From assembly GCA_012729015.1 (NCBI GenBank), contig JAAYDY010000101.1:124001-188000 (forward strand): 64,000 nucleotides of DNA. The letters run 5' to 3'. Every line of letters begins with the position of its first letter. Position 1 is the stretch's first letter. Positions 1 through 64,000 of the stretch are shown in pieces. Position numbers and translations under genes: made by a program. The notes under the pieces are model-generated. The model was not told where the DNA came from. It saw only the letters and a list, made by a program, of their open reading frames with translations, and searched no databases. This DNA is from Phycisphaerae bacterium (GTDB lineage: Bacteria > Planctomycetota > Phycisphaerae > FEN-1346 > JAACEH01).

Positions 1-727
1 CGGCGTAGCCGGTCTTGGTGATGTTGCGCACGTCGAAGTAGGCCCGGCCCGACAGGCCGTGCTCCTCGGCCCAGAGGGCGTCGTCGATCATGCGGCGGAC
101 GACCTCGGGCGAAGGACCGTCCAGGCGGCACACCAGCAGCATGTGCCGCGCCAGGTACTGGTTGAAGGGGGCGTCGGCGCCGAAATACGGGTTGCCGATG
201 GCCCCGCCAAGCAGGTGTCCTCGTTTGGGGAGCAGGGCCAGCTCGCTGTCCACGCCGGCGGCCATGGACTTGTACATTTCGTTCACGCTGACGAATCCGT
301 CGATCTTCAGCGGCATGCCGTACATGGGCACGAGGCAGCGGATCTGCTTGCGGTCCATCATGAGGACCAGTTCGCCCTCGGGCAGCTTGACGCGGACCTG
401 GCCGAGGCGCTTGTCGAGGAAGTCGGCGACGGGGCCGGCAATCTGCTCCTGGTAATCGTCACGCGATACGACCTCGGCGTCGGTGGTTCGCAGTCGGCAG
501 ATGTTCTCCGGCGGGATGCCGCGCTTCTGGGCGTAGTACGTGCCCAGCTCGACGCTCTGGGGCGACTGCTCGTTGACCAGGATCACGACGTGCTCCGGCG
601 CGATGCCGGGCTCGATCTCCCCTGCGGCACGCTGCGACAGGCCGGCCGTCGCAATGGACCACGCGGCAACCGCCAGGATCGCTCGCACGACCCTCCCCGC
701 CGCAGGCTTCCGATCTCCGTGTCTCAT
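1..727 (-). CDS. TIGR03790-family exported protein (partial, C-terminus outside window)
   Basis: The visible 242 residues start at ATG 727. A basic N-terminus and a hydrophobic stretch (about residues 14-30) look like a signal peptide. The block that follows reads VVILVNEQSPQSVELGTYY and then AQKRGIPPENICRL. This is the hallmark opening of TIGR03790 proteins, which have no known function. That family occurs almost only in genomes with exosortase/PEP-CTERM sorting, and a PEP-CTERM protein lies at 17122-17841. The gene is divergent from the HEAT lipoprotein at 783, with only 55 bases between the starts, so the two share a control region. The C-terminus lies beyond position 1, so completeness cannot be judged. 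The family match is recognised from sequence pattern only. Confidence 0.8.
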   Translation of the reverse strand, partial: MRHGDRKPAAGRVVRAILAVAAWSIATAGLSQRAAGEIEPGIAPEHVVILVNEQSPQSVELGTYYAQKRGIPPENICRLRTTDAEVVSRDDYQEQIAGPVADFLDKRLGQVRVKLPEGELVLMMDRKQIRCLVPMYGMPLKIDGFVSVNEMYKSMAAGVDSELALLPKRGHLLGGAIGNPYFGADAPFNQYLARHMLLVCRLDGPSPEVVRRMIDDALWAEEHGLSGRAYFDVRNITKTGYA

Positions 728-769
728 AGATCCGCTCCTGGAATCTGGTCAACGTCGCCGCGTCGAGGT

Positions 770-775
770 ATTATA
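770..775 (-). promoter_or_regulatory. Probable -10 box for the TIGR03790 gene
   Basis: Read on the minus strand this is a perfect TATAAT, placed so that transcription would begin about 36 bases before ATG 727. No good -35 box is visible 16-18 bases upstream. The reverse reading (TATTATA) could also serve the divergent gene at 783. Confidence 0.4.
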
Positions 776-782
776 GGCGGAC

Positions 783-3209
783 ATGCGGAGGCGACGAAAC
801 CTCTTTTTCGCGGTGGCGGTGCTGGTGGTGTGCGGCGGATGCCGGTGGTTCGGCGGCGGCGCGTCGCCCGGCCCTGTGGCGCAGCCCCCGGCGGTGAAGC
901 ACGAGTCGGGCCCGGCGGCGTCTGCGGGAACAGGGGCGACAGACGCCGGCAGCGAGGCCGACCCGCGCCGCATCGCCGACCTCCTCCGTGGACTGGGCGA
1001 CGAGACCGTCGTCGGGGGCAATCCGGCGGGCACGGCGCCGCTCTTTCAGGGTGAGTTCGACCGCCACGTCTGCGAGGCGGCCGACCAGTTGGCGGCGCTC
1101 GGCCCGAAGGCGGCCGGCGACCTTCGCCGTGCCGCTCGCGACGGCAATCCCGTCGTTCGACGCAATGCCGCCATGGTGCTCGCCCAGCTTGGCGACGCTT
1201 CGGCCGCCGACGTGCTCTACGAGGCCGCCGAGCAGCAGGACCTCAAGCCGCTCATTCGCGGCAAGGCCATCGAGCGGCTCGTGGACCTCGCGCGGCACAC
1301 GGACCCCCCGTCGAAGGTGATCGACTTTCAGCGGCTGATGGCTGTCTTCCACGAGCGCAAGCGCGCCACCGACGGGTCGCGGCACATCCGTCGCGCGATC
1401 CTCCACGCGGCCGCCCTGACCGACGATCCGCAGGGACGCAACGTCCTGGTAGCGATGCTGGGCAGCGACGATCCGGCCTTGCGCCACGCTGCGTTGGAGT
1501 CTCTGGGCGAAGTCCAGATGACCGAGACCCCGCCGGCGGTGGTCGCAGCCCTCAACGACCGGAACCCGCGGATCGTCCTGGCGGCGATGAACACGCTGAG
1601 CCGCTGGGGCGGCGACGAGATGGCCCGCCGCTACGCCGAGCTGGTCGCCAGCGGCGACGAGTCGGTGCGCCTGGCCGCCGTCAGGCAGATGGCCCAGGCG
1701 CCGAGCAAGGACGCCGCGACGCTCCTGGCGGGGCTGCTCAAGGACCCGTCGATTACCGTGCAGCGCGAGGTGGTGGCCGCGGCCGAGAAGCTCGGCGAGG
1801 CGGGCGTCCTGGAGCAGGCCCTGGCCGTGCCGAGGTGGCGCGTCCGCAAGGCGGCCGTCGAGGCTCTGGGCCGCATGAAGTCCGTGCGGTCGCTCGGGGC
1901 GCTGGCCAGCCTGACCGGCGACGACAGCTACAACGTGCGGCTGGCTGTGGCGGCGGCCCTTGGCGAGATGGGCGTTCCGGCGGCGGCGCCGACGCTGGTG
2001 ACGTTAATGGAAGACTCGGCTGCCTCGGTGCGTCGCGAGGCGGCGGCGGCGTTCACGCAGATTTCGGGTGTCGAGCTTCACGACTACGATCCGCTTCAGC
2101 AGCCGTGGAAGAACGCCGGTGCCATTGCCCGGGCCCGCGCCTGGGCCGACGAGCACGGCAAGACGGCTGCGCCGTCTTCGGGCGACCCGGCCCGCGGAGT
2201 CGATGTCTCCAGCGGCTCGGTCGGCACGGGCGGCGCGACGGATCCGCAGGTGGCGCGGCTGATCGAGGCGCTCGCCTTGCCGCCGGGAGAGCATCGGCAA
2301 TTGGCCGTGACGTCGCTGGTGCGGATGAAGGGGGCGGCTGTGGCGCCCCTGGAGGCCGCCGTGGATGCGCGAAGCCCGGAGATCGCCACCGCGATTCTGG
2401 ACGACGTGTTGCCGGCCATCGATCCGCTCTATGCGGCCCTGAAGGAGCTTCGTGCGGCGGACGAGTCCGTGCGGCGGCAGGCGGCCATACGGTTCTCGAT
2501 TGCCGCCAAGGGGCGCCGGTTGCCGCAGGCCGCGTGGTTGCGGGCTCGCGAGGCACTGGCCGGCGAGACCGATGGCCAGGTCCGGCGGATGCTCACCGAA
2601 CGCCTCTACGAGGCCGGTTGCGCGGGGCTCGACGACACGCTGGTCCATGGACTGAAGCTCGCCGATGCGCGGTCGCGGCAGAGCGCCGCCCTGTTTCTCG
2701 GGCGGCTGAAGAGCCTCAAGGCCGTGCCGCACCTGATCGAAGCCCTGAAGGACGAGCGGACGAACGTGCAGCACGCCGCCGCATGGGCCCTGGGACAGAT
2801 CGGCGATCCGGCGGCCGTCGAGCCGCTGCGGCTGGCGCTGAGGACCCCCGACATGCAGGGGCGGCTCGCGTTCGGCGCCTCCCTGGCGCGGCTCAATCAG
2901 CAGATCGGACGCGACGAACTGATTCGCATCATGGACGAGACCGCCACCGCCGTCCAGGTCCAGGCCGTCGAGGCCATGGCCGACGCGCCCCACGCCGACT
3001 ACGTGCCCACGCTGATTCAGCGGCTCAACGACGCCAATCCGCGTCTGACTGCCGCGGCGACCGAGGCCCTGCGCAAGATCACAGGCCAGGATTTCGGCTA
3101 TCGGCCGCAGGCCCCGGCCGACGTGCGAGCCCGGGCTCTGGACGCCTGGCGGCGATGGTACGCCGACAGTCGTCAGGTCCGCACGCCCGACGGTTCGGGG
3201 CGACCGTGA
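783..3209 (+). CDS. HEAT-repeat lipoprotein (808 aa)
   Basis: The N-terminus is basic and hydrophobic and ends in the lipobox-like LVVCGGC, so the protein is probably lipid-anchored at about Cys20 and faces the periplasm. The rest is built of PBS-lyase/HEAT-type helical repeats with recurring units such as VRKAAVEALGRM, VRLAVAAALGEMG and VQHAAAWALGQIGDPAAVEPL. A first block covers about residues 90-430. A linker rich in Gly, Ser and Thr (about 455-490) separates it from a second block that ends near residue 770. HEAT solenoids bind other proteins; no catalytic motif is visible. Planctomycetes carry many such proteins, and the partner here is unknown. The gene stands alone between a divergent gene and a TIM-barrel protein 176 bases downstream. 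Confidence 0.88.
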   Translation: MRRRRNLFFAVAVLVVCGGCRWFGGGASPGPVAQPPAVKHESGPAASAGTGATDAGSEADPRRIADLLRGLGDETVVGGNPAGTAPLFQGEFDRHVCEAADQLAALGPKAAGDLRRAARDGNPVVRRNAAMVLAQLGDASAADVLYEAAEQQDLKPLIRGKAIERLVDLARHTDPPSKVIDFQRLMAVFHERKRATDGSRHIRRAILHAAALTDDPQGRNVLVAMLGSDDPALRHAALESLGEVQMTETPPAVVAALNDRNPRIVLAAMNTLSRWGGDEMARRYAELVASGDESVRLAAVRQMAQAPSKDAATLLAGLLKDPSITVQREVVAAAEKLGEAGVLEQALAVPRWRVRKAAVEALGRMKSVRSLGALASLTGDDSYNVRLAVAAALGEMGVPAAAPTLVTLMEDSAASVRREAAAAFTQISGVELHDYDPLQQPWKNAGAIARARAWADEHGKTAAPSSGDPARGVDVSSGSVGTGGATDPQVARLIEALALPPGEHRQLAVTSLVRMKGAAVAPLEAAVDARSPEIATAILDDVLPAIDPLYAALKELRAADESVRRQAAIRFSIAAKGRRLPQAAWLRAREALAGETDGQVRRMLTERLYEAGCAGLDDTLVHGLKLADARSRQSAALFLGRLKSLKAVPHLIEALKDERTNVQHAAAWALGQIGDPAAVEPLRLALRTPDMQGRLAFGASLARLNQQIGRDELIRIMDETATAVQVQAVEAMADAPHADYVPTLIQRLNDANPRLTAAATEALRKITGQDFGYRPQAPADVRARALDAWRRWYADSRQVRTPDGSGRP

Positions 3210-3385
3210 GGGGGCCGGACGGTGGTTTTGAGGCGACGGCTTGTGTCTGACCGGGCTGCCCAGTCCGGAATTCCCGGCCCGACGGGTGGACAGGGGGGTT
3301 CATTCACCGTAGGATTTCCTGGGTCGGCGCATGCGCTGGCAGGCGTATTTGCGGGACGGGGGCGTTTTTCGGAGCGAAATGTGCC

Positions 3386-4192
3386 ATGGAGATGTCGACG
3401 ATTGGCGGCGTGAAGGTGTCGAAGCTTATCCTGGGCGGCAACCCTTTCAGCGGGTTCAGTCACCAGACGCCGGAGGTTGACGATCGGATGCGTCACTGGT
3501 TCACGGCGGCGCGGATCAAGGCGTTGTTGGGGCAGGCCGAGTCGCTGGGGATCAACACGGTGATCGCGCGGGCCGACCACCACATCGCTCGCGTCCTGAC
3601 GGAGTACTGGGACGAGGGCGGCACGCTTCAGTGGTTCGCTCAGACGTGCCCGGAACTGGGCCCGACGGTCAACGGATCGCGGAACGCGGTACAGGGCGGG
3701 GCACGCGGGTGCCACATTCACGGCGGCGTGACCGACCACCTGCTGGCCGAGGGCAAGCTCGGCGAGCTTCAGGCCGACATCGACGCCCTGCGTGCCAAGG
3801 GGCTGGTGGCCGGCATGGCGGGCCACAATCCGCGCGTCTTCGAGTTCGCCGACAAGCACCTCGACGTGGATTACTACATGTGCTGCTACTACAACCCGAC
3901 GGTCCGCGACAAGAACCCCGAGCACGTTCACGGGGCCAAGGAGAAGTTCGCCGAGGAGGATCGCCGCCGCATGCTGGAGGTGATCCGGGGCCTGTCGCGG
4001 CCGGTGATTCACTACAAGGTGCTGGCCGCCGGGCGGAACGATCCGGCCGACGCCTTCGCCGTGGCGGCCCGCGCGATGCGCGCCGACGACGCGGTCTGCG
4101 TCGGCATCTACGACGAGCCCATGACCGATCAACTGGCCCGCGACGCGGCCCTGCTGGAGCGGAGCCTGAAGGCTACAGGCGATAACGTCTGA
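3386..4192 (+). CDS. Aldo/keto reductase-like TIM-barrel protein
   Basis: The 268-aa protein opens with STIGGVKVSKLILGGNPFSG, which resembles the first strand and loop of aldo/keto reductases. It continues with alternating strands and helices that fit a TIM barrel (GINTVIARADHH, GLVAGMAGHNP, PVIHYKVLAAG, AVCVGIYDEP). It is shorter than a typical AKR, and the usual Asp-Tyr-Lys-His catalytic set is not clearly present, so activity is uncertain. A GGAG lies 11 bases before ATG 3386; ATG 3392 is an alternative start. The gene is convergent with dapF, leaving only four bases between the stop codons. No signal peptide is seen, so it is probably cytoplasmic. Confidence 0.75.
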   Translation: MEMSTIGGVKVSKLILGGNPFSGFSHQTPEVDDRMRHWFTAARIKALLGQAESLGINTVIARADHHIARVLTEYWDEGGTLQWFAQTCPELGPTVNGSRNAVQGGARGCHIHGGVTDHLLAEGKLGELQADIDALRAKGLVAGMAGHNPRVFEFADKHLDVDYYMCCYYNPTVRDKNPEHVHGAKEKFAEEDRRRMLEVIRGLSRPVIHYKVLAAGRNDPADAFAVAARAMRADDAVCVGIYDEPMTDQLARDAALLERSLKATGDNV

Positions 4193-4196
4193 CGGG

Positions 4197-5039
4197 TCAG
4201 GATTCTTCCCCGGGCCAGTCGCCGGAGAACACTTCCACGGCCGGGCCGGTCATCAGGACGTGGTTGTCGTCGGCCCACTGGAGCTCCAGGTCGCCGCCGG
4301 GCAGGTGGGCCAGAATCTGCCGCGCGCCGCGGCCCGTGAGCACGCCCGCCACGCACACGGCGCTGGCCCCGGTCCCGCAGGCCAGGGTGATCCCGCTGCC
4401 GCGCTCCCACGTGCGCATCGTTACTTCCTCCGGCGACCGCACCTGGACGAAATGGACGTTGATCTTCGCGGGAAAGAGCCGGTGCGTCTCGATCATCGGG
4501 CCGAGGTGCGTCAGGTCCACGGCGGCCACGTCATCGGTGTAGAAGACGGCGTGCGGGTTGCCCATGCTGACGCAGGTCATGCGAAACTCGCGTCCGTCCA
4601 CGCGGATCGGCGCCTCGACGACGCGGTCGGCGTCAAGAGCGACGGGAATCTCGGCGGCTCGCAGCCGCGGCTCGCCCATGTCCACGCGGGCGCGCTGGAT
4701 GCGGCCGTCCGGTCCTTCGAACAGGTCAAGCGTCCGCACGCCCGCGCCGGTCTCGATCCGCATTGGGTTCCGCCGGGCCAGGCCGTGGTCCCAGGCGTAC
4801 TTGGCCACGCAGCGGACGGCGTTGCCGCACATCTCGGCCTCGGACCCGTCGGCGTTGAACATGCGCATCCGCAGATCGGCCGTCGGGCTCGGCAGGATCA
4901 GCACGAGCCCGTCGCCGCCGATGCCGACATGGCGGTCGCTCATGCGGCGGGCCAGGCCGGCCGGATCGGCCACCGTCTCCTCGAACCCGTTGACGTAGAC
5001 GTAATCGTTGCCTGCACCGTGCATCTTGGTGAAACGCAT
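4197..5039 (-). CDS. dapF: Diaminopimelate epimerase
   Basis: DapF converts LL- to meso-diaminopimelate, the last shared step of lysine and peptidoglycan precursor synthesis. The 280-aa length is typical of the family. The start FTKMHGAGNDYVYV is diagnostic. Both catalytic cysteines are in their motifs: Cys71 in EMCGNAVRC and Cys221 in ACGTGASAV. GNPHAVF, a substrate-site motif, is also present. The gene is divergent from fliN and convergent with the TIM-barrel gene, so it is probably transcribed alone. A perfect TATAAT lies on the minus strand at 5077-5082, about 38 bases before the start. The presence of DapF argues for DAP-type metabolism in this organism. Confidence 0.97.
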   Translation of the reverse strand: MRFTKMHGAGNDYVYVNGFEETVADPAGLARRMSDRHVGIGGDGLVLILPSPTADLRMRMFNADGSEAEMCGNAVRCVAKYAWDHGLARRNPMRIETGAGVRTLDLFEGPDGRIQRARVDMGEPRLRAAEIPVALDADRVVEAPIRVDGREFRMTCVSMGNPHAVFYTDDVAAVDLTHLGPMIETHRLFPAKINVHFVQVRSPEEVTMRTWERGSGITLACGTGASAVCVAGVLTGRGARQILAHLPGGDLELQWADDNHVLMTGPAVEVFSGDWPGEES

Positions 5040-5076
5040 GACTGGACTCCTGCGACAGGGTCAATAACCGGGCGGC

Positions 5077-5082
5077 ATTATA
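5077..5082 (-). promoter_or_regulatory. Probable -10 box for dapF
   Basis: This is a perfect TATAAT on the minus strand, about 38 bases upstream of the dapF start. The -35 region at 16-18 bases spacing is poor, so the call rests on the -10 box and its position. Confidence 0.45.
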
Positions 5083-5146
5083 GCACGCCGGCGCATGGCC
5101 GCACCTGATTTCGCCAAGGCCGCGGACTGGGGGGCACCCCGTTTTT

Positions 5147-5175
5147 TCATGTTTCGTCCGTCGGGTGGCCGATAA
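5147..5175 (+). promoter_or_regulatory. Sigma-28-like promoter before fliN
   Basis: GCCGATAA at 5168-5175 matches the flagellar sigma-28 -10 consensus exactly. A weaker upstream box, TCATGTTT (5147-5154), matches TAAAGTTT at six of eight positions. The spacer is 13 rather than the usual 11 bases. It lies about 80 bases before the start of a flagellar gene, which gives it some weight. Confidence 0.45.
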
Positions 5176-5256
5176 GATGGATACTCGTGACAAGGCCCCG
5201 CGAGGCTGCGGCGTTGCGCCTGCGGCGGTGGCATGTTCGACAGTGGAAGACGTGTC

Positions 5257-5829
5257 ATGGCGGACGAGGAAGTTCAGGAGAGTCAGTCCCCGGAGCCCGA
5301 GGCGGCGGCAGCGCCGGAACCGGCGGCCGATGCTGCGCCGCAGGCCAAGGGGGCGCCATCGTCCGATGCCATGGCCGAGGCCGAGGCGCTGGCGGCGTCG
5401 CTGAATGCGGGCATTGCCGCGGGAGGCGCGGATGGCGGCGAGGCGGCCCTTGCGGAAGCGGAGGGCGGCCCCGACGAAGGACCGAGCATCGAGTCGCTTC
5501 TGGCCGGAGCCGGCATTGACGGCGGGGGCGGCGCTCGTGTGGCCTTTGATCCGCTGGTGGACCTGTCCGACGAGGCTCGCCGCATCCTCAAGATTCAGGT
5601 GCCGGTCATCGTGAAACTGGCCGACAAGATGCTGCCCCTGGGCGAGATCGTGGACCTGACGCCCGGGAGCATCGTGGAGTTCGCCCGCAACGCCGAGCAG
5701 CCCTTGGAACTGCTGGTCAACAACAAGACGATCGGTCGCGGCGTGGCCGTGAAGGTCGGCGAGAAATTCGGCCTGCGGATCGAGGAGATTCTGTCGGTGC
5801 AGCAGAAGATTCGTTCTCTGGGCGCTTGA
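5257..5829 (+). CDS. fliN: Flagellar motor switch protein FliN
   Basis: FliN forms the lower C-ring of the flagellar motor with FliM and FliG and takes part in switching and export. The last 85 residues are a SpoA/FliN domain: LVDLSDEARRILKIQVPVIV, then LPLGEIVDLTPGSIVEF, LLVNNKTIGRGVAVKVGEKF and GLRIEEI. Before it lies a disordered region of about 100 residues rich in Ala, Glu and Gly, longer than in enteric FliN. ATG 5257 is preferred because GGAAG lies a suitable distance before it. An in-frame ATG at 5233 would add eight residues but has no ribosome-binding site. No other flagellar gene is in the window, so fliN stands apart from the main flagellar loci. Confidence 0.9.
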   Translation: MADEEVQESQSPEPEAAAAPEPAADAAPQAKGAPSSDAMAEAEALAASLNAGIAAGGADGGEAALAEAEGGPDEGPSIESLLAGAGIDGGGGARVAFDPLVDLSDEARRILKIQVPVIVKLADKMLPLGEIVDLTPGSIVEFARNAEQPLELLVNNKTIGRGVAVKVGEKFGLRIEEILSVQQKIRSLGA

Positions 5830-5909
5830 GCCGCAGCCAGAGCCGCCCCACAGGAACCGACCCGTGCCGCCCCGAAGGGCGACCCGGGTCGCAGCGTTTT
5901 GCGGCCACC

Positions 5910-8720
5910 TCACCGTGTGAGCCCTTCGGTGAAGCTGCTGAGGAAATGGAACCCGAGCATGGCATCGAGCCGCAACAGCTCGTCCTTGCTCTCGGCCGTC
6001 AGGGCGTAGTCGCGGGCGACACGCAGGAACCAGAGCCCTACGCCGAAGCGGCCGTCCCTGCTCAGGGCATACTCGACGGAGACATCCTCGGCGGCGGCGA
6101 ACCCGTACAGGGACCGGAGAATCTCCATGGCGGCGGTGTGCAGTTGCTCGATGGCTGTCTTGTAGTCCTGTAGCTCGAACTGCTCGGCGGCCACTTCGAC
6201 GTGCCGCGCGCTGACCCTGAGCGGATCGGCCTGGGGCGCCCGGGGGCCGGCGGCCATGCGCCGGGCCATGCGCTCGATGCTCTTGCGTGTGCGGCGGGCG
6301 AGCTTGAAGACCTGTTCGCCCGGGCTGCGGAACTCGTTGTTCATCAGGTGGTAGAACTCGGCCGGGCGACCGATGAGGTTGCCCACGGCGGTGGCCAGTT
6401 GCCGCCGCAGGGCCACGTTCGTGGTCTGGTGCATCATGGGCAGGACTTCCCAGATGGCGTCCATGACACCCAGCCTGGCCAGGGCCGAGGCTCCATGGCC
6501 GAAGACCGTGGGCGACACGTCCTGGCGCAGCAGGCTCATGAGCGGCTCGGCGGCCTCGGCGGTCTGAAGCTCGCCGAGGGCCTCGGTCACGCGCTCGCGG
6601 ACCGTCTCGTCGGGATCCGACAGGAACCTCACCAGCAGCGGCACCGTGTCGCGGTTGCCCGTCATGCCCAGGGCCTTTGCGGCCTCGGCGCGGATGTCCG
6701 ATTGCGGGTCCGTCAGCCGCGCGGCCAGGGCCTCGACCGCCTGCGGGCCGCCCTTGCGGCCCAGGGACAGTGCGGCCTCCTGGCGAATCTCCAGTTCGGC
6801 GTGGCTGAGCATGGCCACCAGCTCGGTCACGTCGAACTCGTCGCGGCGGATCATCTCCAGCAGGGGTTGCTGGGCCTGGGCGTCCGGCATGTCCTCCAGG
6901 GTGCGGGCCACCTGCTGGCGGAGGCTCTCGTCCGGGTGGGCGAGGTTCTGTTTCAGGCTGGCGATGGCCGCCGGGTCGCCGGTCATGCCCAGGGCGCGCA
7001 CGGCCTCGGGCCGCACGTCGCTCTCGGCGCTGGTCAGTTCGCGGACCAGGGCCGCGATGGCCTCCGGCCCTCCGACGCGTCCCAAGGCCAGCGCCGCCTC
7101 CTGCCGCACGCCGGGCTCCGCGTCGTCGAGGTGTTCGATCAGGTCGCTGACGGCCAACTGGTCGCTCTCGGCGCCCATGCGGCGCATGGCCTCGACCTTC
7201 TTGCCGGTATTGCGGCCGGCAAAGATGCGCATCGCGTACAGCGTCCGGAACTGTGTGGGCCCCAACACCGTCGAGAGCACCATGCCCATCGGTTTCTCGT
7301 TGCCTTCGCGGATGCGCAGGATCATCGGATAGACCAGCAACCGCGACACGATTCCCACGATTACCAGCACCTGCATGTGCGTGACGACCGTGCCCCAGGG
7401 CCAGCGCCACTGGAAGGACAGCCCGTCGAAGTAGTCGCGTGCCATGCCGCCCAGCACGCCGGCCAGCAGCGGACCGGCCAGCGTGGCCAGGCCCGTGACG
7501 ACGCCGTAGGTGGCGACGTAGCTGTTGCGCGTCTTCTGTGGCGAGAGCGTGAGCATCAACTGGGGCACGGCCAGGTTCATCCCCGACCACATGAACCCCG
7601 CCAGCAGGCCGCCAATGGTGTAGACCAGCCAGGTGGCGTTGCCGGGGGTGATGAAGAGCAGGTACACCGAGAGCAGACCCGCACTGTAGGTGATGGCCAT
7701 GATCGGCTTGGCCCTGAAGCGGTCGATCAGGACGCCCCAGTACCGCGATCCGATCATCATCCCGAGCCCGGCCAGGGCCGTGGTGATCAGGTTCGCCGAG
7801 TAGGCGATGTCGATGGTCGTCTTGTCCTTCAGGTACGGCCAGACGAAGGGGGCCCAGAACATGACCGAGAAGGCGCCGAAGGTCATGGCAATGGTGAACT
7901 GGCGGAAATGTTTGTCGAGCATCGGCTCCAGGAGGTTCTGGGCCGTGTCGCCGAGGGTCAGACTGTCCGGCCGGTCGAGCCGCGCCGGCTCGGGGATGAA
8001 GGCATGGATGATGATGTCCACGATGCCGCTCAGGGTGCAGACGGCGAAGATGCCGATGAAGACGTAGTCGGCCGCGTCGGTGTAGTTGCCTTGGGCGTCG
8101 GTGCCGATCTTGTCGATGAGAATGACCGGCAGGGTGCCGACGAGGGAGGCCACCGTCGCGGCGAGCTGGCGGTTGGCGAAGAACTGGCCGCGGGTGGATT
8201 CCGGAGCCAGGTCGGCCATCCACGACCACCAGGCGTTGGCGGTCATCTGGGCCATCGAGAAGCCCAGAGCCAGCACCGCCAGCATGGCCCAGACGAGCGT
8301 CGAGCTGGTTCCCTGGGTGTTCGCGTAGACGGCGAATCCGACGACCGAGAAGCTCAGCACGCGGTAGGCCAGCACCAGGGCCACCCAGAGCACCTTGCGC
8401 GTCTTCGTCCGGTCGAAGATGTAGACGCCGATCAACTGGAACAGTTGCCCGATGCCGATGATGGCGGCGAAGAAGCCGACCTGAAGGTCGGTCGCCCCGA
8501 GCCGCTCGGTCATGTACATCGAGAACAGGGCGTTGCTCGGCCAGAACGCCACGGCGAACAGCGTGCCCAGGCCGCAACAGAGAATGTTGATGTTCATGCC
8601 GCGGCGTCGCATTCGCGGCGTGATCGGACGCCCGTTGATGTCCAGCGGCTGGCTGCCGTCGGGCATCAGTCCGGTGCTTGTCAGCTTCGTGTCGCTCATC
8701 AGACCCACCACAAACGACAT
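5910..8720 (-). CDS. MFS transporter fused to C-terminal HEAT repeats (936 aa)
   Basis: Residues about 40-480 form a major-facilitator-type membrane domain with roughly twelve hydrophobic segments and MFS-like loops such as YIFDRTKTRKV and GVLIDRFRAKP. A TRGQFFANRQL segment lies in mid-domain. After a short basic linker, residues about 505-770 are HEAT/PBS-lyase repeats (PGVRQEAALALGRVGGPEAI, SDIRAEAAKALGMTGNRDTV). About 130 mostly helical residues follow. Family knowledge predicts transport of a small solute, but nothing here identifies it. The cytosolic HEAT array suggests that a protein partner binds the transporter. ATG 8720 is the longest start; ATG 8699 is possible. A strong promoter lies at 8803-8830. 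The gene is convergent with fliN. Confidence 0.87.
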   Translation of the reverse strand: MSFVVGLMSDTKLTSTGLMPDGSQPLDINGRPITPRMRRRGMNINILCCGLGTLFAVAFWPSNALFSMYMTERLGATDLQVGFFAAIIGIGQLFQLIGVYIFDRTKTRKVLWVALVLAYRVLSFSVVGFAVYANTQGTSSTLVWAMLAVLALGFSMAQMTANAWWSWMADLAPESTRGQFFANRQLAATVASLVGTLPVILIDKIGTDAQGNYTDAADYVFIGIFAVCTLSGIVDIIIHAFIPEPARLDRPDSLTLGDTAQNLLEPMLDKHFRQFTIAMTFGAFSVMFWAPFVWPYLKDKTTIDIAYSANLITTALAGLGMMIGSRYWGVLIDRFRAKPIMAITYSAGLLSVYLLFITPGNATWLVYTIGGLLAGFMWSGMNLAVPQLMLTLSPQKTRNSYVATYGVVTGLATLAGPLLAGVLGGMARDYFDGLSFQWRWPWGTVVTHMQVLVIVGIVSRLLVYPMILRIREGNEKPMGMVLSTVLGPTQFRTLYAMRIFAGRNTGKKVEAMRRMGAESDQLAVSDLIEHLDDAEPGVRQEAALALGRVGGPEAIAALVRELTSAESDVRPEAVRALGMTGDPAAIASLKQNLAHPDESLRQQVARTLEDMPDAQAQQPLLEMIRRDEFDVTELVAMLSHAELEIRQEAALSLGRKGGPQAVEALAARLTDPQSDIRAEAAKALGMTGNRDTVPLLVRFLSDPDETVRERVTEALGELQTAEAAEPLMSLLRQDVSPTVFGHGASALARLGVMDAIWEVLPMMHQTTNVALRRQLATAVGNLIGRPAEFYHLMNNEFRSPGEQVFKLARRTRKSIERMARRMAAGPRAPQADPLRVSARHVEVAAEQFELQDYKTAIEQLHTAAMEILRSLYGFAAAEDVSVEYALSRDGRFGVGLWFLRVARDYALTAESKDELLRLDAMLGFHFLSSFTEGLTR

Positions 8721-8802
8721 CGGCGGCCTGCGGAAGCCGCCTCGGTCGGATCGTGCCTGGAAGTACCGTTAGCTGGACGTGTTGCCATGCTGTATGGCGC
8801 GC

Positions 8803-8830
8803 ACTATACCCGGACTGCCGACCCGGTCAA
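8803..8830 (-). promoter_or_regulatory. Sigma-70-type promoter for the MFS-HEAT gene
   Basis: On the minus strand, TTGACC (8825-8830) and TATAGT (8803-8808) are separated by 16 bases. The predicted start near 8796 leaves a leader of about 75 bases before the coding region. The promoter sits in the gap between cca and the transporter. Confidence 0.7.
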
Positions 8831-8846
8831 GCCTGTTTGGGGGGCA

Positions 8847-10274
8847 TTACCGTTTTTTGGGCCGTACCCTGGCAGGGGCATCTTGCCCATCAGTGGCAGG
8901 GGCGTCCTGCCGCTGCTTTCGCCGAAACGTGGATGCGCCCGACTGTTCGCCCGGACCGTCGGCGGAATCCGCCGCCGCGACCAGCCGCCGCGCCGCCGCC
9001 AGGGCCGCCCGGCGCGAGGGCAGGGCCCCCTCGAGCTGGCGGTCGTACAACTCGCCGAGAATCCGACCCACCGCGGGCCCGGGACGCATCCCCAGGGCCA
9101 GCAGGTCGTGCCCGGTCACCAGGGGCTTCGGTTTCAGGCCCTCGGCCAGCGTCCGCCGGTACGCCCGCATGATGTAGCGATGGTCGGCCAGGGTGCATCG
9201 GCTGCCCAGGGCGTCGGCGCGCTGCACGCGGGCCAGCGTCGGGAAGTACGGGTTCTGGAAGATACGCTTGAGCGTGGCCTGCCGCATCTGCCGCACGTGG
9301 AGAAAGTCCAGGTGGTGTCGCACCACCCAGACCAGTTCGTCGGTCTGGGCCGCCGAGAGCCGCAACCGGGCCGCAATGTCGCGGGCCATCTCGGCGCCGA
9401 CCTGCGGGTGCCCGTAGAAGTGCACGCCGCCGTCCGAGTAGTCGGCCGTGGGCGGTTTGCCGATGTCGTGCAGCAGCGTGGCCAGGGCCGTCAGGACATC
9501 GGTCCGCCCGAGCGACTCCAGGCACAGCATCGTGTGCCGCCAGGCGTCGCCCTCGGGGTGCACGCGGCCCTGCTTGCAGCCCTTCATGGCCGTCACTTCC
9601 GGCAGAATCCGCTCCAGGAGCCCCAGTCGCCGGGCCATCTCCATGGCCTTGGCCCGCGAGGCGTCCGTGAGCATCAGGGCCAATTCGTCGCGGAGGCGTT
9701 CGCCACTGACGCGCCGGATGAGCGGCGCCAGGCGACGTATCGCCGACGCCGTGTCGCGGTGCAGCGGAAACCCGAGCCGCGACGAGAACCGCACCGCCCG
9801 GAGCATCCGCAGATGGTCCTCGCGGAACCGCTCCTCGGCGTTGCCCACGGCCCGGACGAGGCCGCGCCGCAAGTCCTTCAGGCCGCCCACGTAGTCCAGG
9901 GTCCGCCGTCGCAGCGGATCGTAGAACAGGGCATTGATCGTGAAGTCCCGACGCCGGGCGTCCTGGTCGGCCGACGTGAAACGCACGGCCGTCGGGTGGC
10001 GGCCGTCCGTGTACGGCTCGTCGCTGCGGAACGTGGCCACCTCGACCCGCGCCTTGCCGCTCAGCACGACGACAACGCCGAACTGGGCGCCGATGGCCAG
10101 CGTCTTGCGAAACAGCGGCCGCACCTCGTCCGGCGTGGCGCTGGTGGCCACGTCGTAATCCTTCGGCCGTCGGCCGAGCAGCCGGTCGCGGACGCACCCG
10201 CCCGCCAGCAGCGCCTCGTGGCCGTGGGCTCGCAAGCGTCGAATGATGAAGATGGCGAGTTGGCGGTTCGTCAT
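8847..10274 (-). CDS. cca: CCA tRNA nucleotidyltransferase / poly(A) polymerase family
   Basis: The enzyme adds or repairs the 3'-terminal CCA of tRNAs; some relatives add poly(A). The 475-aa protein has the class II nucleotidyltransferase core with GGCVRD (residues 25-30) and the metal-binding DYD (39-41). RRDFTINALFYD and RFREDHLRMLRAVRFSSRLG follow. A C-terminal HD domain has HTMLCLESL, LLHDIGKP and HHLDFLH. ATG 10274 is chosen because ATGA overlaps the rsmD stop, which couples their translation. The last 20 or so residues (QDAPATDGQDAPARV and a basic end) are encoded by a dispersed repeat at 8870-8916 and are unlikely to be part of the folded enzyme. Whether it adds CCA, only A, or only CC cannot be told from sequence. 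Confidence 0.92.
   Translation of the reverse strand: MTNRQLAIFIIRRLRAHGHEALLAGGCVRDRLLGRRPKDYDVATSATPDEVRPLFRKTLAIGAQFGVVVVLSGKARVEVATFRSDEPYTDGRHPTAVRFTSADQDARRRDFTINALFYDPLRRRTLDYVGGLKDLRRGLVRAVGNAEERFREDHLRMLRAVRFSSRLGFPLHRDTASAIRRLAPLIRRVSGERLRDELALMLTDASRAKAMEMARRLGLLERILPEVTAMKGCKQGRVHPEGDAWRHTMLCLESLGRTDVLTALATLLHDIGKPPTADYSDGGVHFYGHPQVGAEMARDIAARLRLSAAQTDELVWVVRHHLDFLHVRQMRQATLKRIFQNPYFPTLARVQRADALGSRCTLADHRYIMRAYRRTLAEGLKPKPLVTGHDLLALGMRPGPAVGRILGELYDRQLEGALPSRRAALAAARRLVAAADSADGPGEQSGASTFRRKQRQDAPATDGQDAPARVRPKKR
8870..8916. repeat. REP-like repeat family B, copy 1 (inside the cca 3' end)
   Basis: Two tandem short palindromes, GGCAGGGGCATCTTGCC and GGCAGGGGCGTCCTGCC, are joined by a short spacer. 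The same module recurs at 10959-10996, 24983-25032 and 52034-52089. Here it lies in frame and encodes the last residues of cca. Confidence 0.75.
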
Positions 10275-10894
10275 GGTGATGCCGGGGCATCGGACGGCGG
10301 AACCGGTCGCAGAAAGTCGAGGGTCATCGACCCGTACCGCCGCGAGTCCGTCACGCACAACCCGGTCCAGCGGTACTCCACGGCCGTTCGCGACTCGTGC
10401 CGCACGATGAGGATCGCCTCGGGCGACAGGGCGCCGAACGCGGCCAGTTGCCCGAGGCTCTCGCCGATCCGTTGCCGGTCGGCCTCGTTGTCCATCATAC
10501 GGTACGGCGGGTCCAGGAAGACCAGGTCGAACACGAGCGGCCCGGCCGGATCGCGCATGCCCGTCTCGACAATCGCCGGCCGCAGGTGCAGGGCGTCGCC
10601 TCGAACCACCCGCGACGATTCCGTGAAGCGGACGTGCTCGACGTTCTGGCGGAGCAGGGCGGCGGCCGCGGCGTCCTGCTCGACGAATGTCGCCCAACGG
10701 GCCCCGCGACTCAGGGCCTCGAGGCCCAGGCCTCCGGTCCCCGCGAACAGGTCCAGCACGGTCGCCCCAGGCACGTCGGCCTGGAGGATGTTGAAGAGGT
10801 TCTCCTTCACGCGGTCGGTGATCGGCCGCGTGACGTCTTTGCCGCGCGGCGGCTCCAGCTTCATGCCCCGTCGAAGGCCTGCAATGATTCTCAT
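10271..10894 (-). CDS. rsmD: 16S rRNA (guanine-966 N2)-methyltransferase RsmD
   Basis: RsmD methylates G966 of 16S rRNA using S-adenosylmethionine during 30S assembly. The 207-aa protein starts MRIIAGLRRGMKL and has PITDRVKENLFNIL. The SAM-binding loop is VLDLFAGTGGLGLEALSRGA, and the catalytic motif IV is DPPY in LVFLDPPYRMM. All of these are typical of the family. ATG 10894 is chosen because homologous sequence begins there. The open frame extends further upstream only through repeat DNA. The stop codon overlaps the cca start by four bases, so the two RNA-modifying genes form an operon. Confidence 0.93.
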   Translation of the reverse strand: MRIIAGLRRGMKLEPPRGKDVTRPITDRVKENLFNILQADVPGATVLDLFAGTGGLGLEALSRGARWATFVEQDAAAAALLRQNVEHVRFTESSRVVRGDALHLRPAIVETGMRDPAGPLVFDLVFLDPPYRMMDNEADRQRIGESLGQLAAFGALSPEAILIVRHESRTAVEYRWTGLCVTDSRRYGSMTLDFLRPVPPSDAPASP

Positions 10895-10958
10895 GGCGGC
10901 GCGATTCTCCGATTCCCGTCGGCTCTCCAGTACTACAACGCTACGAGGCCTTCTCACG

Positions 10959-10996
10959 GTGGCACGGGCATCTTGTCCGTCAGTCGCAGGGCGGGG
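10959..10996. repeat. REP-like repeat family B, copy 2
   Basis: GGCACGGGCATCTTGTCCGT followed by GTCGCAGGGCGG is a degenerate copy of the two-palindrome module seen best at 52034-52089. It abuts the family-A copy that follows. Confidence 0.6.
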
Positions 10997-11103
10997 TGCC
11001 ACACTTTGGAGGCCCCGACGAAGTCGGGGACCAAAGTGTGTGCCTTGTCCCGCCCGGCACACTTTGGCGCCGGCTGCGCCGTCGCTCCAAAGTGTGGCAC
11101 CCC
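10993..11103 (-). repeat. BIME-like palindromic repeat family A, copy 1 (inverted)
   Basis: The element is bounded by GGGGTGCCACACTTTGG and its complement. It contains two hairpin modules, each flanked by CACACTTTGG and CCAAAGTGTG. One module has a CCCCGAC/GTCGGGG core, the other a GCGACGGCG/CGCCGGC core, and a spacer of about 16 bases lies between them. Relative to the copies at 13325 and 27093 the module order is reversed, so this copy is inverted. Confidence 0.88.
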
Positions 11104-11278
11104 AGAATCGGCGTTGATACTGATACCCTGTACCAGCCGCCGAGAATATCGCAGCCGGCCGGGCGGTTCAACCAAATTGCAGGGCAGAGGCTTCCGCAGG
11201 GGGCATTGCGGCAAACAGAAGGCCCCGCGCCGGTCATCCGGCAGCGGGGCCCGTCATCCTATGTGGCATGCGATGGAC

Positions 11279-11740
11279 TCAGACCTGAGTCGGGATGCCG
11301 AACAGGGCGGCCCACCGCGGGTCCTTGCGGGCGGTCTCCAGGTCGGGGTCCAGGGCCATGTGCTCGTACTCCCGGTACCCGAGGCGGATGGCCTGGTTCA
11401 GCCGCTTGAAGCACTCGTCCAGCCGATTTGTCAGCGACAGGCTGCACGCCAGGTTGTAGTGAGCGGTGGCATCGCGCGGCAAGGCGGCCACGATCTGCCG
11501 GTCCAGCTTCAGTCCTTGGCGGAACTGCCGGTTCCGCGTGTAGAGCTCGGCCAGGAGCTTCATCGTGTCCAGGTGTGTCGGGTCGTGGGCGAGGATGTCT
11601 TCCAGGAACGCGATCTCGAATTCGAGTTGCGACTTGTCGAACCGCCGCAGCACGCGGGACGGCGCGTCGGCTGCGTTATCAATAGTGAAATCCCAATGTT
11701 TCCAGAGCGGGCGAACAGTTTCAGCAGGTTTGTGGTTCAT
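11279..11740 (-). CDS. TPR-like protein of unknown function
   Basis: This 153-aa soluble protein contains helical pairs that resemble tetratricopeptide repeats, such as EIAFLEDILAHDPTHLDTMK, LLAELYTRNRQFRQGLKLDR and DATAHYNLACSLSLTNRLDE. It ends with DPDLETARKDPRWAALFG, a tail often seen in TPR proteins. TPR units mediate protein contacts, and no enzyme motif is seen. ATG 11740 follows GAGGGG at good spacing; a TTG five codons upstream is less likely. Its own promoter lies at 11783-11811. Proteins of this type are common next to housekeeping genes in Planctomycetes, but the partner is unknown. Confidence 0.82.
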   Translation of the reverse strand: MNHKPAETVRPLWKHWDFTIDNAADAPSRVLRRFDKSQLEFEIAFLEDILAHDPTHLDTMKLLAELYTRNRQFRQGLKLDRQIVAALPRDATAHYNLACSLSLTNRLDECFKRLNQAIRLGYREYEHMALDPDLETARKDPRWAALFGIPTQV

Positions 11741-11782
11741 CGGTTGACCCCTCAACAGAAGAACGTCCCCACCTTCACCCCC

Positions 11783-11811
11783 AGTATAGCATGGCCTCCG
11801 GCCACAAGCAA
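11783..11811 (-). promoter_or_regulatory. Sigma-70-type promoter for the TPR-like gene
   Basis: On the minus strand, TTGCTT (11806-11811), a 17-base spacer and TATACT (11783-11788) place the start near 11776, about 36 bases before ATG 11740. It lies in the gap after uvrC. Confidence 0.6.
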
Positions 11812-11934
11812 ATCCGCCTCGTTTTCAGCATCATTTTCATCAGATTCTGCACAGTGTCCGTCGCATTATCGGACGTGACACCTGGGCGGATATTCACGGC
11901 AGGACCGATTTTCGGGATTTCTACCGGGATGGCG

Positions 11935-13275
11935 TCAGTCGGCGCGGCGTTTGCCCCGCCCGCGTGGCTGGCTGTCGGCCCGGTCGCCCAGGACGCTGCG
12001 GCGGCGAAGGATGTGGTGGTAGTGCTGGGCGAACCGGTGGGCTTCGTCCCGCACATACTGAAGAATCTGAAGGCCGGCGTGCGTTCGCGGCAGCCGCACG
12101 GGGTCGCTTTGCCCGGGCAGGTAGACTTCCTCGGCCCGCTTGGCCAGGCTGATGACCGTCACGCCGTCGATGCCCAGGCTCCCGAGGCTCGCCAGGGCGG
12201 CATGGAGTTGCCCCGGCCCGCCGTCGATCAGCAGCACGTCCGGCGGCGGCAGGCCCTCGTCCTGGAGCCGCCGGAACCGCCGCGACACCACTTCGGCCAC
12301 CGAGGCGAAGTCGTTCTGTCCCTCGACCGTCCGGATGCGGAACCGGCGGTAGCCCGACTTCAGCGGCCGCCCGTCGATGAACGTCACCAGCGAGCCGACC
12401 ACCTCGCGGCCGCTCAGGTTCGCGATGTCCACGCCCTCAATCGTGCGGACCCGCTCGCGGCCCACCACCCGGGCCAGCGCAGTTAGTCCCTGCTCGGTGT
12501 CCCGCTGAAACACCTCCGGCTGCACGTGCACGTCCACCAGTCCGCGGTCGGCCAGGCTTTCGATGGCCTGCAACTGGTCGCGGATGTGGGCCGCCTCCTC
12601 GTACCGTTGCGCGTCCGACAGCGCCTTCATCTCCCGCCGCATCGCGACCAGCAGCGGTTGCCGCTTGCCCTCCAGGAATCGCTGAAACCGTTGGATCGTG
12701 CGGCGGTACTCGTCGCGCGAGATCCGGCCCGCGCACGGGCCCCAGCACCGCTTGATCGGGCAGAGCAGGCACGGTCGGTTGTAGCGCAGCTTCGCGTCGT
12801 CGGCCCGGATCTCCAACTCGCACGTGCGGAACCGGAACACCTGCTGGAGAATCGGCAGCGCGGCGCGCAGGCCCTTGACGTCGGTGAACGGGCCGTAGAG
12901 TTTCGACCGCGGCCGCGGAGTGCGCGTCAGGTACACCCCCGGAAAGTCCACGCGCGTCGTGATCTCCAGGTACGGAAACGTCTTGTCGTCGGTCAGGCGG
13001 ACGTTGAACGGCGGCTGAATGTCCTTGATGAGCCGCGCCTCGGTCAGCACCGCGTCCACCTCGTCAGCCGTCTCCAGGTAGTCGATGTCGGCCACCTGGG
13101 CCACCATGCGCCGCTTGTCGGGCGTCAGGTCGGCCGAGTCGGCGAAGTAGCTGCTCACGCGGCTGCGCAGGTCCTTGGCCTTGCCGACGTAGAGCACCGT
13201 GCCGCGGGCGTCCTTCATCAGGTAGCACCCCGGCTTGTGCGGCAACTGCTGAACCTTCTCCTTTACGTCGGCCAT
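11935..13275 (-). CDS. uvrC: Short UvrC: excinuclease ABC subunit C lacking the C-terminal HhH
   Basis: UvrC makes the two incisions beside UvrAB-bound DNA damage. The GIY-YIG domain is at the N-terminus (GCYLMKDARGTVLYVGKAKD, RVSSYF). It is followed by the Cys-rich segment RPCLLCPIKRCWGPCAGRIS, a UVR/UvrB-binding motif near AMRREMKALSDAQRYEEAAH, and the RNase H-like nuclease domain (EGVDIANLSG, DVLLIDGGPGQL, RDEAHRFA). The protein is about 446 aa, against about 600 in E. coli. It stops soon after RDEAHRFAQHYH, without the tandem helix-hairpin-helix. A basic tail ends it. ATG 13275 has AGGA 12 bases upstream; ATG 13287 is an alternative. uvrA is at 56233-59172; uvrB is not in the window. Confidence 0.92.
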   Translation of the reverse strand: MADVKEKVQQLPHKPGCYLMKDARGTVLYVGKAKDLRSRVSSYFADSADLTPDKRRMVAQVADIDYLETADEVDAVLTEARLIKDIQPPFNVRLTDDKTFPYLEITTRVDFPGVYLTRTPRPRSKLYGPFTDVKGLRAALPILQQVFRFRTCELEIRADDAKLRYNRPCLLCPIKRCWGPCAGRISRDEYRRTIQRFQRFLEGKRQPLLVAMRREMKALSDAQRYEEAAHIRDQLQAIESLADRGLVDVHVQPEVFQRDTEQGLTALARVVGRERVRTIEGVDIANLSGREVVGSLVTFIDGRPLKSGYRRFRIRTVEGQNDFASVAEVVSRRFRRLQDEGLPPPDVLLIDGGPGQLHAALASLGSLGIDGVTVISLAKRAEEVYLPGQSDPVRLPRTHAGLQILQYVRDEAHRFAQHYHHILRRRSVLGDRADSQPRGRGKRRAD

Positions 13276-13598
13276 GCGTTCACACATTCCTGATGGTTCG
13301 CAGCACAACTGCGCCTCGACGGTGGGGGGTGCCACACTTTGGAGCGACGGCGAAGCCGGCGCCAAAGTGTGCTTTTTGCCCCAGACCACACACCTCGCCC
13401 CTCCGGTCAAGGCGTGCCCCGCGGTCAATCCCCGCGCCGCGCCCGTTCGCCCGCGCCGCCCCCGAGAACCCACTCACTCGCCTCGCCACACGTCCCCCGC
13501 GCTCAGCACACCTTGGTCCCCGACTTCGTCTGGGCCTCCAAGGTGTGGCACCCCGCACAGCCGAGGGCGGCTGTGCCACACTTCTTCAACGGGAACCT
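13276..13598. other. Gene-free stretch dominated by a family-A repeat
   Basis: This gap lies upstream of uvrC and downstream of the GH20 gene. Most of it is the split family-A element at 13325-13554. A short GC-rich palindrome (GCCGAGGGCGGCTGTGCC) follows at about 13560. No gene is seen. Confidence 0.6.
13325..13554 (+). repeat. BIME-like repeat family A, copy 2 (long spacer)
   Basis: The first module (13325-13372) has CACACTTTGG/CCAAAGTGTG arms. The second (13506-13554) has CACACCTTGG/CCAAGGTGTG arms, in which both sides carry matching changes. About 130 bases separate the modules, against 10-20 in the other copies. The spacer holds no recognisable gene. Confidence 0.82.
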
Positions 13599-15515
13599 CT
13601 ACGCCCGTGCCGCCCGGCGCCAGCGGCGCATCGCCTCGCGGAAGCGGCCCACCGACCAGTCGAGTTCGCTCCGGCGATTGCGGGCGAGCCACAGTTCCTT
13701 GTAGGTCGGCACGAGACTCTCGGTGATGTCGGCCGCCTTGCGGAAAAGCTTCCTCGCGGCTGCGGCGTTGCCCGTCAGGCGGTTCAGGTGGCCGCACACG
13801 GCGTCGCCCTTGGCCAGCGTCAGCGCCGACAGCACCGCGTACTCCACCGGCGTCAGCAGCCGCTGGAAGGCCGCCGGAGTCCCGTCGTTCCGCGACAGAC
13901 TGTCCGACAGCCGCGTTGCCAGCCCGATCGCCTCGGTCAGCCGCGCGTGGAACCGCTCCTGGCCGGCCAGGAGCTTCTCGGGCGTGGTCTTCATGGCAGC
14001 GAAGTCCAGCCGGTTCTCGTCACCCAGACCCGTCCGCACCAGCGCGTAGTCGGCGTCCCGGAGGTCGGCCGCGGCCACCACACGCTCGGCCGTGCCGGCG
14101 GCGTCGCCCAGGACGTGCAGCGACCAGCGGCGGCCGATGGTCGCCCGGTCGGCCTTGCTGTGGGCCCAGGCGTGCTCGGCGCCGCTGGCGAACCCGGGCA
14201 GGGCGGTGCCCAGCAGGTTGAAGTGTCCGCCGTCGCCCCACTCCGTATTCAGCAGGCCCAGGGCCTTGAACTGCCGCCCGGCCGCCGCGAAGTTCGCGAT
14301 GTTGTCGCGCATCCTCGCCAGGCGCGGCATGAACGCCCCCCAGTTGTTCACCCCAGGGCAGACCACCAACTCGTGGCCAGCCTTGCGGATGTGGCGGCTG
14401 TGGTCGATCATCCATTCCTTCGACTCGGCGTTGTACCACCAGTTCAGGAAGATCACGTCCTTCGGAATCGGACCGATCGCGTCCGCGTGGTGCTTCAGAA
14501 TGTCGGCCCAGATCATCAGCCGCTTGCCGTGCCGCTTTGTCAGCCGGTTGATCTTGCAGATGAACTCGGCGAACACGCGGCCCTTGCCGACGCGCCGAGC
14601 CCGCGGCTCGCTCTTGCCCTGGCCCAGGTCCCACACCTCGTCGCAGCAGGCGTTGAAGTACGGCGAATCGAATTGCGGCAGGAACTCGTCGTACAGCTCC
14701 GCAATCAGCTTCTCGCTCCGCGGGTTCGTCGGATCCAGGCTCGTGCCGTGTCGCGAGAACTTCCGCGAACCGGCCACCGTGCCGCTCGACGGCGTGTTCG
14801 CCAGGTCGCGGTACGGCGGCTTCGTCAGCAGCCGCTCCAGGTGCCCGAAGCTCGCCTGGCTCGGGATCAGGTCGATGCCGTGGTCCTTGCAGTGCTCCTG
14901 GAGTTCCAGAACGTCCTCGGCCGTCAGCGGATCGGTGTCCTCCCAGACCTGCGGGTGACGCTCGTAGCGGTACGGATACTCGACGTAGAGCGACAGGGCG
15001 TTGACCTTCATGGACGCCAGCAGCTCGACCAGGTACTTCAACGTGTCGAGCGTGGGCACGCGGCCGCGCGAGATGTCGTGATACACGCCGCGCAGGGCCA
15101 TCTCGGGCCAGTCGCGGATCGCCACGGCCGGGAGCTTCCGCCCGCACTGGCGCAGCAGTTGCCGCAACGTCTGGGCGCCGTAGAACAGGCCGCGCGGGCC
15201 GTTGGCCGATACGCAGACGCCCGCGGCGCCGACGGCCAGCGCGTAGGCCTCCTCGCCGCCCGACACGCGGGCGCGGCGCAGCGTGATCCCCGAGGCCGCA
15301 GGCGCGTCGTCGTTGCCCGAACGCCGCGCCAGGCGAGCCGCCACGCCCAACGACGCCAGGTCGGCGACGAGTTGCCGCGCCGCGGTCAGTTCCATGCGCC
15401 CGCTGCCCGGCGGAAGGCTCACGAGCAGATCATCGGGCAGCTTCCACGCGCCCGAACGAGGTCGAATCTCCTGTGGAACGGGAAGCAAGTCCAATCGCGG
15501 CGACTTGGCGGCCAT
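13599..15515 (-). CDS. Glycoside hydrolase family 20 protein (beta-hexosaminidase type)
   Basis: The 638-aa protein has the GH20 layout. An N-terminal alpha/beta (zincin-like) domain (about residues 1-130) includes YALAVGAAGVCVSANGPRGL and FYGAQTLRQLL. A TIM-barrel domain opens with ALRGVYHDISRGRVPTLDTL. The catalytic Asp-Glu pair is in NACCDEVWDLG at about residue 291, where typical enzymes have GGDE. A helical C-terminal region follows. GH20 enzymes remove terminal N-acetylglucosamine or galactosamine. No signal peptide is visible from ATG 15515, which has AGGA eight bases upstream, so action on imported or recycled sugars in the cytoplasm is more likely. The changed GGDE motif leaves substrate and activity open. 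Confidence 0.85.
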   Translation of the reverse strand: MAAKSPRLDLLPVPQEIRPRSGAWKLPDDLLVSLPPGSGRMELTAARQLVADLASLGVAARLARRSGNDDAPAASGITLRRARVSGGEEAYALAVGAAGVCVSANGPRGLFYGAQTLRQLLRQCGRKLPAVAIRDWPEMALRGVYHDISRGRVPTLDTLKYLVELLASMKVNALSLYVEYPYRYERHPQVWEDTDPLTAEDVLELQEHCKDHGIDLIPSQASFGHLERLLTKPPYRDLANTPSSGTVAGSRKFSRHGTSLDPTNPRSEKLIAELYDEFLPQFDSPYFNACCDEVWDLGQGKSEPRARRVGKGRVFAEFICKINRLTKRHGKRLMIWADILKHHADAIGPIPKDVIFLNWWYNAESKEWMIDHSRHIRKAGHELVVCPGVNNWGAFMPRLARMRDNIANFAAAGRQFKALGLLNTEWGDGGHFNLLGTALPGFASGAEHAWAHSKADRATIGRRWSLHVLGDAAGTAERVVAAADLRDADYALVRTGLGDENRLDFAAMKTTPEKLLAGQERFHARLTEAIGLATRLSDSLSRNDGTPAAFQRLLTPVEYAVLSALTLAKGDAVCGHLNRLTGNAAAARKLFRKAADITESLVPTYKELWLARNRRSELDWSVGRFREAMRRWRRAARA

Positions 15516-15595
15516 GGGTCGGTCCTTTCGTCTTGTGGCGGATTGCGGGAATGAAGTTGTACAGACGCATCGGGGCACCGTGCTGACGGGATACG

Positions 15596-15946
15596 TCAAC
15601 CTTTATGGTGGTGGCGATTCGATTCCAGGCCGGCCAGCGCCGTGGTCACGTCGTCGGCAAACGCGAACAGAGCCTCCAGCCCGGTGACCAGGAACGTGCT
15701 CCATATCTTCGTGTTAACGCTGCACAGCACCAGGTGCTGCGTGTGGTTGAGCAGCCGCTTGCGCAGGCGCAGGAGCAGCGACAGATTGGAGCTGCCGACG
15801 TACTGCACGTCCTTCATGTCGATGACGACGGCCAGGCGGCCGTCGGCTTCCACCAGGTCCATTACTTCGTTGAGGTCCTCGGTGAACCCGGGATCCTGCG
15901 GCGGCGTGGCTACCAGGATGGTGTCGCTCCAGCGTTGAACGGCCAT
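15596..15946 (-). CDS. STAS-domain anti-sigma-factor antagonist
   Basis: The 116-aa protein is a single STAS domain with VIDMKDVQYVGSSNLSLLL in the place of the phosphorylation loop of SpoIIAA/RsbV proteins. Members bind anti-sigma factors or act in related partner-switching pathways, controlled by Ser/Thr phosphorylation. Serines at the loop are candidates. ATG 15946 is preceded by a strong GGGAGGAG. No anti-sigma kinase or phosphatase is nearby, so the partner is elsewhere. The gene lies between the GH20 and RNase HII-like genes on the same strand. Confidence 0.87.
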   Translation of the reverse strand: MAVQRWSDTILVATPPQDPGFTEDLNEVMDLVEADGRLAVVIDMKDVQYVGSSNLSLLLRLRKRLLNHTQHLVLCSVNTKIWSTFLVTGLEALFAFADDVTTALAGLESNRHHHKG

Positions 15947-15977
15947 GGCTCCTCCCGATTCACAGTGTTCCGGCGAC

Positions 15978-16928
15978 TCAACGACAACGGATATAGCACT
16001 CCCGCGGCAGATCAAGCGATGCCAGGTGCGGCTGCATCTGGGCCTGCCACCGCTGGTAGTCCTCGTAGTATCCGGCGGTGGGCGCCACGTCGGCAGCCAG
16101 GCGCGACCAGTACCGGTTGAACTGTGCCATCAGCACCTCGCGCACGTACTTGGCGTACATGCTGGCCAGCGCCACCGGAAGCGACGTCCTGTCGGCCTTC
16201 TCGCGAAACTCCAGCTCCATGACGGCCTCGCCGCCGATCCGGTAGCGGCTCGTCTGCGGCGCTTCGTGCAACGTCTCCACCGGCCGCAGCGGAAACGTCT
16301 CGCGCAGCACATCGGCATAGTACGTTCTGCCGCCGTGCTTGTCCATCGTGACCGACAGCGGCTGCCCGGGGAATCGCTCCACCAGCGACTCCACGAGTTC
16401 CATGGCCAACTGCCACAGGGCCGCCGCCTTGTTGTTCGTAGCCGCCACCAGGGCGTTGAACCGCCATGGCTGCGCGAGGTTGACGCGCACCGCGTGCAGC
16501 CGGACGCCCGTCGCGTCGAGTGTGCGGCGGAAGCGATCCCGCGACCGGCCGACCGCCGCGGGGTCCGACGCCAGGGGCAATGCCGCAAACGCGTCCCGAT
16601 GCCACGGCTCCCCGCAGCTCAGGTGGGCCGCCTCGATGCCGAGGCCCAAGGCGAACGACTCGAACGCCGAGGGCAGGGGAGCTTCGCTCGTGGCCAGCAC
16701 GTGCTGCTCCAGTCTTGCAAGGCGGTGGCCGCCCTGGTACAGGAGCTTGGAATCGACGATGCAGACGCGGCCGTCGCGCCCGGGGCGGGCCGACACGCCC
16801 TCGGCCAGGACCGTCCAGAGGTCCGCGCCGGCACATGCCGCCGGAACCTCCAGCACCGTCGCCGCCACCGCCAGCGGTCCGAGCACCGGTCCGTAACCCG
16901 CCTCGTCGATCCCTAGGACTATGGGCAT
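15978..16928 (-). CDS. RNase HII-like nuclease (divergent, 316 aa)
   Basis: The start IVLGIDEAGYGPVLGPLAVAA is the RNase HII/HIII signature (usual motif DEAGRGPLAGP). All four carboxylates can be matched: Asp8, Glu9, Asp196 in VTMDKHGG and Asp246 in EKADRTSLPVALASMYAKY. VDSKLL corresponds to the DSK motif. Such enzymes cut RNA in RNA-DNA hybrids and remove misincorporated ribonucleotides. At 316 aa it is over 100 residues longer than usual RNase HII, with extra sequence between DSK and Asp196. It belongs to a little-studied side branch and its substrate is not certain. It overlaps no neighbour and is cytoplasmic. Confidence 0.8.
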   Translation of the reverse strand: MPIVLGIDEAGYGPVLGPLAVAATVLEVPAACAGADLWTVLAEGVSARPGRDGRVCIVDSKLLYQGGHRLARLEQHVLATSEAPLPSAFESFALGLGIEAAHLSCGEPWHRDAFAALPLASDPAAVGRSRDRFRRTLDATGVRLHAVRVNLAQPWRFNALVAATNNKAAALWQLAMELVESLVERFPGQPLSVTMDKHGGRTYYADVLRETFPLRPVETLHEAPQTSRYRIGGEAVMELEFREKADRTSLPVALASMYAKYVREVLMAQFNRYWSRLAADVAPTAGYYEDYQRWQAQMQPHLASLDLPRECYIRCR

Positions 16929-17050
16929 GGCCGTCCGTTCGCAAATGGGGTTCTCATGGAACTCCTCTCACCGCGGATTGTAACGGCTTGTCCGCACGGC
17001 GGCAACGGCCACGGGGCGCCTTGTTGCGAGGAGTTCTGTGTAGCGCATAG

Positions 17051-17082
17051 AAAACCGGCCGCAGGGATATGCTGCGGCCGGT
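17051..17082 (-). terminator. Rho-independent terminator of the PEP-CTERM gene
   Basis: A perfect 11-bp stem (ACCGGCCGCAG and complement, 17054-17082) has a seven-base loop. On the minus strand it is followed by TTTT. It lies about 40 bases after the stop codon at 17122. Confidence 0.85.
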
Positions 17083-17121
17083 CGGGTGTTTCAAGAGGCT
17101 CGGATGCCGTGCGTCGGCGAA

Positions 17122-17841
17122 CTACTTCCTGCGACGCATGAACAGTCCGCCCAGACCCATCAGCAGGAGGCCGACCGAAGCGGGCTCGGGAACGCTGCCA
17201 CTGACGCCGTCGACCACGTTGTCCAGGAAGAAGCCGGCCGCACCGACGCCGTCGCCTTTGGCCCACACGACCTCGGTGGTGACGATCTCGTCGGCGGAGG
17301 CTTCAACCCGCCACTTCAGGTAGATGCCCGCTTCGAGCTCGGCAACCGTAATGTCGTGCCAGGCGTCTTCCGTGCCCGGCGCCGCCGACGGGTCAAGCAG
17401 GCGAACCTGGAGGGCCACGTCCGTGCCGACCAGGCCGGCGTTGCGGGTCGAGTAGTTGCTGTCGTAGAAGAGCACCAGGAAATCGAACGTCTTGTCGGCG
17501 TTCAGGACGAGGTTGTAGTCCATGCCCGTCGTGCCGCCGCCGCCACCGCTGCCGTTGTTCGATCCGCCACCGCCGCCACCACCCTGATTCTCATACTGGA
17601 AGCTCTTGAGGTAGTCCGGCTTCGCAGGCGACCAGGTCGCATCCTTGGTGTAGTCGGGGCTGCCCGAGGAGATGTCCCAGTACTGGCCCGCCAGGAACGG
17701 GTTGGCGCCGCCGCTGGTGATCCAGTCCACGCCGGTCGTCGTATCGTAGCCGTCCCACGTGATCTTCGCGGCCTGAGCCACACCGGCCGACAGGGCCACC
17801 ATGGCCAGCGCGCATACCAACGCACTGATCGTACGCTTCAT
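17122..17841 (-). CDS. PEP-CTERM sorting-domain exported protein
   Basis: The 239-aa precursor has a clear signal peptide (MKRTISALVCALAMVALSAG, cleavage near AQA-AKI). A glycine-rich linker at about residues 86-105 follows. The C-terminus is VPEPASVGLLLMGLGGLFMRRRK: the PEP motif, a membrane segment and a basic end recognised by exosortase. The central part contains FLVLFYDSNYSTRN and aromatic residues but no known domain. Family knowledge predicts export, cleavage at the PEP motif and retention at the surface or in exopolymer. ATG 17841 has GGGGAGGG nine bases upstream. The gene has its own promoter about 200 bases upstream and a strong terminator. Exosortase itself is not in the window; the TIGR03790 gene at 1-727 fits the same system. 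Confidence 0.92.
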   Translation of the reverse strand: MKRTISALVCALAMVALSAGVAQAAKITWDGYDTTTGVDWITSGGANPFLAGQYWDISSGSPDYTKDATWSPAKPDYLKSFQYENQGGGGGGGSNNGSGGGGGTTGMDYNLVLNADKTFDFLVLFYDSNYSTRNAGLVGTDVALQVRLLDPSAAPGTEDAWHDITVAELEAGIYLKWRVEASADEIVTTEVVWAKGDGVGAAGFFLDNVVDGVSGSVPEPASVGLLLMGLGGLFMRRRK

Positions 17842-18293
17842 CGAGATACCCTCCCCACGGATGCGAGAATCGCAAACCCACGTTGCGCCGGAATATGGCG
17901 CTGATTCGCCGACCTTTCCCTGTGCCGCGGCACCCCCATGCCGGGAGGACACAAGTTACCCGATGCATAGCCGTTCCGAACGGCAAGCACCTGAAGTGAA
18001 AGGCCTGACCATAGAAATGGGGTTTGACCCCCTCTTCACACTCTGAGGGAAATATAACGCAAGAATTGGGCTGCGGCAAGTTCATCGAATGGATTCGAGG
18101 CGATTTTCTGCCGAAAGGGGCCCCCTCTTGGTGGTTGGCCGTGCAAGGCAATCCCTTACAACAACTTATGCGGCATGTCGAAAAAGGCCAACAATGTGGT
18201 TTCTGGGCAACAATTTCTCGCAAGTCAACCGCCGCCTCTCCCACGGCTTGATTCCGGAGGTTCAGGGGGGCTCGGTATGGGGCGGGGCAGCGG
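17842..18293. other. Upstream region of the PEP-CTERM gene
   Basis: This 450-base gap is visibly richer in A and T than its surroundings. It holds the promoter at 18051-18079 and a leader of about 200 bases. Within the leader are the palindromes GTGCCGCGGCAC (17932-17943) and CCGTTCCGAACGG (about 17970). They may be operators or RNA hairpins. No gene is seen. Confidence 0.5.
18051..18079 (-). promoter_or_regulatory. Sigma-70-type promoter for the PEP-CTERM gene
   Basis: On the minus strand, TTGCCG (18074-18079), 17 bases and TATATT (18051-18056) predict a start near 18044. This gives the PEP-CTERM mRNA a long leader of about 200 bases. Confidence 0.65.
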
Positions 18294-19097
18294 TTACTGG
18301 TGCAGCCGCCTCAGCGCCAGGGCCAGTTCGCCCACGTTCTCGAACACCAGGTCGGGCTGCACGCCGGAGGTCGCCAGAGCCTCGCGTGTGGTTTCGCCGC
18401 TGAGAACCAGAACGGCCGGCATGCCGCTGTCGAGGGCCATCTGAATGTCGGTGTAGAGCCGGTCGCCCACCAGGGCCATCGCCGCCGCAGGCAGTCCGGC
18501 CCGCTCCGTCGCCAGACGCAGCATCCACGGCGACGGTTTGCCGAAGACGTGGTCGGGTCCGCGGCCCACGGCGCTGGCCAGGCAGGCGCACATCGCGCCG
18601 CAGTCGGGCAGCATCCCGCGCGGGTCCGGACACACCCGGTCCGGGTGCGTCGCCAGGAACCGGGCCCCGTGCTGCAACTCAATGGCCGCGCGGCTCAGGC
18701 CCTCGAACTCCAGGTTCGTCGCGTACCCGACGAGCACGGCGTCGGCCCCTTCCGCCACGACCGTCTTACCCGCGGCGCGAACGTCGTCGGCCAGGGACTC
18801 GGTGCCCAGCACGTAGACTGTGCGAATGTCCGGCTGCTCGCTCAGGTACAGGGCGGCACTCTGGCCGCTGGTGATAATCTCCTCGGGCTCGGCATCGACA
18901 CCCAGGCGACGCAGCTTCTCGGTGTAGCTGACGGCGTTGCGGCTGGAGTTGTTGGTCATGAAGAGCCGCCGCAGGCCCAACTCGCGCAGCGTGGCCAGGA
19001 ACGGCGGCGTCCAGTCGAACAGCCGGTTGCCCAGGTAGAGCGTTCCGTCCAGATCCAGCAGGAACGCCTTGACGTCCTTCAGCGCATCGGTGTTCAT
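18294..19097 (-). CDS. HAD-IIA (NagD-like) sugar phosphatase
   Basis: The 267-aa protein has the haloacid-dehalogenase motifs in order: Asp15 and Asp17 in FLLDLDGTLYLGN, the motif II region FMTNNSSRN, the type IIA cap, FGKPSPWML (motif III Lys) and VGDRLYTDIQMA (motif IV). Members dephosphorylate small sugar phosphates, nucleotides or phosphoglycolate; the true substrate here is unknown. ATG 19097 is chosen as the first start before the DLDGT motif. The gene is divergent from the membrane-anchored protein at 19296 and cytoplasmic. Confidence 0.9.
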   Translation of the reverse strand: MNTDALKDVKAFLLDLDGTLYLGNRLFDWTPPFLATLRELGLRRLFMTNNSSRNAVSYTEKLRRLGVDAEPEEIITSGQSAALYLSEQPDIRTVYVLGTESLADDVRAAGKTVVAEGADAVLVGYATNLEFEGLSRAAIELQHGARFLATHPDRVCPDPRGMLPDCGAMCACLASAVGRGPDHVFGKPSPWMLRLATERAGLPAAAMALVGDRLYTDIQMALDSGMPAVLVLSGETTREALATSGVQPDLVFENVGELALALRRLHQ

Positions 19098-19295
19098 CGT
19101 CCAGCCATCCTTCCCGTTCTGCGGCCACAAAGCCCGCCCATTCTTGCGACGGAGGGCCGCGGCGTCAACCACGAATCGGTGCCGAGACCGCACCCCACAG
19201 ATCGGGCGCGGGCGTTTTGTGGAGGGCGTGTCGGAAGGCGGGCGGTATACTGGACGCCGACGACTGGGTGACGGCACATCGAAAGGAGACCGACC

Positions 19296-20774
19296 ATGGG
19301 GGATCCAGCCCTGGACCAGGGGCGACCGACCAAGCCGGGTGAATCCGCTCCTCGGGCCGCGCCGCTGTGGGCCAGACGCGGGTGCCAGGTGAACTTCCTG
19401 CTGGCGATCCTGGTCGTGGCGTCGCCGCTGGTGGTTCGTCACGTGCTGATCCGCAGGGCCGAGAACCACATGGCCGAGGTTGAGGCGGGGCTGTCTTTCA
19501 AGCTCCTCCCGCCCGAGGCGATCAACGACTGGATCGGCCCGATGCCCGAGGAGGACCAGAACGCCGCGGCGCTGTATGCCGAGATTTCCGGGAAGATGGA
19601 GATGCTGCTGGCCGAGGAGATTGAGCCCGGCGAGCCGCGCACCGTGAGCGAACGGTTGGATGAGTTGCTCGCCGCCTGGGGCATCCAGAAGGCCGATGAC
19701 GAGGAGGCCGAGTTGCCGCCGCGCGACGTGGCCGAGGCCCGCAGATTCCTCGAACGTTTCAAGGATATCCAGGCATTGCGCGACCAGGCGGTCGAGCGAC
19801 CGTCATGCCGAACTCGGCAGAACTGGGCCGATCCGTTTGAGGCTGTGTTGCCGTGCCTGAGCCACGTGATCATTCTCTCGCGACTGACGGCGATGGAGAT
19901 CGCTGTGGACACTCAGGCGGGAGACCAGGCGGCGGCCTATCGCAAGGTGATGACGCTCCTGCGCATGGCAGGCCACATGGAGCAGGAGCCGACACAGATC
20001 CACGTGCTTGTGGGCCGGGTGGCTCGCGACGAGGCCTGCCGCCGGCTTCCCGATCTGCTGGCGGCCGGCCCGCCGGACGAGGATTTCCGGCGCGAGTTCC
20101 GGACTCTTGCCGCGACAGAGCGGGCCAGGATGTTGCCGCGGGCGGCCCAACTGGAGACGATGGCCATGGACGTGGTATTGCGCGACTGCGTCGCAGGGCG
20201 CGTCTCCGCGACCGTTCTCGGCGGTGAGCCCTCGCCGGCGGATAGGGCCGCCGGCTGGCTGTTCAGGTGGCGCGTGCTGAACGACCGGGCCGCGTATCTG
20301 CGGCTCATGGACCGGCAGATCGAGATCTCGTCGCTGCCCCCGGGCGACATGGCCGCCGAGTTTGCGAAGTTCGAGGCCGTTGAACTGGCCGACGTGAAGG
20401 ACTTCCCCATGACGAGCCTCATCCTGAGCGGGCTGTGCCCGAGCGCGGGGCGCCTTGACATCGGCGGCGCGGAGGATCGCCTCGCGATGCTGGCCGTGGA
20501 CCTGTCCCGGCACAAGGCGGCTCACGGCCGGTATCCCGAGGCCCTGGACGAGATGCGTCTGTCCGAAGGCCTGTCGGCGGATCCCTTCGGCGGCAAGCCG
20601 TTCGGGTATCGTCGGACGGACGACGGGTTCGTGCTCTGGTCGGTCGGGCCCGACGCCAAGGACGACGGCGGCCGGACGCCGGGCGAGCTCGGTTTTAAGG
20701 CGGACGAGTACAAATCCGGCGGGGACATCGTGTTTCGCGTGCCGTCGTTGTCGAAAGGCGCAGCCGGACCGTAG
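19296..20774 (+). CDS. Membrane-anchored protein of unknown function
   Basis: The 492-aa protein has a short cytoplasmic N-terminus, one membrane helix at about residues 33-50 (FLLAILVVASPLVVRHVLI) and a large, mostly helical external region. The C-terminal 80 residues contain AAHGRYPEALDEM, DPFGGKPFGYR and DGFVLWSVGPDAKDDGG. This ending recurs in many uncharacterised planctomycete proteins and recalls the end of type II secretion pseudopilin-like domains (DPWGxPY, SxGPDG). That is a pattern resemblance only. AAAGGAG lies eight bases before ATG 19296, and TATACT at 19246 may be its -10 box. The cyclophilin gene follows 95 bases downstream on the same strand. Confidence 0.8.
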   Translation: MGDPALDQGRPTKPGESAPRAAPLWARRGCQVNFLLAILVVASPLVVRHVLIRRAENHMAEVEAGLSFKLLPPEAINDWIGPMPEEDQNAAALYAEISGKMEMLLAEEIEPGEPRTVSERLDELLAAWGIQKADDEEAELPPRDVAEARRFLERFKDIQALRDQAVERPSCRTRQNWADPFEAVLPCLSHVIILSRLTAMEIAVDTQAGDQAAAYRKVMTLLRMAGHMEQEPTQIHVLVGRVARDEACRRLPDLLAAGPPDEDFRREFRTLAATERARMLPRAAQLETMAMDVVLRDCVAGRVSATVLGGEPSPADRAAGWLFRWRVLNDRAAYLRLMDRQIEISSLPPGDMAAEFAKFEAVELADVKDFPMTSLILSGLCPSAGRLDIGGAEDRLAMLAVDLSRHKAAHGRYPEALDEMRLSEGLSADPFGGKPFGYRRTDDGFVLWSVGPDAKDDGGRTPGELGFKADEYKSGGDIVFRVPSLSKGAAGP

Positions 20775-20869
20775 ACGAGGAGGCGGTGAGTGAGTAGAAT
20801 GCCGGTTCGTGGATACTGGGCGGCACGAAACGACGTCACAGGGGCATGTTTTTCGGAAGGACGGTAGCC

Positions 20870-21613
20870 ATGAGGCAGGCCAGATGCAGCATGTGGGCGG
20901 CGGCGGTGGCGGCGGCCCTGGTGTTGGCGATGGGCGGGTGCCAGGAGCGGCGCGAGTCGGTCGGCGGCAACGGGCAGCCGGCGACGCAGCAGGAAACGAC
21001 GCAGGCCGAGCGGGCTCCGACGCCGGAGTCGCCGCAGGCCGGGCAGACACAGCAGACCAGTCAGGAGACACAGGTGGCGCAGGCACCCCAGGAGCAACCG
21101 AAGCCGGCCGGGAACCCGGTCGTGGTCATGGAGACCAGCGAAGGGACGATCCGCATCGAGCTGTACCCCGACAAGGCCCCGATCACAGTGGCCAATTTCC
21201 TTCAGTACGTGGACGCGAAGTTCTACGATGGGACGATCTTTCATCGAGTGATTCCGACGTTCATGGTCCAGGGCGGCGGCTTCACGCCCGACATGCAGCA
21301 GAAGGCGACGCTGGCCCAGATCAAGAACGAGGCGGCCAACGGCCTGAAGAACGACCGCGGCACGATCGCCATGGCCCGGACGCGGGTGGTCGATAGCGCC
21401 ACAACCCAGTTCTTCATCAACGTGACGAATAACGATTTCCTGAACTACCGTGCACCGACGCCGGATGCCTTCGGTTACTGCGTTTTCGGCACGGTGACCG
21501 AGGGGATGGACGTGGTGGACCGGATCAAGACGGTCCGCACGGGCTACGTCCGCGGGATGGAGGACGTGCCCCTGACGCCGGTCGTGATCAAGAGCGTCCG
21601 CCGGGCGGAGTGA
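20870..21613 (+). CDS. Cyclophilin-type peptidyl-prolyl isomerase, lipoprotein
   Basis: The 247-aa precursor has a signal sequence ending in the lipobox LAMGGC, so it is likely anchored at the mature Cys24. A low-complexity Gln/Thr/Pro/Ala linker (about residues 25-80) follows, then a cyclophilin domain. The domain has [67 protein letters not shown] and [17 protein letters not shown]. The Phe-His-Arg and Gln-Gly-Gly segments of the active site are intact. It should speed proline isomerisation in exported proteins. ATG 20870 has GGAAGG upstream; the in-frame ATG at 20846 is weaker. Confidence 0.93.
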
Positions 21614-21762
21614 GACGCGAAAAAGGCTTGACCGGATGTGGCGCTGTGATGAGAATACCGCGCCCGGCCGGGGTTGGCTCTGATCCGGTTTTCGGAGTCG
21701 GCTTCGGGTGTCGGCGACCAGTGTCTGAAGGCGGATCGAACCTTGGGAAAGGAGTGTCAATC

Positions 21763-22968
21763 GTGGCCAAGTTAGTAGGCAACGCGGTGGTCGGCCAGAG
21801 CGGCGGGCCGACGTGTGTCATCAACCAGAGCCTGGTGGGCGTGATCGAGGCGGCGGCCAAGTGCAAGGAGATCAAGAAGCTCCTGGGCGCCCGTCACGGC
21901 GTCAAGGGGATCCTGGCCGAGGACTTCATCGACCTGTCGAAGGAGCCCACGGCGAACCTCGGCGTGGTGGCCCAGACGCCCTCGGCGGCGCTGGGGTCGG
22001 TGCGCATGAAGCCGACGCGCGACGACTGCCTGAAGATGTTCGAGATTCTGAAGAAGCGCGACGTGCGGTACTTCTTCTACATCGGCGGCAACGACTCGGC
22101 CGAGACAGCGAACATCGTCAACGAGATGGCGAGCGACGCGAACTACGAGATGCGTGTGTTCCACATTCCGAAAACGATCGACAACGACCTGAAGGTGACG
22201 GATCATTGCCCCGGGTTCGGCAGCGCGGCGAAGTTCGTGGCGTCGGCCTTCATGGGCGACAACCTGGACAACCGGTCGATTCCGGGCATCAAGATTAACG
22301 TGGTCATGGGCCGCCATGCCGGGTTCCTGACGGCGGCCTCGATGCTGGGGCGCAAGTTCAAGGACGACGGGCCGCACCTGATCTACGTGCCGGAGGCCGA
22401 CTTCGACGACGCGAAGTTCGTTGCGGACGTCAAGGCGGTCAACGCCAAGTACGGCCGCTGCATCGTCGCCGTGAGCGAAGGCATCCACTACAGCGACGGC
22501 GTGACGGTGGCCGAGCGCATGGCCGCCAACGCCGAGGTGGACTCGCACGGGAACGTGCAGCTCTCGGGGTCGGGCGCCCTGGGCGACTACCTGGCCGCCA
22601 TGGTCAAGAAGGGCTTCGAGGGCAAGAAGGTCCGCGTCCGCGCCGACACGTTCGGGTACCTCCAGCGCAGCTTCCCGGGGTTCTACAGCGAGGTGGATGC
22701 CCGCGAGGCGCGACTCGTCGGCCGCGACGCCGTCCGCTACGCCACCAAGGGCGATATGGATGGGTCGGTCGCCATCAAGCGCGTCAGCAACAAACCGTAC
22801 AAGGTCGAGACCTTCGTCACCAGCCTGGTGAACGTCGCCAAGCACACCACCGGCCTGCCGCGCAAGTTCATCAACAAGGAAGGCAACAACATCACCGAAG
22901 CCTTCCGCACCTACGCCGAACCGCTGGTCGGCAAATTGCCCGAGGCCGGACGGCTGAAGGGCTGGTAA
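21763..22968 (+). CDS. pfp: PPi-type 6-phosphofructokinase
   Basis: The enzyme phosphorylates fructose 6-phosphate. PKTIDND (residues 136-142) in place of the ATP-enzyme PGTIDND points to pyrophosphate as donor, which makes the step reversible. The donor-site motif is GGNDSAETA (residues 108-116), where many PPi enzymes have GGDDS and ATP enzymes GGDGS. GQSGGPTCVINQSL near the N-terminus and VMGRHAGFL are typical of the family. The 401-aa length fits PPi-PFKs. The start is GTG 21763, with AAAGGAG eight bases upstream; the frame is open earlier but without homologous sequence. A hairpin at 22989-23015 follows the stop. It is cytoplasmic and glycolytic or gluconeogenic. Confidence 0.93.
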   Translation: MAKLVGNAVVGQSGGPTCVINQSLVGVIEAAAKCKEIKKLLGARHGVKGILAEDFIDLSKEPTANLGVVAQTPSAALGSVRMKPTRDDCLKMFEILKKRDVRYFFYIGGNDSAETANIVNEMASDANYEMRVFHIPKTIDNDLKVTDHCPGFGSAAKFVASAFMGDNLDNRSIPGIKINVVMGRHAGFLTAASMLGRKFKDDGPHLIYVPEADFDDAKFVADVKAVNAKYGRCIVAVSEGIHYSDGVTVAERMAANAEVDSHGNVQLSGSGALGDYLAAMVKKGFEGKKVRVRADTFGYLQRSFPGFYSEVDAREARLVGRDAVRYATKGDMDGSVAIKRVSNKPYKVETFVTSLVNVAKHTTGLPRKFINKEGNNITEAFRTYAEPLVGKLPEAGRLKGW

Positions 22969-22988
22969 TCCGCAATCCACTGCTCAGC

Positions 22989-23015
22989 ACGACAGGGCCC
23001 ATGACGGGCCTTGTC
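22989..23015 (+). terminator. Hairpin after the phosphofructokinase gene
   Basis: An 11-bp stem (CGACAGGGCCC with its near-complement) and a five-base loop lie 20 bases after the stop. There is no run of T on the plus strand, so it may protect the mRNA end or act with Rho. Confidence 0.45.
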
Positions 23016-23193
23016 GCGCTGGGGGCTGTAAAAAAATCGCGCAGCGAGTGTAGAATTTGCGAATCCGCCGCCGGCGCTTGCGGTTTCACCATTCGGGGCC
23101 TTGTAGCAGACGGCGTTGCATAGCATTGTCCCCAATGGACGCATTCTGGAGAAGGTGTTCCGGCATCCGGGCATGGCGACAGGGAGAGCTCAC

Positions 23194-24846
23194 ATGAAAA
23201 CGCATGGAGCAGGCAAGGGCAGGTGGGTGGTCTGTACGGCGGCGGTTCTGGCGGCCGCCGTTGCGGCCCAGGGGGCGGACTACTATGTTTCGCCGAAGGG
23301 CGACGACGGCGGCTCGGGCGCGGCCGCAGCGCCGTTTCGCACCATTCAGAAGGCCGCGGACGTGGTCCAGCCCGGCGACACGGTGCATCTGGCGGCGGGC
23401 GTGTACGATGGTCGCGCGGTGATGAAGACCTCGGGCACGGCCGATCGCCCGATCGTGTTCCGCGGGCCTGCCGACGGCGAGGCCGTCTGGACCATGACGC
23501 CCCCCGACCCTGAGGGGTGGGACAACCAGTTCGCCTGCTCGCTGAGCGGGATGAGCTACATCACATTGGAACGCATCGTGTTCCGCAACTGCGCCATGTG
23601 GCTCATCATGTTCGACACGCACCACTGCATCGTCCGCGACTGCACGTTTGACGGCAGCCGCTCGTACAACGGCGTTCAGCTCAAGAACGCCACGTACAAC
23701 CGGTTTCTCGGGTGCAAGTTCGTCCGGGCGATTGACACGTGGACCTGGGAGAAGATGAGCGAGTGGTGCCAGGCGTATCCGCGGCCGGGGGCCGACTACA
23801 TCGAGGTTTACTTCAAGTCGAGCAACAACCTGGTGGAGGACTGCGAGTTCGGCGCGATTCAGCACGTGGCGCTGAGCTTCTCGCCGTTCCGGGGCCTGGA
23901 CCGGCCGCAGCGGAACATCGTCCGGCACTGCCGGTTCCGCGATCCGCGGTGGAAGTCGCTGGGCATTGGCGGGGCGGAGTTCACGCTGGTCGAGAACAAC
24001 CTGTTCACGGGGACGGCGGGCAACTTCGTCCAGATGGAGGCCTCCAGGAACATCTTCCGTCGCAACGTGTTCGCGGGATACCGGCTGAGCCCGGAGGCGA
24101 AGGTCAACCACAAGAACATCAACGGGGTCATCGTCATGGCCTCGAAGATCGACTACCGCAGTTGCGAGTTCTTCTGCCGGAAGAACCGGCTGTTCAACAA
24201 CCTGTTCTACGACAACGAGCAAGTCATGTCGGTCTACGCGTGGAAGGAGCCGTTCGTCGACAACCTGTTCAAGAACAACATCTTCAGCCGCAACGGCGTC
24301 ACGGTCTTCCTGCCGGCGCCCGATCCGGGCGACAAGAACGCGAACTACTTCGTGAGGAACGTGTTCTTTGCGGCTCCCGACGCTGCCAAGACGGTCACGC
24401 TGTACGGGGAGTCGATGACCCTGGCCGAGGCGGCGGCGAAGTACCCCGACCTCTACCAGCGCAATGTCGAGACGGACCCGTTGCTGGCCGATCCTGCGGC
24501 CGGGGACTACGGGCTGCGGGAAGGGTCGCCATGCATCGACGCCGCCATGGCGCTGACGACGGCGGTCGAGGCCGGAGAAGGTACGCGGCTCCAGGTGGCC
24601 GATGCGCTGTACTTCTGCGACGGCAACGGCCTGATCGAGCCGGACACGATCCGCATCGGGGACGCGGCGCCGGTGGGCATTGCGGCCGTGGATTACGACG
24701 CGAACACGATCACCCTGAAGGAGAAGCGGTCGTGGGCGACGGGGGCGGCGGTGAACCTCGACTACGCCGGCGCGGGGCCGGACATCGGGCCGAGCGAGTC
24801 GGGCGCCGCCGAGAAGACGGTCTTCGGGCCTCGCCCGAGCAAGTGA
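23194..24846 (+). CDS. Secreted right-handed beta-helix protein
   Basis: The 550-aa precursor has a signal peptide (hydrophobic VVCTAAVLAAAVAA, cleavage near AQG-ADY). The mature start is YYVSPKGDDGGSGAAAAPFR followed by TIQKAADVVQPGDTV, the DUF1565/pectate-lyase-like opening. Repeating coils such as CIVRDCTFDG, NLVEDCEFG, NIVRHCRFRD and TLVENNLFTG mark a parallel beta-helix. The C-terminal 100 residues form a separate small domain. Such proteins often bind or cleave acidic polysaccharides, but no catalytic residues can be assigned. ATG 23194 has GGGAG eight bases upstream and gives the signal peptide directly. It shares its architecture with the beta-helix part of the protein at 43910-47431. 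Confidence 0.87.
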   Translation: MKTHGAGKGRWVVCTAAVLAAAVAAQGADYYVSPKGDDGGSGAAAAPFRTIQKAADVVQPGDTVHLAAGVYDGRAVMKTSGTADRPIVFRGPADGEAVWTMTPPDPEGWDNQFACSLSGMSYITLERIVFRNCAMWLIMFDTHHCIVRDCTFDGSRSYNGVQLKNATYNRFLGCKFVRAIDTWTWEKMSEWCQAYPRPGADYIEVYFKSSNNLVEDCEFGAIQHVALSFSPFRGLDRPQRNIVRHCRFRDPRWKSLGIGGAEFTLVENNLFTGTAGNFVQMEASRNIFRRNVFAGYRLSPEAKVNHKNINGVIVMASKIDYRSCEFFCRKNRLFNNLFYDNEQVMSVYAWKEPFVDNLFKNNIFSRNGVTVFLPAPDPGDKNANYFVRNVFFAAPDAAKTVTLYGESMTLAEAAAKYPDLYQRNVETDPLLADPAAGDYGLREGSPCIDAAMALTTAVEAGEGTRLQVADALYFCDGNGLIEPDTIRIGDAAPVGIAAVDYDANTITLKEKRSWATGAAVNLDYAGAGPDIGPSESGAAEKTVFGPRPSK

Positions 24847-24982
24847 CCGCCCGGCCGCGGCGCCTGTGGCGCTGTCGGTCTCCGGCCGTATGGGCGCCTC
24901 GCCTGAGATCTCCCGCTGACGGCATATGCTGGACGGCCAAGGTGGCGTTGTCGCAGGGCCCGGCGTTTTCCGACAACGGCCC

Positions 24983-25032
24983 GCCAGGGGCAGGATGCCC
25001 CTGGCACGCACGTGCGAGACGCCCGTGCCACG
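24983..25032. repeat. REP-like repeat family B, copy 3
   Basis: GCCAGGGGCAGGATGCCCC and GACGCCCGTGCCACGG are tandem palindromes matching the copy at 52034-52089. The second arm has diverged. Confidence 0.7.
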
Positions 25033-25072
25033 GTACGGCACACCCATCGGACAAGTCAAAACGCGCCTCTAT

Positions 25073-25102
25073 GGGCACACCGCACTGTGCGGTGTGCCCT
25101 TT
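25073..25102 (+). terminator. Strong hairpin, probable terminator
   Basis: Positions 25073-25085 and 25087-25099 are perfectly complementary (13 bp, GGGCACACCGCAC arm). In RNA the tip would open to a three- to five-base loop. TTTCTC follows. It lies 230 bases after the beta-helix gene. Confidence 0.6.
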
Positions 25103-25227
25103 CTCGTGGCCGCAGGCGTCGAATTCTGCACAAATCCATGGATTCCGCGAAGCCTTGAGGGGCGGCGTGCGTCTAATCCTGGCAGCGGCGCGACGACCGA
25201 CGGGATCGCGGCCGGTGGAATTGCGGC

Positions 25228-25256
25228 TTGCCTCGGGCATGGGATTCAGGTATTCT
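25228..25256 (+). promoter_or_regulatory. Sigma-70-type promoter for the protease gene
   Basis: TTGCCT (25228-25233), 17 bases and TATTCT (25251-25256) predict a start near 25263. This excludes the earlier in-frame ATG at 25228 as the start codon of the protease. Confidence 0.6.
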
Positions 25257-25302
25257 TCTCTCTCAGTGCGGGTCTGACACCATGCCGATAGGGAACCAGC
25301 GA

Positions 25303-27063
25303 ATGTCTTGCGACGTGCGGAGATACCTTGTCTCTACCATGGCGGCCGCGATGATTGTGGCCGCGGCCTCGGCCTGCTATGCGCAGGCGGATGCGGCGAA
25401 GCCCGGGAACGGGGGCACCGAAACCAGGAAGGACGCCGAAGCCGCCCCTGCGCCCGACGGCAGCGACGAGCGGCCCGAGTTTGACTTGTTCCGCAACGTG
25501 GCCCCGGGCACCCGGAGCACCGATCCGGTCCGGCCCACTCCGTCGCCTGAGCGTTATACGCCGACTCCTGTGTGTCCGACGCCGTCCACGTCGCCGGTGC
25601 GGCCGAGGCCGGTCGATACGCCTGCGCCCGAGCCTGTGCCACCGCCGGCCGGCGATCCGGTCGTGGAACTCTATCGCAAGTCGGCGCCGGGCATCGTGCG
25701 GATCGTCGTCAAGCGTGGCGACGAGGTGGTCTACGGGTCGGGGTTCATCCTTGGCGGCAAGGGCGTCATTGTCACCAGTTTTCACCTCATCGAGGGGGCC
25801 TCGCGCGGTGTGGTGACGTTCCACGACGGTATCAACCTTCTGGTGGATGGCGTTCTGGCCTGCGACGTGAAGCAGGACCTGGCCCTGATCAAGGTCGATG
25901 TGGGGGACATGGCGCTTCAGCCGCTGGCCCTGGCGCTGGATCCGCCGACGGTCGGGTCGAAGGTGCTCGCGCTGGGCAATCCCGAGGGATTCTTCGGGAC
26001 GGTGGCCGACGGCCGCGTGACGGACGTGTGCGCGGGCGACAAGGTGGGGGAGAAGTACACGGCGCTGGCCTCCGACATGGTCGCGGCCGGTGAGGTCGAG
26101 TGGGTGATTACCGATGCGACGATCTCGGTCGGCAACAGCGGCGGTCCGCTTGTCGGCGAGGACGGCAAGGTGGTGGGTCTTGGCGCCTGGAGCTGGCAGG
26201 CCGACGATCTGAGTCCGCGGGTGGGATTCGCTGCCTCGGCGCGGAAGATCATGGACCTCGTGGGCCGGGCCGAGCTGACACCCAAGCCGCTGGAGGCCCT
26301 GACGGCGGAGCAGTTCGGCGAGGCGCCCGCCAAGGACGCCGTGGCGACCCGTCAGGCGTCACGGACGGCCTTGAAGTTCGGATCCGACTGGAAACCCGCG
26401 GGCAAGCTTCCTCAGGGCAAAGTGGCCCAGGAAATCGGCATGGTTCTCAGCAGCACGCGGTGCCGCAGATGTACGGGCACGGGCACGGTCACCATCGAGG
26501 TCCTCCGCGAGGGAGGTGGCAATCCGGCGTTCTCGGGCGTCAAGCGCCACGTGTCCAAGGACGTTCCCTGTCCGGACTGCGGCGGCTCGGGGCAGTTGAT
26601 CACCGATCTGACGTACGTTCGGCTGGTTCGCATGGTGGACAGCCTCGGGCAACTCAACACGCAGTCGCTGAGCGGCGACAGCCTGAAGCGGACGCTGGAT
26701 GCGGCTCGGGACGTGCTGGCGAAGGTGGCGGCGGGGTCGCCCGCGGAACTGCGGACGAAGGGGCAGTTGCCGTCGCCGTCGGCCGACGGGACAACGCCGG
26801 CGATTGGTCAGGCGGCCGTGTTCTACGGCACGCTGCTCACCACCTTCACCAAGGGCGGCAAACGCATCAGCCTTGCCCGGGCCCAGGTGGACGGCAAGCC
26901 GGTGCTGGTGTGCCTGCCTGACGGGTGCGAGCCGGTCTACGGCCGTCCGTGTCTCATCGCCGGCCTCAGCGCGGGCGTCGTCACGGTTCAGACCGAGCAG
27001 GGGATTCATCGCGAGCGGGGCGTCGAGGCATTTGCCTGCGAGCCGGTGCCGGCGGGGCGCTAG
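25303..27063 (+). CDS. Exported trypsin-like serine protease with a DnaJ-type zinc module
   Basis: A 586-aa precursor with a signal peptide (VSTMAAAMIVAAASACYAQA) and a Pro/Thr-rich linker (about residues 60-120). The protease domain has an HtrA/trypsin-like triad: His161 in VTSFHLIEG, Asp192 in KQDLALIKV and Ser279 in GNSGGPLV. Instead of a PDZ domain it carries Cys387-x2-Cys390 (CRRCTGTGT) and Cys423-x2-Cys426 (CPDCGGSG), resembling half of the DnaJ zinc-finger domain. A small C-terminal domain (about residues 500-586) resembles a beta-barrel. The fold suggests quality control of exported proteins; the zinc module may bind unfolded chains. ATG 25303 has AGGGAA upstream; ATG 25282 is possible. 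Confidence 0.87.
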   Translation: MSCDVRRYLVSTMAAAMIVAAASACYAQADAAKPGNGGTETRKDAEAAPAPDGSDERPEFDLFRNVAPGTRSTDPVRPTPSPERYTPTPVCPTPSTSPVRPRPVDTPAPEPVPPPAGDPVVELYRKSAPGIVRIVVKRGDEVVYGSGFILGGKGVIVTSFHLIEGASRGVVTFHDGINLLVDGVLACDVKQDLALIKVDVGDMALQPLALALDPPTVGSKVLALGNPEGFFGTVADGRVTDVCAGDKVGEKYTALASDMVAAGEVEWVITDATISVGNSGGPLVGEDGKVVGLGAWSWQADDLSPRVGFAASARKIMDLVGRAELTPKPLEALTAEQFGEAPAKDAVATRQASRTALKFGSDWKPAGKLPQGKVAQEIGMVLSSTRCRRCTGTGTVTIEVLREGGGNPAFSGVKRHVSKDVPCPDCGGSGQLITDLTYVRLVRMVDSLGQLNTQSLSGDSLKRTLDAARDVLAKVAAGSPAELRTKGQLPSPSADGTTPAIGQAAVFYGTLLTTFTKGGKRISLARAQVDGKPVLVCLPDGCEPVYGRPCLIAGLSAGVVTVQTEQGIHRERGVEAFACEPVPAGR

Positions 27064-27092
27064 GGCAGTGCGTCAGAATCAACTCAGGTTCT

Positions 27093-27203
27093 GGGGTGCC
27101 ACACTTTGGAGCGACGGCGCAGCCGGCGCCAAAGTGTGCCTCGTGGGAAACGACACACACTTTGGTCCCCGACTTCGTCGGGGCCTCCAAAGTGTGGCAC
27201 CCC
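27093..27203 (+). repeat. BIME-like repeat family A, copy 3
   Basis: A complete copy: outer arms GGGGTGCCACACTTTGG and complement, a GCGACGGCG-type module, a spacer of about 15 bases and a CCCCGAC-type module. It lies between two convergent genes. Confidence 0.88.
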
Positions 27204-27324
27204 GGCAGTGACTCTGACCTCGTGCCGTGGCCGCTTGACGCAGTTTGCGAGCGCGGCCATCAAGGGTGGCTTGCCCCTCGATGAAGCTCGGGACTTCCAG
27301 CGAGTCCCCCCCTCCGCTGAGGTG

Positions 27325-28605
27325 CTACAAATGCAGGGCGATGCCGCATCCTTCGGCGGCGCGTTGCACGTCTTTGGCGTCGAGCTGCGAGGGCGACGTG
27401 CGGCCCGCAAGGGCCAACTGGGCCGCCAGCCCGGCCACCTGACCCATCAGGGCGCACGACTGAATGAGCCGCGTCACCTGCCAGGCGTAGCCCTCGGCCG
27501 ATGCACAGCGTCCGACGACGAGGAGGTTCTCGACGTTCCTGGGCAACAGGGCGCCGTAGGGCACCTCCCAGACGGCGCCGGACTTGCGGCAATCGGCGAT
27601 CAGGCCGATCGACGTGTCGCACCGCTGGTTCATGCGGTCCGTCAGGACGGTCTCCTGCCCGTCGATCATCCGCGACATGCGGATCTGGTGCATCGTGGGC
27701 AGGACGGCCGGGTACAGGTTCTCGCGGCCGAGCGCGGCGTCGGTGGCGGCCTTGGCCTGGTCGGCCTGGAGGTGCTTGCGTGCGATTCTGCGGCTCTCCA
27801 TGATCCAGGCGCTCAGGGCCTTGCCGTCGGTGCCCATGGTCTTCGGGCTCGAGCCGTCGTAGCCCTTGTCCATCTCGTTCGAGCTGCCGCCGCCTCGCCA
27901 CGTGACGACCTTGCGGGCGTTGCCTGCGTCGGCGGCCTTGCGGGCCAGCTCCAGGCTTGTCGCCTGGTAGAGCATCGACGGGTAGCTGCCTCGCTCCTGG
28001 CAGGGGGCGCCGCTGCGGAAGGCGATGTCGGCTTCGCCCGTGGCGTCGATGACGCACCGGCCCTGGAGGGCGATGCGGCCGCTCTTGTTCTCCACCTCGA
28101 CGCCCGTGACGGCGTTGCTCTCGATGATCGGCAGGCACGCCAGCGTGTCGAGCCAGAGGTCTGCGCCGCAGGTTTCCAGCAACTCGTCCAGGCCCAGTGC
28201 GAAGGCGTGCGGCGCGAAGAACGTCTGGAACCGTTTGGCGAAGCTGCCCGGGTCGTACAGTTCTTCGTCGGCCGTGGCGGCCTCGGCGGCGGCCGAGATT
28301 CCCTGAGCGCCGCTCGGTCGCGAGCCGCGGCTGCCGTCGGCCCACTCGCGCGGCAGGCGCCCGGGGCCGTACTTGATGGACGCCCACAGAAGCTCTTCGG
28401 CGATGCCGCCGGTGACCTGACGGCCCTTGCCGTCGCACAGGGGCATGTAGATGGGCACGAGGCCGCTGGTGGCCAGGCCGCCCCAGAGGATCGTCTTTTC
28501 GATGAGGGCCGTCTTCAGGCCCAGGCGCGTACACTGGAGCGCCGCAGCCACGCCGCCCACGCCCCCGCCCAGGATCAGTACGTCATACCGTTTGGCGATG
28601 TCCAT
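27325..28605 (-). CDS. FAD-dependent oxidoreductase (FAD_oxidored type)
   Basis: The 426-aa protein begins with the Rossmann dinucleotide motif VLILGGGVGGVAAALQCTRL (Gly13-15, Gly17-18) and a glutamate at the second strand (ALIEKTILWGG). WGGLATSG resembles the flavin-attachment region of PF12831 proteins. A second FAD segment, GRCVIDATGEADIAFRSG, and the closing NLLVVGRCASAEGYAWQVTR are also present. Relatives act on varied, mostly unknown substrates. No signal peptide is seen. GGAG lies six bases before ATG 28605. The aminotransferase gene ends 61 bases upstream on the same strand, so the two may be co-transcribed. Confidence 0.87.
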   Translation of the reverse strand: MDIAKRYDVLILGGGVGGVAAALQCTRLGLKTALIEKTILWGGLATSGLVPIYMPLCDGKGRQVTGGIAEELLWASIKYGPGRLPREWADGSRGSRPSGAQGISAAAEAATADEELYDPGSFAKRFQTFFAPHAFALGLDELLETCGADLWLDTLACLPIIESNAVTGVEVENKSGRIALQGRCVIDATGEADIAFRSGAPCQERGSYPSMLYQATSLELARKAADAGNARKVVTWRGGGSSNEMDKGYDGSSPKTMGTDGKALSAWIMESRRIARKHLQADQAKAATDAALGRENLYPAVLPTMHQIRMSRMIDGQETVLTDRMNQRCDTSIGLIADCRKSGAVWEVPYGALLPRNVENLLVVGRCASAEGYAWQVTRLIQSCALMGQVAGLAAQLALAGRTSPSQLDAKDVQRAAEGCGIALHL

Positions 28606-28666
28606 CGTCCACTCCGAAGGTTCGAGGCGCCGTCTCAGTCATGTGGCAAGAGGCGCCCGAAGGCCG

Positions 28667-29863
28667 TCACTTGCTTCGCAGGTACTCGTCGAGCCGGGCC
28701 AGGCCCTTCTCGATGTTGGCCATGCTCGTGGCGAAGCTGAGCCGCACGCAATCGTCGTTGCCGAAGCCGCAACCCGGCACGATGGCCACGTGGATGTCTT
28801 CGAGGATCTTGTCGCAGAAGGCGGCGCTTCGGGTGTTGCCTTCGGCGTCGGGGCAGACCTTGGCAATGGCCCCGGCGACGTTCGGGAAGCAGTAGAATGC
28901 CCCGGCGGGTTTCATGCACGTGACGCCAGGCATGGCGTTAAGCAGCTCGACCATGCGGAGTCGCCGCTTGTCGAATTCCTGCCGCATCATCTCGACCGAC
29001 GACTGGTCGCCGATGATCGCCTCGAGGGCGGCCTTCTGGCACATCGAGGACGGGTTGCTCGTGGAATGGCTCTGAAGGTTGCCGATGGCCTTCATGATGT
29101 CGGCTGGTCCGGCGACATAGCCGATGCGCCAGCCGGTCATGGAGTAGGTCTTGCTGACGGCGTTGAAGGTGAGGGTCCGGTCCATCAGCTCGGGCCGCAG
29201 GGCGGCGAAGCTCTTGAACTCGGCGTCGTCGTAGAGCAACTGCTCGTAGATTTCGTCGCTGAAGACGATGGCCCGGGGATGCTTGACGATCACGTCGGCC
29301 AGGGCTTCGAGCTCGGCCACGGTGTAGGCGGCGCCGGTCGGGTTCGACGGGTAGTTCAGGATGACGATCTTGGTTCGCGGCGTAAGGGCGGCCTTGAGAT
29401 CGGCGGGGGTGATCTTGAACCCGTTGGTCTCGCGGCCTTCGACGAAGACGCTCCGGGCCTCGCACACGGTGGCCATATCCGGGTAGCTGACCCAGTAGGG
29501 CGTGGGGATGATGACCTCGTCGCCTGTGTCGAGCAGGGCCATCATGGCCCCGAACAGGGCGTGCTTGCCGCCGCAGGCGATCACGACCTGCGCCGGATCG
29601 TAGGTCAGGCCGTTCTGCTTCTTGAACTTCTCGGCGACGGCGGCCTTGAGCTCGGGCATGCCCGTGGCGGGGGTGTACTTGGTGAAACCGCTGTTGATGG
29701 CTTTGACGGCAGCCACCTTGATGTTCTCCGGAGTATCGAAATCCGGTTCGCCGGCGCCGAATCCGACGACGTCCACGCCGGCGGCCTTCATGGCCTTGGC
29801 CTTGGCGCTGACGGCCAGGGTGATGCTTGCCGTGAGGCCCGCGGTCCGCTTGCTGATGCGCAT
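28667..29863 (-). CDS. Class I pyridoxal-phosphate aminotransferase (aspartate type)
   Basis: The 398-aa protein is a fold-type I aminotransferase with VVGFGAGEPDFDTPENI, GFTKYTPATGMPELKAAV, ILNYPSNPTGAAY and the PLP lysine Lys238 in NAVSKTYSMTGWRIGYVAG. The substrate-carboxylate arginine is in VRLSFATS. These match bacterial aspartate/prephenate aminotransferases (the class Ib group). The exact amino acid cannot be fixed by sequence. ATG 29863 has AAGGAG eight bases upstream. It is divergent from the HEAT gene at 30050. Confidence 0.93.
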   Translation of the reverse strand: MRISKRTAGLTASITLAVSAKAKAMKAAGVDVVGFGAGEPDFDTPENIKVAAVKAINSGFTKYTPATGMPELKAAVAEKFKKQNGLTYDPAQVVIACGGKHALFGAMMALLDTGDEVIIPTPYWVSYPDMATVCEARSVFVEGRETNGFKITPADLKAALTPRTKIVILNYPSNPTGAAYTVAELEALADVIVKHPRAIVFSDEIYEQLLYDDAEFKSFAALRPELMDRTLTFNAVSKTYSMTGWRIGYVAGPADIMKAIGNLQSHSTSNPSSMCQKAALEAIIGDQSSVEMMRQEFDKRRLRMVELLNAMPGVTCMKPAGAFYCFPNVAGAIAKVCPDAEGNTRSAAFCDKILEDIHVAIVPGCGFGNDDCVRLSFATSMANIEKGLARLDEYLRSK

Positions 29864-30049
29864 TCGTGCGACTCCTTCTATGACGCCATGGAATGGGTTG
29901 AACTCAGGGTGCCCGAGAGGGCCTACTGATAACAGGTTTTGCGTCGATTTCAATTAAATTATCGGACCCGCGCGGGCCGATAGCAGTATCGTCAAGCGTG
30001 TTGACGCAACCGTTCCGCTGCGCCCAGGGACTCTGTCCGATCTGAAACC

Positions 30050-31822
30050 ATGAGCGGATTCGAAACTACCGTCGATTGTCTGATACGCTCGGAGAACCGT
30101 GCCGCCCGGCACGTGCTCGGGCATGCGCTGGTCCATGGGTCGCCCGAGATGGCGGCGGTGGTGGCGGAACGGCTGCTCGGCACGACGCGCGGCGGCCGCC
30201 AGTCACTCCTGGTGGAGCATTTCAGCGTGCTGAGCGACCGCCTGGCCCAGTGTGTTCTGGATTCGATGGGACGCATGGGGCCGGGTATGCGCTGGGCCAT
30301 GGCTTCGCGCAAGCCGCAGTTGCAGCAGGCGGTGGTGCGGCTCATTGAGCAGACCGGTGACCTGAGCCTGGCGTACCTGGTGGCGGAAGCCTGTGGCGCC
30401 GGCGACGCGGGGGTTCGCGGCGAGGCGGCGGACCTGCTGTGCCGGTGGTCGCGCAATCTGCGGCGCACCGAAATGGACCTGGCCGGTCCGATCGAAGCGA
30501 CGCTCAGCGAGCCGGCCGCGCGGAGAAAGCATTTCGTGCAGGACGCCCTGCGTCGTGCCTTCGCCCTTCGGCAGGCCGTCGATACGCCGCGCGTCCTGAA
30601 GGCGGCCGCCATGCTGGCCGACGACGGAGCCCACTGGTTCTGGAGCGCCGTCACGCTGCGCCGCGACCTGAGACGGCAGCGGCTGATGAGCGAGTTGTCG
30701 CAGCAGATCGAGCCCGAGTTGTTCGGCTTTGTGGTTCGGGCGATGGAACACGATGACCTGGCGGCTGATGCGGCGGCGCTCGTCGCCCGGCCGCTCAGGG
30801 CGAACGAGTTGCGGCTGTTGCTGCGGGAATTCAGTCGGCGTCCGCGCGTGTCTGAGCGGGCGGTGGCGCACCTGCGGCAGGCGCCGTGGCTGACGGCGGG
30901 GCAGGAGGGCATCGAGCAGTTGCCGGCGACGCTGCTGGCGAACCTTCTGTCGTTGGCGGCGCGAAGCGGTATGCCGCCGGCCCGCCTGGCGGTGCTGTGC
31001 CGCACCGTGGCCATCGGCCATGCCCAGGACGACGCCCGCCGCATGGCGGTGGATGCCCTGGCCCATTGCGGCGAGGCGGGCGCGGCCGAACTCCGCGTCG
31101 TGGCCGAGCAGGGCAGCGACCTGGCCGCCGTGACGGCCGTGGTTCACATGATCCGCCGCGGGCAGTTTGCGGCTCCATCGCAAGGGGCCGTGGACCGGCT
31201 GCTCTCGCACTGGTGGCGACTGGACCCGGCGGAACGGCGCGAGGTGGGCCGAGCCCTGAAGCCGGTGGTGACCGACCGCCCGAGTCTGCTGGACATGCAT
31301 CTGGAGGCGGCCGGGGGAACCCTTTCGGCGGCGCTGGACGTGATTCGCCTGGCCTCGGCGGCGGACGTATTCGCCGAGCCTTTGAGGCGATTGGCGGCGG
31401 ACGGGTGTGACGTTCGGGTGCAGAGTGCGGCGGTGGCGCTGGTCGGCGCGACGGCATCGCCGGGCGCCGGCGAGACGTTGCGGTCGGCCCTGGCGGCGCG
31501 CGACGCGCGCGTCCGGGCGAACGCCGTGGAGGCCCTGGACCGCCGACACGCCGACGCCGACGTGTTCCTGCCGCTGGTGCGGGATCAGAATTGCCGCGTC
31601 CGGGCCAACGCCGCCATGGCCCTGCTGGAGCGCGACCGGCCCGAGGGGCGGCAGTTGCTGCGAGACATGTTCGCCGCGGGCGAGGCCGACCGCCTCAGCG
31701 CCCTGTGGGTTTTCTCGCGAGCCAGGCCGCAAGGCTTCGCCAAAACGGCTGAACTGCTGACCCGGCGTGACCCGAGCGATCGCGTGCGTCTGAAGGCGGC
31801 GCAGTTGCTGGCTTCTGCTTAG
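30050..31822 (+). CDS. HEAT-repeat protein (590 aa)
   Basis: This is a soluble all-helical protein. The N-terminal half is diverged; the C-terminal third has clear HEAT units (CDVRVQSAAVALVGA, ARVRANAVEALDRRHADADV, CRVRANAAMALLERDRPEGR). No signal peptide, lipobox or enzyme motif is visible, so it is probably a cytoplasmic scaffold. Its stop is 11 bases before ATG 31834 of a small membrane protein. The two are almost certainly co-expressed and may form a membrane-tethered complex. The aminotransferase is divergent upstream, across a 186-base A/T-rich control region. Confidence 0.85.
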   Translation: MSGFETTVDCLIRSENRAARHVLGHALVHGSPEMAAVVAERLLGTTRGGRQSLLVEHFSVLSDRLAQCVLDSMGRMGPGMRWAMASRKPQLQQAVVRLIEQTGDLSLAYLVAEACGAGDAGVRGEAADLLCRWSRNLRRTEMDLAGPIEATLSEPAARRKHFVQDALRRAFALRQAVDTPRVLKAAAMLADDGAHWFWSAVTLRRDLRRQRLMSELSQQIEPELFGFVVRAMEHDDLAADAAALVARPLRANELRLLLREFSRRPRVSERAVAHLRQAPWLTAGQEGIEQLPATLLANLLSLAARSGMPPARLAVLCRTVAIGHAQDDARRMAVDALAHCGEAGAAELRVVAEQGSDLAAVTAVVHMIRRGQFAAPSQGAVDRLLSHWWRLDPAERREVGRALKPVVTDRPSLLDMHLEAAGGTLSAALDVIRLASAADVFAEPLRRLAADGCDVRVQSAAVALVGATASPGAGETLRSALAARDARVRANAVEALDRRHADADVFLPLVRDQNCRVRANAAMALLERDRPEGRQLLRDMFAAGEADRLSALWVFSRARPQGFAKTAELLTRRDPSDRVRLKAAQLLASA

Positions 31823-31833
31823 GAATCGTGACC

Positions 31834-32157
31834 ATGGGCTCTCTGTACGGCGTCTGGACGACCGTGGCGTTTCTGGTCATCATCGGCTTCATGGTCACGG
31901 CCGTGGTGCTCAGTCGCAAACTCGACGGCCAGCACCATCGGACGAGCGATCATCTGTGGGACGAACTGCGGGAGGCCCACGGCCTGACGCGCCGGCAGGC
32001 CCGTTGCCTGAGGAAGGCGGCCGAGAAGGCGCATCTTGACCCCGAGTCCCTGATCTTCGTTGAACCGCATATCCTCCAACAGGCCCTGCGCGACACGGCG
32101 GCCGACTCGCCCCGTCGCCGGGACCTGGAACAACTCTCCTTGCGGCTCTATAGTTGA
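31834..32157 (+). CDS. Small single-span membrane protein, partner of the HEAT gene
   Basis: The 107-aa protein has one membrane helix (TTVAFLVIIGFMVTAVVL, about residues 8-26). A basic helical cytoplasmic domain follows (TRRQARCLRKAAEKAHLDPE, then SLIFVEPHILQQAL). I do not recognise the family. ATG 31834 is nine bases after AGGA; the in-frame GTG 31828 is too close to it. Its position right behind the HEAT gene suggests a joint function, with this protein as the membrane anchor. Confidence 0.75.
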   Translation: MGSLYGVWTTVAFLVIIGFMVTAVVLSRKLDGQHHRTSDHLWDELREAHGLTRRQARCLRKAAEKAHLDPESLIFVEPHILQQALRDTAADSPRRRDLEQLSLRLYS

Positions 32158-32250
32158 ATCCTGCCGAGGTGAGGCGGCGCGATCGGACATGCGGCGGGCG
32201 GCACGCCGAGTGACGCCGTTTCCCGATGGCCAGCCATGAACGGCTATCCG

Positions 32251-32379
32251 AGCAGGGCGGCTTGCGGCGAGCCGCCCCTGCGGGCTTGCCCATGAAGGGC
32301 GTTCCTCTGCATGTGAAGAGCATTTCGCGAGGCTGGCCTGCGCGAACAAGGGGCGGCTCCGTCATCACGGAACCGCCCC
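32251..32379. repeat. Pair of GGGGCGGCT-type hairpins
   Basis: AGGGCGGCTTGCGGCGAGCC (with CGCCCCTGC after it) at 32251-32281 and an AGGGGCGG/CCGCCCCT hairpin at 32348-32379 belong to a third palindrome type, seen again at 40088-40115 and 42101-42120. They sit between two convergent genes and may end transcription from both sides. Confidence 0.55.
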
Positions 32380-32417
32380 TGGATGGTTGACGGCCTACTG
32401 TGCGGCGATGAGTCGGA

Positions 32418-33896
32418 TCACTTGGCCGCGGTCTTCTCGTCCGTCGGACGAGTCCCGATCAGCGTGAGGAGCCGGTTCTGGTTCAGCACGGGAATCCAGA
32501 ACCGCTGGGCCAGGTCGGTGGCCTCGCCGTAGATCTTCTGCTCGGCGCTTCTGGCATCATGGTCGGCCTTGTCCTGGCCGGTCATGCCACCCATGGTCGG
32601 GGCCTTGAAGCCGGACATCGGATCCTCGCCCACAACCAGGTAGTCCGTGCGGACGTTGAGCTTGTCGTCGATCTTGCCGCCGAACTTCTCGATCATGTGC
32701 TTGATGGTCTCGATGTCGTTCTTGCCGTCGCCGTCGATATCGAAGTGGCCGACCACGGCGAAGTGGAACCGGCGGGTCCGGTCGTAGACGATGTTGGTGA
32801 TGATGTCGCCCTTGACGATCGGATTGGTCTTTAGTTGCGACACGATGACGACTTCGCTGGCGTTGTCCATCACGTTGACGATCTTGACGTATCCCTTCTC
32901 CTTGCCGACTTCCACCTCAGCCGGATCGTACACGTTGAAGGTCAGTTCCGTGAAGACGCCGTCGCCGGCGGCCAGGTCGATGTAGCCGGTCTTCTCGCCG
33001 GGCATCAGGCTGACGATCTTGCCGTCGGGCTGGGCCACGCCGCTGGTCTCGCGGTTGATCTTGTCGAGAAGTTCCTTGATCTGGGACTCGAGCTCGATCT
33101 GGCGATTGACTTTCTGCTGCAACTGCTCGGCGGCGGCCACCTTGTAATTGGTGTACTCGGTCTTGAGGGCCTCGCGCGTGCGCTCGATTTCGTCGCTGAG
33201 CTTCTGAACCTCTTCGACCTTGGCCCGCAGACCGGCGATCTCGGTGTCCTTGGTCTGTGTCATCTCGTTGAACTTCTCTTCGGCGTTCTTGGCGTTGGTG
33301 TCGATGGTGCCCTGGAGGGCCTCGTTGTTCTGGGCGGCCTTCTGGATGTCCAACTGGCGGGCCTTGTAGGCGTCGTCGAGGGCCTTGATGTGAATCTTCA
33401 GGTTCGTGATGGCCGAGCTCAGGTCTTCCGGGGTGACTGCCTTGACCTCGGCGATGTTCAGGAGCTGGGGGGCGATTCCCAGGGCGCTGGCGGCTTCATC
33501 TGTCGCCGCCTTGGCCGCGTCCTTGCGCTTATGCACGAAAGCCATCAGGGCTTCACCCTGTACGTCCGACTCTTTCGTGTCCTTGTTGATGTAGAACGCC
33601 AGATCCTTGATAGCCTGCCTGTAGTCGGTGTTCATGGCAAGGAGTGCCTTGAACTGATCGGTCAGGGCCGCACCGTCGGCGGCGGTGATGCCCGCGTTTC
33701 TCAAATCGTCCCGCATCCTGCTCATCTGGGCCTGGATCTTCTCCGGTTCCACGGCGCCGGGAGCGAACGTCTGGAGCATCTCCAGCCGGTTGCTTCGTTC
33801 CATGAAGAACAGCACCGCGAAGAAGATTGCCACAAAGATCGTGGCGATCAGCCCATAGAGCAGACCCTGCCGTTTTCCGGCAACTCGCTTGGCCAT
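32418..33896 (-). CDS. Membrane-anchored coiled-coil protein with C-terminal BRCT-like domain
   Basis: The 492-aa protein has one membrane helix near the N-terminus (GLLYGLIATIFVAIFFAVLF, about residues 11-31). A long helical and coiled-coil region (about 90-290) includes QMTQTKDTEIAGLRAKVEE-type heptads. A beta-rich middle follows (IVSLMPGEKTGYIDLAAGDG, about 300-385). Then FAVVGHFDIDGDGKNDIETI, FGGKIDDKLN and TDYLVVGEDP resemble a BRCT or Asp-rich calcium-binding fold; this is a weak pattern match. I do not recognise a function. CAGGAGG lies nine bases before ATG 33896. A strong promoter at 34083-34111 drives it, back to back with the polA-side promoter. Confidence 0.85.
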   Translation of the reverse strand: MAKRVAGKRQGLLYGLIATIFVAIFFAVLFFMERSNRLEMLQTFAPGAVEPEKIQAQMSRMRDDLRNAGITAADGAALTDQFKALLAMNTDYRQAIKDLAFYINKDTKESDVQGEALMAFVHKRKDAAKAATDEAASALGIAPQLLNIAEVKAVTPEDLSSAITNLKIHIKALDDAYKARQLDIQKAAQNNEALQGTIDTNAKNAEEKFNEMTQTKDTEIAGLRAKVEEVQKLSDEIERTREALKTEYTNYKVAAAEQLQQKVNRQIELESQIKELLDKINRETSGVAQPDGKIVSLMPGEKTGYIDLAAGDGVFTELTFNVYDPAEVEVGKEKGYVKIVNVMDNASEVVIVSQLKTNPIVKGDIITNIVYDRTRRFHFAVVGHFDIDGDGKNDIETIKHMIEKFGGKIDDKLNVRTDYLVVGEDPMSGFKAPTMGGMTGQDKADHDARSAEQKIYGEATDLAQRFWIPVLNQNRLLTLIGTRPTDEKTAAK

Positions 33897-34082
33897 CTGG
33901 GAAGCCTCCTGAATGCTTGATACGTAAGGACGTCGGCAAGTACTGGCGGTCGGTATTGAATCGTATGATGCCACCCGGCCTCCGCGCCGGGAACAGACCG
34001 CGTCGGTGCTGAACGGAACCGACGCCGGCCGCCCCCGCACAGGCGGAACGGCCGACGCAAACAACGGTCTCAGCGGGCGTTA

Positions 34083-34111
34083 ACTGTAGGTCCGGCGTCA
34101 TTTATTGTCAA
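34083..34111 (-). promoter_or_regulatory. Sigma-70-type promoter for the coiled-coil gene
   Basis: On the minus strand, a perfect TTGACA (34106-34111), 17 bases and TACAGT (34083-34088) predict a start near 34075, giving a leader of about 180 bases. The -35 box lies 14 bases from the -35 box of the divergent promoter. Confidence 0.75.
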
Positions 34112-34125
34112 CCAAAAAATACCGC

Positions 34126-34154
34126 TTGACCGATGCATGGAATCGGGCTAGACT
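34126..34154 (+). promoter_or_regulatory. Strong sigma-70-type promoter upstream of polA
   Basis: TTGACC (34126-34131), exactly 17 bases, and TAGACT (34149-34154) predict a start near 34161. This is one of the best-matching promoters in the window and lies about 350 bases before polA. Confidence 0.75.
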
Positions 34155-34160
34155 TACAAA

Positions 34161-34318
34161 CGTTTACAGGGGCCGCCTCCGGGCGCCCCGGCATGGGCAA
34201 TCAGGCGTTCGCCGCTCCTGCATGAGTCTCCCAGGCGTTTTACCCCACACGAGACACCGGTTGGCTTGCCGTGATTCCTCTCTGTGTTGGTGCCATGAAC
34301 GGGTGCGGTCCCGTTTTT
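34161..34318 (+). ncRNA. Candidate small RNA or attenuated leader upstream of polA
   Basis: The segment begins at the predicted transcription start and ends with a hairpin plus a five-T run (34298-34318), giving a transcript of about 158 nt. It can form a GC-rich 5' hairpin (about 34167-34190) and a second (about 34202-34220). I found no open frame with a ribosome-binding site in it. It does not match tmRNA, SRP RNA or RNase P RNA motifs. It may be a free small RNA (for example a divergent 6S RNA) or a leader that limits polA transcription. The structure is inferred by eye. Confidence 0.4.
34298..34318 (+). terminator. Terminator of the candidate leader RNA
   Basis: A six-base-pair stem, AACGGG with CCCGTT, has a six-base loop, and the T-run at 34314-34318 directly follows. 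The short stem predicts partial termination. Confidence 0.55.
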
Positions 34319-34509
34319 CCTGATGCGGTTGATTCGTGAGGATGACGCTTCCGGGCAGATAACCAGGATTCGACGGTCGGCACGAGGGCCGGCCGGGGAG
34401 AGATAACCGGTTCCATTACGACAACTCCCAATCCGGACCGGCAGCCCCTCTTGGGCCCAGCGGTTCCGGGTTCCGACCACCAACCCCAACCACCACATAT
34501 AAGCGCGGC
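34319..34509 (+). promoter_or_regulatory. polA-proximal leader region
   Basis: After the terminator the leader contains a GGTCGGC/GCCGGCC hairpin (about 34374-34398) flanked by two AGATAACC copies (34357 and 34401). These may be structural elements. No separate promoter or strong ribosome-binding site is seen before polA at 34510. Confidence 0.35.
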
Positions 34510-37191
34510 ATGCCCAAAACGCTCTATATTCTCGACTCGCATTCGCACCTGTACGCTTCGTACTTCGCGATTCCCAACCTGGCTGCGCCCGACGGCGAAC
34601 CCACCGGAGCCGTCTTCGGTTTCGTTCAGGCCGTTCTGAAGATTCTCCGCGACAAGCAGCCCGACTACCTGGTCGCCGTCTACGACGGCCCCGAGGAGAC
34701 CTTCCGCAAGAAGGCCTTCGCCGATTACAAGCTCACGCGCAAGCCGATGCCCGACGATCTTGTGCCGCAGATCGGCCGCAGCAAAGAGATTCTGCGGGCC
34801 CTCGGGGTACGGGTGGTCGAGATGCCCGGTTACGAGGCCGACGACCTGGTGGCGCTGTTCACCGAGCAGGCCCGCCGCGACGGATGCCAGGTGGTGATTG
34901 TCTCGCGCGACAAGGATCTGATGCAACTGCTGGGCCCGGGCGTGGTCCTGTTCGACAACCGCAAGGACCTGACGCTCGATGCGGCGTGGCTGATGGCCGA
35001 GAAGGGGCTGCGGCCCGAGCAGGTGCCCGACTGGCTCGGCCTCATGGGCGACACGTCCGACAACATCCCCGGGGTGCCCGGCATCGGCGAGAAGCGGGCT
35101 GTGGCCCTGCTCCAGCAATACGGGTCGATGGACGAGATTCTTGCCCACGCCGGCGAGATCAAGGGCAAGATGGGCGAGAGCCTCCGCGAGCACGCCGACC
35201 AGGCCCGCATGAGCCGCGACCTGGCCACCCTCAAGAGCGACCTGCCCACGGATTTGGTCTACACGGACCTGGCTGTGGCCGAGGCGGATCGTCCGCAGGT
35301 GGCGGCCCTGATGCAGCGGTTGGCGTTCAAGAAACTGGCCGAGCAGTTCGAAACGCCTGCCGAGGCGCCGCGGCACGAGCAGCGGTTCGAGTGCGTCGCC
35401 GACGAGGCGGCCCTGAAGCGTCTGGCGGCCACGCTCGCCAAGGCGGAGGCCTTTGCCTTCGACACCGAGTTGACGGGTCTGGACCCGCTGCGCGACCGGC
35501 TGGTGGGTTTGAGTTTCTCGACGGGGCAGGGGATCGGCTGGTACGTGCCGGTGATGGCTCCCGAGGGCGAAGCGGCGCTGGACCTCGACACGGTCCGGGC
35601 GGTGCTGGGGCCGGTGCTGCGGTCGCAGGAGTCGCTGAAGGTGGCCCATAACGCCAAGTTCGACCTGGCCGTCCTGGGCACGGCGGGCCTGACGGTCGAG
35701 GGGCCGCTCTTTGACACGATGATTGCCTCGTATCTGCTCGATCCCGGCAGCCGAAGTCACGGCCTCGACGCCCTGGCCGCCGAGCATCTGGGCTATCGCG
35801 CCATGCCGATCACGGACCTGATCGGCGAGAAGAAGCGCGGCAGCGAGCAGAAAACCATGGACCAGGCGCCGCTGGCGCAGATCACGTTCTATGCGGCCGA
35901 AGACGCCGAGATGACGTGGCGGCTGTACGAGCGTTTCGCCGCCCGGTTCGCCGAGGAGACAGACCTGCGGCGGCTGTTCGACCAGGTCGAGATGCCGCTG
36001 GTCCGCGTGCTGGAGAAGATGGAGCGTCGCGGCGTCGCGCTGGATCTGAAGTTGCTGGCGGAGTTGAGCGAGACATTCGGCCGCCGCATGGACGCCCTGC
36101 GCGACGAGATTCACGGGCTGGCCGGCCGCGAGTTCAACGTCGACTCGCCGAAGCAGCTCGGCGAGGTGCTGTTCGACGAGCTGGGCCTGAAGCCCGTCAA
36201 GAAGACCAAGACCGGCGTCAGCACCGACTCGTTCACGCTGGAGTCGCTGGCGTCCGAGCATCCGCTGCCGGCCAAGGTGCTCCAGTACCGCACGCTGGCG
36301 AAGCTCAAGGGCACCTACGTGGACGCCCTGCCGCAATTGATTCATCCGACGACCGGCCGCATTCATGCCTCGTTCAACCAGGCGGCGGTGGCGACCGGGC
36401 GGCTGAGTTCGAGCGATCCGAACCTTCAGAACATACCGGTCCGCAGCGACGAGGGCCGCCGCATCCGCGCTGCTTTCGTTCCGGGCGACCCGGCACGCGA
36501 CGTGCTGCTGTCGGCCGATTACAGCCAGGTGGAGTTGCGGCTGCTGGCCCACTTCAGCCAGGATCCGTTCCTGCTCGACGCCTTCGCCCGCGACCTGGAC
36601 ATCCACGCGTTCGTGGCGTCGGAGATCTTTGGCGTGCCGCAGGACCAGGTGACCGGCGAGCAGCGCAGCCGGGCCAAGGCCGTCAACTTCGGCCTCATCT
36701 ACGGCAAGACGGCCTACGGGCTGTCGCGCGACCTGGGCATCCCGGTGGGCGAGGCCCAGGCCTTCATCGACGCCTACTTCGCCCGCTACACGCGTGTCCG
36801 CGAGTTCATGGACGCCGTCCTCGAACGGGCCATGGCCGAGGGCCACGTCGTGACGATCCTCGGCCGCCGCCGGCCCACGCCGGGCGTCAAGTTCACCGAC
36901 GCCAAGCGGTGGACCAACAACGAGCGTGCGGCGTTCAACACGGTGCTCCAGGGATCGGCCGCCGACCTCATCAAGGTGGCCATGGTCGCCATCGACCGAC
37001 GCATCGACGACGAGGGTCGGCCCTCGCGGATGATCCTCCAGGTTCACGACGAGCTGGTTTTCGAGGTGCCCAGGGCCGCCGTTGACGAGGAACAGGCGAT
37101 GATCGTCGAGGAGATGACCTCGGCGCTGAAGCTCAACGTCCCGATGAAGGTGGACGTGGCGACGGGGCCCAACTGGCGGGAGGCCAAATGA
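34510..37191 (+). CDS. polA: DNA polymerase I
   Basis: The 893-aa protein has all three domains. The 5'-nuclease (residues 1-270) includes YEADDLVAL, SRDKDLMQL and GVPGIGEKRAV. A 3'-5' exonuclease (about 300-490) has FDTELTGLDPLRD near residue 318, with the metal-binding Asp and Glu intact, plus HNAKFDLAVL and YAAEDAEMTWRLY. The polymerase domain (about 500-893) has DPNLQNIPVRS, motif A SADYSQVELR (near 668), motif B RAKAVNFGLIYGKTAYGL (near 725) and motif C VHDELVFEV (near 845). It fills gaps in repair and replaces RNA primers. It starts an apparent operon; its stop overlaps the racemase start by four bases. The ribosome-binding site is weak. Confidence 0.98.
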   Translation: MPKTLYILDSHSHLYASYFAIPNLAAPDGEPTGAVFGFVQAVLKILRDKQPDYLVAVYDGPEETFRKKAFADYKLTRKPMPDDLVPQIGRSKEILRALGVRVVEMPGYEADDLVALFTEQARRDGCQVVIVSRDKDLMQLLGPGVVLFDNRKDLTLDAAWLMAEKGLRPEQVPDWLGLMGDTSDNIPGVPGIGEKRAVALLQQYGSMDEILAHAGEIKGKMGESLREHADQARMSRDLATLKSDLPTDLVYTDLAVAEADRPQVAALMQRLAFKKLAEQFETPAEAPRHEQRFECVADEAALKRLAATLAKAEAFAFDTELTGLDPLRDRLVGLSFSTGQGIGWYVPVMAPEGEAALDLDTVRAVLGPVLRSQESLKVAHNAKFDLAVLGTAGLTVEGPLFDTMIASYLLDPGSRSHGLDALAAEHLGYRAMPITDLIGEKKRGSEQKTMDQAPLAQITFYAAEDAEMTWRLYERFAARFAEETDLRRLFDQVEMPLVRVLEKMERRGVALDLKLLAELSETFGRRMDALRDEIHGLAGREFNVDSPKQLGEVLFDELGLKPVKKTKTGVSTDSFTLESLASEHPLPAKVLQYRTLAKLKGTYVDALPQLIHPTTGRIHASFNQAAVATGRLSSSDPNLQNIPVRSDEGRRIRAAFVPGDPARDVLLSADYSQVELRLLAHFSQDPFLLDAFARDLDIHAFVASEIFGVPQDQVTGEQRSRAKAVNFGLIYGKTAYGLSRDLGIPVGEAQAFIDAYFARYTRVREFMDAVLERAMAEGHVVTILGRRRPTPGVKFTDAKRWTNNERAAFNTVLQGSAADLIKVAMVAIDRRIDDEGRPSRMILQVHDELVFEVPRAAVDEEQAMIVEEMTSALKLNVPMKVDVATGPNWREAK

Positions 37192-37916
37192 CCGCCAGGG
37201 CCACACGGACGGTCGGCATTATCGGCGGCATGGGGCCCGAGGCCACGTGCCTGCTCTTCCAGAGAATCATCCGGGCCACGCCCGCGCGGCGGGACCAGGA
37301 CCATCTGCACGTGATCATCAACTGCGACCCGAGCGTGCCCGACCGCACGGCGGCCCTGGTGGCCGGCGGCGAGTCGCCGGTGGCCAGTCTCGTGGCGTCG
37401 GCGCAGCTCCTGGAGCGGGCAGGGGCCCATCTGCTGGCCATGCCGTGCGTGACGGCCCACGCCTTTGTCGAGCCCGTGCGCCGCGCCGTGGGCGTGCCGC
37501 TGGTGAGCCTGGTGGAGGAGACGGCCCGCGCCGTGAACGAGCAGTGCGGGCACGCCCGGTGCGTCGGGCTGCTGGCCACCGACGGCACGGTCCGGTCCGG
37601 CGTGTTCGGTTGCCTGGGCGAGCGGCGGCAACTGATCGTGCCCGAGGCCGCCCAGCAGGCTGAGGTGATGGCGGCGATTTACGGGCCCCGCGGCGTCAAG
37701 ACCGTCGGACCCAACGCCGAGGCGTCGCGGCGGATGGCCGCCGTGGCGGCCGACCTCGTGCGGCGCGGCGCCGAGGCCATTGTGGCCGGATGCACGGAAG
37801 TGCCCCTGGCGCTGGCCGCCGGCGACGTGGCCATGCCGCTCATGGACACGCTCGACGTGCTGGCGCGGGCCGTCGTCCGCGAGGCGACGGGCGCGTGCGG
37901 CGGACGGACCTTGTGA
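37188..37916 (+). CDS. Aspartate/glutamate racemase family protein
   Basis: The 242-aa protein begins VGIIGGMGPEATCLLFQRII, the signature of aspartate racemases. It has two cysteines in the expected places: LAMPCVTAHAF (usual MPCNTAH) and VAGCTEVPLAL. The family racemises aspartate, glutamate or similar acids by a two-cysteine mechanism. The Asn-to-Val change next to the first cysteine may alter specificity. Its start overlaps the polA stop (ATGA), so translation is coupled, although no functional link to DNA repair is known. coaE follows 16 bases after. Confidence 0.88.
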   Translation: MTARATRTVGIIGGMGPEATCLLFQRIIRATPARRDQDHLHVIINCDPSVPDRTAALVAGGESPVASLVASAQLLERAGAHLLAMPCVTAHAFVEPVRRAVGVPLVSLVEETARAVNEQCGHARCVGLLATDGTVRSGVFGCLGERRQLIVPEAAQQAEVMAAIYGPRGVKTVGPNAEASRRMAAVAADLVRRGAEAIVAGCTEVPLALAAGDVAMPLMDTLDVLARAVVREATGACGGRTL

Positions 37917-37932
37917 CGATGTGCAGGACGAA

Positions 37933-38577
37933 ATGTCTGTGACCGAATGCAAGACGCCCATCCTCGGCATTGTCGGCGGCATCGGCAGCGGCAAATCGGC
38001 CCTGGCGGCGGCGATGGCGGACCTGGGCTGCGTGCGGATCGACGCCGACCGGATCGGGCACGAGATGCTCGGGCGCGAGGACGTTCGCCGGGGGCTGGTC
38101 GAGGCGTTCGGCGAGGGCGTCCTCGGCGACGACGGGGCCGTGGATCGGTCCCGCCTGGCGGCGCGGGCGTTTGCCGACGAGGCGGCGACGTCGCGGCTCA
38201 ACGCGATCGTCGGCGCCGCCCTGTGGGGCGAATTTCGCCGGCGGGTGCTGGAGGCCGCGGCGCGGGCCGACCGTTCGGACGGTCGCGTGCCGGCGGTGGT
38301 GCTGGACGCCGCGCTGCTGTTCGAGAGCGGCATGAACGAGTTGTGCGACGCCGTCGTCTTCGTGGAAGCCCCGGACGACGTGCGGCAGGAGCGTGTGAAA
38401 CGCACCAGGGGCTGGGACTGGGACGAGGTCCTTCGTCGCGAGGCAAGGCAGATTCCGTTAAGCCGCAAGCGCGCGATGGCCGATGAGGTCTGCGAGAATG
38501 CAGCCGGACTCGACCATCTTGTCGCCCAGGCCCGTCGGCTGCTGACCCTCTGTCGCGAGCGGCACTCTTCCCGATGA
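37933..38577 (+). CDS. coaE: Dephospho-CoA kinase
   Basis: CoaE phosphorylates dephospho-CoA at the 3' ribose position, the last step of coenzyme A synthesis. The 214-aa protein has the P-loop GIVGGIGSGKSAL (residues 12-24). VRIDADRIGHEML, VVLDAALLFESG and a lid-region arginine segment (RQERVKRTRGW) are also typical of the family. ATG 37933 has AGGA upstream. It belongs to the polA-racemase-coaE-rho block, whose genes lie close together on one strand. Confidence 0.95.
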   Translation: MSVTECKTPILGIVGGIGSGKSALAAAMADLGCVRIDADRIGHEMLGREDVRRGLVEAFGEGVLGDDGAVDRSRLAARAFADEAATSRLNAIVGAALWGEFRRRVLEAAARADRSDGRVPAVVLDAALLFESGMNELCDAVVFVEAPDDVRQERVKRTRGWDWDEVLRREARQIPLSRKRAMADEVCENAAGLDHLVAQARRLLTLCRERHSSR

Positions 38578-38665
38578 CATGTGACCGGCCCTGTTGTGAC
38601 GGGCTGTCGTGCCTGTGGCGAGCCGGTTCACGGATCAGGTCAACCTTAGAATGGGGTAGTCAGTC

Positions 38666-40057
38666 ATGGCAGACGAGAAGAACGGCGAGGCGAAGAGTCC
38701 GAAGGCACAGAACGGCAAGCCGCGCAGGCGCAAGGAGACGCAGACGGCCGTCGAGGTCTTCGACGAGGAGACCCACGGCCGCTACGAGGAAGCCAAGCAC
38801 GGCGAACTGCACATCACGGAGCTTCAGAAACTCACCGTGGCCGAGCTGCACGAGGTCGCCCGCAAGGAGAACCTCGAAGAGTACGCCGGTCTGAAGAAGC
38901 AGGACCTGATCTTCTACATCCTCCGCAACCGCGTGCAGTCCACCGGGCTGATGTTCGGCGAAGGCGTGCTGGAAGTGCTGCCCGACGGCTTCGGCTTCCT
39001 GCGGAGCCCGGACTACAACTACCTGCCCGGTCCGGACGACATCTACGTGTCGCCGTCGCAGATTCGCCGCTTCGGCCTGCGCAACGGCCACATCGTCGCC
39101 GGCCAGATTCGCCCGCCCAAGGAGAACGAGCGGTACTTTGCCCTGCTGAAGGTCGAGGCCGTCAACTACGAGAGCCCCGAAGTGGTCACCGAGAAGGTCG
39201 TGTTCGACGACCTGACGCCGCTGTTCCCCACGGAGCGGTTCTTCCTGGAGACGGCCCCGGACATCCTCGAGATGCGCGTCGTGGACCTCGTGACGCCCAT
39301 CGGCAAAGGGCAGCGCGGCCTGATCGTCGCGCCGCCGCGCACGGGCAAGACCGTGCTGCTTCAGAAGATGGCCAACTCCATCGCCCAGAACTCGCCCAAC
39401 ACGTACATGATCGTTCTGCTCATCGACGAGCGCCCGGAAGAAGTGACCGACATGCAGCGGAACGTCAAGGCCGAGGTGGTCAGCTCGACGTTCGACGAGC
39501 CGGCCGCGCGGCACGTCCAGGTGGCCGAAATGGTCATCGACAAGGCCAAGCGCATGGTCGAGTACGGCAAGGACGTGGTGATTCTGCTGGACTCGATCAC
39601 CCGCCTGGCCCGGGCCTACAACAGCGAAGTGCCGCACTCGGGCAAGATCCTGTCGGGCGGCGTGGACGCCAACGCCCTTCAGAAGCCGAAGCGGTTTTTC
39701 GGCGCGGCCCGCAACATCGAAGAGGGCGGCAGCCTGACCATCCTGGCCACGGCCCTGATCGACACCGGCAGCCGCATGGACGAAGTCATTTTCGAGGAGT
39801 TCAAGGGCACCGGCAACATGGAACTGCACCTGGACCGCCGCCTCGTGGACAAGCGCGTCTTCCCGGCCATCGACATCAACCGTTCGGGCACCCGCAAGGA
39901 AGAGCTGATCGTCAACGCCGACGAGCTGAAGTACATCTACCTGCTGCGCAAGGTGCTGGCCGACATGAACGTCGTCGAGGCGATGGAACTGCTCCGCAAC
40001 CGCCTGGAGCGCACCAAGACCAACGCCGAGTTCCTGCTGTCGATGAACCTGTCGTAG
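38666..40057 (+). CDS. rho: Transcription termination factor Rho
   Basis: Rho is a hexameric RNA-dependent ATPase that ends transcription. The 463-aa protein has the N-terminal helical domain ([20 protein letters not shown]) and the cold-shock-like RNA-binding domain ([40 protein letters not shown]). The ATPase core has Walker [14 protein letters not shown] (near residue 222), Walker [17 protein letters not shown], the Q-loop and the R-loop. A charged 30-residue leader precedes it. The gene is complete and typical. The hairpin at 40088 may limit read-through into the next gene. Confidence 0.98.
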
Positions 40058-40087
40058 TACTGACGGATTGCGGCACAGAGGGCTGCC

Positions 40088-40115
40088 ACAGGGGCGGCTT
40101 GCGAGCTGCCCCTGT
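40088..40115 (+). terminator. GC-rich hairpin after rho
   Basis: ACAGGGG and CCCCTGT form the outer stem, CGGCT and AGCTG the inner part, with a TGCG loop. It lies 30 bases after the rho stop. No strong T-run follows. Its core resembles the hairpins at 32251, 32348 and 42101. Confidence 0.5.
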
Positions 40116-40229
40116 TCATGCTCAGGCAGGCGAAATCCACGTTGCTGTTTGACGCTGTTGCCGAACGTTGTCGAGGCATAGCCATGGTACGCGTTTTCCT
40201 CTTGTGACGCGTCGTTAGGAGGGACCGGA

Positions 40230-40241
40230 ATGTCCGGCTGA
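40230..40241 (+). promoter_or_regulatory. Three-codon leader ORF overlapping the next start codon
   Basis: AGGAGG (40217-40222) is placed seven bases before ATG 40230, which encodes Met-Ser-Gly and then TGA. The TGA shares its A with ATG 40241 of the following gene (TGATG). The best ribosome-binding site therefore serves the tiny frame. Ribosomes stopping there could restart at 40241. Confidence 0.5.
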
Positions 40242-41953
40242 TGGGCCTGCAATCTTGTGGGGGCGATGAGATGGTTGCTTCGTCGGGCAACGTTGTGACG
40301 CCATGGCACAGAAGCCCTCTGGGGTATGGCGTGGCGGCAGTTCTGGCGGCCATTCTGGTTGCCATCGACCAGCCATGGCAGGGCTACTGGTCGCGAGGGC
40401 TTCTCCGTGACATAGCGGTAGTCGCTACTTATGCCGGATTGCTGCTGGGGGTTCTGTTGGCCTGTCTTTCGCGGAACCGATGGGTCCGTTGGACTGCCTG
40501 TCTGATCCTGAGCGCAACGCTCATCTGGCATGTCGGCTACTACCGGGTCACCCACGAGCGGTTTTCATTCAATGGGGCCATGCTTGTACTGAACAACATC
40601 GAGACTGCCAGCCAGGCGACTGCGACATACTGGTTGGTGTTTCTCCCGTTGCTGGTGATCGTGCCGGCGGTCTTCGGTGCTTTTGAACTGGTGGCCCGGC
40701 GTCTCATCGCATTCCGTGCGAGATGGTCGCTGCTTGTGGTGCCCATGGTGGCGTGCATGGGCTTCATCATGTGGCACACGGCGGGTCGAATCGAGGCATT
40801 TCCGACGCCGTTTCGCGTTCCGGGGCTTCTCATCTATTGTATGACGGTCGGCAGCCACGGACCTCCCGATGCTCCGTATATTCCTGCGACAGGGCGGCCC
40901 ATGGTGTCGCACATTGTGCTTGTCATCGACGAAAGCGTCAAAGCGACACACCTGTCGGTTAATGGATACGAACGGCCAACCACACCTTTTCTGGTCACGA
41001 GAATGGACCGCCTTTGTACCCTGGGCATCGCCAGCGCCGCAGGGAACTCCAGCTACACCAGTCAGGCAGTGCTCTTCAACGGGGGCACTCTGGCCAACTT
41101 GGTTGACGGCACCGTCGTGCTCTTCCGGAAGCCGTCAATTGCGGCATACGCCGTTTCGGCCAAGTTCCGCTTTGGCTTCTTCGATGGGCAGAGCTACCAG
41201 CGATTGATCGCCAGCGCGCGACACGCCCTGCCTGTGGAAGACTTTCTCTATGTATCCGCTGGCAAGGAGGCGATGCAGCCCCGCGAAATGTGGGATGCAT
41301 GGCTCGCGGATCGCATTGCCGGGTGGGTTGCCGACAACGAATGCACTGTGACCTATGTGGCCAAGCAGGGGGCTCATTTCCCCTACGAAATGACCTATCC
41401 ACAGGATCGCAAACCATTTGCCCCGACGGTCAATGGCTACGCCTGGTCCGACGACGAGGCCGCCAACCGAAACAGTTACGACAATGCAGTGACCTGGGCG
41501 TGTGATGGATTCCTGGGAGCGTTGCTGCCGGCCCTGGAGCGACTCGGCACCGATGTGGTGGTGGTCTACACCTCGGACCATGGCCAGGCTCTGCCGGGCA
41601 CGGTTCCGGGAAGCCGGCAGACGCACTGCAATCCGTCCCTGCCGCCGGACTCCGCCGAAGTGCCGTTGTTGCTATGGGGCAGTGGTCGAGGACAAGACGT
41701 CGTCCGACGCATTCAGGCGAACACGTCCCTTGTGGACAATGCCAGCCACTTCGAGATCTTTCCGACATTGCTCACCCTGATGGGGTATGACAAGGATGAG
41801 GTTCTGCGACTCTACGGTCCCGGGCTTTTTGACCAATTGCCTGCCGGCCGGAAGCGATTCTACTTGGGAGGGGTGGTCGAGGTCCGCCTCCGGAGCAAAC
41901 AGGTGGAGTTCAATCCCAGACAACTGCGAGACCGGTCGCTTTGCGGTCGATGA
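40241..41953 (+). CDS. Phosphoethanolamine-transferase-like membrane enzyme (sulfatase fold)
   Basis: The 570-aa protein has about five membrane helices (residues 25-200) and a periplasmic sulfatase-fold domain like EptA/CptA. The domain has VLVIDESVKATHLSVNGYER (metal ligand Glu231) and PTTPFL. GNSSYTSQAVL carries Thr273 at the nucleophile position, and VVYTSDHGQAL holds the metal pair Asp446/His447. Family members transfer phosphoethanolamine from lipid to lipid A or other surface glycans. The cysteines that stabilise EptA are mostly absent. The gene uses more A/T-ending codons than its neighbours, which suggests later acquisition. ATG 40241 is tied to a leader ORF; ATG 40271 is possible. 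It is single and flanked by terminator-like hairpins. Confidence 0.82.
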   Translation: MGLQSCGGDEMVASSGNVVTPWHRSPLGYGVAAVLAAILVAIDQPWQGYWSRGLLRDIAVVATYAGLLLGVLLACLSRNRWVRWTACLILSATLIWHVGYYRVTHERFSFNGAMLVLNNIETASQATATYWLVFLPLLVIVPAVFGAFELVARRLIAFRARWSLLVVPMVACMGFIMWHTAGRIEAFPTPFRVPGLLIYCMTVGSHGPPDAPYIPATGRPMVSHIVLVIDESVKATHLSVNGYERPTTPFLVTRMDRLCTLGIASAAGNSSYTSQAVLFNGGTLANLVDGTVVLFRKPSIAAYAVSAKFRFGFFDGQSYQRLIASARHALPVEDFLYVSAGKEAMQPREMWDAWLADRIAGWVADNECTVTYVAKQGAHFPYEMTYPQDRKPFAPTVNGYAWSDDEAANRNSYDNAVTWACDGFLGALLPALERLGTDVVVVYTSDHGQALPGTVPGSRQTHCNPSLPPDSAEVPLLLWGSGRGQDVVRRIQANTSLVDNASHFEIFPTLLTLMGYDKDEVLRLYGPGLFDQLPAGRKRFYLGGVVEVRLRSKQVEFNPRQLRDRSLCGR

Positions 41954-42000
41954 CACGAACCATCACATCCGTTGGCCAACGGGCCTGGCCGCTAATCCTT

Positions 42001-42120
42001 GGGGCGAACCGTCTTGTGGCGGCTCGCCCCCGTGTGTTTTTGCATGCAGCGGATTGTTGCGGCGCCCGGTGCTGGACGCGGCGCGCCGGGCCGGCCGTCG
42101 GGGCGGCTAGTGAGCCGCCC
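42001..42120. terminator. Two hairpins between convergent genes
   Basis: A GGGGCGA/TCGCCCC hairpin spans 42001-42030. A GGGCGGCT/AGCCGCCC hairpin (42101-42120) has a four-base loop. Neither has a clear T-run; together they separate the transferase-like gene from the lipoprotein gene. Confidence 0.5.
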
Positions 42121-42127
42121 TGGTCAC

Positions 42128-43159
42128 TCAGCCGCCGAGGTTCGCGATCAGGTCGCCGAGGACCTGTTGGACGCTCTCCTCTTCGGGGGTCAGGGTGCCG
42201 ACCAGATGCGTGTTGCCGACGGCCTGGAAGGCGATGCTGTTGGCCAGCGGGGCGGCGGCTGTGGCCAGGGCGCCCTTGAGGGTGGCCTCGGCTGCCTCGG
42301 CGCCTGCCGACGCGTAGCGGATCGCGAAGATCGTGTTCATCCGTCCGTCGGCCTCGTAGGTGGCCACGGCCATCTGGCCGCTGCCGAGCACGGCCGGCGT
42401 CAGCAACTCGCCCGCCGGGCCCAGTTGTCCCTTGATGCGGTCCATCGCCAGGCGACCCGTCACGAACAGTTCGCTTCCGGGCACCATGTGACCCGTCGGC
42501 AGGTCGCGGACCAGGGCCGGCTTCAGCGCGCCGCTGAAGATGTTCTGGGCCACCAGGTCGGCCACGGGCTTGACTCCCGGCACGGTCGCGCCGCGGTGGT
42601 CCACCGTGACGATGTAGCGGCCCTTGACGAACACGATCTTCGAGGCGTTCGCGACGGCCGGCGCGCCGGCGGCTCCGGCGACGCCGACGGTGTCGAACTG
42701 TTTGCCGGCCAGCCAGTTGCCCGACAGGGGCTTGCCCTGGGCGACCACCGAGTAGGCCGCAAAGGCGGCATCGCCGTCGTTCATCTCGTGAATGGCCACG
42801 ACGAGCGTCTGCGGCGAATCGGGCTGCTTGTACTTGCGGGCGACCGACATCTTGTAGCCGCACTCCTGGAACAGGGCGGCATCGGCGGCGCCGACATCGC
42901 TGGCGGCGACATCGACGAGGCCGGTCGGATCGGCGGCAACGCGGGTGACGTCGGCGTAGTGCTGGGCGCGGCCGTCGAATTTCCATGGCGGCATGGCCAG
43001 CAGCCGCGGCAGCAGCCGGTCGATTTCGGCGTAGGGGCCGGTCGGCTCGGCGTTGGGGTCTTCCTCGGGCGGCGAGGACTTGCACCCGCCGATGCCCGCG
43101 GCCGCCAGGGCCGCCAATGCAATTGCCCACACCGTCAACCACGCCGATCGCCTGCTCAT
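42128..43159 (-). CDS. Lipoprotein of unknown function (343 aa)
   Basis: The N-terminus WAIALAALAAAGIGGCKSSP is a lipoprotein signal with Cys26 in the lipobox. The mature part starts with an acidic linker and then two similar halves containing YADVTRVAADPTGLVDVAAS, YKQPDSPQTLVVAIHEMNDG and IVFVKGRYIVTVDH. This pattern resembles DUF6599-type periplasmic proteins, but the match is only by general shape. No enzyme motif is seen. The last 20 residues contain TPEEESVQQVLGDLI. It has its own promoter at 43217-43244 and probably forms a single-gene unit. Confidence 0.82.
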   Translation of the reverse strand: MSRRSAWLTVWAIALAALAAAGIGGCKSSPPEEDPNAEPTGPYAEIDRLLPRLLAMPPWKFDGRAQHYADVTRVAADPTGLVDVAASDVGAADAALFQECGYKMSVARKYKQPDSPQTLVVAIHEMNDGDAAFAAYSVVAQGKPLSGNWLAGKQFDTVGVAGAAGAPAVANASKIVFVKGRYIVTVDHRGATVPGVKPVADLVAQNIFSGALKPALVRDLPTGHMVPGSELFVTGRLAMDRIKGQLGPAGELLTPAVLGSGQMAVATYEADGRMNTIFAIRYASAGAEAAEATLKGALATAAAPLANSIAFQAVGNTHLVGTLTPEEESVQQVLGDLIANLGG

Positions 43160-43216
43160 GGCTCTCTCCCGATCTCCAGGGGGTCTCCTGCGGACAGGTC
43201 ATCCACCGCAACCCGC

Positions 43217-43244
43217 ATTATAGTTGGCGCGGTGTGAACGGCAA
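43217..43244 (-). promoter_or_regulatory. Sigma-70-type promoter for the lipoprotein gene
   Basis: On the minus strand, TTGCCG (43239-43244), 16 bases and a perfect TATAAT (43217-43222) place the start about 50 bases before ATG 43159. Confidence 0.7.
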
Positions 43245-43393
43245 GCAGTTTCTGGCACGGCGGCGACACAGGCGGGGTGGGGGAGATTCCGGCACATGTG
43301 GCGGCTTCCTGGCTGGAGCACGCGGGTCGGGTCCACAGGCGGTTGCGGCCGAATCGCCCGGAGCGGCCGAGCAGACGTGCCGCCGGGCCAGAT

Positions 43394-43897
43394 TCATGGA
43401 ATCCGGCGTCCCAGCCGCTCACGAACCGCTCGCAGGTCCGCGGCGGTCACCGCTCCCGACCGGTCCACGTCCAGCCAGGGCTCTCTCCATCCTTCGACCA
43501 CCGCTCGGCGTACCGTCAGGATATCCGCGGCCGTGACCTCTCCCGAGGCGTTGACGTCGCCCTCCAGCAGGACGATGCGCACTCCCGCATCGCCACCGAG
43601 GGGCCTGCCGGTGGCCGACTTCAGGCTGTCCGTCAGCGACAGCGTGTACGCGTCGCCGTCGGGCGGCGAGGAACTCAGTCGAACCACCAGTTGCCGTCCC
43701 GCGGCGTCCCAGGAGACTTCGGCCACCAGGTCCGACATATCACCGTTGACCCGGCCCGTGATCGAGACGCAGTCCGTGTCCACCGAGGCTGGGGCGACCG
43801 TCGTCGGCAGCACCACGGCAAACCTTGTCAGCCCACCGACCTGGAACACCGTTGCACCGTCCCGCAGGACGGTGCAACGGGTTCCCTCACTGACCAC
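43394..43897 (-). CDS. Dockerin-type C-terminal fragment (possibly part of the upstream protein)
   Basis: The 167-aa frame has no signal peptide. It contains a beta-sandwich-like stretch (SITGRVNGDMSDLVAEVSWD, DAYTLSLTDSLKSATGRPLG) and a type I dockerin: LEGDVNASGEVTAADILTVR and LDVDRSGAVTAADLRAVRER, two calcium-binding F-hand repeats. It begins only at GTG 43897, with no good ribosome-binding site. It is in the same frame as the protein at 43910-47431, separated by one TGA and four sense codons. It may be the lost C-terminus of that protein, a coupled separate gene, or a relic. As a mature part it should be exported, which it cannot be alone. Confidence 0.55.
   Translation of the reverse strand: MVSEGTRCTVLRDGATVFQVGGLTRFAVVLPTTVAPASVDTDCVSITGRVNGDMSDLVAEVSWDAAGRQLVVRLSSSPPDGDAYTLSLTDSLKSATGRPLGGDAGVRIVLLEGDVNASGEVTAADILTVRRAVVEGWREPWLDVDRSGAVTAADLRAVRERLGRRIP
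43849..43880 (-). other. Perfect 14-bp inverted repeat downstream of an in-frame stop
   Basis: CCGTTGCACCGTCC and GGACGGTGCAACGG flank a four-base CGCA loop. The hairpin starts 30 bases after the TGA of the large secreted-protein gene and lies inside the dockerin frame. No T-run follows, so it is not a classical terminator. Confidence 0.8.
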
Positions 43898-43909
43898 GAA
43901 GCGTGCTCT

Positions 43910-46900
43910 TCACTCATCCGGCGGTGCATCCGGCACGTCGCGACGACCGTCGCCGTTGAAATCGCCGAGTTCGTAGGCAAGCGGGTTGACGGTTGAACCC
44001 ATGTTGCCGCCACTGCTGCCGCTGCCCAGGGCGGGGCTGGCGGCACCCGGCGTGAAGTCGCGCGTGACGGTCGTCGCGCTGCCCCAGTTGGCCACGAACC
44101 AGGCATTCGGCTGGGCCTTGGAATTGCGGACGAACGTGCTGTCGCCGGGCGAGATGTCGATGTAATCGGCCCCTACGCCCACAATGGCATGCAGGTTCCC
44201 GTCGAAGTTGATCTCCACGTTGTCGCCGACCGAGAAGCCTGTGGTGGTCATGAAGATGCGGGTCGCCGTGGGCTTCACGTCGCGGGACAACCTTCGGAAC
44301 AGCACGGGAGTGTTGGTCAGCAGAAGCTCGCTATTGTAGCTGTGGGCATCCTGGCCGCTGGCGTTCAGGTAATCGTCCCAGGTCCACGAGTACGCCTGGC
44401 CCCAGAGCACCGGCGAGGCTGTGGTCTCGCGCCTGTAGTAGGCGTTGTAGTCGGCCGTGTAGTATGGCTTGTTGGCGTCATTGACGTTCAGGCAGCGCCC
44501 CGTATGAAGTGTGTCTGCGACGTTGTCGAAGAACGCGCCCGTCTGCGGCAATCCGGCCTTGTGATTCCAGCTCATCGGCTGGTAGCCGACGCCAATGACC
44601 GTGTTGTGGTGCGCCTCGACCTCCAGGCTGCCCAGGATCAGACTGCTGTCGCACGAGCCAAAGGCGATGTTGTTCAGCAGGACGACCTTGCGGCACTGCT
44701 CGCTCATCAGGTTCTGCGAAGCGCCCACCAGATAGCAACTGTCAATTGTCAGTTGATCGAGGTTTCCGAACGTCTGGATGCTGTCCGGATGGTTGGTCCC
44801 CAACTGGTGGTGGACATAGCTGTGGGCCACCACGTGATTCAGCACCGCCGGCTTGTCTGTTCCTTTGCCCTGGCATCGAATCCCGTCCTCCCAGTTGTGA
44901 GACACCTCGCAATACCGGACCGAGCTGTTGTCGCCGCTCAGCGTAATCCCCATCCTGTTGCCCGTCACAAGGCACTTGCTGATGTGCGTGTCGCTGCCGG
45001 TGAAGGCAAGCCCGGTCTGGGCATTGTCCCTGACCACGCAGTTGCGCACCACGTAGCCTGCGCCTGTCGGGCTGTAGCCGATCCCGGCGCCCTGGACGTG
45101 CCGCACCTCCAGGTTGTCAAACGTCCAGTGGTTGTTGGCCGTGTTGAACTTGATGCCGTAGGTGCGATGGTCGGCCTCCACCACGTAGCTGTCGGGTGTG
45201 CCGCCGCCGGCCGGCCAGCAGAACACGCGGTACGTTGTCTCGTCGACCTTCTCCACGGCCCACTGTCCGGCGCCGCTGATGAACTCGACCTTGTGCTGGA
45301 AGAAGTAGAGGTCACTCGTGACGCAGGAGGTGCTCTTGGCCGGCGTGAAGGTGATTGTGCCGGTGGCGGGGTCAAACCCTGTGACCGTGCGCGAGTAACT
45401 CATGCCCACCCCGCCCCGGTACACCAGATTGGCGCCCAGCCAGTACCCGGCCGCCTGCTGAGTCAGATGCACCGTGTCCTGGAACGTGGTTGTCGTGCCG
45501 GTGGCCGTCGGAGACCAGAGCTCATTCTCAGGCGAACTGGCGATGGTCAACGCCACGTCATCCTGGATGAGCATGGACGGCTGCCAGTCAATGTCCTTGC
45601 AGTAGATGCTGGCCCAGTTCGGATTGTTGCGGGCGGTCTGCTGCGTGCACTGCGTCCAGCCCGTCAACACGTCCGCGCCGGTCAGCACGACCTTCTCGAA
45701 AGGGGCGCCCATGAGGGTGATGCGACCGGCGTCGTCCTGTCCGGGACGGTTGATGTTCAGACCCTCGCGGTAGACGCCGCCCTTGACCATGATCGCCTGG
45801 CCGCTGCCGGAGGCAGCCGCCGTCACCGACTTGCCGATCGTCTTGAACGGCAGCGCGGCGGTGCCTGGATTCGTGTCGCTCGCGCCGGGATTGTTTGTGT
45901 CGACGTAGAAGTCGATCTTCGGCGTCACCCAGTAGCGCACGACCGTCCAGCCTGTGCCGCCGCTGTTGTCCACCACGCACAGGCCGATGTCGTGCAACCC
46001 GACGGGCAGCGAGGCGTTCACCGACGATCCGCTGCCGATCGGTTCGCCGTCGTAGTCGAACCAGTGGTACTCCACGACGGTTCCGTCGCTGTCGGATGAG
46101 GCGGCGCCATTGAGGGTGACGCTCGCCAGGCCGTCGTCGTCGGCATCCTCCACACTCTGGTCCTGGCCGGCATTGGCCACGGGCGGCTTGTTGACGACGA
46201 TGGTCACCGTGTCGTCATCGGTTCCGGACTGGTCGTTGGCCACCACCAGGGCAATCACATGAGTGCCTGTCGGCAGCACCACCTGCGGCGCAACACCGGT
46301 CGCGATCTGCGTGCTGGCGATGCTCCAGGCATAGCTGACAATCGTGCCGCCCTCGTCGTGCGAGCCGGAGCCGTCAAGCGTCACCGTTTCCTCATCATCG
46401 CCGTCATCGTCATGGACTGTCTGATCCTCCCCGGCATCGGCTTCCGGAATGTTGCTGACGGGAATGACCACCTGAAGCGCCTTGCCGTCGTTACTGACCT
46501 GGACCGTCCAGCCGGAGCCGGCAGGGACCACCAGGACGATGTCGTCGAGGCTGCCGGTCCAGGCACTCGTGAGCCGCACCAGGTCGTACGTTCCGGCGGC
46601 CACGTCGCCGGCCGTCAGCCCGTCGAGCACGCCCAGCTCGATGGTCGGGTTCGCGCCGTCGGTGGTCCCCAGGACGAACGTGTCGGCATCAATCGGCGTG
46701 ACGCCGGTCGCGCCGAAGTTGAAGGTGAGCGTATGATAGAGTTGCAGGCTGTTGACGACCTCGATCGTCCTGGTGATGCCTTGGACGGTCCAGAGACCGT
46801 TGACCTCGAACCGGCCGCTGCCGCAGTTGGCGCTGGTCAGCGTGGCGCCTGCATTGCCGACCAGCAGGCCGGAGAACGTCGCGTGACCGCCGGAGATCAC

Positions 46901-47431
46901 ATACTGGGCTTGTACGTTGGTTTTCTGAGTGCCGCCGTGGCCGACAGTGAACGTGTTGGAAGCATTCATGAAGCCGCCGGTCTGGTTGACGTAGAGCCGC
47001 GAGTCGTTCTGGTTGGCATAGGCTCTCACCAGGTTGAGGGTGCCGCCACTGACGTTCAGGCGGCTTTCGCCCTCGACGCCCCCGGATACGCAACCGTTGA
47101 AGATCAGCGTGTTGTCGGTGGTGGCGGTGCCTCCGTCCACATGGAGGGTGCCGAGGGTGCCTGCGCCGCCCAGGAAGTTGTTCTGGCCGCGGAAGTCCCA
47201 TGTGCCTTGGACCGTCACCAGGCCGCCACCGTAGATCTTGACCACGACGCCTCCATCGGTGGCGCTGCCGGCAGGCGTAATGAGGACATTGTCGGTGATG
47301 TCGCCTCCCAGAGTCTGTCCAGTGGTGTCGATAGTCCGGTCATAGACAATGTCCGCCACGGCGTTTGCGGCGGGCGCCAGGATGACGGCCAGGGCCGCCA
47401 GAACCATGAAACTCAACCTGTACTGTCTCAT
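43910..47431 (-). CDS. Large secreted protein: N-terminal beta-repeat, two PKD domains, beta-helix
   Basis: The 1173-aa precursor has a signal peptide (SFMVLAALAVILAPAANAVA). A Gly/Thr-rich beta-solenoid follows (about residues 30-320, with LVTVQGTWDFRGQNNFLGGA and VNQTGGFMNASNTFTVGHGG). Two PKD-like domains come next (ADAGEDQTV and ANAGQDQSV, about 325-520). A right-handed beta-helix starts at FYVDTNNPGASDTNPGTAAL (about 530) and runs to about 1000. The end reads YELGDFNGDGRRDVPDAPPD, a calcium-loop-like motif cut by TGA. Such proteins bind or process polysaccharides outside the cell; catalytic residues are not assigned. ATG 47431 has AAGGA nine bases upstream. The dockerin fragment lies directly after the stop in the same frame. 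Confidence 0.87.
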   Translation of the reverse strand: MRQYRLSFMVLAALAVILAPAANAVADIVYDRTIDTTGQTLGGDITDNVLITPAGSATDGGVVVKIYGGGLVTVQGTWDFRGQNNFLGGAGTLGTLHVDGGTATTDNTLIFNGCVSGGVEGESRLNVSGGTLNLVRAYANQNDSRLYVNQTGGFMNASNTFTVGHGGTQKTNVQAQYVISGGHATFSGLLVGNAGATLTSANCGSGRFEVNGLWTVQGITRTIEVVNSLQLYHTLTFNFGATGVTPIDADTFVLGTTDGANPTIELGVLDGLTAGDVAAGTYDLVRLTSAWTGSLDDIVLVVPAGSGWTVQVSNDGKALQVVIPVSNIPEADAGEDQTVHDDDGDDEETVTLDGSGSHDEGGTIVSYAWSIASTQIATGVAPQVVLPTGTHVIALVVANDQSGTDDDTVTIVVNKPPVANAGQDQSVEDADDDGLASVTLNGAASSDSDGTVVEYHWFDYDGEPIGSGSSVNASLPVGLHDIGLCVVDNSGGTGWTVVRYWVTPKIDFYVDTNNPGASDTNPGTAALPFKTIGKSVTAAASGSGQAIMVKGGVYREGLNINRPGQDDAGRITLMGAPFEKVVLTGADVLTGWTQCTQQTARNNPNWASIYCKDIDWQPSMLIQDDVALTIASSPENELWSPTATGTTTTFQDTVHLTQQAAGYWLGANLVYRGGVGMSYSRTVTGFDPATGTITFTPAKSTSCVTSDLYFFQHKVEFISGAGQWAVEKVDETTYRVFCWPAGGGTPDSYVVEADHRTYGIKFNTANNHWTFDNLEVRHVQGAGIGYSPTGAGYVVRNCVVRDNAQTGLAFTGSDTHISKCLVTGNRMGITLSGDNSSVRYCEVSHNWEDGIRCQGKGTDKPAVLNHVVAHSYVHHQLGTNHPDSIQTFGNLDQLTIDSCYLVGASQNLMSEQCRKVVLLNNIAFGSCDSSLILGSLEVEAHHNTVIGVGYQPMSWNHKAGLPQTGAFFDNVADTLHTGRCLNVNDANKPYYTADYNAYYRRETTASPVLWGQAYSWTWDDYLNASGQDAHSYNSELLLTNTPVLFRRLSRDVKPTATRIFMTTTGFSVGDNVEINFDGNLHAIVGVGADYIDISPGDSTFVRNSKAQPNAWFVANWGSATTVTRDFTPGAASPALGSGSSGGNMGSTVNPLAYELGDFNGDGRRDVPDAPPDE

Positions 47432-48219
47432 TGATGGGTTCCTTTCCGAATTGTTCAAGTGACGTGGGACACGCTGCTGCGTGACGACACACTCGCCCAA
47501 AGACAGCCCATGATCGTCGGCGTTGCTGTGAGACCCCCGTGGTCCTCACACAGAACCGACCGCGGGTGGACAGACGCAGAAGAAGTGACGCCTGGGGGCA
47601 GATCGGCGCGATCGGTTCCATCCGAAGGGCGCAGGCATCCAACGGCCCGCCCTCGCGCATCAGCACAGACCGCCCGGGCTCCGGATGAGGCGAAATGCCG
47701 GCCCCAGCCCCGAAGGGATCAAGCGGTTGATCATCGTCCGTTTAGACTATACACCGAAAAGAGGGGTTGTCAAGTGACTTCTTCCTCGGCTTCGGCTGCC
47801 GCACCTGTTTAAGGCAGGGCCCAGGGGGTGAAAGGCTGGGGAAGAGAGGGGGGCATGTCTCGCGGACCGTCGCGGGTTCCGGGCAGTCGTCCTGCCAAAG
47901 AGGGCGGCGGGCGGGGTCGGGCTTCTGCCAAAATGGCAGGGGGAATCCGGGGCGCCGATCTGTCTGGCGGCCGCGAGGACGGGCGCAAGAGCATTGAAAA
48001 GGGGGATTTGCTGCTTTGGGGGCGGGTCGTGGTTCGGTGTGGCACGCACTTTGCAAAGGACCTGGCATTCAGACCGCTCACCGTTTGCGCCTTGCGGGCG
48101 AGGGGCGGCCGTGGTACAAGGATGGTTTCCGGCCGTGAGTGAGGGCTCCGCCAGGGGCCGTGGGGCCGGAAACGTGGGCATCAACCGAGTGTTCCAGAGA
48201 AAGGGAGGATGCAGCAGCC
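47432..48219. other. Long intergenic region between the secreted-protein gene and groEL
   Basis: The minus-strand promoter is at 47746-47773. On the plus strand TTGATC (47727) and TATACA (47748) with a 15-base spacer could form a weak overlapping promoter toward groEL. The rest is G-rich, with no clear gene. I found no CIRCE element (TTAGCACTC with its repeat) and no sigma-32-type promoter, so the heat-shock control site is not identified. Confidence 0.45.
47746..47773 (-). promoter_or_regulatory. Strong sigma-70-type promoter for the large secreted-protein gene
   Basis: On the minus strand, a perfect TTGACA (47768-47773), 16 bases and TATAGT (47746-47751) predict a start near 47739. The mRNA leader is about 300 bases. 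Confidence 0.7.
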
Positions 48220-49923
48220 ATGGCACCTAAGATGTTGGCGTTCGACAGCGAGGCCCGTGCGGCCCTGATGCGCGGGGTCACGAAGCTTGCCGACGCGGTC
48301 AAGAGCACGCTGGGGCCGCGGGGGCGCAACGCCATCCTCGACAAAGGATGGGGAGCCCCGACCGTGACCAAGGACGGCGTCTCGGTGGCCGAAGAAATCG
48401 AGCTGAAGGACAAGTACGAGAACATGGGCGCGCAGCTCGTGAAGCAGGCCGCCTCGAAGACCAGCGACGTGGCCGGCGACGGCACCACGACGGCGACGGT
48501 CCTGACGGAGGCGATCTTCCGCGAGGCGCTGAAGAACATCACGGCCGGCGCCAGCGCCATGGCGCTGAATCGCGGCATTCAGAAGGCCGTGGACACGGTG
48601 GTTGACGAGTTGGCCAAGCTGGCCAAGCCGATCAACATGAACTCCGACCAGGAGATCGTTCAGATCGGTACGGTCAGCGCCAACGGCGACAAGGAGGTCG
48701 GCAAGCAGTTGGCTGACGCCCTGAAGAAGGTGGGCAAAGACGGCGTCATCACGATCGAAGAGGGCAAGGGCACCGAAACGACCGTCGAGGTCGTCGAGGG
48801 CATGCAGTTCGACCGCGGGTACCTGTCGCCGCACTTCGTCACGGACCAGGACCGCATGGAATGCGTGTTCGAGAACTGCCTGATCCTGATCCACGAAGAG
48901 AAGATTTCCAACGCCAAGAACCTGGTGCCGCTGCTGGAGCAGACGTCGAAGGCGGGCAAGCCGCTGGTGATCGTGGCCGAAGACGTGGACGGCGAGGCCC
49001 TGGCGACGCTGGTGGTGAACAAGCTTCGCGGGACGATCCAGGTGTGTGCGGTGAAGGCGCCGGGCTACGGCGACCGCCGCAAGGCCATGCTCCAGGACGT
49101 CGCGATTCTGACGGGCGCCGAGCCGGTCTTCAAGGACCTCGGCACGAAGCTGGAGAACCTGAAGATGTCGGCGCTGGGCGTGGCGAAGAAAGTGGTGATC
49201 GACGCCGACAACACGACGATCCTGGAAGGCGCCGGCGACACGAAGGCGATCCAGGGGCGCATCGAGCAGATTCGCCGGGAAATCGACGCGACGACGAGCG
49301 ACTACGACCGCGAGAAGCTCCAGGAGCGTCTGGCGAAGCTGGCCGGCGGCGTGGCGGAGATCAACGTCGGCGCGATGACCGAGAGCGAGATGAAGGCTCG
49401 CAAGGCCCTGATCGAAGATGCGCTGCACGCGACCCGCGCAGCCGTGGCCGAGGGCATCGTCCCGGGCGGCGGCGTGGCGTTGTTGCGGTGCCTGCCGGCG
49501 CTGGACGGCCTGAAGCTCAAGGGCGACGAGGCCACGGGCGTGGCGATCGTGCGTCGGGCGCTGGAAGAGCCGATTCGGCAGATCGTCGAGAACGCCGGCT
49601 ACGAGGGCGCGGTGGTGGCCCAGAAGGTGCTGGAGGGCAAGGGCGCGTTCGGGTTCAACGCCGACACGGGCCAGTACGGCGACATGCTGAAGATGGGGAT
49701 CGTGGACCCGGCGAAGGTGACGCGGTCGGCGCTTCAGAATGCGGCGAGCGTGGCGGGTCTGCTGCTGACGACGGACGCCTGCATCGCCGAGAAGCCGCAG
49801 CCGAAGCAGCCTCCGATGCCTCCGGGCGGCGGGATGGGCGGCATGGGCGGCGGCATGGGTGGCATGGGCGGCATGGGCGGCATGGGTATGGGTGGTATGG
49901 GCGGCATGGGCGGCATGATGTGA
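48220..49923 (+). CDS. groEL: Chaperonin GroEL, copy 1 (with GGM tail)
   Basis: GroEL forms the double-ring folding chamber used with GroES. The 567-aa protein has the ATP-site motif [12 protein letters not shown] and other family blocks such as [65 protein letters not shown] and [20 protein letters not shown]. It ends in a long Gly-Gly-Met tail, the typical flexible tail of the main GroEL. The start [16 protein letters not shown] differs from most GroELs. ATG 48220 has AAAGGGAGG upstream. groES follows 72 bases downstream and a second groEL after that. Confidence 0.98.
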
Positions 49924-49995
49924 TCGTCGCGTGTGCGGCGAACGACTGAGGATACGAGGAACCTTCAAGGGTCAGAGTAATAAAGGAAGAGAACC

Positions 49996-50286
49996 ATGGC
50001 ACTGAAACCGTTGGAAGATCGCGTGGTGGTGGAACCGGCCGAGGCGGAAGAGAAGACGGCGGGCGGGATTGTGCTTCCGGACACGGCGAAGGAGCGTCCG
50101 CAGCGTGGGAAGGTCATTTCCGTGGGTCCGGGGAAGCTTCTGGACAATGGCGAGCGTGCGTCGATGTGCGTGGCCAAGGGCGATCAGGTGCTGTACGCGA
50201 AGTACGGCGGCACGGAGATCAGCGTTGACGGCAAGGATCTGGTGATCCTTCGTGAGTCGGACATTCTGGCGAAACTCGAGAAGTAG
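49996..50286 (+). CDS. groES: Co-chaperonin GroES
   Basis: The 96-aa protein is of normal length. [20 protein letters not shown] and [20 protein letters not shown] contain the mobile loop that docks on Gro[16 protein letters not shown] and the [12 protein letters not shown] end are typical. GroES caps GroEL and may serve both copies here. AAAGGAAGAG precedes the start. It lies between the two groEL genes, only 27 bases before the second. Confidence 0.98.
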
Positions 50287-50313
50287 ACCCACGAGAGGGC
50301 GGAGACTATAACG

Positions 50314-51927
50314 ATGGCTAAGCAAATACTCTACGCGGACGAAGCGCGACAGAAGATCGCCAAGGGCATCTCGACGCTGGCGGCGGCCGTGAAGGCCACG
50401 CTCGGTCCGACGGGCAACAACGTGATCCTTCACCGCAGCTACGGCGGGCCGAAGGTGACCAAGGACGGCGTCTCGGTGAGCAAGGAGATCGAGCTGCCGG
50501 ACAAGTTCGAGAACATGGGCGCGAAGATGGTCAACCAGGTGGCGTCGAAGACGAGCGACATCGCCGGGGACGGGACCACGACGGCGACGATTCTGGCCGA
50601 GGCGATCTTCATGGAAGGTTTGAAGAACGTGACGGCCGGGGCGAATCCGATGTCGCTTCAGCGCGGGATCGACGCGGCGGTGGCGGCGGCTGTGGCGCAG
50701 ATCGCCAAGCAGAGCCGCAAGATCAAGGGCCGCGAGGACATCGCCAAGGTGGCGACGGTCAGCGCGAACAACGATCCGGAGATCGGCAAGCTGATGGCCG
50801 ACGCGATGGAGCGTGTCGGGCAGGACGGCGTGATCGAGGTCGAGGAAGGCAAGAGCCTGGAGACGACGCTCGAGTTCACCGAAGGCATGGAGTTCGACCG
50901 CGGGTACATCAGCCCGTACTTCATGACGAATCCGCAGACGCTGAAGGCAGAGCTGGAAGACTGCCTGGTGCTGCTGCACGAGAAGAAGGTGTCGAACCTG
51001 AAGGAGTTCGTGCCGCTGCTGGAGCGTGTGCTGTCGGTGGGCAAGCCGCTGCTGATCGTGTCGGAGGACGTCGAGGGCGAGGCCCTGGCGGCGCTGGTGA
51101 TCAACAAGCTGCGCGGGGCGTTGAAGGTGTGCGCCGTCAAGGCGCCGGGCTTCGGCGACCGCCGCAAGGCGATGCTCCAGGACATTGCGATCCTGACGGG
51201 CGGGAAGGTGATCAGCGAGGACCTGGGCCTGAAGCTGGACAGCGTGGACCTGAACATGCTGGGCCGGGCGAAGCGGATCACCGTGAGCAAAGACGCGACG
51301 ACGATTGTCGAGGGCGCGGGCAAGAAGAGCGACCTGAAGGCCCGGATCGAGCAGATTCGTCAGCAGATCGAGACGACGACGAGTGACTACGACCGCGAGA
51401 AGCTTCAGGAACGTCTGGCGAAGTTGACCGGCGGCGTGGCGGTGATTCAGGTCGGCGGCGCGACCGAGGCGGAGGTGAAGGAGAAGAAAGCGCGTGTGGA
51501 AGACGCGTTGCACGCGACCCGCGCGGCGGTGGAAGAGGGCGTGGTGCCGGGCGGCGGCGTGGTCTGCCTGCGGGCGATTGACGCCGTGAAGGCGGCCCGC
51601 GAGAAGGCCGAAGGCGACGAGCGGATCGGGTACGACATTGTGGCCCGGTCGCTCGAGGTGCCGCTTCGGACGATTGCGGCCAACGGGGGCCTGGACGGCG
51701 GCGTGGTGGTCGAGAAGGTCCGCGGCATGAAGGCGGCCGAAGGGTACAACGCGCTGACGGGCGTGTACGGCGACATGCTGGAGATGGGCATCATCGATCC
51801 GGCCAAGGTGACGCGGACGGCGCTTCAGAATGCCGCGAGCATCGCGGGGCTGGTGCTGACGACGAACGTCGTGGTGACCGATCTGCCCGAGAGCGACGAG
51901 GACGACGACGAGGGCGGCGAGGACTGA
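50314..51927 (+). CDS. groEL: Chaperonin GroEL, copy 2 (acidic tail)
   Basis: This second chaperonin of 537 aa keeps the ATPase motifs ([41 protein letters not shown]). It differs clearly from copy 1: it lacks the Gly-Gly-Met tail and ends in the acidic [14 protein letters not shown]. In other bacteria with several GroELs, tail and surface changes go with separate clients. It shares GroES and presumably the operon with copy 1. GGAG lies ten bases before ATG 50314. Confidence 0.97.
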
Positions 51928-51946
51928 GGTCCGCGCGCCGGGCCGG

Positions 51947-51977
51947 AGTGTGCCTTCGGAGGCATGAACCGCACACT
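51947..51977 (+). promoter_or_regulatory. Hairpin between groEL2 and dnaJ
   Basis: The inner stem TGCCT/AGGCA has a TCGG loop, and outer AGTGTG/CACACT arms lie just outside it. It lies 20 bases after groEL2. It could set the ratio of groE to dnaJ transcripts. Confidence 0.4.
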
Positions 51978-52033
51978 TCCTTGCCGTCTGTGACACCGGA
52001 GGCGGTGTGTCCCGCAGTCGTCTGGTCCGCAAA

Positions 52034-52089
52034 GGGGCAGGGCCAGGATGGCCCTGCCACGCACGGGCAAGATGCCCGTGCCACGGCAC
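52034..52089. repeat. REP-like repeat family B, copy 4 (best-preserved)
   Basis: Two perfect or near-perfect tandem palindromes, GGGCCAGGATGGCCC and ACGGGCAAGATGCCCGT, are linked by GCCACGC. It is inserted between groEL2 and dnaJ. Confidence 0.8.
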
Positions 52090-52205
52090 ATTGACGCGAC
52101 AAGAGGCGGGCCAGGCGGCGCAAGACTCGTCTGGCCCGCAGACTTCTCAGTGGATGAAGTGTTCGGGCGGGCCTGGGGGTCCGTTCGTGTGAAGGGCGCC
52201 GTGCG

Positions 52206-53342
52206 ATGAGCGACGAGTTTGACTATTACGAGGTGCTGGGCGTTGACCGCAATGCGTCGGTTGACGACATCAAGCGCGCCTATCGCAAGCGGGCGATGCA
52301 GTACCATCCAGACCGGAATCCGGGCAATGCCGAGGCGGAGAAGAGGTTCAAGCAGTGCGCCGAGGCGTATGAGGTGCTGGGCGACGCGGAGAAGAAGTCG
52401 CGGTACGACCAGTACGGCCGCGCGGGGCTTCGCGGGTCGCCGATGCACGATTTCTCGCACGCCGACGCCGGGGACATCTTCGACATGTTCCGCGACGTGT
52501 TCGGCATGGGGGATCTGTTTGGATTCGGCGAGGGTCAGCACAGCCGCGGCCCGGCCCGGGGGCAGAGCCTGCGGGCGATGGTGCAAATCCGGCTTCGCGA
52601 GGTGGCCACGGGGGCGACGCGGACGCTGGAGGTCAAGCGGCTGGAACTGTGCAGCACGTGCGGCGGCAGCGGCGCGAAGGCCGGCACGAAGCCGGTGCAG
52701 TGCAAGATGTGCGGCGGGCAGGGCAAGGTGCAGCGTGGGGGCGGGTTCTTCCGCATGATCACGGAGTGTCCGCAGTGTGGGGGGCGCGGCACGGTGATCG
52801 CGGATCCGTGCCCGGACTGCCGCGGTCACGGACGGCGGCCGCAGCGCAAGACCATTGAAGTGAGCATTCCGCCGGGGATTCACAGCGGTCAGCAGATTCG
52901 CCTGTCGGGCCAGGGCGACGCCGGAGAGCCGGGCGGTCCGCGGGGCGACCTGTTCGTGGTGATCGACGTGGCCGATGACCCGATGTTCGAGCGCGACGGG
53001 AACAACCTGTTCTGCCGCGTGCCGATCGGGTTCGCGCAGGCGGCCCTGGGCGGGGACGTCGAGGTGCCGACGCTGACGGGGCCTTACACGCTGACGCTCT
53101 CGGCGGGGACGCAGTCGGGCGAGGTGATCCGCCTGTCGGGCAAGGGGTTGCCCGACCTGCACGGGCATCGCAGCGGGGATATCCTGGTGCAGGTGATCGT
53201 GGAGGTGCCGCGCAAGCTGACGTCCCGTCAGAAGGAGTTGCTGCGCGAGTATGCCGAGAGCGAGGGCAAATCGGTGTTGCCCGAACGAAAAGGTTTTCTG
53301 GAACGGCTGGCGAAGTACTTCGCCAACGGGGGTAAGCAGTGA
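52206..53342 (+). CDS. dnaJ: Chaperone protein DnaJ
   Basis: DnaJ delivers unfolded proteins to DnaK and stimulates its ATPase. The 378-aa protein has the J domain with HPD (His34-Asp36 in MQYHPDRNPGN), a Gly/Phe-poor linker and four zinc repeats (CSTCGGSG, CKMCGGQG, CPQCGGRG, CPDCRGHG). The C-terminal substrate-binding domains (VSIPPGIHSGQQIRLSGQGD, LSGKGLPDLHGHRSGD) follow. All key residues are intact. Its stop overlaps the grpE start by four bases. DnaK itself is not in the window. Confidence 0.97.
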   Translation: MSDEFDYYEVLGVDRNASVDDIKRAYRKRAMQYHPDRNPGNAEAEKRFKQCAEAYEVLGDAEKKSRYDQYGRAGLRGSPMHDFSHADAGDIFDMFRDVFGMGDLFGFGEGQHSRGPARGQSLRAMVQIRLREVATGATRTLEVKRLELCSTCGGSGAKAGTKPVQCKMCGGQGKVQRGGGFFRMITECPQCGGRGTVIADPCPDCRGHGRRPQRKTIEVSIPPGIHSGQQIRLSGQGDAGEPGGPRGDLFVVIDVADDPMFERDGNNLFCRVPIGFAQAALGGDVEVPTLTGPYTLTLSAGTQSGEVIRLSGKGLPDLHGHRSGDILVQVIVEVPRKLTSRQKELLREYAESEGKSVLPERKGFLERLAKYFANGGKQ

Positions 53343-53962
53343 GCCAGGACGAGAGCGAGATGAAGCGGGACCCACAGGCGGATGAACCGTCGGGGTGCGA
53401 GTCGCCAGCGGCCGAGGGGGCTGCGCCCGGCGGCGCCGGCGACGAGGCGGAGGCCTTGCGCAAGGCGCTCGACGAGCAGCGGGAGCAGGTGGACCTGTTG
53501 CGTCGTGCGCTGGCCGACATGGACAACCGTCGCAAGCGCATCGAGCGGCAGATGGAGCAGACGGACCGGTATGCGATGCAGGGCATCGCGCTGGATATTC
53601 TGCCGGTGATTGATAACTTCGAGCGGGCGCTGAGCGCGGCCGAAGAGGCGCGCGACTTCGACGGGCTGCACGACGGGTTGAAGCTCGTGCATGACCAGTT
53701 GATCGCCGCGCTGCGGAAGCACCACGTGACGCGGATCGATGCCCTGGGCAAATCGTTCGACCCGAACCACCACGAGGCGGTCGGCCAGATGGACTCGGCC
53801 GAGCACCCGGACAGAACGGTGATCGACGTGCACGAGGAAGGGTACCAGTTGCACGACCGCGTGATCCGTCCGAGCCGCGTGATCGTGTCGCGGCATTCGG
53901 GGCCGAAGGCCGGCAACGGTCAGGGCGGCCAGGCGGCGACGGAGCAGGAGTTGTCGGACTGA
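53339..53962 (+). CDS. grpE: Nucleotide exchange factor GrpE
   Basis: GrpE releases ADP from DnaK. The 207-aa protein has a long N-terminal coiled coil (EALRKALDEQREQVDLLRRA, RRKRIERQMEQTDRYAMQGI) and then the family core (LDILPVIDNFERALSAAEEA, VHDQLIAALRKHHVTRIDAL, FDPNHHEAV). The C-terminal beta domain includes VIDVHEEGYQLHDRVIRPSR. It starts with GTG 53339, within the dnaJ stop region (GTGA), so translation is coupled. Confidence 0.96.
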   Translation: MSQDESEMKRDPQADEPSGCESPAAEGAAPGGAGDEAEALRKALDEQREQVDLLRRALADMDNRRKRIERQMEQTDRYAMQGIALDILPVIDNFERALSAAEEARDFDGLHDGLKLVHDQLIAALRKHHVTRIDALGKSFDPNHHEAVGQMDSAEHPDRTVIDVHEEGYQLHDRVIRPSRVIVSRHSGPKAGNGQGGQAATEQELSD

Positions 53963-53981
53963 GGTCAGGACGAGGTGTGCT

Positions 53982-54284
53982 ATGCCGACGTACGAGTACG
54001 AGTGCCAGGCGTGCGGTCACCGGCTGGAGGAGTTCCAGTCGATGACGGCCAAGCCGTTGACGACGTGCCCGGAGTGCAAGAAGCGGAAGCTCAAGCGGCT
54101 CATCGGTACCGGGGCGGGGCTGATCTTTCGCGGGTCGGGGTTCTACATCACGGACTACCGGTCGGGCGAGTACAAGAAGCAGGCCAGCGCGGAGAAGTCG
54201 TCGTCCTCGGGCGGCGAATCGAAGTCCGAGAGCAAACCGTCGGGCGACGCCGCGAAGAAGCCGAAGGCGACGAAATCGGACTGA
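53982..54284 (+). CDS. FmdB-family zinc-ribbon protein
   Basis: The 100-aa protein begins MPTYEYECQACGHRLEEFQS and has CPECKK, giving the two CxxC pairs of the FmdB zinc ribbon. FRGSGFYITDY is the conserved end of that domain. The last 35 residues are a Lys/Ser-rich disordered tail. FmdB was first linked to formamidase genes but its role is unknown. Its place behind dnaJ-grpE suggests a part in protein quality control. GAGG lies seven bases before the start. Confidence 0.9.
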   Translation: MPTYEYECQACGHRLEEFQSMTAKPLTTCPECKKRKLKRLIGTGAGLIFRGSGFYITDYRSGEYKKQASAEKSSSSGGESKSESKPSGDAAKKPKATKSD

Positions 54285-54289
54285 CGACG

Positions 54290-54526
54290 ATGAAATGGCG
54301 ATGTCCCTATTGCCGGCAGGAAGTGGAGGTCCAGCGGCTGGAGGATCTGCCGTTCCTGCCGTTTTGTTGCGAACGGTGCAAGATGGCGGACCTTCACGGC
54401 TGGCTGAGCGGCCGGTATGTGATCTCGCGACCGATGGAGGAAGGGGACTTCGGCGACGCCTCTGCGGCTGAGCAGGAACCGCCGCCACCGGCCGCGCCGC
54501 TGCGCGGGGATCCGTCGGAGAACTGA
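54290..54526 (+). CDS. yacG: YacG-like small zinc protein
   Basis: The 78-aa protein has CPYCRQE and, 20 residues on, FLPFCCERCKMADLHGWLSG. This gives four zinc cysteines spaced as in YacG (CPxCG ... FCSxRCxxIDLGxW). YacG in E. coli binds DNA gyrase and inhibits it; whether this one does is not known. It lies five bases after the FmdB-type gene and ends with a Pro/Ala-rich tail. The gene is too short to judge more. Confidence 0.85.
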   Translation: MKWRCPYCRQEVEVQRLEDLPFLPFCCERCKMADLHGWLSGRYVISRPMEEGDFGDASAAEQEPPPPAAPLRGDPSEN

Positions 54527-54610
54527 CTGGTTGCGCCTCTGGACAGGGGTTCGTGACCAGGCTTAGCTCCAGAGCGTGGCGCCGGGCGTTCCCTCGGCGT
54601 TCCATTTTCC

Positions 54611-54638
54611 TTGAAGGCGATGGTGGTCCCTCTATAAT
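54611..54638 (+). promoter_or_regulatory. Strong sigma-70-type promoter for the membrane protein gene
   Basis: TTGAAG (54611-54616), 16 bases and a perfect TATAAT (54633-54638) lie about 80 bases before ATG 54720. Confidence 0.75.
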
Positions 54639-54719
54639 GTCGCGCAGGCGGTCGCGCGGGCTGCGCGGCGAGCATGTCGGGAGTGCCGGCCGGATTTCTC
54701 AATCGACAGGAGATCGACC

Positions 54720-56141
54720 ATGGCGGATCACGAGACGGTCGTCCGCGGCATCCAGTGGGACCGGGTGTTGTCCGTGGGGCACCTGATGCGGACGTTCCGG
54801 ATCGCTCTGTGGCCGCCGTCGAAGCTGGTGCTCTGTCTGGCTGCGCTGGTGGTCACGGTCGGTCTCGGCATCCTGCTGGACCAGGTCTTCAAGACCAACG
54901 TCTACGAGCAATCGTTCCGCGAGAACATGGTGGACGTGTACCGTGCGGCGACGGGGACCACGATCACTGAGCGGCCGGCCAAGGGACGCTCGGATCAGAT
55001 GCTCAGCACGGAATACTACAAGCTCGGGCTGATGGGGGTAAGCACGGAGAACATGACCCGTCAGTTCAAGGAGAGATACGGCCAGAACGCGTATCTGTTT
55101 CACGTTGGCCCCGAGGAATCGACGAACATCCTGAACGAGTTATTCGGCGGCGGCCGGGGTTTCTGGTTCGGCCCGCTGGAGGCGATGCGTCATGTCTGTC
55201 GTCTGACGTGCCGGTACTGGGCGGAGGCGCCGTGGTTCGCGGTGATCAACTGGGCGGTGGCGCTGCTGGCCTGGGCGTTTTTTGGCGGCGCGGCGGCGAG
55301 GCTGTCGGCGGTCCAGTTCGCCACGGGCGTGCAGCCGTCGATCCGCGAGGCACTGGCCTTCACGTGCAAGCGGTACGTGTCGCTGGTGGCCAGTCCGCTG
55401 GCGCTGGTGATTGTCATTGCGATCATCGCCCTGGTGGTGTTCCTGCCAGCGGCGCTGGTGATGTGGATTCCCTGGGCTGGGGAACTGCTCGTCGGGCTGT
55501 TTTTCGTCCTGGCCCTGATTCTGGGCTTCATCCTGTCGCTGCTGGCGCTGTTCGCCGTGTCGAGTCTGGGGCTTCAGGCGCCGGCCATCGCCGTGGAGGG
55601 GCGCGACGCCTTCGACGCCATTTCGCGCGGCGTGAACTACGTCTTCGCAAGGCCGTGGCGGTACATCTTCTACACGCTCTTCAGCCTCGTGTACCTGTGC
55701 CTGTCGTTCGTGCTGGTGCGGGCCTTTGCGTACCTGGTGCTCAGGATTCCGTACACGGCGATCAAGGCGTTCTGTTTCGCCGACGGCCAGGAGGCCAAGC
55801 TCGGCCGCCTCTGGACGGAGCCGACCCTGTACCGGCTGTTTGCGATGCCCGAGGGGACCGGTGGCACGGAGTACGTCGGGGCGGTGCTGATCGGCGTCGC
55901 CGTCTGCGTGCTGCTGGGCCTGATGGTCTCGTTCCTGCCGAGCTTCGTCATCACGAGCCAGACGATCATCTACTTCCTGTTGCGGCGGATGGTGGACGAG
56001 AAGGACATCGACGAGGTGTACGTGCCCGAGGAGCACGACGTGAACGGCCTGGATCGGCTGGAGCGGATCGACGAGACGCAGGTGGAGCCCGAGCCGGCGA
56101 CGGAGGCGTCCGCGGGCGGCGAGGACGATCAGACGACGTAG
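54720..56141 (+). CDS. Multi-pass membrane protein of unknown function (473 aa)
   Basis: The protein has one N-terminal membrane helix (VLCLAALVVTVGLGILLDQV). An external stretch (about residues 55-140) follows, then five or six further helices (for example INWAVALLAWAFFGG, LALVIVIAIIALVVFLPAAL, VGAVLIGVAVCVLLGLMVSF). The end is acidic, with DEKDIDEVYVPEEHD. I do not recognise the family. Similar proteins are widespread in Planctomycetes as hypothetical proteins. AGGAGATCGACC precedes the start. It has its own strong promoter and a terminator shared with uvrA. Confidence 0.83.
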   Translation: MADHETVVRGIQWDRVLSVGHLMRTFRIALWPPSKLVLCLAALVVTVGLGILLDQVFKTNVYEQSFRENMVDVYRAATGTTITERPAKGRSDQMLSTEYYKLGLMGVSTENMTRQFKERYGQNAYLFHVGPEESTNILNELFGGGRGFWFGPLEAMRHVCRLTCRYWAEAPWFAVINWAVALLAWAFFGGAAARLSAVQFATGVQPSIREALAFTCKRYVSLVASPLALVIVIAIIALVVFLPAALVMWIPWAGELLVGLFFVLALILGFILSLLALFAVSSLGLQAPAIAVEGRDAFDAISRGVNYVFARPWRYIFYTLFSLVYLCLSFVLVRAFAYLVLRIPYTAIKAFCFADGQEAKLGRLWTEPTLYRLFAMPEGTGGTEYVGAVLIGVAVCVLLGLMVSFLPSFVITSQTIIYFLLRRMVDEKDIDEVYVPEEHDVNGLDRLERIDETQVEPEPATEASAGGEDDQTT

Positions 56142-56177
56142 CGTGGCGCGTCGCGCAGATCATTCGGGGATTCATCG

Positions 56178-56209
56178 ACGGACCGGTCATCGCGGGATGG
56201 CCGGTCCGT
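56178..56209. terminator. Bidirectional terminator between the membrane protein gene and uvrA
   Basis: ACGGACCGGTCAT (56178-56190) and ATGGCCGGTCCGT (56197-56209) form a 13-bp stem with one G-T pair. It lies between two convergent stop codons and has short T-rich flanks. Confidence 0.65.
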
Positions 56210-56232
56210 TCTGCTTGAATGATGTGGTAGAG

Positions 56233-59172
56233 TCAGTTCTCTTCGCCTTCTTCCTCGGCGGCGCGGATGCGGTCGCGGAGGAAGCGGGCGGTGTGGCTGG
56301 CCTGGCATCGGGCGACGTCGCGCACGGGGCCGGCGGCGACGACGCGGCCGCCCTCGTCGCCGCCCTCGGGGCCCATGTCGATGATCCAGTCGCTCTGGGT
56401 GATCAGGTCGAGGTTGTGCTCAATGACGAGCAGGGTGTGCCCGGCGTTGACGAGCCGCTGGAACACCTGGAGCAGGACGCGGACGTCGGCCATGTGGAGG
56501 CCCGTGGTCGGCTCGTCGAACAGGAGCAGGCAGGTCTTGTCCTTCTTCTGGGCTGCGAGGAACGAGGCGAGTTTGAGCCGCTGGGCCTCGCCGCCGGAGA
56601 GGGTGGCGGTGTTCTGCCCGAGGCGCAGGTACCCGAGGCCCACGTCCACGAGCGGCTGGAGCCGCGTGGCGATGCGCTCGTCGGTGGCGAAGAAGGCGAT
56701 GGCCTCGGTGACGGTCATGTCGAGGATGTCGTTGATGTTCTTGTTGCGGTATCGGATGTCGAGGACTTTGCGCTGGAACTTCCTGCCGTTGCATTCGCTG
56801 CACACGACGGTGACGTCGGCCATGAAGTACATGTCGTAGGTGAGGGTGCCGACGCCCTTGCAGGTTTCGCAGCGTCCGCCGGCGACGTTGAAGGAGAAAT
56901 CGCCGGCCTTGACTCCGGCGACGCGGGCTCGGGCGGTGGCGGCCAGGAGGCGGCGGATCTCGTCGTAGGCCTTGACGTAGGTGACGGCGTTGCTTCGGGT
57001 GCTGCGCCCGATGGGGCTCTGATCCACGAGGACGACGTCGTCGATCTGGTCCCAACCCTCGATGTCGGTGTGGCGGCCGACGTCCTGGGCGGCGGCACGG
57101 TCGATGTGTCGCTGCCAGGCGGGGTAGAGGATGTCGTTGACGAGGGTGCTCTTGCCGCTGCCGCTGACGCCGGTGATGCAGGTGAAGACGCCGAGGGGAA
57201 TCTCGACGTCGATGCTCTTGAGGTTGTGCTCGGCGGCGCCGCGAATGGTGAGGAAGGTTCCTGGGCGTCGGTCGTAGGGGCTGATGGCGCGGTGTGCGTG
57301 GTGGCGCAGGGCGCGGCCGGTAGGGCTGCGATCCTGTCGCACGAGTTCGTCGAAGGTGCCCCGGAAGACGATTTCGCCGCCGGCCTCGCCGGCACCGGGC
57401 CCGAGGTCGATCACGTGCTGCGCGCCGCCAATGATCTCGGGGTCGTGTTCCACGACGACGACGGTGTTGCCCTTGTCGATCAGTTGCCGCAGGATCTCCA
57501 GCAGGCGGCGGCTGTCGCGCGGGTGGAGTCCGACGGTGGGCTCGTCGAGGACGTAGAGGGTGCTGGTGAGGCTGGAGCCGAGGGCCCCGGCGAGGTTGAT
57601 GCGTTGGGACTCGCCGCCGGAGAGGGTTCGCGTCTGGCGGTCGAGCGTCAGGTACCCGAGGCCGACTTCGTCCAGGTAGCGGAGCCGGTTGCGGACCTCG
57701 CCGAGGAGGATGCGAGCCTTCTCGCCGGCCTCGCCGGAGAGCTGGACGCCGTCGAAGAAGGCGCGAAGGTCCTTGACGCACAAGGTGCAGACGTCGGCGA
57801 TGGTCTTGCCGCCGACGCGGATGCAGAGGGCCTCGGGCCTGAGGCGCTGTCCGTGGCAGGTCGGGCACGTCGTGTAGCCGCGATAGCGGGCAATCATCAC
57901 GCGGACGTGGACCTTGTAGCGTTTGGTTTCGAGCCACTCGAAGAAGCCCTTGACGCCGGGATACTCGTCGTCGCCGTCCCAGATGAGCTTGCGTGCGGCG
58001 GCGGAGAGATCCTTGTAGGGGGCGTCGGGATTGATGGCGTGGCGGCGGCAGGCCCGCTTCAGCTCGCGTCGCATGTCGTGGTAGGCCGGGGTGTTCCACG
58101 GGGCGACGGCCCCCTGGTTGATCGAGAGCATGGTGTCGGGCACGATTTTCGACTCGTCCAGCCCGCTGACGCGGCCGAACCCTTCGCAGGTCGGGCAGGC
58201 GCCCAGGGCGGAGTTGAAGCTGAACAGGTCGGGGTGCGGGTCGATGAACTCGCGGCCGCAGGACTCGCAGTTGAACCGTGTGTCGAAGAGCAGCGGCTCG
58301 GCGTCTTCGGGCCGGGCGGCGGCTCGCCCGCGGCCGAGCTTGAAGGCAGTTTCGAGGGCTTCGGCGGCGCGGGCATGGTCCTCCGGGCGGCACTCGAAGC
58401 GGTCTACGACCACCTCGAGCCGCAGGCGGCGAACGGAGGCCTCGTCGCCTTCGTTCTGAATGCCCAGGTCGTCCATGTGCACGTCTTCGAGGCGGCGGAC
58501 GTCGTCGCCGAGGCGGATGCGCGTGAACCCGCCGCGCTGGAGCTCGGCCTTCAGGCTGGCGAAACTGCTCATGCCCTCCATGCCGACCTCGGCGGTGACG
58601 AGCACGCGGCGGCCGGTGGCCTGCTGGAACACCTGCTCAACGGCGCGTTCGACGGTGAACCGCTCGACGGGCTTGTTGCAGGCGGGGCAGATCGTCGTGC
58701 CGACGTTGGCGAACAGGAGCCGCAGATAGTCGTTGATCTCGGTGGCGGTGCCGATGGTGCTGCGAGCGTTCTTGACGCTGTTTCTCTGTTCCAGGGCGAT
58801 GGCCGGGAGGATGCCGGTGATGCGGTCCACGTCGGGGCGGGCCATGCGTTCGAGGAACTGGCGGCTGTAGGCGCTCATGCTCTCGACGTATCGCATCTGG
58901 CCTTCGGCGTAGAGGGTGTCGAAGGCCAGGCTCGACTTGCCGGAGCCGCTGACGCCCGTGACCACGGTGAGCTGCCGGTGCGGAATGCGTGTGGAGATGT
59001 TCTTGAGGTTGTGGGTCCTGGCACCGACGATGTCGATGGTACGACCGCTGGCCGCCACGGCGCGGGCGGTCGCGACGGCCTCCGGGCTCCGGGCGGCAAT
59101 GCTGCCCGAGGGGGCGGAGCAGGGGGCTTCCGGGGCTGCTGATGGGGCACGCTTGGCCTTGTCGGGCTTCAT
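56233..59172 (-). CDS. uvrA: Excinuclease ABC subunit A
   Basis: UvrA scans DNA for bulky damage and loads UvrB. The 979-aa protein has two ABC ATPase halves: Walker A GVSGSGKSS (residues 73-81) and again GVSGSGKST in the second half. The signature loops are RTLSGGESQRINLAGAL and ATLSGGEAQRLKLASFL, and the Walker B regions are VLDEPTVGLHPRDSRRL and LFDEPTTGLHMADV. Zinc-finger cysteines are present (CPACNKP, CESCGREF, CPTCEGFGR, CETCKGVGT, CSECNG). The first 45 residues are a low-complexity extension. ATG 59172 has GGAAGGACGAC upstream. uvrC is 43 kb away. Confidence 0.97.
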   Translation of the reverse strand: MKPDKAKRAPSAAPEAPCSAPSGSIAARSPEAVATARAVAASGRTIDIVGARTHNLKNISTRIPHRQLTVVTGVSGSGKSSLAFDTLYAEGQMRYVESMSAYSRQFLERMARPDVDRITGILPAIALEQRNSVKNARSTIGTATEINDYLRLLFANVGTTICPACNKPVERFTVERAVEQVFQQATGRRVLVTAEVGMEGMSSFASLKAELQRGGFTRIRLGDDVRRLEDVHMDDLGIQNEGDEASVRRLRLEVVVDRFECRPEDHARAAEALETAFKLGRGRAAARPEDAEPLLFDTRFNCESCGREFIDPHPDLFSFNSALGACPTCEGFGRVSGLDESKIVPDTMLSINQGAVAPWNTPAYHDMRRELKRACRRHAINPDAPYKDLSAAARKLIWDGDDEYPGVKGFFEWLETKRYKVHVRVMIARYRGYTTCPTCHGQRLRPEALCIRVGGKTIADVCTLCVKDLRAFFDGVQLSGEAGEKARILLGEVRNRLRYLDEVGLGYLTLDRQTRTLSGGESQRINLAGALGSSLTSTLYVLDEPTVGLHPRDSRRLLEILRQLIDKGNTVVVVEHDPEIIGGAQHVIDLGPGAGEAGGEIVFRGTFDELVRQDRSPTGRALRHHAHRAISPYDRRPGTFLTIRGAAEHNLKSIDVEIPLGVFTCITGVSGSGKSTLVNDILYPAWQRHIDRAAAQDVGRHTDIEGWDQIDDVVLVDQSPIGRSTRSNAVTYVKAYDEIRRLLAATARARVAGVKAGDFSFNVAGGRCETCKGVGTLTYDMYFMADVTVVCSECNGRKFQRKVLDIRYRNKNINDILDMTVTEAIAFFATDERIATRLQPLVDVGLGYLRLGQNTATLSGGEAQRLKLASFLAAQKKDKTCLLLFDEPTTGLHMADVRVLLQVFQRLVNAGHTLLVIEHNLDLITQSDWIIDMGPEGGDEGGRVVAAGPVRDVARCQASHTARFLRDRIRAAEEEGEEN

Positions 59173-59331
59173 GTCGTCCTTCCAGACCGCCTGGGAATCC
59201 CCCACTTTACCATGCCGGAAACGCGGTGTCAATGTTGCGACATGCCACGACTTGTGTCTTGACCGTGACAGCGGCTTGTCGCTACGCTGGGGGCGTGCTG
59301 GCTGTCGTCTGATCGGTTCTCGGAGGGTGGG

Positions 59332-60357
59332 ATGAAGTTCGCCACAGTCCATGGCCCCACGGTGTGGCTGTGCATGCTCGCCGCGGCGCTGGCGTTGGCG
59401 GCGGTGCCCGTTCTGGCCCAGGCGCCCGACGGCGCGCCGCCCGGTGGCCATGCCGAGACGGCGGTGGCCGAGCCGGTCTCCGCCGGTGTGCCCGGCAGCG
59501 ACGAGGGGGCGTGGCCGTGGTGGGCATGGTCGCTGATCCTGTTCGGGTTCTGTTTCGTGGTTGGCATCCTGGCCGTGGTGGCGGGCGTTGGCGGCGGCGT
59601 GCTCTACGTGCCGCTGGTGGCGGGCTTCTTTCCATTTCACATTGATTTCGTGCGTGCCACGGGACTGCTCATCGCGCTGGGCGGCGCGCTGGCCGCCGGG
59701 CCGGGGTTGCTCAAGGCGCGGCTGGCGCATCTGCGGTTGGCGCTGCCGTGCGCCCTGATGGCGTCGCTGGGCGGCGTGGCGGGAGCGGTGGTGGGGCTGC
59801 GGATGGACCCGGCGGCGTTGCAGGTGGCCCTGGGGGCGTGCGTCCTGGCGGTGGTGCTGGTGATGGCATTGGCCAGGAACGTGGAGTTCCCGGAGGTGTC
59901 CCGTTCGGACCGCCTGGCGATGGGGCTGGGCCTGGGCGGCGTGTACTTCGAGGAGTCGCTGAGTCGGGACATTGTGTGGCGGGTCCGTCGCACGCCGCTG
60001 GGGCTGGCGCTGTTCGTGGTCGTGGGGTTCATCGCGGGCATGTTCGGCCTCGGGGCCGGGTGGGCGAGCGTGCCGGTGCTGAACCTGGTGATGGGCGTGC
60101 CGCTGAAGCTGGCGGCCGGCAGCAGCGTCTTCATGATCTCGATCAACAGCTCCGCGGCAGCGTGGGTCTACCTGAACAACGGCTGCTGGCTGCCGGTGAT
60201 GGCGGTGCCGTCGATTCTCGGGTTGATGCTGGGCACGTCGCTGGGCGTGCGGCTGCTGGGGCGTTCGCGTCCGCGACGCGTCCGGTACGTGATTATCGCG
60301 GTGATGGTGTTTGCGGGGGTCCGTTCTCTGTTGCGAGGGCTGGGGGTGTGGGTATGA
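59332..60357 (+). CDS. TauE/SafE-family membrane transporter
   Basis: The 341-aa protein has a hydrophobic leader (LCMLAAALALAAVPVLAQAP), a Pro/Gly-rich external segment and a TauE/SafE core of about eight helices. VAGVGGGVLYVPLVAGFF, FVRATGLLIALGG, MFGLGAGWASVPVLNLVMGV and KLAAGSSVFMISINSSAAAW are its typical repeated motifs. The family exports sulfite, sulfoacetate and other anions; the substrate here is unknown. GGAGG precedes the start. It overlaps the DUF1634 gene by four bases. Confidence 0.9.
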   Translation: MKFATVHGPTVWLCMLAAALALAAVPVLAQAPDGAPPGGHAETAVAEPVSAGVPGSDEGAWPWWAWSLILFGFCFVVGILAVVAGVGGGVLYVPLVAGFFPFHIDFVRATGLLIALGGALAAGPGLLKARLAHLRLALPCALMASLGGVAGAVVGLRMDPAALQVALGACVLAVVLVMALARNVEFPEVSRSDRLAMGLGLGGVYFEESLSRDIVWRVRRTPLGLALFVVVGFIAGMFGLGAGWASVPVLNLVMGVPLKLAAGSSVFMISINSSAAAWVYLNNGCWLPVMAVPSILGLMLGTSLGVRLLGRSRPRRVRYVIIAVMVFAGVRSLLRGLGVWV

Positions 60358-60779
60358 GCGATCATCCCGCTGGAAGCACGCAGGTGCCGCGCCCGTCGAT
60401 GTCGCCGGAGGAGGCCCGCTATGCCGCCGTGTTGCGGTGGGGCGTCCGCGGGGCAATGGTGCTGCTCGTGGCGGTGGGCAGCGTGTACGGCCTGGGCGTG
60501 CTGCGGCCGGGGGTGTCGCCGGACGAGCTGCCGGCGTACTGGGGCCTCGGCGCCGCCGAGTATGTCGAGCGGACCGGCGCTCCCGTGGGATGGCAGTGGC
60601 TCGGGCGGTTGGGCGAGGGCGACGTGTTGACGGTGCTTCCGGCAATTCTGCTGGCGAGCCTGACGGCGACGAGTCTGGCCGCCGTGCTGCCGCAATTCGT
60701 CCGACGGCGCGAATACGTCCATGCGATCGTGATTGTGCTGCACGTGGTGCTGATCGTCGCTGCGGCGGCGGCCCTGTGA
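60354..60779 (+). CDS. DUF1634-like membrane protein coupled to the TauE gene
   Basis: The 141-aa protein has three membrane helices (GVRGAMVLLVAVGSVYGLGV, VLPAILLASLTATSLAAVLP, AIVIVLHVVLIVAAAAAL) and an RRREYVHA loop. DUF1634 proteins are three-helix and are found next to TauE/SafE transporters, so they are thought to assist them. ATG 60354 overlaps the transporter stop (ATGA), implying equal production. The match is by architecture and context. Confidence 0.8.
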   Translation: MSDHPAGSTQVPRPSMSPEEARYAAVLRWGVRGAMVLLVAVGSVYGLGVLRPGVSPDELPAYWGLGAAEYVERTGAPVGWQWLGRLGEGDVLTVLPAILLASLTATSLAAVLPQFVRRREYVHAIVIVLHVVLIVAAAAAL

Positions 60780-60800
60780 GCCGGCGTGTCGAAGATGGGC

Positions 60801-61508
60801 TCAGGCCTCGGCGCCGTGCGGGCCGGGCAGGAGGCCGGTCAGTTCGCTGAGGCAGGCGATGGTGGGAACGTCAGGGTGGAGGCCGAGTCCGAGCGGGTCT
60901 ACCAGGACGGTCTGCATGCCGACCTCGCGAGCGCCGCGGACGTCGATGTCGTAGAGGTCGCCGACGTAGAGGGTTTCGCCGGGCGTCAGGCCGAGCCGGT
61001 CGAGCGGCACGAGGAACGCCGCGGCGTGGGGTTTGGCGTAGCCGAGGGTCTCGCTGGCGAAGACGCCGTCGAAGTGGTCCTTGAGGCCCATGAGCGAGAG
61101 GGTTCGGGGCAGGTCGGCCGACCAGTTGCTGATGACGGCCAGGCGGTAGCCTCGCTCTCGCAGATCGGCGAGCGTCTCGGCGGCGCCGACGGCGGGCACC
61201 AGGTGGCGGGCTTCGGGGTGGTCGAAGAGGACTTCGTCGAGGGCCAGCTCCAGTTGTCGCTCGGAGAGGCCAAATTCCTGGGCGAGGTAGGCGGCCAGGC
61301 CGCCGGTGCGGGCCTCGCGGTTCTCGGCCACGGCCACACGGTCGGCGGCCATGCGGCGGACGGCCTGCTCGTAGGCCCGGACGACGGCCACGAGGGCCAT
61401 GGGCCGCCCGGTGCGTTTCATGGCGAGGCTGTAGAACTCGTACCACGGCAACGCCCCCTCCAGCAGGGTGTTGCCCACGTCGAAGATGATCGCTCGTATG
61501 GACCGCAT
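60801..61508 (-). CDS. HAD-superfamily hydrolase (subfamily IA)
   Basis: The 235-aa protein has motif I IIFDVGNTLLEG (nucleophile Asp10) and a helical cap. Motif II is LAVISNWS, motif III the lysine in TLGYAKPHAAAF, and motif IV YVGDLYDIDVRGAR. In motif I the second aspartate of DxD is replaced by Gly in DVG, as in several YjjG-like members. Phosphatase or dehalogenase activity is likely but the substrate is unknown. ATG 61508 is the first start before motif I. It is convergent with the DUF1634 gene, with 21 bases between. Confidence 0.88.
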   Translation of the reverse strand: MRSIRAIIFDVGNTLLEGALPWYEFYSLAMKRTGRPMALVAVVRAYEQAVRRMAADRVAVAENREARTGGLAAYLAQEFGLSERQLELALDEVLFDHPEARHLVPAVGAAETLADLRERGYRLAVISNWSADLPRTLSLMGLKDHFDGVFASETLGYAKPHAAAFLVPLDRLGLTPGETLYVGDLYDIDVRGAREVGMQTVLVDPLGLGLHPDVPTIACLSELTGLLPGPHGAEA

Positions 61509-61543
61509 GGTGTTCCCCGAGATCGCGCCGCAACGACGCACAT

Positions 61544-61573
61544 GGGCAGGGTGGGTCCGCTGGACCCACGTGG
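61544..61573. repeat. Palindromic repeat family C, copy 1
   Basis: GTGGGTCCGCTGGACCCAC is a near-perfect palindrome. The same GTGGGTCC/GGACCCAC core recurs at 62192-62227 and 63195-63221. Confidence 0.7.
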
Positions 61574-61736
61574 AGTCTTGCCCCGCACGGCCCGCCCGTG
61601 GCGTGATGATAGGCGTGGGCAAGCGGTGATGCAAGGGGCGATCGGGGGCAGGCGCGTTCGCCGCAGCGGGGATCAGCGGCCGCGCGGGTCCGGAAAACCG
61701 GACAACCGCTGGGAAAATACGGCTGGGAAAATGGGC

Positions 61737-61765
61737 TTGCATGCCAGACAAAAATAAGGCATATT
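61737..61765 (+). promoter_or_regulatory. Sigma-70-type promoter for the zinc-ribbon membrane protein gene
   Basis: TTGCAT (61737-61742), 17 bases and CATATT (61760-61765) predict a start near 61772, 65 bases before GTG 61837. Confidence 0.6.
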
Positions 61766-61836
61766 CGCGCGTGACGAGCTCATGTGCAGTGACAGACAGA
61801 AGCAGATCGAACAGGTGATTTATAGGAGGACATCGA

Positions 61837-62142
61837 GTGACTGTGCCATCTCCGGATCGACGCGTTGTGGCCGAGTTTCAGAAGAGACGTACGCGCCAGA
61901 TATTCATCTCGCTGTCGGCCCTGGTACCGCTGGCCCTCATGATCGGGATGGGTGGTCTTGCCGAAGCTAAAGGAATCTCTGCCAACGTCACGGTGCCGGT
62001 GATGATCCTCTGCTTCGCGGCGATCATTGCGGTGCTGGTTCTTTCGTTCATCAACTGGCGATGCCCCGCATGCAACAGGTATCTGGGCAAGCGGTTCTTC
62101 GGTGTGAGATTCTGTGACAAGTGCGGGGCAAGGTTCGAGTAG
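61837..62142 (+). CDS. Small membrane protein with a C-terminal zinc ribbon
   Basis: The 101-aa protein has two membrane helices (IFISLSALVPLALMIGMGGL and VTVPVMILCFAAIIAVLVLS) and then WRCPACNRYLGKRFFGVRFC with DKCG after it. The two CxxC pairs form a zinc ribbon. The function is unknown. The GTG start is supported by AGGAGG eight bases upstream. Codons are less GC-rich than those of neighbouring housekeeping genes. Confidence 0.82.
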   Translation: MTVPSPDRRVVAEFQKRRTRQIFISLSALVPLALMIGMGGLAEAKGISANVTVPVMILCFAAIIAVLVLSFINWRCPACNRYLGKRFFGVRFCDKCGARFE

Positions 62143-62184
62143 ATGCTGCCGCAAGGCGTGCAAGGGCATCTGCGGCGGCGGGGC

Positions 62185-62484
62185 TCAGCGGCCGCGTGGG
62201 TCCGGGGGATCCACCCTACCCACTGCCGCCTGCTCGCCTCGCCAACCACCTCGCCTCGCGAGCCAGGCAAGGAGGAGGCACTTACTCGCGTACATTAGTA
62301 GTGTGTATGTGGCGGCCCACACCACTTCACCTGTCCCTGCCCCCACCATTTCGCTCAGGAGACGGCCGATGGGCTTCGCCAGCAGAATAGTCTCGAAGAA
62401 GAACGCGAACCCAACACAAACGAAGACCCCCATGCCCGTGGCATACCTACAGATCCTTCGTGTTACCTGTACCATCGCAGACAT
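62185..62484 (-). CDS. Small membrane protein whose C-terminus is encoded by a repeat
   Basis: The protein of about 99 aa has two membrane helices (GMGVFVCVGFAFFFETILLA and VVWAATYTLLMYASKCLLLA). I do not recognise it. Its last 13 residues, AVGRVDPPDPRGR, are read from a family-C repeat, so the original stop codon was probably replaced by repeat insertion. ATG 62484 is one possible start (GGGG upstream); ATG 62475 is another. Codon use is less GC-rich than in neighbours. Confidence 0.6.
   Translation of the reverse strand: MSAMVQVTRRICRYATGMGVFVCVGFAFFFETILLAKPIGRLLSEMVGAGTGEVVWAATYTLLMYASKCLLLAWLARRGGWRGEQAAVGRVDPPDPRGR
62192..62227. repeat. Palindromic repeat family C, copy 2 (inside a gene end)
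   Basis: GTGGGTCCGGGGGATCCAC with a CCTACCCACTGCC flank matches the copies at 61544 and 63195. It forms the 3' end of the small membrane protein gene. Confidence 0.7.
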
Positions 62485-62586
62485 TGCCCCCAACCCTGAA
62501 ACAGATGACTTGGATGCACAGAGCACTCCGACAGCACACCCCGCGCGGGCCGGCAGCCCCACCCTATCCGCTGGCTCCGTCCAGTG

Positions 62587-62841
62587 TTATCTGTCCTTCC
62601 TGAAGAGATACCGCAGGAAGGACAGAATGCCGGCGAATCTGAAACGATCATCGACATAGTGCTGGATGACGTAGAACGCGAAGTAGTACGCCCGGGCGAA
62701 GGCCCAGACGGCAACCGCCAGGAGCAGCACGGTCTTCCAGGCGGGACGGTCCAGCACGATCAGGGCCGAGGCGAGAGCCCCCAGCAACAGGAGCAGGCCC
62801 GCCTTGAGGTACAGCACTCTGTGATTCCTGATGTCGCCCAT
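62587..62841 (-). CDS. Small two-span membrane protein
   Basis: The 84-aa protein has two membrane helices (GLLLLLGALASALIVL and TVLLLAVAVWAFARAYYFAF). The basic end includes HYVDDRFRFAGILSFLRYLF. It resembles many small uncharacterised planctomycete proteins with the YYFAFYVIxHYVD pattern, which I recognise only loosely. Its ribosome-binding site is weak. It lies 102 bases upstream of the other minus-strand small membrane gene. Confidence 0.72.
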   Translation of the reverse strand: MGDIRNHRVLYLKAGLLLLLGALASALIVLDRPAWKTVLLLAVAVWAFARAYYFAFYVIQHYVDDRFRFAGILSFLRYLFRKDR

Positions 62842-62880
62842 AGGTTGCCCATGGTCGGCCGATGGCCGGGTAGGTCTTCT

Positions 62881-63049
62881 GTGCCACGGCGGGTCTTGCC
62901 CGCCGTGCGATACGTCACGTCGCTGTCACGAGTCCATGGGCCTCAGGTCCGGAGTGGCGATCGGCCAACTCCATGTCGGTCCGTGGATGCGATGAATTCT
63001 GAACGATTCCCCCGCGTCGGCACGGCGGGCAAGACCCGCCGTGGCACAC
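62881..63049. repeat. Inverted pair of CGGCGGGTCTTGCCCGCCG palindromes
   Basis: The first copy is 62881-62909 and the second, in reverse orientation with GTGGCACAC at its outer end, is 63018-63049. Together they flank 108 bases without coding signs. They are related in form to family B (GGCACGGGC...GCCCGTGCC). Confidence 0.7.
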
Positions 63050-63194
63050 TCACGGAGTCTCTCCTTGCACCGTCTCGGGCGGGGCAACGGCCCGGCCCTG
63101 GGCTGACTGTCAATTGTGGGATGATAAACATGGGCTGTCGGCGATGCAAGGAGGATCGGGTGTGGCCGCTGCGGCGGCCATGGCGGCTTGTGTC

Positions 63195-63221
63195 CGCGTG
63201 GGTCCGGGGGACCCACCCTAC
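63195..63221. repeat. Palindromic repeat family C, copy 3
   Basis: GTGGGTCCGGGGGACCCACC is the best-preserved copy, with a perfect 8-bp stem and a CCTACG flank. Confidence 0.75.
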
Positions 63222-63248
63222 GTTGGCTGCATTCAGCCAGTCTACCGT

Positions 63249-64000
63249 CTACGCAAACAGGTTGCGGTCGAGGCGGCGGTACTGGATAGCTTCGCTCAGG
63301 TGGTGCATGGCGATGTCGGGGGCGTTGTCGAGGTCGGCGATGGTGCGGGCCAGGCGCAGCACTTTGTCGTGGGCGCGGGCCGAGAGGCCGAGTTCCTGCG
63401 TTGCCTGTTTCAACAGCGTCTCCGAGCGGTCGTCGAGCTTGCAGAGCTGCTTGACCTCGCGGTGGCTCATCGTGGCGTTGGTTCGAGCGGCCTGACCGTT
63501 GCCTCCGCGGCCGCTGAGGCGTTCGTGTTGCAGGGTCCGGGCGCGGACCACCTGGTCGCGCAGTTCGGCGCTGGAGGCGCCGTCGCGCGTGCTGCGCAGG
63601 TCGCGGTAGGCGACGGCGGGCACCTCGATGTGAATGTCGATGCGGTCGAGCAGGGGGCCGGAGATGCGGCCCATGTAGGCCTGAATCTGCCGCGGCGTGC
63701 ATCGGCACTCGTGCCGCGGGTCGGTCAGGTAGCCGCACGGGCACGGATTCAGAGCGGCCACGAGCGAGATGCGTGCGGGAAAAGTCATGGAACTGTGGAC
63801 GCGGGCGATGCTGACGAGTCCGTCTTCGAGCGGCTGGCGGAGGACTTCGAGGGTCTTCTTGTCGAACTCGGGCAACTCGTCGAGGAACAGGACGCCGTTG
63901 TGGGCGAGGGAGACCTCGCCAGGCGTGGGGACGCTGCCGCCGCCGACCAGGCCGGCGTGGGAAATCGTGTGGTGCGGTGATCGGAACGGCCGTGTGCCGA
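63249..64000 (-). CDS. comM: ComM/YifB-family Mg-chelatase-like AAA ATPase (partial, N-terminus outside window)
   Basis: The visible 250 residues are the C-terminal half of YifB/ComM. They contain RPFRSPHHTISHAGLVGGGS, PGEVSLAHNGVLFLDELPEF (Walker B), LRQPLEDGLVSIARVHSSMT, the cysteine loop NPCPCGYLTDPRHECRCTP, ISGPLLDRIDIHIEVPAV (sensor/arginine finger region) and the helical end VLRLARTIADLDNAPDIAMH. ComM is a helicase that promotes branch migration during natural transformation. The N-terminal Lon-like domain and Walker A lie beyond position 64000. Confidence 0.93.
   Translation of the reverse strand, partial: GTRPFRSPHHTISHAGLVGGGSVPTPGEVSLAHNGVLFLDELPEFDKKTLEVLRQPLEDGLVSIARVHSSMTFPARISLVAALNPCPCGYLTDPRHECRCTPRQIQAYMGRISGPLLDRIDIHIEVPAVAYRDLRSTRDGASSAELRDQVVRARTLQHERLSGRGGNGQAARTNATMSHREVKQLCKLDDRSETLLKQATQELGLSARAHDKVLRLARTIADLDNAPDIAMHHLSEAIQYRRLDRNLFA

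Follow-up and report, generated by a model that had tools for sequence, protein, structure and literature searches.

Introduction

In bacterial genomes, in-frame stop codons are common, and most of them are short-lived, with few or no mismatches in the sequence around them; conserved in-frame stops with dN/dS below 1 have also been described, in which the part downstream of the stop is under purifying selection (Belinky et al. 2021, PMC7918605). Functional read-through is described from viruses and eukaryotes, including the MDH1 and LDHB genes, where a leaky UGA leads to a C-terminal extension that redirects the protein (PMC5133446, PMC4359377). In E. coli reporters, UGA is the leakiest stop and is read almost always as Trp, a G at position +4 gives the leakiest context, and mRNA structure is not predictive of read-through (PMC11126739), while a +4U is known to strengthen termination (PMC5289835). 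In bacterial selenoprotein genes, an in-frame UGA is followed by a hairpin within the coding frame, the SECIS element, which lies immediately downstream of the UGA and has a conserved G in its loop (PMC1088965). Type I dockerins are composed of two calcium-loop repeats and form the C-terminal end of secreted multidomain proteins. Programmed read-through in bacterial chromosomal genes has, to our knowledge, rarely been documented beyond selenocysteine and pyrrolysine.

In the window, which is the whole stretch of 64,000 nucleotides analysed here, a gene for a secreted PKD/beta-helix protein ends in TGA, and the same frame continues through a perfect hairpin into an Ig-like region and a dockerin, an arrangement reported by a first-pass annotation and confirmed in this study. 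The occurrence of a UGA and a hairpin ahead of the dockerin in three related secreted proteins suggests that ribosomes may sometimes read past the stop and generate a longer form. Like the conserved stops of Belinky et al., the present one is followed by a part under purifying selection, whereas it differs from the mostly short-lived stops of that study in being old, in lying at a domain boundary, and in having a hairpin in three paralogues. Relative to the viral and eukaryotic examples, this case is bacterial, its read-through is putative, and its stem is too distant from the stop to fit the usual geometry. The base at +4 is A, and +4U is absent at this junction. Among the papers searched, none combines dockerin, stop codon, and readthrough. 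The candidate is compact: the arrangement is present in three copies, the same genome supplies fused controls, and the hairpin has kept its pairing through changes; if the reading is true, whether a secreted protein bears its C-terminal binding module would be decided post-transcriptionally.

Organization of the Junction

Table 1. Features of the stop-hairpin junction in the window and of the two related stop loci in the same genome
Feature	Position	Strand	Remarks
Promoter-like TTGACA-16-TATAGT	47746..47773	-	11/12 consensus bases; consensus match only
Secreted PKD/beta-helix protein	43910..47431	-	1173 aa, from ATG 47431 (most likely start) to TGA
In-frame TGA at module boundary, then AGA-G	43910..43912	-	Same position and stop in C27 and C93
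Ig-like (Big_5-like) part of extension, including hairpin-coding linker	43562..43909	-	
Perfect 14-bp hairpin, 4-base loop	43849..43880	-	CCGTTGCACCGTCC-TGCG-GGACGGTGCAACGG
Type I dockerin, two calcium-loop repeats	43412..43561	-	PF00404, 30.5 bits
Final TGA of extension	43394..43396	-	
C27 stop locus	TGA 6710-6712 of contig C27	-	Isolated extension frame, outside window
C93 stop locus	TGA 224244-224246 of contig C93	-	Isolated extension frame, outside window

The features of the junction are listed in Table 1. The start codon given there for the upstream gene follows the Shine-Dalgarno-like GGAAAGGA and replaces TTG 47500, which had been assigned earlier. The encoded protein comprises PKD domains and a right-handed beta-helix region together with a signal peptide assigned by eye (MRQYRLSFMVLAALAVILAPAANA), and its C-terminal end before the TGA reads ...GDFNGDGRRDVPDAPPDE, also given as ...LGDFNGDGRRDVPDAPPDE. 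The promoter-like site is situated about 300 bases ahead of the start codon. The interval between this good match and the gene start (window 47432-47745) corresponds to an untranslated leader of about 300 bases; no Rfam family was matched in the window.

Past the TGA, the frame indeed stays open, for 171 codons up to the final TGA. The claim of a complete type I dockerin behind the stop is borne out, since the Dockerin_1 match in Table 1, covering residues 117-166 of the extension and profile positions 2-56 of 57 with both repeats, exceeds the Pfam cut-off of 22.9 bits. The preceding region, originally described as sandwich-like, matches Big_5 only below threshold (14.0 bits against a cut-off of 23.6 bits), but it is homologous to the corresponding region of fused paralogues. 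As had been noted, the dockerin frame has no signal peptide; it also has no start codon common to the related loci. An AlphaFold model of the extension computed with no alignment reached a pLDDT of 45, too poor for use.

The first base of the hairpin is the 30th after the TGA, in agreement with the earlier description, and beyond a one-base bulge five further pairs widen it to 43843-43885 (19 bp). Its RNA folding z-score is -5.2, and it is the sole perfect stem of at least 13 bp (loop 3-8) within the 64-kb window. At the junction, Rfam matches are at chance level only and no promoter-like site is present. Other perfect hairpins of 10-12 bp are located between or beside gene ends, at window positions 17054-17082, 24983-25005, 25073-25099, and 52036-52058; two of these adjoin a repeated stretch of the CGTGCCACGG/CCGTGGCACGGGC type (about 24983-25060 and 52036-52100), which is perhaps a dispersed repeat.

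Recurrence and Conservation in the Same Genome

The genome of the same bacterium (4.45 Mb in 122 contigs, 94% complete) was searched with the 171-aa extension as the query, and 11 clear relatives were found besides the window copy. Nine of them contain no stop ahead of the Ig-like/dockerin unit, eight lying in larger frames and one, on contig C91, being short, and all fused relatives that were read are secreted. The remaining two stand alone, as frames of 171 and 174 aa on contigs C27 and C93, and directly before the TGA in both a PKD/beta-helix protein is again encoded, which means that the isolated Ig-like/dockerin frames of this genome are found right behind the in-frame TGA of such a protein in 3/3 cases. 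In C93, the upstream part ends ...VDVGAYEYAP, where the fused beta-helix paralogue on contig C97 continues with no stop into the same extension; the TGA therefore lies at a module boundary. Amino-acid identity among the three stop loci amounts to 72% and about 41-43%.

At all three junctions the sequence reads TGA-AGR-G, the distance from the TGA to a conserved Gly-Leu is 28 codons and free of gaps, and the 14-bp stem occupies the same codon register. Five of its 14 pairs have changed with pairing kept (A-T to G-C, G-C to C-G, T-A to G-C, T-A to C-G, and C-G to G-T), and in C93 the loop-adjacent pair is broken and an outer pair is gained instead. Measured against synonymous recodings, the longest stem is exceptional at each stop locus, with no 14-bp stem among 5000 recodings of the same peptide for the window copy and P values of 0.011 for C27 and 0.025 for C93; in seven fused paralogues tested likewise, the longest stem is unexceptional and no such hairpin exists. 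When folding energy is compared with synonymous recodings, the window and C27 copies are strong (z -3.7), but C93 alone is not (z -1.2). Within this genome, a covariance model of the element finds matches at these three places only.

About 22 codons ahead of the TGA, base identity between the window and C27 climbs from 54% to 76%. The bodies of the two proteins are 22-51% alike in amino acids, compared with 71-74% in the tail region; the segment from tail through stop and hairpin to dockerin thus behaves as a single cassette carried on dissimilar bodies. In a tree of the copies, the stop loci appear as a single origin in 67% of bootstrap trees, and judging from this the three loci probably share one origin, in which case they would not be independent inventions and the recurrence would reflect maintenance more than repeated invention.

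Selection on the Extension

Between the window and C27, the dN/dS of the extension is 0.30 by NG86 and 0.16 by YN00, with a dS of about 0.6-1.0, which is higher to C93. Differences at the three codon positions number 28/23/58 after the hairpin in the comparison with C27 (P 5e-5) and 67/68/109 over the whole extension in the comparison with C93 (P 9e-4). As read from these substitution patterns, the extension is evolving as a coding sequence under purifying selection. The same in-frame stop is kept at three loci while their surroundings diverge, and protein-coding selection is detected downstream of it, as expected of read-through, except in the first 27 codons. There, replacement codon changes outnumber synonymous ones (6 versus 3), showing no protein-level constraint, and the motifs of the fused forms are lost; conservation of this stretch therefore acts on the nucleotides more than on the protein. 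Synonymous change between the window and C27 is likewise lower in these 27 codons than in the rest of the extension (3/21 versus 43/102, P 0.024).

Proposed Mechanism and Alternative Explanations

The comparison of the three loci gives an even chance, in our estimate, that the TGA and hairpin constitute a long-lived read-through junction at the module boundary. Under this mechanism, most ribosomes would stop at the UGA and release the tail-less secreted PKD/beta-helix protein, and a fraction would insert an amino acid at the UGA, probably Trp through near-cognate tRNA-Trp, and translate onward past the hairpin, through the Ig-like region and the dockerin. A single mRNA would thereby yield two proteins, one with the tail and one lacking it. 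By analogy with the fused relatives, read-through of the UGA would be the simplest route to placing the extension on a secreted protein, and it is favoured by the lack of a promoter-like site at the junction, of a signal peptide in the extension frame, and of a start codon common to the three loci. A more specific proposal, tentative and falling short of an even chance, is that UGA-AGR and the conserved hairpin form a bacterial cis element that programmes read-through at the domain boundary, sets the share of dockerin-tailed protein, and accompanies the dockerin cassette in several genes of this one genome. Starting 25-30 nt past the UGA, the stem is too distant to touch a ribosome waiting at the stop codon or to provide the usual direct stimulation; conceivable roles of the hairpin are a slowing of the translating ribosome, the concealment of a start site, and an effect on transcript ends. 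The occurrence and level of read-through, its raising or regulation by the hairpin, and a binding partner of the tail are what we infer from these patterns.

An explanation considered somewhat unlikely is that the UGA is a true stop, the hairpin being terminator-like or protecting the 3' end of the transcript and the dockerin part being a silent remnant or a gene-conversion donor cassette. It agrees with the fact that hairpins 20-60 nt past stop codons are typical of transcript ends, with the finding that the window's other long hairpins border gene ends or lie between them, and with the closer likeness of the window and C27 tails than of their bodies, as gene conversion would leave. An intrinsic terminator, however, consists of a GC-rich hairpin and then a T-run, and behind the hairpin present here no T-run is found, the tail on the gene's strand reading TGTTCCAG; the canonical form is for this reason absent, and a terminator scan does not list the site. 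The frame of the extension and its coding pattern of change are moreover kept even against the distant C93, and the codon register of the hairpin and its distance to the Gly-Leu are constant in all three loci. A coupled second cistron, in which the first protein terminates at the UGA and the dockerin part is translated separately, either through re-initiation or from a start codon in the hairpin that an upstream ribosome makes accessible, is judged unlikely. In both the window and C27, codon 21 is a GTG that falls within the 3' arm of the stem, the stretch upstream of this GTG pairs with the anti-Shine-Dalgarno sequence at -7.8 kcal/mol, and protein-level constraint begins only past the hairpin. 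Yet no ATG, GTG, or TTG occurs in frame in C93 ahead of codon 29, so that a start with its ribosome-binding site near the stop is not kept throughout, the GTG being found at 2/3 loci; the product would also begin after the first Ig-like strand and lack a signal peptide, which is seen in none of the three frames, whereas all fused relatives read are secreted. Relatives with two separately signalled genes, named in the first-pass annotation as a refutation of its observation, were not found.

That an ordinary fused gene has suffered a recent nonsense mutation or a sequencing error is effectively excluded: fused paralogues do exist, but the same TGA and hairpin occupy an identical codon position in three loci that have diverged, which also rules out a base-calling error at the TGA, and the dS between two of the copies contrasts with the short-lived stops of PMC7918605. 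Selenocysteine insertion or another dedicated recoding of the UGA, with the hairpin as a SECIS-like element, was suggested by the order of UGA and hairpin; it is hardly conceivable and is rejected, given that the 94% complete genome yields no tRNA-Sec (the best match being a tRNA-Ser) and no SelB over the cut-off, that about 44 nt separate the loop from the UGA and the C93 loop lacks a G, in conflict with the geometry in PMC1088965, and that the fused relatives have no Cys at the position of the TGA. Among the three options left open by the first-pass annotation, read-through thus stands as the best and is strengthened by the paralogues, the coupled gene is weakened, and the recent nonsense mutation has lost its support.

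Dockerin Partner and Distribution

Although the extension resembles the modules of other type I dockerin proteins, it is placed behind a stop codon, and no match to cohesin (PF00963) at E 0.001 was obtained in this 94% complete genome, which contains at least 24 dockerin matches. A cellulosome-type dockerin-cohesin pair involves a cohesin in the same genome; since none was found, the designation of the tail as an anchor is unproven, and the dockerins of this genome must bind either a different kind of partner or a cohesin so divergent that PF00963 misses it.

In a phylum sample, 5/392 genomes contain the Ig-like/dockerin unit at E <= 1e-8; the unit is nearly confined to the family of this bacterium, one other examined genome of which has fused copies only. 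Scans of GTDB contigs for the same arrangement gave no relative, and 12 short dockerin frames in other genomes proved to be either fragments at contig edges or independent frames, and none follows the in-frame TGA of a secreted protein.

Two further observations concern the C-terminal tails of this genome. The short relative on C91 (locus G000:C91:2500-6500, reverse strand 2605-3429) is a secreted protein with its own signal peptide and little beyond it apart from the same Ig-like/dockerin unit. The gene just before the stop-hairpin gene of C27 (G000:C27:5500-11500, reverse strand 1-1308) encodes a PEP-CTERM-like tail, IPEPATMALLGVGAASVFLGRRRRHG, and C-terminal sorting or anchoring in this genome therefore relies on more than one tail.
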